Positions 1-10,406 of a stretch of 10,406 nt of DNA are shown here, in pieces; positions within the stretch are counted from its first letter, which is position 1; each line of letters starts with the position of its first letter. This stretch comes from an uncultured Clostridia bacterium. Its GTDB lineage: Bacteria > Bacillota > Clostridia > Oscillospirales > Ruminococcaceae. Made by a program: the position numbers and the translations under genes. Below the pieces are notes generated by a model that did no database searches, had not been told where the DNA came from, and was given only the letters and a program-made list of their open reading frames with translations. Location of the stretch: assembly GCA_946183095.1 (NCBI GenBank), contig CAMHBE010000044.1, positions 1-10,406 on the forward strand, written 5' to 3'.

Positions 1-25
1 ACCTCGCCATGCGGCACACTTAATC

Positions 26-54
26 AATTTATCACAAATCAAATGATTTGTCAA
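26..54 (-). promoter_or_regulatory. Leftward sigma-A-type promoter at the left edge
   Basis: Read on the minus strand, a consensus -35 box TTGACA (54-49) is followed by a 17-bp spacer and a -10 box TAAATT (31-26). Transcription would start near position 19 and run off the left edge. No ribosome binding site or convincing start codon is visible in the 19 bases left, so the gene it serves is not in view. The spacer is almost filled by a palindrome, listed separately. Confidence 0.6.
34..51. promoter_or_regulatory. 18-bp palindrome inside the promoter spacer (putative operator)
   Basis: ACAAATCA (34-41) and TGATTTGT (44-51) are exact reverse complements separated by AA. The palindrome covers the spacer and the first bases of the -35 box of the leftward promoter, the usual place for a repressor dimer to block RNA polymerase. 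The regulator cannot be named from sequence. In DNA this AT-rich a chance palindrome is possible, but its perfect symmetry and placement favour an operator. Confidence 0.4.
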
Positions 55-299
55 TAGTTTTTTTAAAAAATTTTAAAATTTTTTATATTTTTACAGAAAA
101 AGACAATTCTTAGGCATTTACAAGCATCCCGGACGGATGTTTCAGAAGTGAGGAAAGATGCCAATTACTCCGGCAATGACCTAAATGGCAGTGTCGTTTA
201 CATATAACGTCCGAGGTGGGGGAAAAAGAACGAAAATCCAAATCATTCGGTTGCCGTGTTAATAAATAAAACGATATCAATAAAAATCGGTATAAAACC
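55..299. other. Intergenic region: AT-rich tract plus a GC-richer patch, possible IS66-type end relic
   Basis: Positions 55-110 are almost pure A/T. Positions 112-240 are richer in G+C and contain a small hairpin (CATCC/GGATG around 125-139). On the minus strand a segment begins GTAAACGACACTGCC at 201, resembling the GTAAGCG-type start of IS66-family terminal inverted repeats as I remember them. No transposase gene or matching second end is present, so at most one relic end remains. The open frames here are under 30 codons with no ribosome binding site. I see no gene. Confidence 0.2.
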
Positions 300-328
300 T
301 TGAAATATATTGTGCAGTATGATAAAAT
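300..328 (+). promoter_or_regulatory. Sigma-A-type promoter of the decayed phosphatase gene
   Basis: TTGAAA (300-305), a 17-bp spacer and TAAAAT (323-328) form a good vegetative promoter about 65 bases upstream of the original start codon at 395. An alternative -10, TATGAT, overlaps at 318-323 but has poor spacing. The promoter may still be active although the gene behind it is broken. Confidence 0.5.
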
Positions 329-394
329 AGTAAAAAAGTATGCGGAAAGAAGAACGCAGCGGCGTTAACATTACGCAGGGGTAAAAGAGAACAG

Positions 395-1264
395 ATGAAG
401 AATAATAAAAAAATCCGATAAGAAGCAGAGTGATGATGGTCGTGATGAACATTGCGGCTGTATCACTTACGGTTACGAGCATATTCGGTATCATCATAAT
501 GCTGGGGATACAGCATGAAGCGGAAGCTGCGCTGACGGAGCAGGCAAAGGAAAACCTCAGCAATATAACAGAGACAAAGACAGCGCTTGCGGATCTGCGG
601 CTGAGGGGATATGCTGACATAGTGGGGGATTTTGCATACGGCGTAGAGGAGATCATGAACTCTCCGCAGAACTATAAGCCGCTTGATCTCACCTCGGAGG
701 AAACATACGATACCGGAGACTATGTGTATTCCTTTGCTCTTGCATCGGAAGAATACGACTGGAACGAACTTAAAGGTCAGGCGGAACTGTTTGCGAATGC
801 AGCGCACCGGTTCTGTCCGGCGGTGGAGTCTGACAGGAATGTCATCAAGACGGTGTATTTCGGAGTGGTTCGGCATCCTGACGCTCTCGACGGGCGAACT
901 GGTATCTGTGAACGCGGGTCACGAATACCCCGCGATAAGGCATAAGAACGGTGATTATGAACTCATCATGTCCGACCATATGCCGCCGCTTGCGGCAGAA
1001 GAAGATCTGCGTTATCAGACCGAAGTCACGATGCTGGAAAAGGGAGATGAGCTGTTCCTATATACCGACGGCGTGCCCGAAGCCAAAAGCCCCGAGGGCA
1101 AGCGCTTCGGCATCGGGAAGATGCTTGAACTGCTGAATGCCGGCAAAGAGCTTGCGCCCCGGGACAAACTTGAAATGATGAAAAAAGAGATATATACGTT
1201 AACAGGCGGGGAAGACCTGTTCGACGACGTGACCATGATGAGCTTGATCTGGAACGGGAAGTGA
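395..1264 (+). pseudogene. Decayed SpoIIE/PP2C-type membrane serine phosphatase
   Basis: The intact ancestor was probably a membrane sensor phosphatase: an N-terminal transmembrane helix, an extracytoplasmic sensor, and a C-terminal PP2C/SpoIIE domain that dephosphorylates proteins such as anti-sigma-factor antagonists. Two lesions are visible. First, the start at ATG 395 (MKNNKK) hits TAA at 419 after an A7 run (407-413). One extra A would restore MKNNKKNPIRSRVMMV and run straight into the helix and sensor coded from GTG 430 to about 868. Second, near 855-870 the sensor (ending VYFGV) joins out of frame to the phosphatase tail (from WFGIL, 866). The tail keeps NAGHEYP, YTDGVPEA and FDDVT to the stop at 1264. 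The GGDFYD and DVSGKG metal-binding regions, and presumably the second helix and linker, are missing. It cannot be catalytically active. It converges on the histidine phosphatase gene with 9 bp between them. Confidence 0.85.
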
Positions 1265-1273
1265 TGACCCTGT

Positions 1274-2002
1274 TCAGTGCCGCTCATCGGTGTTCGTGAA
1301 CATCTCGCAGAATCTCCCGGAAAAAGCCGGAGGTTCTCCGTGCGCGTAAAGGTGCGATGTATCTCCGAAAGCATTCATGCGGAAAGCGGCAATGCCTTCC
1401 TCACGCTCCTCCGTGCACAGTATCGTGACGGAAGAGGGCAGGGCAACGGTACCGTGCCACAGCACCATAGGCGACAAGCCGAGCAGGTGCGACAGCAGCA
1501 CGCATATCACGCCGAAGTGGCAGAACATTATAACAGTATCGCCGTTCGGGACTGCCGCCTCATAGCAGTTCCCGCTGCGCCTGTAGCCGTGCTTTTCCAG
1601 CAGTCTGTCGAGCTCCGTGCATACATGACTGTATGCGGCGGATATCCCCGCGTCGCGCATCATGGGCGGCTGTGTCCATTTATCCTTGTCGTAGTATTCC
1701 GGAACATTCGTCCAGTAAGCGGGCATCTGATCCCACGCGAGGCGTTTCTCACCGGTCTTTATATCGTTCACGAGCACAGTGTCGAACTCCCGCAGCCAGT
1801 CACATATAACGGCTTCGCGACCGACCTTTCCGAGAGTATATGACGCGGTCATGCGTGCCCGTCCGAGGGGCGAACAGTAATATTTCCGCACATTGAGCTT
1901 TGCAAGGCGCTCCGAGAGCAGTTCGGCTTCACGGACGCCTTTTTCGGTGAGCGCGTCATTCTCATAATCGGGATCGGCGTGTCTTACCAGCAGTAATTTC
2001 AT
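1274..2002 (-). CDS. Histidine phosphatase superfamily protein (phosphoglycerate-mutase-like)
   Basis: A 242-residue protein of the histidine phosphatase superfamily, which transfers phosphate through a phospho-histidine. Visible landmarks are LVRHADP at 5-11 with nucleophile His8, SPLGRAR at 44-50 with phosphate-binding Arg48, the acidic REF at 71-73 with probable proton donor Glu72, and CHFG at 161-164 with second catalytic His162. No signal peptide or membrane segment is present, so it should be cytoplasmic. The usual RHG triad reads RHA, which is common among phosphatase-type members and argues against a glycolytic mutase. The substrate cannot be deduced. It lies 17 nt downstream of the lipoprotein gene on the same strand and probably shares its transcript. 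Its ribosome binding site is weak: AAGG about 13 nt upstream, overlapping the lipoprotein stop, which suggests dependence on upstream translation. Confidence 0.88.
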   Translation of the reverse strand: MKLLLVRHADPDYENDALTEKGVREAELLSERLAKLNVRKYYCSPLGRARMTASYTLGKVGREAVICDWLREFDTVLVNDIKTGEKRLAWDQMPAYWTNVPEYYDKDKWTQPPMMRDAGISAAYSHVCTELDRLLEKHGYRRSGNCYEAAVPNGDTVIMFCHFGVICVLLSHLLGLSPMVLWHGTVALPSSVTILCTEEREEGIAAFRMNAFGDTSHLYAHGEPPAFSGRFCEMFTNTDERH

Positions 2003-2019
2003 TTTTTACAACTAACCTT

Positions 2020-2637
2020 TCAATACTCAAGACCGATAACGTTGACATTTTCGGGAAGCACATACAGGTAGCGCACACCGTAATCGCCGATTCCGACAAC
2101 GCCCGTTATCTCGGTCCTTGCGTCATCCGGCGGGTAGTCATCCGGATCCTCGCTGTCAACGATTATCCATGTGAAGCCGAATTTAGTGCCGTCCTCCTGC
2201 TTCTCCATCATCGCGTTTCCGGTCATTCTGCGCTGGCTGATACCGTCACATTTTACTACCTTTCCGTCATGCTCACCCGCGAGCATCTCCTGAGTGAAAG
2301 TGACGATCTTATCGCCGCTGTCGAATTCGATCGTGATGTCGGGGGAACTGTAATCCACAGCCCTCGGATCAACGGCGGCAGCCGTTGTCGTCTCGCCCCA
2401 TATATCGCCGAATGAGGGATCGTCTTCGGCGGTGGTAACTTCCGCGCCGCTGTCATCCTCGGGAGCTGCGGTATCCTCAGTTGTTGAGGCAGCTGCCGCG
2501 GTGGTGGTGGCGGTTGTAGTAGTGGTGGTTGCTGCGGCAGTCGCGGTCGATGCGGTGTTCCCTCTGCAGGATGAAGCCGTAAGTACAGCCGAAGCGAGAA
2601 GTGCTGCCGCAAGTGCGGCTGATGTCAGTTTTTTCAT
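2020..2637 (-). CDS. Putative secreted lipoprotein with Thr/Ala-rich linker
   Basis: A 205-residue protein with a lysine-led hydrophobic signal (MKKLTSAALAAALLASAV) and Cys24 in ASSC, an imperfect lipobox lacking the usual Leu at -3, so lipidation is likely but not certain. Residues 25-90 are low-complexity, dominated by Thr and Ala with acidic residues, and look like a flexible spacer away from the membrane. The C-terminal half (about 95-205) is ordered-looking, with alternating beta-strand-like stretches (DITIEF, KIVTFTQ, GKVVKCDGI, EITGVVGIGDY, VRYLYVLP). It may be an OB-fold-like ligand-binding domain, which is inference. I do not recognise a named family. The start is supported by AAAGGAG 7 nt upstream, and a strong promoter lies about 50 nt upstream. 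It is the first gene of a two-gene leftward operon with the histidine phosphatase. Confidence 0.8.
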   Translation of the reverse strand: MKKLTSAALAAALLASAVLTASSCRGNTASTATAAATTTTTTATTTAAAASTTEDTAAPEDDSGAEVTTAEDDPSFGDIWGETTTAAAVDPRAVDYSSPDITIEFDSGDKIVTFTQEMLAGEHDGKVVKCDGISQRRMTGNAMMEKQEDGTKFGFTWIIVDSEDPDDYPPDDARTEITGVVGIGDYGVRYLYVLPENVNVIGLEY

Positions 2638-2681
2638 AGTCTGTCTCCTTTAAAATATCTTACTGCAAAATAACAGTCCGG

Positions 2682-2713
2682 TGATATTATATCACAATTG
2701 TGCGGAAATATCA
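2682..2713. promoter_or_regulatory. 32-bp interrupted palindrome overlapping the lipoprotein promoter
   Basis: The perfect core CACAATTGTG (2693-2702) is flanked symmetrically, after 4-bp unpaired gaps, by TGATATT (2682-2688) and AATATCA (2707-2713), which are reverse complements. The palindrome covers the -10 box, the whole spacer and most of the -35 box of the leftward promoter. It is 33 bp from the -35 box of the divergent rightward promoter. It looks like a regulator binding site for the lipoprotein-phosphatase operon. The regulator is unknown. Confidence 0.45.
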
Positions 2714-2714
2714 A
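2686..2714 (-). promoter_or_regulatory. Sigma-A-type promoter of the lipoprotein-phosphatase operon
   Basis: On the minus strand, TTGATA (2714-2709), a 17-bp spacer and a consensus TATAAT (2691-2686) stand upstream of the lipoprotein gene. The expected leader is about 40 nt and includes the AAAGGAG site. The promoter is divergent from the one serving the DnaD-like gene. Confidence 0.7.
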
Positions 2715-2746
2715 GCCTGTTTTTTTCGCGCAAAAGGCACGGAATA

Positions 2747-2775
2747 TTGACAGAACGGCAATAATGTGGTATAAT
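2747..2775 (+). promoter_or_regulatory. Perfect-consensus sigma-A promoter of the dnaD-like operon
   Basis: TTGACA (2747-2752), exactly 17 bp, then TATAAT (2770-2775). Both hexamers match consensus fully. Transcription would start near 2782, giving a leader of only 25-30 nt before the DnaD-like gene. This is the only strong promoter I see ahead of the rightward run, so it probably drives at least the genes to der. Confidence 0.8.
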
Positions 2776-2805
2776 TATGAGAATTGCAGAAATCACAAAG
2801 GAGAC

Positions 2806-3813
2806 ATGACTTTGTATCATAAACTCGATCTCGGTGCATGGCGGAAAGTCTTTGCGGTACCGTCGTGTGTTGCCGAGGACAACCGCCTGAAACTCGCTTC
2901 CGGCGCGCAGCTCAAAGTCCTGCTGTATATGCTCGCTAACCCCGATATGGGCATAACCGGAGAGAATATCTCGGCTGCGACCGGCGTCGAAGTCCACGAT
3001 GTTGAGGACGCGCTGCTATACTGGGTGAACGCGGGCGTGCTCGCCGAAGATGACAGCGGATACCGTCCGCCGGAGAAGCTGCCGGAAACGCACCGTGCCT
3101 CCGAAGTCCGGGAGACTGCTGCCGTACAGCAGCCGAACCCGCTTTCTACACCGGAAGTCCGGGCGGCTCTCTCCAAAGAGACGCACTTCCCGCCAAAGAC
3201 CATAGCCGGTGCGGTGAACGGCAGCGATGCGGTGAAATACCTGTTTAACACATACGAGAAACTCGCGGGCAGACCTCCGCGCCATGCCGAACAGCAGACG
3301 CTCATGGTGCTCGTGGAGGAGATAGGACTGCCCTGCGAAGTGACTATGATGCTGGTGGAATACTGCTTCAAGATAGATAAGGCGACCCCGGCGTACATGA
3401 AAGCCGTGGCGCGAAACTGGTGCGATAACGGGATAGACAGCATACCGAAAGCCGAAGCCTATATAAAGCTGCTGCACAACCGCTACTCCGCAGAGAACAG
3501 ACTGCGCGAAAAGTTCGGGATCGCCGGGGCATTCTCCGCAAAGCAGAAACAGATGATAGCGGAGTGGACCGATATGGAGATACCCGACGCGCTTATAGAT
3601 GAAGCCTACGACAGGACGATAACCAACACCGGCAAGCTCAGTCTGCCGTATATGGACAAGATACTGCGCAAATGGATGAGCGAGGGTATCACCGACCCAT
3701 CGCAGATACTGAAAAAGCCTGTCGCTTCCGTCGGCGGGCAGGACACGGCGCCTTCATATAATATCGAAGAGATAGAGCAGCTTTCCTACGACCTGTACAA
3801 GGAACTTAAATGA
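2806..3813 (+). CDS. DnaD-domain replication initiation protein
   Basis: A 335-residue protein resembling Gram-positive DnaD/DnaB primosome proteins, which help load the replicative helicase on DNA. Residues about 33-80 form a winged-helix-like domain (QLKVLLYMLANPDMGITGEN onward). A charged, Pro-rich linker spans about 88-135. Two DnaD-type C-terminal repeats follow, about 142-225 and 228-300, each carrying the family's Tyr-x3-Ile/Val-x3-Trp signature (YMKAVARNW 197-205; YMDKILRKW 282-290). The start is ambiguous. AAAGGAG (2797-2803) is only 2 nt from ATG 2806 but 8 nt from an in-frame TTG at 2812, so a TTG start giving a protein beginning MYHKLDLGAW is quite possible. The frame stays open upstream to 2698, but that extension would precede the promoter. 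A DnaC/DnaI-like ATPase two genes downstream supports a helicase-loading role. Confidence 0.85.
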   Translation: MTLYHKLDLGAWRKVFAVPSCVAEDNRLKLASGAQLKVLLYMLANPDMGITGENISAATGVEVHDVEDALLYWVNAGVLAEDDSGYRPPEKLPETHRASEVRETAAVQQPNPLSTPEVRAALSKETHFPPKTIAGAVNGSDAVKYLFNTYEKLAGRPPRHAEQQTLMVLVEEIGLPCEVTMMLVEYCFKIDKATPAYMKAVARNWCDNGIDSIPKAEAYIKLLHNRYSAENRLREKFGIAGAFSAKQKQMIAEWTDMEIPDALIDEAYDRTITNTGKLSLPYMDKILRKWMSEGITDPSQILKKPVASVGGQDTAPSYNIEEIEQLSYDLYKELK

Positions 3814-3829
3814 CGGGAGGTAATGCGCT

Positions 3830-4462
3830 GTGAAACAGCCTGTCAAGGCGCTTGCCACGACCACGGCGGTCATCGGTTATTTATTGTGGACAGCATTTGT
3901 TCTGATCTGCATCAATATCGGTATAATATATTTCATCTGGATACTTCCGTCGGACGAGATATACACCGTGGAAACAGAGTACGGTGACACATTTACCGTG
4001 CGCACCGATTTTATGCACAAGACAAGCCTTGAACACAGAAGATCGGGTCTGAACATAAGGATAAACCACGAGATCACGGCTGAGGATCTCACTGCGCTGT
4101 GTCACAGCAGTGAACTCACCGTATATATGGTGGACTGCTTCGCTGTCTATGACAGCGGGGACGGGTTTAAGCTTTTTAAAGGCGACCTTGCCGAAAATGC
4201 CGCACTGACACAGCTTATAAAGCAGAACCTGCTTTCCGGAGATGATTTTTTCCGGAGAAACACAGAGTATTTTCTTAATGACAGGTACTTTCACGACGAG
4301 ACCGTGTATATGCTTAAAACGCTTATCTCCGGAAATTCCGAGTACGACGATGAACTTGCGCGGTACGGATTTAAACCGGACAGCGGCTTTAACGAGAGCA
4401 TACGCGGGGTCGCACGGCGCTGGCTGACCAAAGGCACCTCGGAAGGCCGCCAAGCCGCATAA
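3830..4462 (+). CDS. Single-pass membrane protein of unknown function
   Basis: A 210-residue protein I do not recognise. It starts at GTG with GGGAGG 9 nt upstream, 16 nt after the DnaD-like gene, so it is cotranscribed with it. One strongly hydrophobic helix (about residues 12-37, VIGYLLWTAFVLICINIGIIYFIW core) follows a short basic N terminus. The remaining 170 residues would therefore lie outside the membrane by the positive-inside rule. That part has short strands (YTVETEYGDTFTVRT, ELTVYMVDCFAVY) and then a helical, acidic stretch, ending in a basic tail. There is no lipobox, repeat or enzymatic motif. Its place between two replication-protein genes is intriguing, but no role can be assigned from sequence. 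Confidence 0.8.
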   Translation: MKQPVKALATTTAVIGYLLWTAFVLICINIGIIYFIWILPSDEIYTVETEYGDTFTVRTDFMHKTSLEHRRSGLNIRINHEITAEDLTALCHSSELTVYMVDCFAVYDSGDGFKLFKGDLAENAALTQLIKQNLLSGDDFFRRNTEYFLNDRYFHDETVYMLKTLISGNSEYDDELARYGFKPDSGFNESIRGVARRWLTKGTSEGRQAA

Positions 4463-4475
4463 GCAAGGAGCGTAT

Positions 4476-5465
4476 ATGGGATTTGACAAGAAATACTACA
4501 CCGCCGCGGAGAACGAGCTGAACGGCATACGCCTGAAGAACAGCCGCATACTCTCCGCAAGAGAGCGTGAAACGGACGAGAAGTTCCCGGAAGTGGGGAA
4601 GATACGCAGAGAGCTTGCGGGTACGACATCGAAGCTCCTGCGCATCATAGCCGACCGCGATCACGACATAAAGGAGCAGCTTTCGGTGCTGGAGCGCGAG
4701 AACCTGCAATTGCAGGACAGACTGAAAGAAACACTGGTGCGCTGCGGTCTGCCGTCGAACTATCTCGACCCGATATACGACTGCGCGTTATGCCGTGACA
4801 CGGGCGTATCGGACGGGAAGCTGTGCGCTTGCTTCAAGGAGAAGGTGAAGAAGGCTGCCGCCGCGGAACTCAGCAGTTCCTCGCCCATGCAGCTCTGCGG
4901 GTTCGATACTTTCGACCTGACATATTACGACGATACCGAAGCAACGCCGCTGGGTGCGACCGCAAGAAAGATAATGGCGCGCAACCTCTCGTTCTGTGAG
5001 GAATATGCCGGAAACTTCCGCCTTCCGTATGAGAGCCTTCTTATGCGCGGCAAGACGGGACTCGGAAAGACGCATCTGTCCCTCAGCATCGCCAAAGCGG
5101 TCACGGAAAAGGGCTACAGCGTGATATACGGCTCTGCGCCCGACCTGCTGCGGCGCATAGAGAAGGAGCATTTCGGCAATGCCGCCGATGATACCGACAC
5201 CCTTGAACTGCTGACCTCCACCGACCTGCTGGTGCTGGACGACCTCGGCGCGGAGTTCGAGAGCAAGTTCTATGTATCGGCGTTCTACAACATAATAAAT
5301 GACAGGATGAACCGTTCTCTGCCGACCGTCATCAGTACGAACCTTGACCTCGCTGAAATGGAGAAGCGGTACGGTGAGAGGATATCGTCGCGCATATCGA
5401 CGATGAAGATGCTGATGTTCGTAGGCAGCGACGTGAGATTTTTAAAGAAACGGAGACAATCATGA
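4476..5465 (+). CDS. DnaC/DnaI-like AAA+ ATPase (putative helicase loader)
   Basis: A 329-residue ATP-binding protein of the DnaC/DnaI helicase-loader group. The N-terminal third is charged and helical. A Cys cluster at 103, 106, 117 and 119 (CALC...CAC) should bind zinc, as in DnaI-type loaders. The AAA+ core has Walker A GKTGLGKT (192-199), Walker B LLVLDD (251-256), sensor-1 STN (287-289) and a candidate arginine finger in RISSRI (302-307). Known relatives use ATP to place the hexameric helicase on DNA. With the DnaD-like protein encoded nearby, this could be the loader pair of this organism (inference). IstB-type transposition ATPases share the core, but the zinc-finger N terminus and the absence of a transposase argue against that. 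The start has AAGGAG 7 nt upstream. The stop overlaps der by 4 nt (ATGA), implying coupled translation. Confidence 0.88.
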   Translation: MGFDKKYYTAAENELNGIRLKNSRILSARERETDEKFPEVGKIRRELAGTTSKLLRIIADRDHDIKEQLSVLERENLQLQDRLKETLVRCGLPSNYLDPIYDCALCRDTGVSDGKLCACFKEKVKKAAAAELSSSSPMQLCGFDTFDLTYYDDTEATPLGATARKIMARNLSFCEEYAGNFRLPYESLLMRGKTGLGKTHLSLSIAKAVTEKGYSVIYGSAPDLLRRIEKEHFGNAADDTDTLELLTSTDLLVLDDLGAEFESKFYVSAFYNIINDRMNRSLPTVISTNLDLAEMEKRYGERISSRISTMKMLMFVGSDVRFLKKRRQS

Positions 5466-6796
5466 ACAGATTAGCGGCAATAGTCGGACGCCCGAACGTG
5501 GGCAAATCGACGTTGTTCAACAAACTTATAGGTCAGAGGCTCTCCATAGTGGAGGACACGCCGGGAGTTACCCGCGACCGCATCTACGGGAAAGCGGAGT
5601 GGCTCAACAAGAGCTTCATGCTCGTTGATACCGGCGGTATCGAGCCGAACACGAAGGACGTTATCCTCTCGCAGATGCGCGAACAGGCGCAGCTCGCTAT
5701 AGACAGCGCGAATGTGATAATATTCGTGACCGACATCACTACCGGCGTCACAGCGAATGACGAAGCGGTAGCGTCGATGCTGCTGAAAAGCGGCAAACCC
5801 GTGGTGCTGTGTGTTAACAAATGCGATTCGGTGGGAGATCCCCCGCCGGAGATATACGAGTTCTACAATCTCGGACTGGGCGACCCGATACCCGTTTCAT
5901 CGGTACACGGTCACGGCACCGGCGACCTTCTCGACGCGGTAATGGCGGGAATGCCGGAGGACGACGAGGAAGATGCCGACGACACGCTCATAAAGGTCGC
6001 GGTCATAGGCAGACCGAACGCGGGCAAATCCTCGCTGATAAACAAGGTGGCAGGGGAGCAGCGCGTAATAGTTTCCGATATCGCCGGAACTACCCGCGAC
6101 GCGATAGACACGGTGGTGGAGCGCGGCGGAGAGAAGTACCTGTTCATCGACACCGCGGGCATCCGCCGCAAGTCGAAGGTAACGGAGAGCATCGAGCATT
6201 TCAGCGTCCTGCGAGCATATATGGCTGTTGACCGCGCGGATGTTTGCGTGATAATGATAGATGCTAACGAGGGATTTGCCGAGCAGGACAGCAAAGTGGC
6301 AGGCTATGCCCACGATCAGGGCAAAGCGTGCGTTATCGCGATAAACAAGTGGGACAGCATCGAAAAGGACGACAAGACGATGAACGAGTTCCGCAAGAAG
6401 CTGGAAGTCGATTTCTCGTTCATGTCCTATGCGCCGATAGTGTTCATTTCGGCACTTACCGGTCAGCGCATCGACAAGCTGTTCGAGCTGATAAGATACA
6501 CCGCCGAGCAGAATGCCCGCCGAATAACGACCGGTATGCTCAACGACCTGCTGAGCTACGCCACGTCCCGCGTACAGCCGCCGTCCGACAAGGGCAAGCG
6601 CTTAAAGCTGTACTACATGACGCAGGCTTCAACAAAGCCGCCGACATTCGTTGTTTTCTGCAACAACAAGGAGCTGTTCCATTATTCGTATCAGCGCTAC
6701 ATCGAGAACCAGATCCGCGAAGCATTCACACTTGATGCAACACCCATACGCATAGTGGTAAGAGAACGCGGTGACGAGAAGAACGCGAAAGCGTGA
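5462..6796 (+). CDS. der: Ribosome biogenesis GTPase Der (EngA)
   Basis: A full-length 444-residue Der, the tandem GTPase that assists maturation of the 50S ribosomal subunit. G domain 1 has GRPNVGKS (9-16), the switch segment DTPGVTRDR, DTGG (56-59) and NKCD (119-122). An acidic linker (about 166-175) leads to G domain 2 with GRPNAGKS (183-190), DTAG (230-233) and NKWD (295-298). The C-terminal KH-like domain covers roughly 355-440 and ends in a basic tail. Length and motif set are normal for the family and no key residue is missing. The ATG overlaps the ATPase stop by 4 nt, and GGAG sits 6 nt upstream. plsY follows, a neighbour arrangement common in Bacillota. Confidence 0.97.
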   Translation: MNRLAAIVGRPNVGKSTLFNKLIGQRLSIVEDTPGVTRDRIYGKAEWLNKSFMLVDTGGIEPNTKDVILSQMREQAQLAIDSANVIIFVTDITTGVTANDEAVASMLLKSGKPVVLCVNKCDSVGDPPPEIYEFYNLGLGDPIPVSSVHGHGTGDLLDAVMAGMPEDDEEDADDTLIKVAVIGRPNAGKSSLINKVAGEQRVIVSDIAGTTRDAIDTVVERGGEKYLFIDTAGIRRKSKVTESIEHFSVLRAYMAVDRADVCVIMIDANEGFAEQDSKVAGYAHDQGKACVIAINKWDSIEKDDKTMNEFRKKLEVDFSFMSYAPIVFISALTGQRIDKLFELIRYTAEQNARRITTGMLNDLLSYATSRVQPPSDKGKRLKLYYMTQASTKPPTFVVFCNNKELFHYSYQRYIENQIREAFTLDATPIRIVVRERGDEKNAKA

Positions 6797-6925
6797 GAGA
6801 CCGCGCATTGGGACAGGGCGCACTTGTGCCTGTCTGCAATGCCCTGTCCCAGGACTTCAGCCCGGTCCCTTTGTGCGGCAAAGAGACCGAAAACGCTGAG
6901 ATCGTAAAATTGGAAGGTTTTGAAA
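6797..6925. repeat. der-plsY gap with two hairpins, related to the 8.8-kb element
   Basis: Hairpin 1 has a perfect 11-bp stem, TGGGACAGGGC (6809-6819) with GCCCTGTCCCA (6841-6851). Its 21-nt loop contains a mini-hairpin GCAC-TT-GTGC (6820-6829). Hairpin 2 is CGGTC/GACCG plus CTTTG/CAAAG (6863-6889) around TGCGG, with one mismatch. Neither is followed by a T-run, so they do not look like ordinary intrinsic terminators. Bases 6823-6842 align with 8880-8899 with only two single-base indels, suggesting a shared dispersed repeat. No promoter for plsY is obvious. Confidence 0.55.
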
Positions 6926-7621
6926 ATGGATAAAACGTTGTTGTATGTACTTTGTTTCGCGGCTGCCGTCATTGTGCCGTATCTTATAAGCGGTGTGAAC
7001 TCCGCGATAATCGTGACAAAGATAAAGTCCGGGCAGGATATAAGAACTCTCGGCAGCGGCAATGCCGGACTGACAAACACTCTCCGTACACAGGGCAAGG
7101 CCGCCGCGCTGTTCGTGCTTATAGGCGATATTTTAAAGGGCGTACTGTCGGTCGTGTTCGTTCATCTCATTTTCCGAGGACTGCTCGGGATAGATACATA
7201 TTCGCACACCGAGGGCTGGTCGTGGGTGAATTACCTCGCCGGTATCTTCTGCGTACTCGGACACGTTTTCCCCCTGTACTACGGATTCAAGGGCGGAAAG
7301 GGGATACTCGTCACATTTGCCGCGATGCTCGCGATAAACTGGATAGCCGGAGTCGTGCCGTTCCTGATATTCGCGGTGGTCGTGGCGATATCGAGATATG
7401 TGTCCCTCGGCTCCATAACCGCCGCCGCCTGCTATCCCTTTGCGGTGCTCATATTCTCACTGATGCAGAATGACAGCGCCGCGTGGATATGTTTCGGTCT
7501 TTCGGCGATCATCGGCGCAATGCTGATAATCATGCACCGCGAGAATATAAAAAGACTGCTCACACACACCGAAAAGAAGCTCGGACAGAAGTCCGCACCC
7601 GAAAAGGAGGATGCACAATGA
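6926..7621 (+). CDS. plsY: Acyl-phosphate:glycerol-3-phosphate acyltransferase PlsY
   Basis: A 231-residue integral membrane enzyme that transfers an acyl chain from acyl-phosphate to glycerol-3-phosphate, the first committed step of phospholipid synthesis in most Bacteria. The three PlsY motifs are all visible: GSGNAGLTN (43-51) after DIR; GHVFP...FKGGKG (112-126), the glycine-rich glycerol-phosphate site; and HRENIKRL (204-211). Several hydrophobic segments (about 5-30, 60-86, 102-120, 127-155, 160-180, 186-203) fit the multi-pass fold. It is slightly longer than typical (around 200 residues) because of an insertion near 88-100 and a charged, probably disordered C-terminal tail after 213. 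ATG 6926 is preferred over the in-frame TTG 6920 because AAGG lies 8 nt upstream. The esterase gene overlaps its stop by 4 nt. Confidence 0.96.
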   Translation: MDKTLLYVLCFAAAVIVPYLISGVNSAIIVTKIKSGQDIRTLGSGNAGLTNTLRTQGKAAALFVLIGDILKGVLSVVFVHLIFRGLLGIDTYSHTEGWSWVNYLAGIFCVLGHVFPLYYGFKGGKGILVTFAAMLAINWIAGVVPFLIFAVVVAISRYVSLGSITAAACYPFAVLIFSLMQNDSAAWICFGLSAIIGAMLIIMHRENIKRLLTHTEKKLGQKSAPEKEDAQ

Positions 7622-8697
7622 ACAGGTATATCATTGATGAAAAGAATGTGAAACTGACAGGACGCGGGACATACGACGAAGACGGCATATACTGGTGCGC
7701 TCTTTCGGGAAGCGGCTTCGAGTGTCATTTCACCGGTTCGTATCTTGCGATAACACTTGTCGGCGACGGCGCGGCGGAGATACCGGACAATGACCTGAAC
7801 TGGGCGAGATATGCCATTTATGTGAACGGTATCAGGGTAATGGAGGGGCTGCTGAACAATTTCACGACCGTCAGAAAAATAGAGGTCATAAAAGCGCCGC
7901 AGGGCGTGACCGTCGGAGCGGATATCAAGTTCATCAAGCTGTCGGAATGCGCGATGTCTACTGTCGGTATCTGCCCGATAGAGTGCGAGGGCGAGGTCGC
8001 GCCCATACCCGCAAAGCCGCTGAAACTGGAGTTTATCGGCGATTCGATAACCTGCGGCTACGGGGTGGATGAATACGACGCGAACTCGAAGTTCCGGACG
8101 GCGACGGAGGACTTCACAAAGGGTTATGCCTACAAAACCGGAAAGCTGCTCGACGCAGATGTATGGGCATTCTCCATAAGCGGTTGGGGCATCATCTCCG
8201 GTTATACGGAAGAAGAAACGCCCCGTGACGACCAGCTCCTGCCGCCGTACTATGAGAAGCTGGGGTATTCTTTTCAGAAGTTTGACGACCGCGACGGCTG
8301 GCAGCCGCAGGACTGTTCGTGGGATTTCACGAAGTATGTGCCCGATCTGATAATCGTCAATCTCGGAACGAACGACGCGAGCTACTGCAAGGACAACGAC
8401 GAGCGCAAGGCTCTTTACACCGAGAAGTATGCGGAATTTCTCGGAGATGTCCACAGATGCAATCCCTCGTCGAAGCTGCTGTGCGTGCTGGGCATTATGG
8501 ACGACCGCTGCTGTGACGCAATGGAAAAGGCAGTGCGGATATTCAGCGAAAAAAGCGGGTTTACGGATATCCACACCATGCGTTTCACACCGCATGACGG
8601 TTCACTCGGCTACGGTGCCGACTGGCACCCGTCACCGGCGACCCATGACAAGTCTGCGAAACTGCTTGCCGAAAAGATACAGGAAATAATGAAATGA
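7618..8697 (+). CDS. SGNH/GDSL esterase, carbohydrate esterase family 2-like
   Basis: A 359-residue hydrolase with two domains. Residues about 1-125 form a beta-rich sandwich typical of the CE2 N-terminal domain. Residues about 135-359 form an SGNH domain with block I FIGDSITCGYG (139-149, Ser143), block II Gly near GWG (189-191), block III NLGTND (248-253, Asn252) and block V DWH (335-337, His337). CE2 enzymes remove acetyl groups from xylan or other sugars, sometimes with only a Ser-His dyad. The closest pattern is that family, but the natural substrate is not shown. There is no signal peptide, so it appears intracellular and may act on imported acetylated oligosaccharides or another acyl ester. 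ATG 7618 has AAAAGGAGG 7 nt upstream and overlaps the plsY stop (ATGA). The gene ends with tandem stops TGA TAA. Confidence 0.9.
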   Translation: MNRYIIDEKNVKLTGRGTYDEDGIYWCALSGSGFECHFTGSYLAITLVGDGAAEIPDNDLNWARYAIYVNGIRVMEGLLNNFTTVRKIEVIKAPQGVTVGADIKFIKLSECAMSTVGICPIECEGEVAPIPAKPLKLEFIGDSITCGYGVDEYDANSKFRTATEDFTKGYAYKTGKLLDADVWAFSISGWGIISGYTEEETPRDDQLLPPYYEKLGYSFQKFDDRDGWQPQDCSWDFTKYVPDLIIVNLGTNDASYCKDNDERKALYTEKYAEFLGDVHRCNPSSKLLCVLGIMDDRCCDAMEKAVRIFSEKSGFTDIHTMRFTPHDGSLGYGADWHPSPATHDKSAKLLAEKIQEIMK

Positions 8698-8703
8698 TAA
8701 AAC

Positions 8704-8732
8704 AATGTCCCTCACCGAAAGTGTGGGACATT
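8704..8732 (+). terminator. Hairpin after the esterase gene (probable terminator, copy 1)
   Basis: AATGTCCC and GGGACATT (8704-8711 and 8725-8732) plus an inner CAC/GTG pair around CGAAA form a stem with one T-T mismatch, 7 nt after the second stop. Only TTTAG follows on the plus strand, so the T-run is weak. On the minus strand a short T-run (GTTTT) follows, so it may also act on leftward transcripts. A near-copy lies at 9008-9038 in the same orientation. Confidence 0.5.
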
Positions 8733-8759
8733 TAGTCTGTCAAAAAACTTTATCCGTAT

Positions 8760-9000
8760 TCAATATCATTTCGGTGCAGCGTTAGGCTGCCGCAGGTCAA
8801 CTGCTGACCGCTTGGTAAGCGCGCATCGTGCGCGCCTTTGGCGGTCAAGGCACTGCATCGTGCAGAGGGGCGCGCAGCCCTTGTGCCGTCTGCCAATGCA
8901 GGAAGCATTGGTAGGGCAATCCAAAGCGTGCACGACGCACGCAGATTATAATTGCCCGAAAAGACAAAGCGCGAACGCGCCGCTGCACCTACTTTATTGA
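8760..9000. other. Structured intergenic element: closed multi-arm fold (ncRNA or palindromic repeat candidate)
   Basis: The pairing found by eye covers nearly the whole segment. The closing stem is GGTGCAGCG (8773-8781) with CGCTGCACC (8981-8989), extended outward by TCAATA/TATTGA (8760-8765, 8995-9000). Inside, in order, are 8792-8795/8801-8804; 8805-8811/8841-8847 enclosing GCGCGCA-TCG-TGCGCGC (8819-8835); 8849-8853/8883-8887 enclosing two small hairpins (8854-8864 and 8868-8880); CCAATGC/GCATTGG (8893-8911); GGGCAAT/ATTGCCC (8914-8957) enclosing GCGTGC/GCACGC (8926-8942); and 8969-8980. Complementarity is symmetric, so the transcribed strand is unknown, and no promoter is evident inside. 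The short open frames here (62 and 86 codons) lack ribosome binding sites and look spurious. It matches no RNA family I know. Confidence 0.5.
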
Positions 9001-9007
9001 CACGCTG

Positions 9008-9038
9008 CAATGTCCCTCACTGAACGTGAGGGGCATTG
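9008..9038. terminator. Hairpin beyond the noc stop (copy 2 of the 8704 hairpin)
   Basis: CAATGTCCCTCAC (9008-9020) pairs with GTGAGGGGCATTG (9026-9038) over 13 positions, one of them a G-T wobble, with loop TGAAC. It begins 4 nt beyond the noc stop on the minus strand, but no T-run follows in that direction. On the plus strand TGCTTTAT follows. It could terminate either transcript weakly. It repeats the 8703-8732 hairpin almost base for base in the same orientation. Confidence 0.45.
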
Positions 9039-9042
9039 TGCT

Positions 9043-9867
9043 TTATGACTGCCTGAGCGGTATTTTGACCACATATTCCACGAAATCTTCTGTGCGGTTC
9101 TTCTGCGTCTCGCAGTTTATACCCGCTTCTTTCATGGCGTCTATGGTCTTGTTGAAAGTGTTTATATACAGATTGACTGCGCGGTAACTCCAGCGGCGGG
9201 TAACTTTCTGTTTCGGCGGTTCGCCTTTCAGCAGCGCTTCTATATAGGAATCCGTCTGCGATGTGTTGAGATCGTTCGTGCCGATGTAGTGTATCGCGTC
9301 GGCTCGCTGCTCGTCGGGTAGCCGCAGCAGTGCGCGCGCCTGCCGTTCCGTCAGCTTGTACCGTACAACGAGCGCCTTATCCTCGTCGGACAGTTTCAGC
9401 AGCCGCAGCTTGTTCGCTATCGTTGACTGCGCGGTGCCGAGCCTTGCGGCAGTCTCCTCCTGTGTCAGCCCGTAGAAGTCTATCAGGTTCTTTATCGCGT
9501 AGGCTTCCTCTATGAAGCTGAGATCCTGTCTTTGCAGGTTTTCGAGCACTGCGAGCACCGCACTGTCCTTTGCCGTTGCGCTGATGATGATGCAGGGCAC
9601 GAAACTCATGTTTAGCAGCTTGCACGCCCGCAGTCTGCGCTCTCCGGCTATCAGCTCATAGGTCAGGCTGTTCTCGACGCGCCTTACCGTGAGGGGCTGC
9701 AGGATACCGTTCTGCTGTATGCTGACCGCGAGCCTTGACAGCTCGTAGTCGTCGAAGATGACCCTCGGCTGTGCGGGGTTGGGAACTATCGCGCTGACGG
9801 GTATCTCCACGACCTTGTTCACCGCAGTCTCTGCCGTGTTTTCCTGAGTTTTCTGAAATATTGCCAT
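9043..9867 (-). CDS. noc: Noc-type ParB family protein (nucleoid occlusion)
   Basis: A 274-residue ParB/Spo0J/Noc family DNA-binding CTPase. The N-terminal CTP-binding domain shows NPAQPR (30-35), GILQPLTVR (54-62), GERRLRAC (75-82) and ENLQRQDL (109-116). A helix-turn-helix covers about 134-158, and a C-terminal dimerisation region lies at about 222-274. It fits Noc better than chromosomal ParB. The recognition segment QSTIANKLRLLKL matches Bacillus Noc as I recall it, with Gln147 and Lys153 where ParB has other residues, and the C terminus aligns with Noc's. The short MAIFQK start could be the membrane-targeting helix by which Noc ties DNA to the membrane and blocks division over the nucleoid. 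ATG has CGGAGGAA about 9 nt upstream. The usual rsmG/parAB neighbours are not in this window. Confidence 0.82.
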   Translation of the reverse strand: MAIFQKTQENTAETAVNKVVEIPVSAIVPNPAQPRVIFDDYELSRLAVSIQQNGILQPLTVRRVENSLTYELIAGERRLRACKLLNMSFVPCIIISATAKDSAVLAVLENLQRQDLSFIEEAYAIKNLIDFYGLTQEETAARLGTAQSTIANKLRLLKLSDEDKALVVRYKLTERQARALLRLPDEQRADAIHYIGTNDLNTSQTDSYIEALLKGEPPKQKVTRRWSYRAVNLYINTFNKTIDAMKEAGINCETQKNRTEDFVEYVVKIPLRQS

Positions 9868-9979
9868 TTTGAAATTCCTCCGTTATGTACATCTTTTGTC
9901 ATCACTGTTCACAACTTGATCGGAAAAGAGAGGTTTACGTTTATGTCTCTTGAGTTGCGGATAGTGATTTTGTATTTAC

Positions 9980-10008
9980 ATGATACCACGGATATTCACG
10001 TTTTTCCA
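9980..10008 (-). promoter_or_regulatory. Extended -10 promoter of noc
   Basis: On the minus strand, TGGAAA (10008-10003) and TATCAT (9985-9980) are 17 bp apart, and TGG directly precedes the -10 box as an extended -10 element. Transcription would start near 9973, leaving a leader of about 105 nt. Within the leader, AAGAGA/TCTCTT (9926-9931, 9946-9951) with an outer CAACT/AGTTG (9912-9916, 9953-9957) can form an imperfect stem-loop of unknown meaning. I see no other content in 9868-9979. Confidence 0.55.
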
Positions 10009-10011
10009 CAC

Positions 10012-10055
10012 AAAAATTCCCCCGTAAAATGCCTTTGCTGTGCATTTTACGGGGG
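10012..10055 (-). terminator. Strong intrinsic terminator between the right-edge gene and noc
   Basis: A perfect 14-bp stem, CCCCCGTAAAATGC (10019-10032) with GCATTTTACGGGGG (10042-10055), has a 9-nt loop. On the minus strand it is followed by AATTTTTG (10018-10011), so it ends the leftward transcript of the right-edge gene and isolates noc's own promoter. TTTT also follows on the plus strand, so it could work in both directions. Confidence 0.9.
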
Positions 10056-10124
10056 TTTTCCGCGTTATCCGCCCTGTTTCGGCAATATCCGGTGTCGTGT
10101 GCTGTCGTGTAACTTCGGATGCTG

Positions 10125-10406
10125 TCAGTGTTTTCTGTCCGCGCTGACCGTCCCGTCGCTGTAGTATGCGATAACACTGCGCAGCTTGCCGGTATCGAGG
10201 TCTTTGCCCTTTATCGTAAGTCCGGACTTATTCATGAGTTCGGCGGCATTGACCTCCGCGAGACTGCATCTTATGGCGTTTACGCCGCCGCAGACCACGG
10301 TAAACTCGGTGCCGCTGACGTTTATCGCGCCTTCTTCGCCGACTTTCATTTCCCGGAAAGTCTCGCCGTCGCGCTCGGTAACATACTTCACCGGCTTCTT
10401 GTCAAG
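10125..10406 (-). CDS. C-terminal part of an unrecognised gene, cut by the right edge
   Basis: The frame is open from the window edge (reading LDKKPVKYVTERDGETF) to TGA at 10125, giving 93 residues of a longer protein. A GTG at 10391 could serve as a start, but the frame continues past it and no ribosome binding site stands before it, so truncation by the edge is the better reading. The segment is hydrophilic and mixed alpha/beta, with FTVVCGGVNAIRCSL and GLTIKGKDLDTGKLRSVIAYYSDG as its most ordered parts. It has no membrane helix or catalytic motif that I recognise. A strong terminator follows 69 nt downstream, making this the last gene of its transcript. Confidence 0.7.
   Translation of the reverse strand, partial: LDKKPVKYVTERDGETFREMKVGEEGAINVSGTEFTVVCGGVNAIRCSLAEVNAAELMNKSGLTIKGKDLDTGKLRSVIAYYSDGTVSADRKH

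Follow-up and report, generated by a model that had tools for sequence, protein, structure and literature searches.

What is the densely folding segment that separates a GDSL/SGNH-type esterase gene from a convergent ParB/Noc-type gene (noc) in an uncultured Clostridia bacterium of the Ruminococcaceae? The window analysed here is the stretch of 10,406 nucleotides that contains both genes (contig CAMHBE010000044.1, assembly GCA_946183095.1). An initial annotation of it described a 217-nt segment closed by a 9-bp stem and holding six arms, bracketed by two near-identical hairpins in the same orientation. It offered three readings, namely a dedicated structured RNA, a mobile palindromic repeat whose entry duplicated the host terminator, or a topological element near noc, and it proposed folding of both strands with shuffled controls, an Rfam search, a BLAST search with the segment and an analysis of covariation. 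We find strong support for the mobile repeat. The segment is very probably part of a MITE-like element, transposed by an enzyme acting in trans, that inserts at host terminator-type hairpins and generates a target-site duplication (TSD) of variable length centred on the dyad of the hairpin.

The described architecture was borne out by the sequence (Table 1). In the minimum-energy RNA fold the outer stem encloses six branches, counted by eye, and the two flanking hairpins form a 30-nt direct repeat at a spacing of 305 with 87% identity. The copies differ at 4 of 30 positions, and the insertion is therefore not recent. On the top strand the element begins with TAGTCTGTCAAAAAA and ends with TTTATTGACACGCTG. 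Read on the minus strand, the T-rich TTGTTTTATCATTT comes after hairpin copy 1, so the original hairpin looks like the noc terminator, and copy 1 is probably that terminator, judging from these letters. A terminator consensus scan flagged neither host hairpin; its two matches both lie inside the element on the minus strand, where they could bring about an early end of noc transcripts.

Table 1 Features of the esterase–noc intergenic region and its neighbouring genes (window coordinates).
Feature	Position	Strand	Remarks
GDSL/SGNH-type esterase, CE2-like N-terminal domain	7483..8697	+	Predicted start; Pfam PF13472 (8.9e-13), PF17996 (1.5e-6); reads towards the element
Host stem-loop copy 1 (left half of target duplication)	8703..8732		26/30 identical to 9008-9037; abuts the left element end
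Non-autonomous mobile element, 275 bp	8733..9007		Ends common to other copies; related pieces on at least 40 contigs
Left terminal repeat TAGTCTGTCAAAAAA	8733..8747	+
Core of nested hairpins, six branches	8773..8989		Outer 9-bp stem GGTGCAGCG (8773-8781) paired with CGCTGCACC (8981-8989), closing 217 nt; folds; pairing also in shorter 83-nt cores
Right terminal repeat, CAGCGTGTCAATAAA on the minus strand	8993..9007	-
Host stem-loop copy 2 (right half of target duplication)	9008..9037
ParB/Noc-type protein	9043..9867	-	Pfam PF17762 (1.3e-27), PF02195 (7.3e-25); reads towards the element

The BLAST search showed that the segment recurs in its own genome (G000; 72% complete, 389 contigs), with at least 77 pieces on at least 40 contigs when 40 of the 113 first-look candidates were scored. 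The longest matches end within a few bases of both flanking hairpins and the flanking sequence varies among copies; hence the flanking hairpins are host sequence. Because the copies adjoin many different genes, with flanks that differ from copy to copy, an element tied to noc, as in the topological reading, is not supported. The two element ends are related to each other: one carries CAGTCTGTCAAAAAA and the opposite one, in inverted orientation, CAGCGTGTCAATAAA. They make up imperfect inverted terminal repeats that fit CAGnYTGTnRAwAAA. When two mismatches are allowed, the own genome contains 109 matches to the end pattern, compared with 65 for the reversed control, so single end matches prove little and paired ends are what count. 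Core length increases in modular steps (28, 58-59, 83-84 and 138-286 nt); longer cores are mostly the shorter arrangement with further hairpin units placed inside, and one unit occupies two different positions (L055 versus L025).

The modules can also be followed individually. One of them (CTCCCC..GGGGAGGTG..GAGGG.TGACCGACAGAC) is seen at two positions in own-genome elements (L004, L005, L006, L025 and L055), and units that look similar by eye are present in three other genomes, at L040 (G011), L162 (G065) and L157/L173 (G054). At L022, in the own genome, a further hairpin unit lies in the loop side of another arm, so that one hairpin is nested in another. A second repeat family, whose ends resemble GGGCACCTCTAAAAACC and GGTTTTTAGAGGAGCCC, adjoins elements of the present family at L011, L015, L053 and L059 of the own genome and sometimes takes the place of one of their ends.

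The duplication is not confined to the window. In the own genome, direct repeats of 20-30 nt lie flush with the element ends, to within 1 nt, in seven of 25 end-pair rows, the window's among them. These repeats score 20-27, compared with at most 13 for mismatched pairs of left and right flanks, and they differ in sequence, six being strong stem-loops and one (L010) an A+T-rich palindrome. No such duplication was found in the remaining 18 rows, some of which are doubled or spurious end calls. Counted independently of any duplication, a stem scoring at least 7 lies within 4 nt of 17 of 25 left ends and 17 of 31 right ends, compared with 16 of 1228 windows drawn at random from these loci.

Elements with similar ends occur, to judge from their sequences, in other species of the genus. 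The exact left end was found in 13 of 71 genus genomes, the own genome included, although some of the matches lie within genes and look accidental. In G014, G054, G065 and G071, elements with other interiors stand between two hairpin copies; the window's element has no BLAST match in G014, and for the other three genomes the difference in the interior was judged by eye, some elements sharing one hairpin module. When 33 end sites in other species were scored (3 too-short sites skipped), 16 had a direct repeat scoring at least 15, 14 of them at offset 0; 12 of 330 control windows, drawn at random and not kept clear of elements, reached this score, with a maximum of 45. G014 is a complete genome on a single contig and contains 234 matches to a broadened end pattern, compared with 46 when the pattern is reversed; a search with a 601-bp member turns up 62 pieces in this genome.

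When the loci were pooled, 242 candidate left ends could be matched to a possible right end. As a raw, uncontrolled count, 78 of these were flanked by a flush repeat of 12 nt or more, where 'flush' allows no offset on the left and up to 2 nt from the right-end pattern. The 78 sites were merged to 63 and then to 45 rows, because one element was seen from both strands or in several loci, and two of the rows (both L313) are probably one site, which leaves at most 44 sites. The rows comprise 32 from G014, 9 from other genus members and 4 from the own genome; the window's own copy falls outside this set because of a stricter mismatch limit. The elements are 140-608 bp long, their longest ATG-started frame encodes 93 amino acids, and they show what generally characterizes MITEs: short length without a transposase gene, terminal inverted repeats and a TSD. 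The duplication is exact in 26 of 45 rows and its length ranges from 13 to 37 nt. In 41 rows it is centred within 1 nt on a host dyad, the exceptions being L010, L269 and both L313 rows. By a common criterion (dyad score of at least 9, within 2 nt) 41 of 45 rows have such a dyad, compared with 21 of 892 random windows. The insertion therefore duplicates the whole palindrome, whatever its length. Over the 41 rows, TSD length correlates only moderately (r = 0.54) with the independently measured span of the stem-loop. A fold-based stem boundary gave scattered ends and r = 0.17, which we attribute to A/T tails joining the fold, and the dyad search was used instead. As an uncontrolled observation on gene context that is not used as evidence, a frame of 90 or more codons points towards 38 of the 45 rows and stops within 150 nt of them, but 16 of the 45 fall inside a frame of that size.

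A site without the element was found for one other copy. The two neighbours of the L055 insertion are adjacent in three relatives (G002, G011 and G056), where the alignment shows a spacer without the element, and in G011 this spacer contains one hairpin, by eye. The spacers belong to other species and have diverged, so they establish the absence of the element, not the exact joint. For the four other sites in the same query, no match across the joint was found among the matches listed. At noc, the esterase neighbour gave no tblastn match in the stretches downstream of the gene in the 19 of 26 noc loci examined, so there is no strict orthologous empty site. Could the two convergent genes then simply possess similar terminators of their own, with an unrelated palindromic repeat between them and no duplication by transposition? 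The four differences between the window's hairpins would agree with this, as would the origin of the empty sites in other species rather than in strains, but the exact flush duplications in 26 of the 45 pooled rows, of many sequences and lengths, and the failure of any mismatched pair of own-genome flanks to score above 13 make it very improbable. Instead, the many copies, the terminal inverted repeats, the duplications flush with the ends and the orthologous site without the element all favour insertion of a mobile repeat.

Two further sets of loci have an end of this type next to a hairpin. Directly after noc in a relative (L133 / L183), end sequences CTGTCTGTCAAAAAATAAATTTTTGACAGACT lie in the noc terminator, and no partner duplication was found in the stretch examined; from the sequence, the same noc terminator was probably hit independently there. 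In the IMG/VR contigs L326 (14175-14191) and L329 (13882-13898), which have similar flanks, a hairpin is immediately followed by the same end sequence, close to the end of the examined stretch (L326) or of the contig (L329); a partner end was seen at neither.

The strong fold raises the question of whether the segment is a structured non-coding RNA gene, or a 3'UTR RNA with a function of its own, whose fold is under selection. Folding energies lie below those of all dinucleotide shuffles on both strands: the core (8773-8990) has z = -4.9 on the plus and z = -4.9 on the minus strand as RNA and z = -5.3 as DNA (0 of 200 shuffles as low in each case), and the 335-nt segment, which folds with one flanking hairpin paired to the other, has z = -8.3 (+) and -7.5 (-) (0 of 100 shuffles as low, each). 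In nine 83-nt cores all 216 of 216 pair cells are standard pairs, a proportion that drops to 29-56% when the partners are slid. The covariation analysis came out divided, with a score above all 500 shuffles and only 3 pairs changed on both sides, a number that 185 of 500 shuffles also reach. Palindromic DNA would yield the identical pairing pattern; the pairing shows palindromes to be maintained or swapped as whole units and does not show RNA to be the form selected. Departures in the outer stem (9 G-U, 4 A-C and 4 other in 306 cells, the rows not being fully de-duplicated) have no clear strand preference. A strand test based on loose arm patterns was too noisy and was dropped, and the outer-stem count alone was retained. 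Hairpin modules are gained, lost and swapped among exchangeable cores of 28 to 286 nt. The window has no Rfam match at gathering scores and the interval 8690-9050 none up to E = 10, so that Rfam 15 places the element in no known structured RNA family, and a scan found no match to a sigma-70-like promoter. We consequently regard a selected RNA as improbable, if somewhat less so than a pair of pre-existing terminators, and continue with the transposable element.

No transposase bounded by the element ends was found with four transposase models and limited scans, several of the assemblies being incomplete. The IS30 model NF033563 matches 10 of 71 genus genomes and has 0 matches in the own genome (72% complete) and in the complete G014. 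In the IS30 loci scanned (11 and 3 more), matches to the end pattern are no more than scattered and imperfect, and by eye none of them frames the gene. In six genomes searched with rve (PF00665), G065 and G071 have no match; the matches in G000 and G054 were read as IS21-like gene pairs and those in G014 as IS3-like, and were rejected, and the four loci in G075, scanned for ends only, revealed no transposase gene bounded by them. In the same six genomes DDE_Tnp_1 (PF01609) gave one broken frame, in G014, without matching ends. Neither 40 stretches downstream of listed forward-strand end matches in G014 nor two scans of viral contigs (7 and 12 stretches) revealed an element with a transposase.

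Among known systems, the IS1202 family makes long target duplications of 24-29 bp. The present elements resemble it in the long duplications and differ in their wider length range; moreover, the ISNCY_2/IS1202 model NF033594 has 0 matches in the own genome, and its match in G014 (17.7 bits compared with a cut-off of 250) lies in a frame read as IS3-like and was rejected. Group IIC introns are, to our knowledge, ribozyme retroelements that make no target duplication, unlike the present elements. The preference for terminators is shared with them, given that group IIC introns insert at intrinsic terminator motifs (PMC4424553); Rfam gave no group II intron match in the window.

The closest parallel is IS1630, an IS30-type element of Mycoplasma fermentans from which the duplication of inverted-repeat targets of variable length is already known, according to the title of the IS1630 report and to two papers that cite it (PMC3317919, PMC7648426). 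According to the citing papers, four IS1630 copies in M. fermentans M64 have duplications of 16, 23, 25 and 26 bp, and IS1630 encodes its transposase and has 27-bp terminal repeats (PMC3317919/PMC7648426). The present elements likewise duplicate inverted-repeat targets of variable length, whereas, unlike IS1630 as described there, they have no long gene, share an imperfect end of about 15 bp and reach a high copy number. Membership in the IS30 family does not follow, since neither the own genome nor the complete G014 yielded an IS30 transposase. A narrower form of our main reading, not exclusive of it, has an IS30-family (IS1630-type) transposase as the enzyme, lost or missing from the assemblies. 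The IS1630 duplications speak for this; the genomes without a match to the IS30 model and the scanned IS30 loci, not framed by the end pattern, speak against it, and we hold it to be possible though rather unlikely.

Bacterial MITEs such as RUP, BOX, SPRITE and BrickBuilt are described as short gene-less folding repeats, some of which insert into one another (PMC10969869). For BrickBuilt, 3 of 4 copies carry TSDs, the lengths of which differ, and 10 of 19 copies have a predicted terminator or polyadenylation site next to them (PMC4596501). Unlike these repeats as described in those papers, the present elements duplicate a whole host terminator hairpin. The elements are best classed as a MITE-like family whose targeting resembles that of IS1630, and they differ from the described IS1630 case in their modular nested-hairpin body, gene-less state and scale. 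Among the open-licence papers listed by the literature searches, one of which gave the best 15 of 796 results, no title or abstract opening describes the family.

The position of the element, its flush ends and the dyad-centred duplication together imply that the enzyme joins the element at both outer edges of the palindrome. What it recognises may be the palindrome as such, which perhaps extrudes to form a hairpin or cruciform; the two strands would be broken at opposite sides of the palindrome base, and repair would copy the whole hairpin. Each of the convergent genes would then meet the near hairpin without a T-tract and read through the element as 3'UTR, and its transcripts could still stop at the far copy, which would retain the original T-rich side. 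For noc, the order after insertion would be a hairpin without a T-tract, the element and a hairpin with a T-rich tail. As a complete terminator would be left at the far side, the cost of insertion would be lowered and the event may be nearly harmless. The nested core would have changed through gain, loss and exchange of hairpin modules. More speculatively, and with considerable doubt on our part, the elements may be genus-wide parasitic repeats of Ruminococcus-type gut bacteria, mobilized by a transposase not yet described, which would know hairpins by their shape and cut them at the base, making the whole palindrome the target duplication; terminators would thereby serve as self-renewing landing sites, and nested cores would have arisen from the same insertion into the element's own palindromes.

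Most transposons duplicate a fixed few bases, the number being set by the enzyme. Here, the host palindrome seems to set the extent of the duplication, which points to recognition of DNA structure, and G014, a complete genome with many exact duplications, makes it possible to test this. The arrangement also suggests how an element can spread beside genes and yet leave each of them a usable terminator. Finally, it is a warning that strongly folding intergenic segments that look like RNA in these genomes can be mobile DNA.
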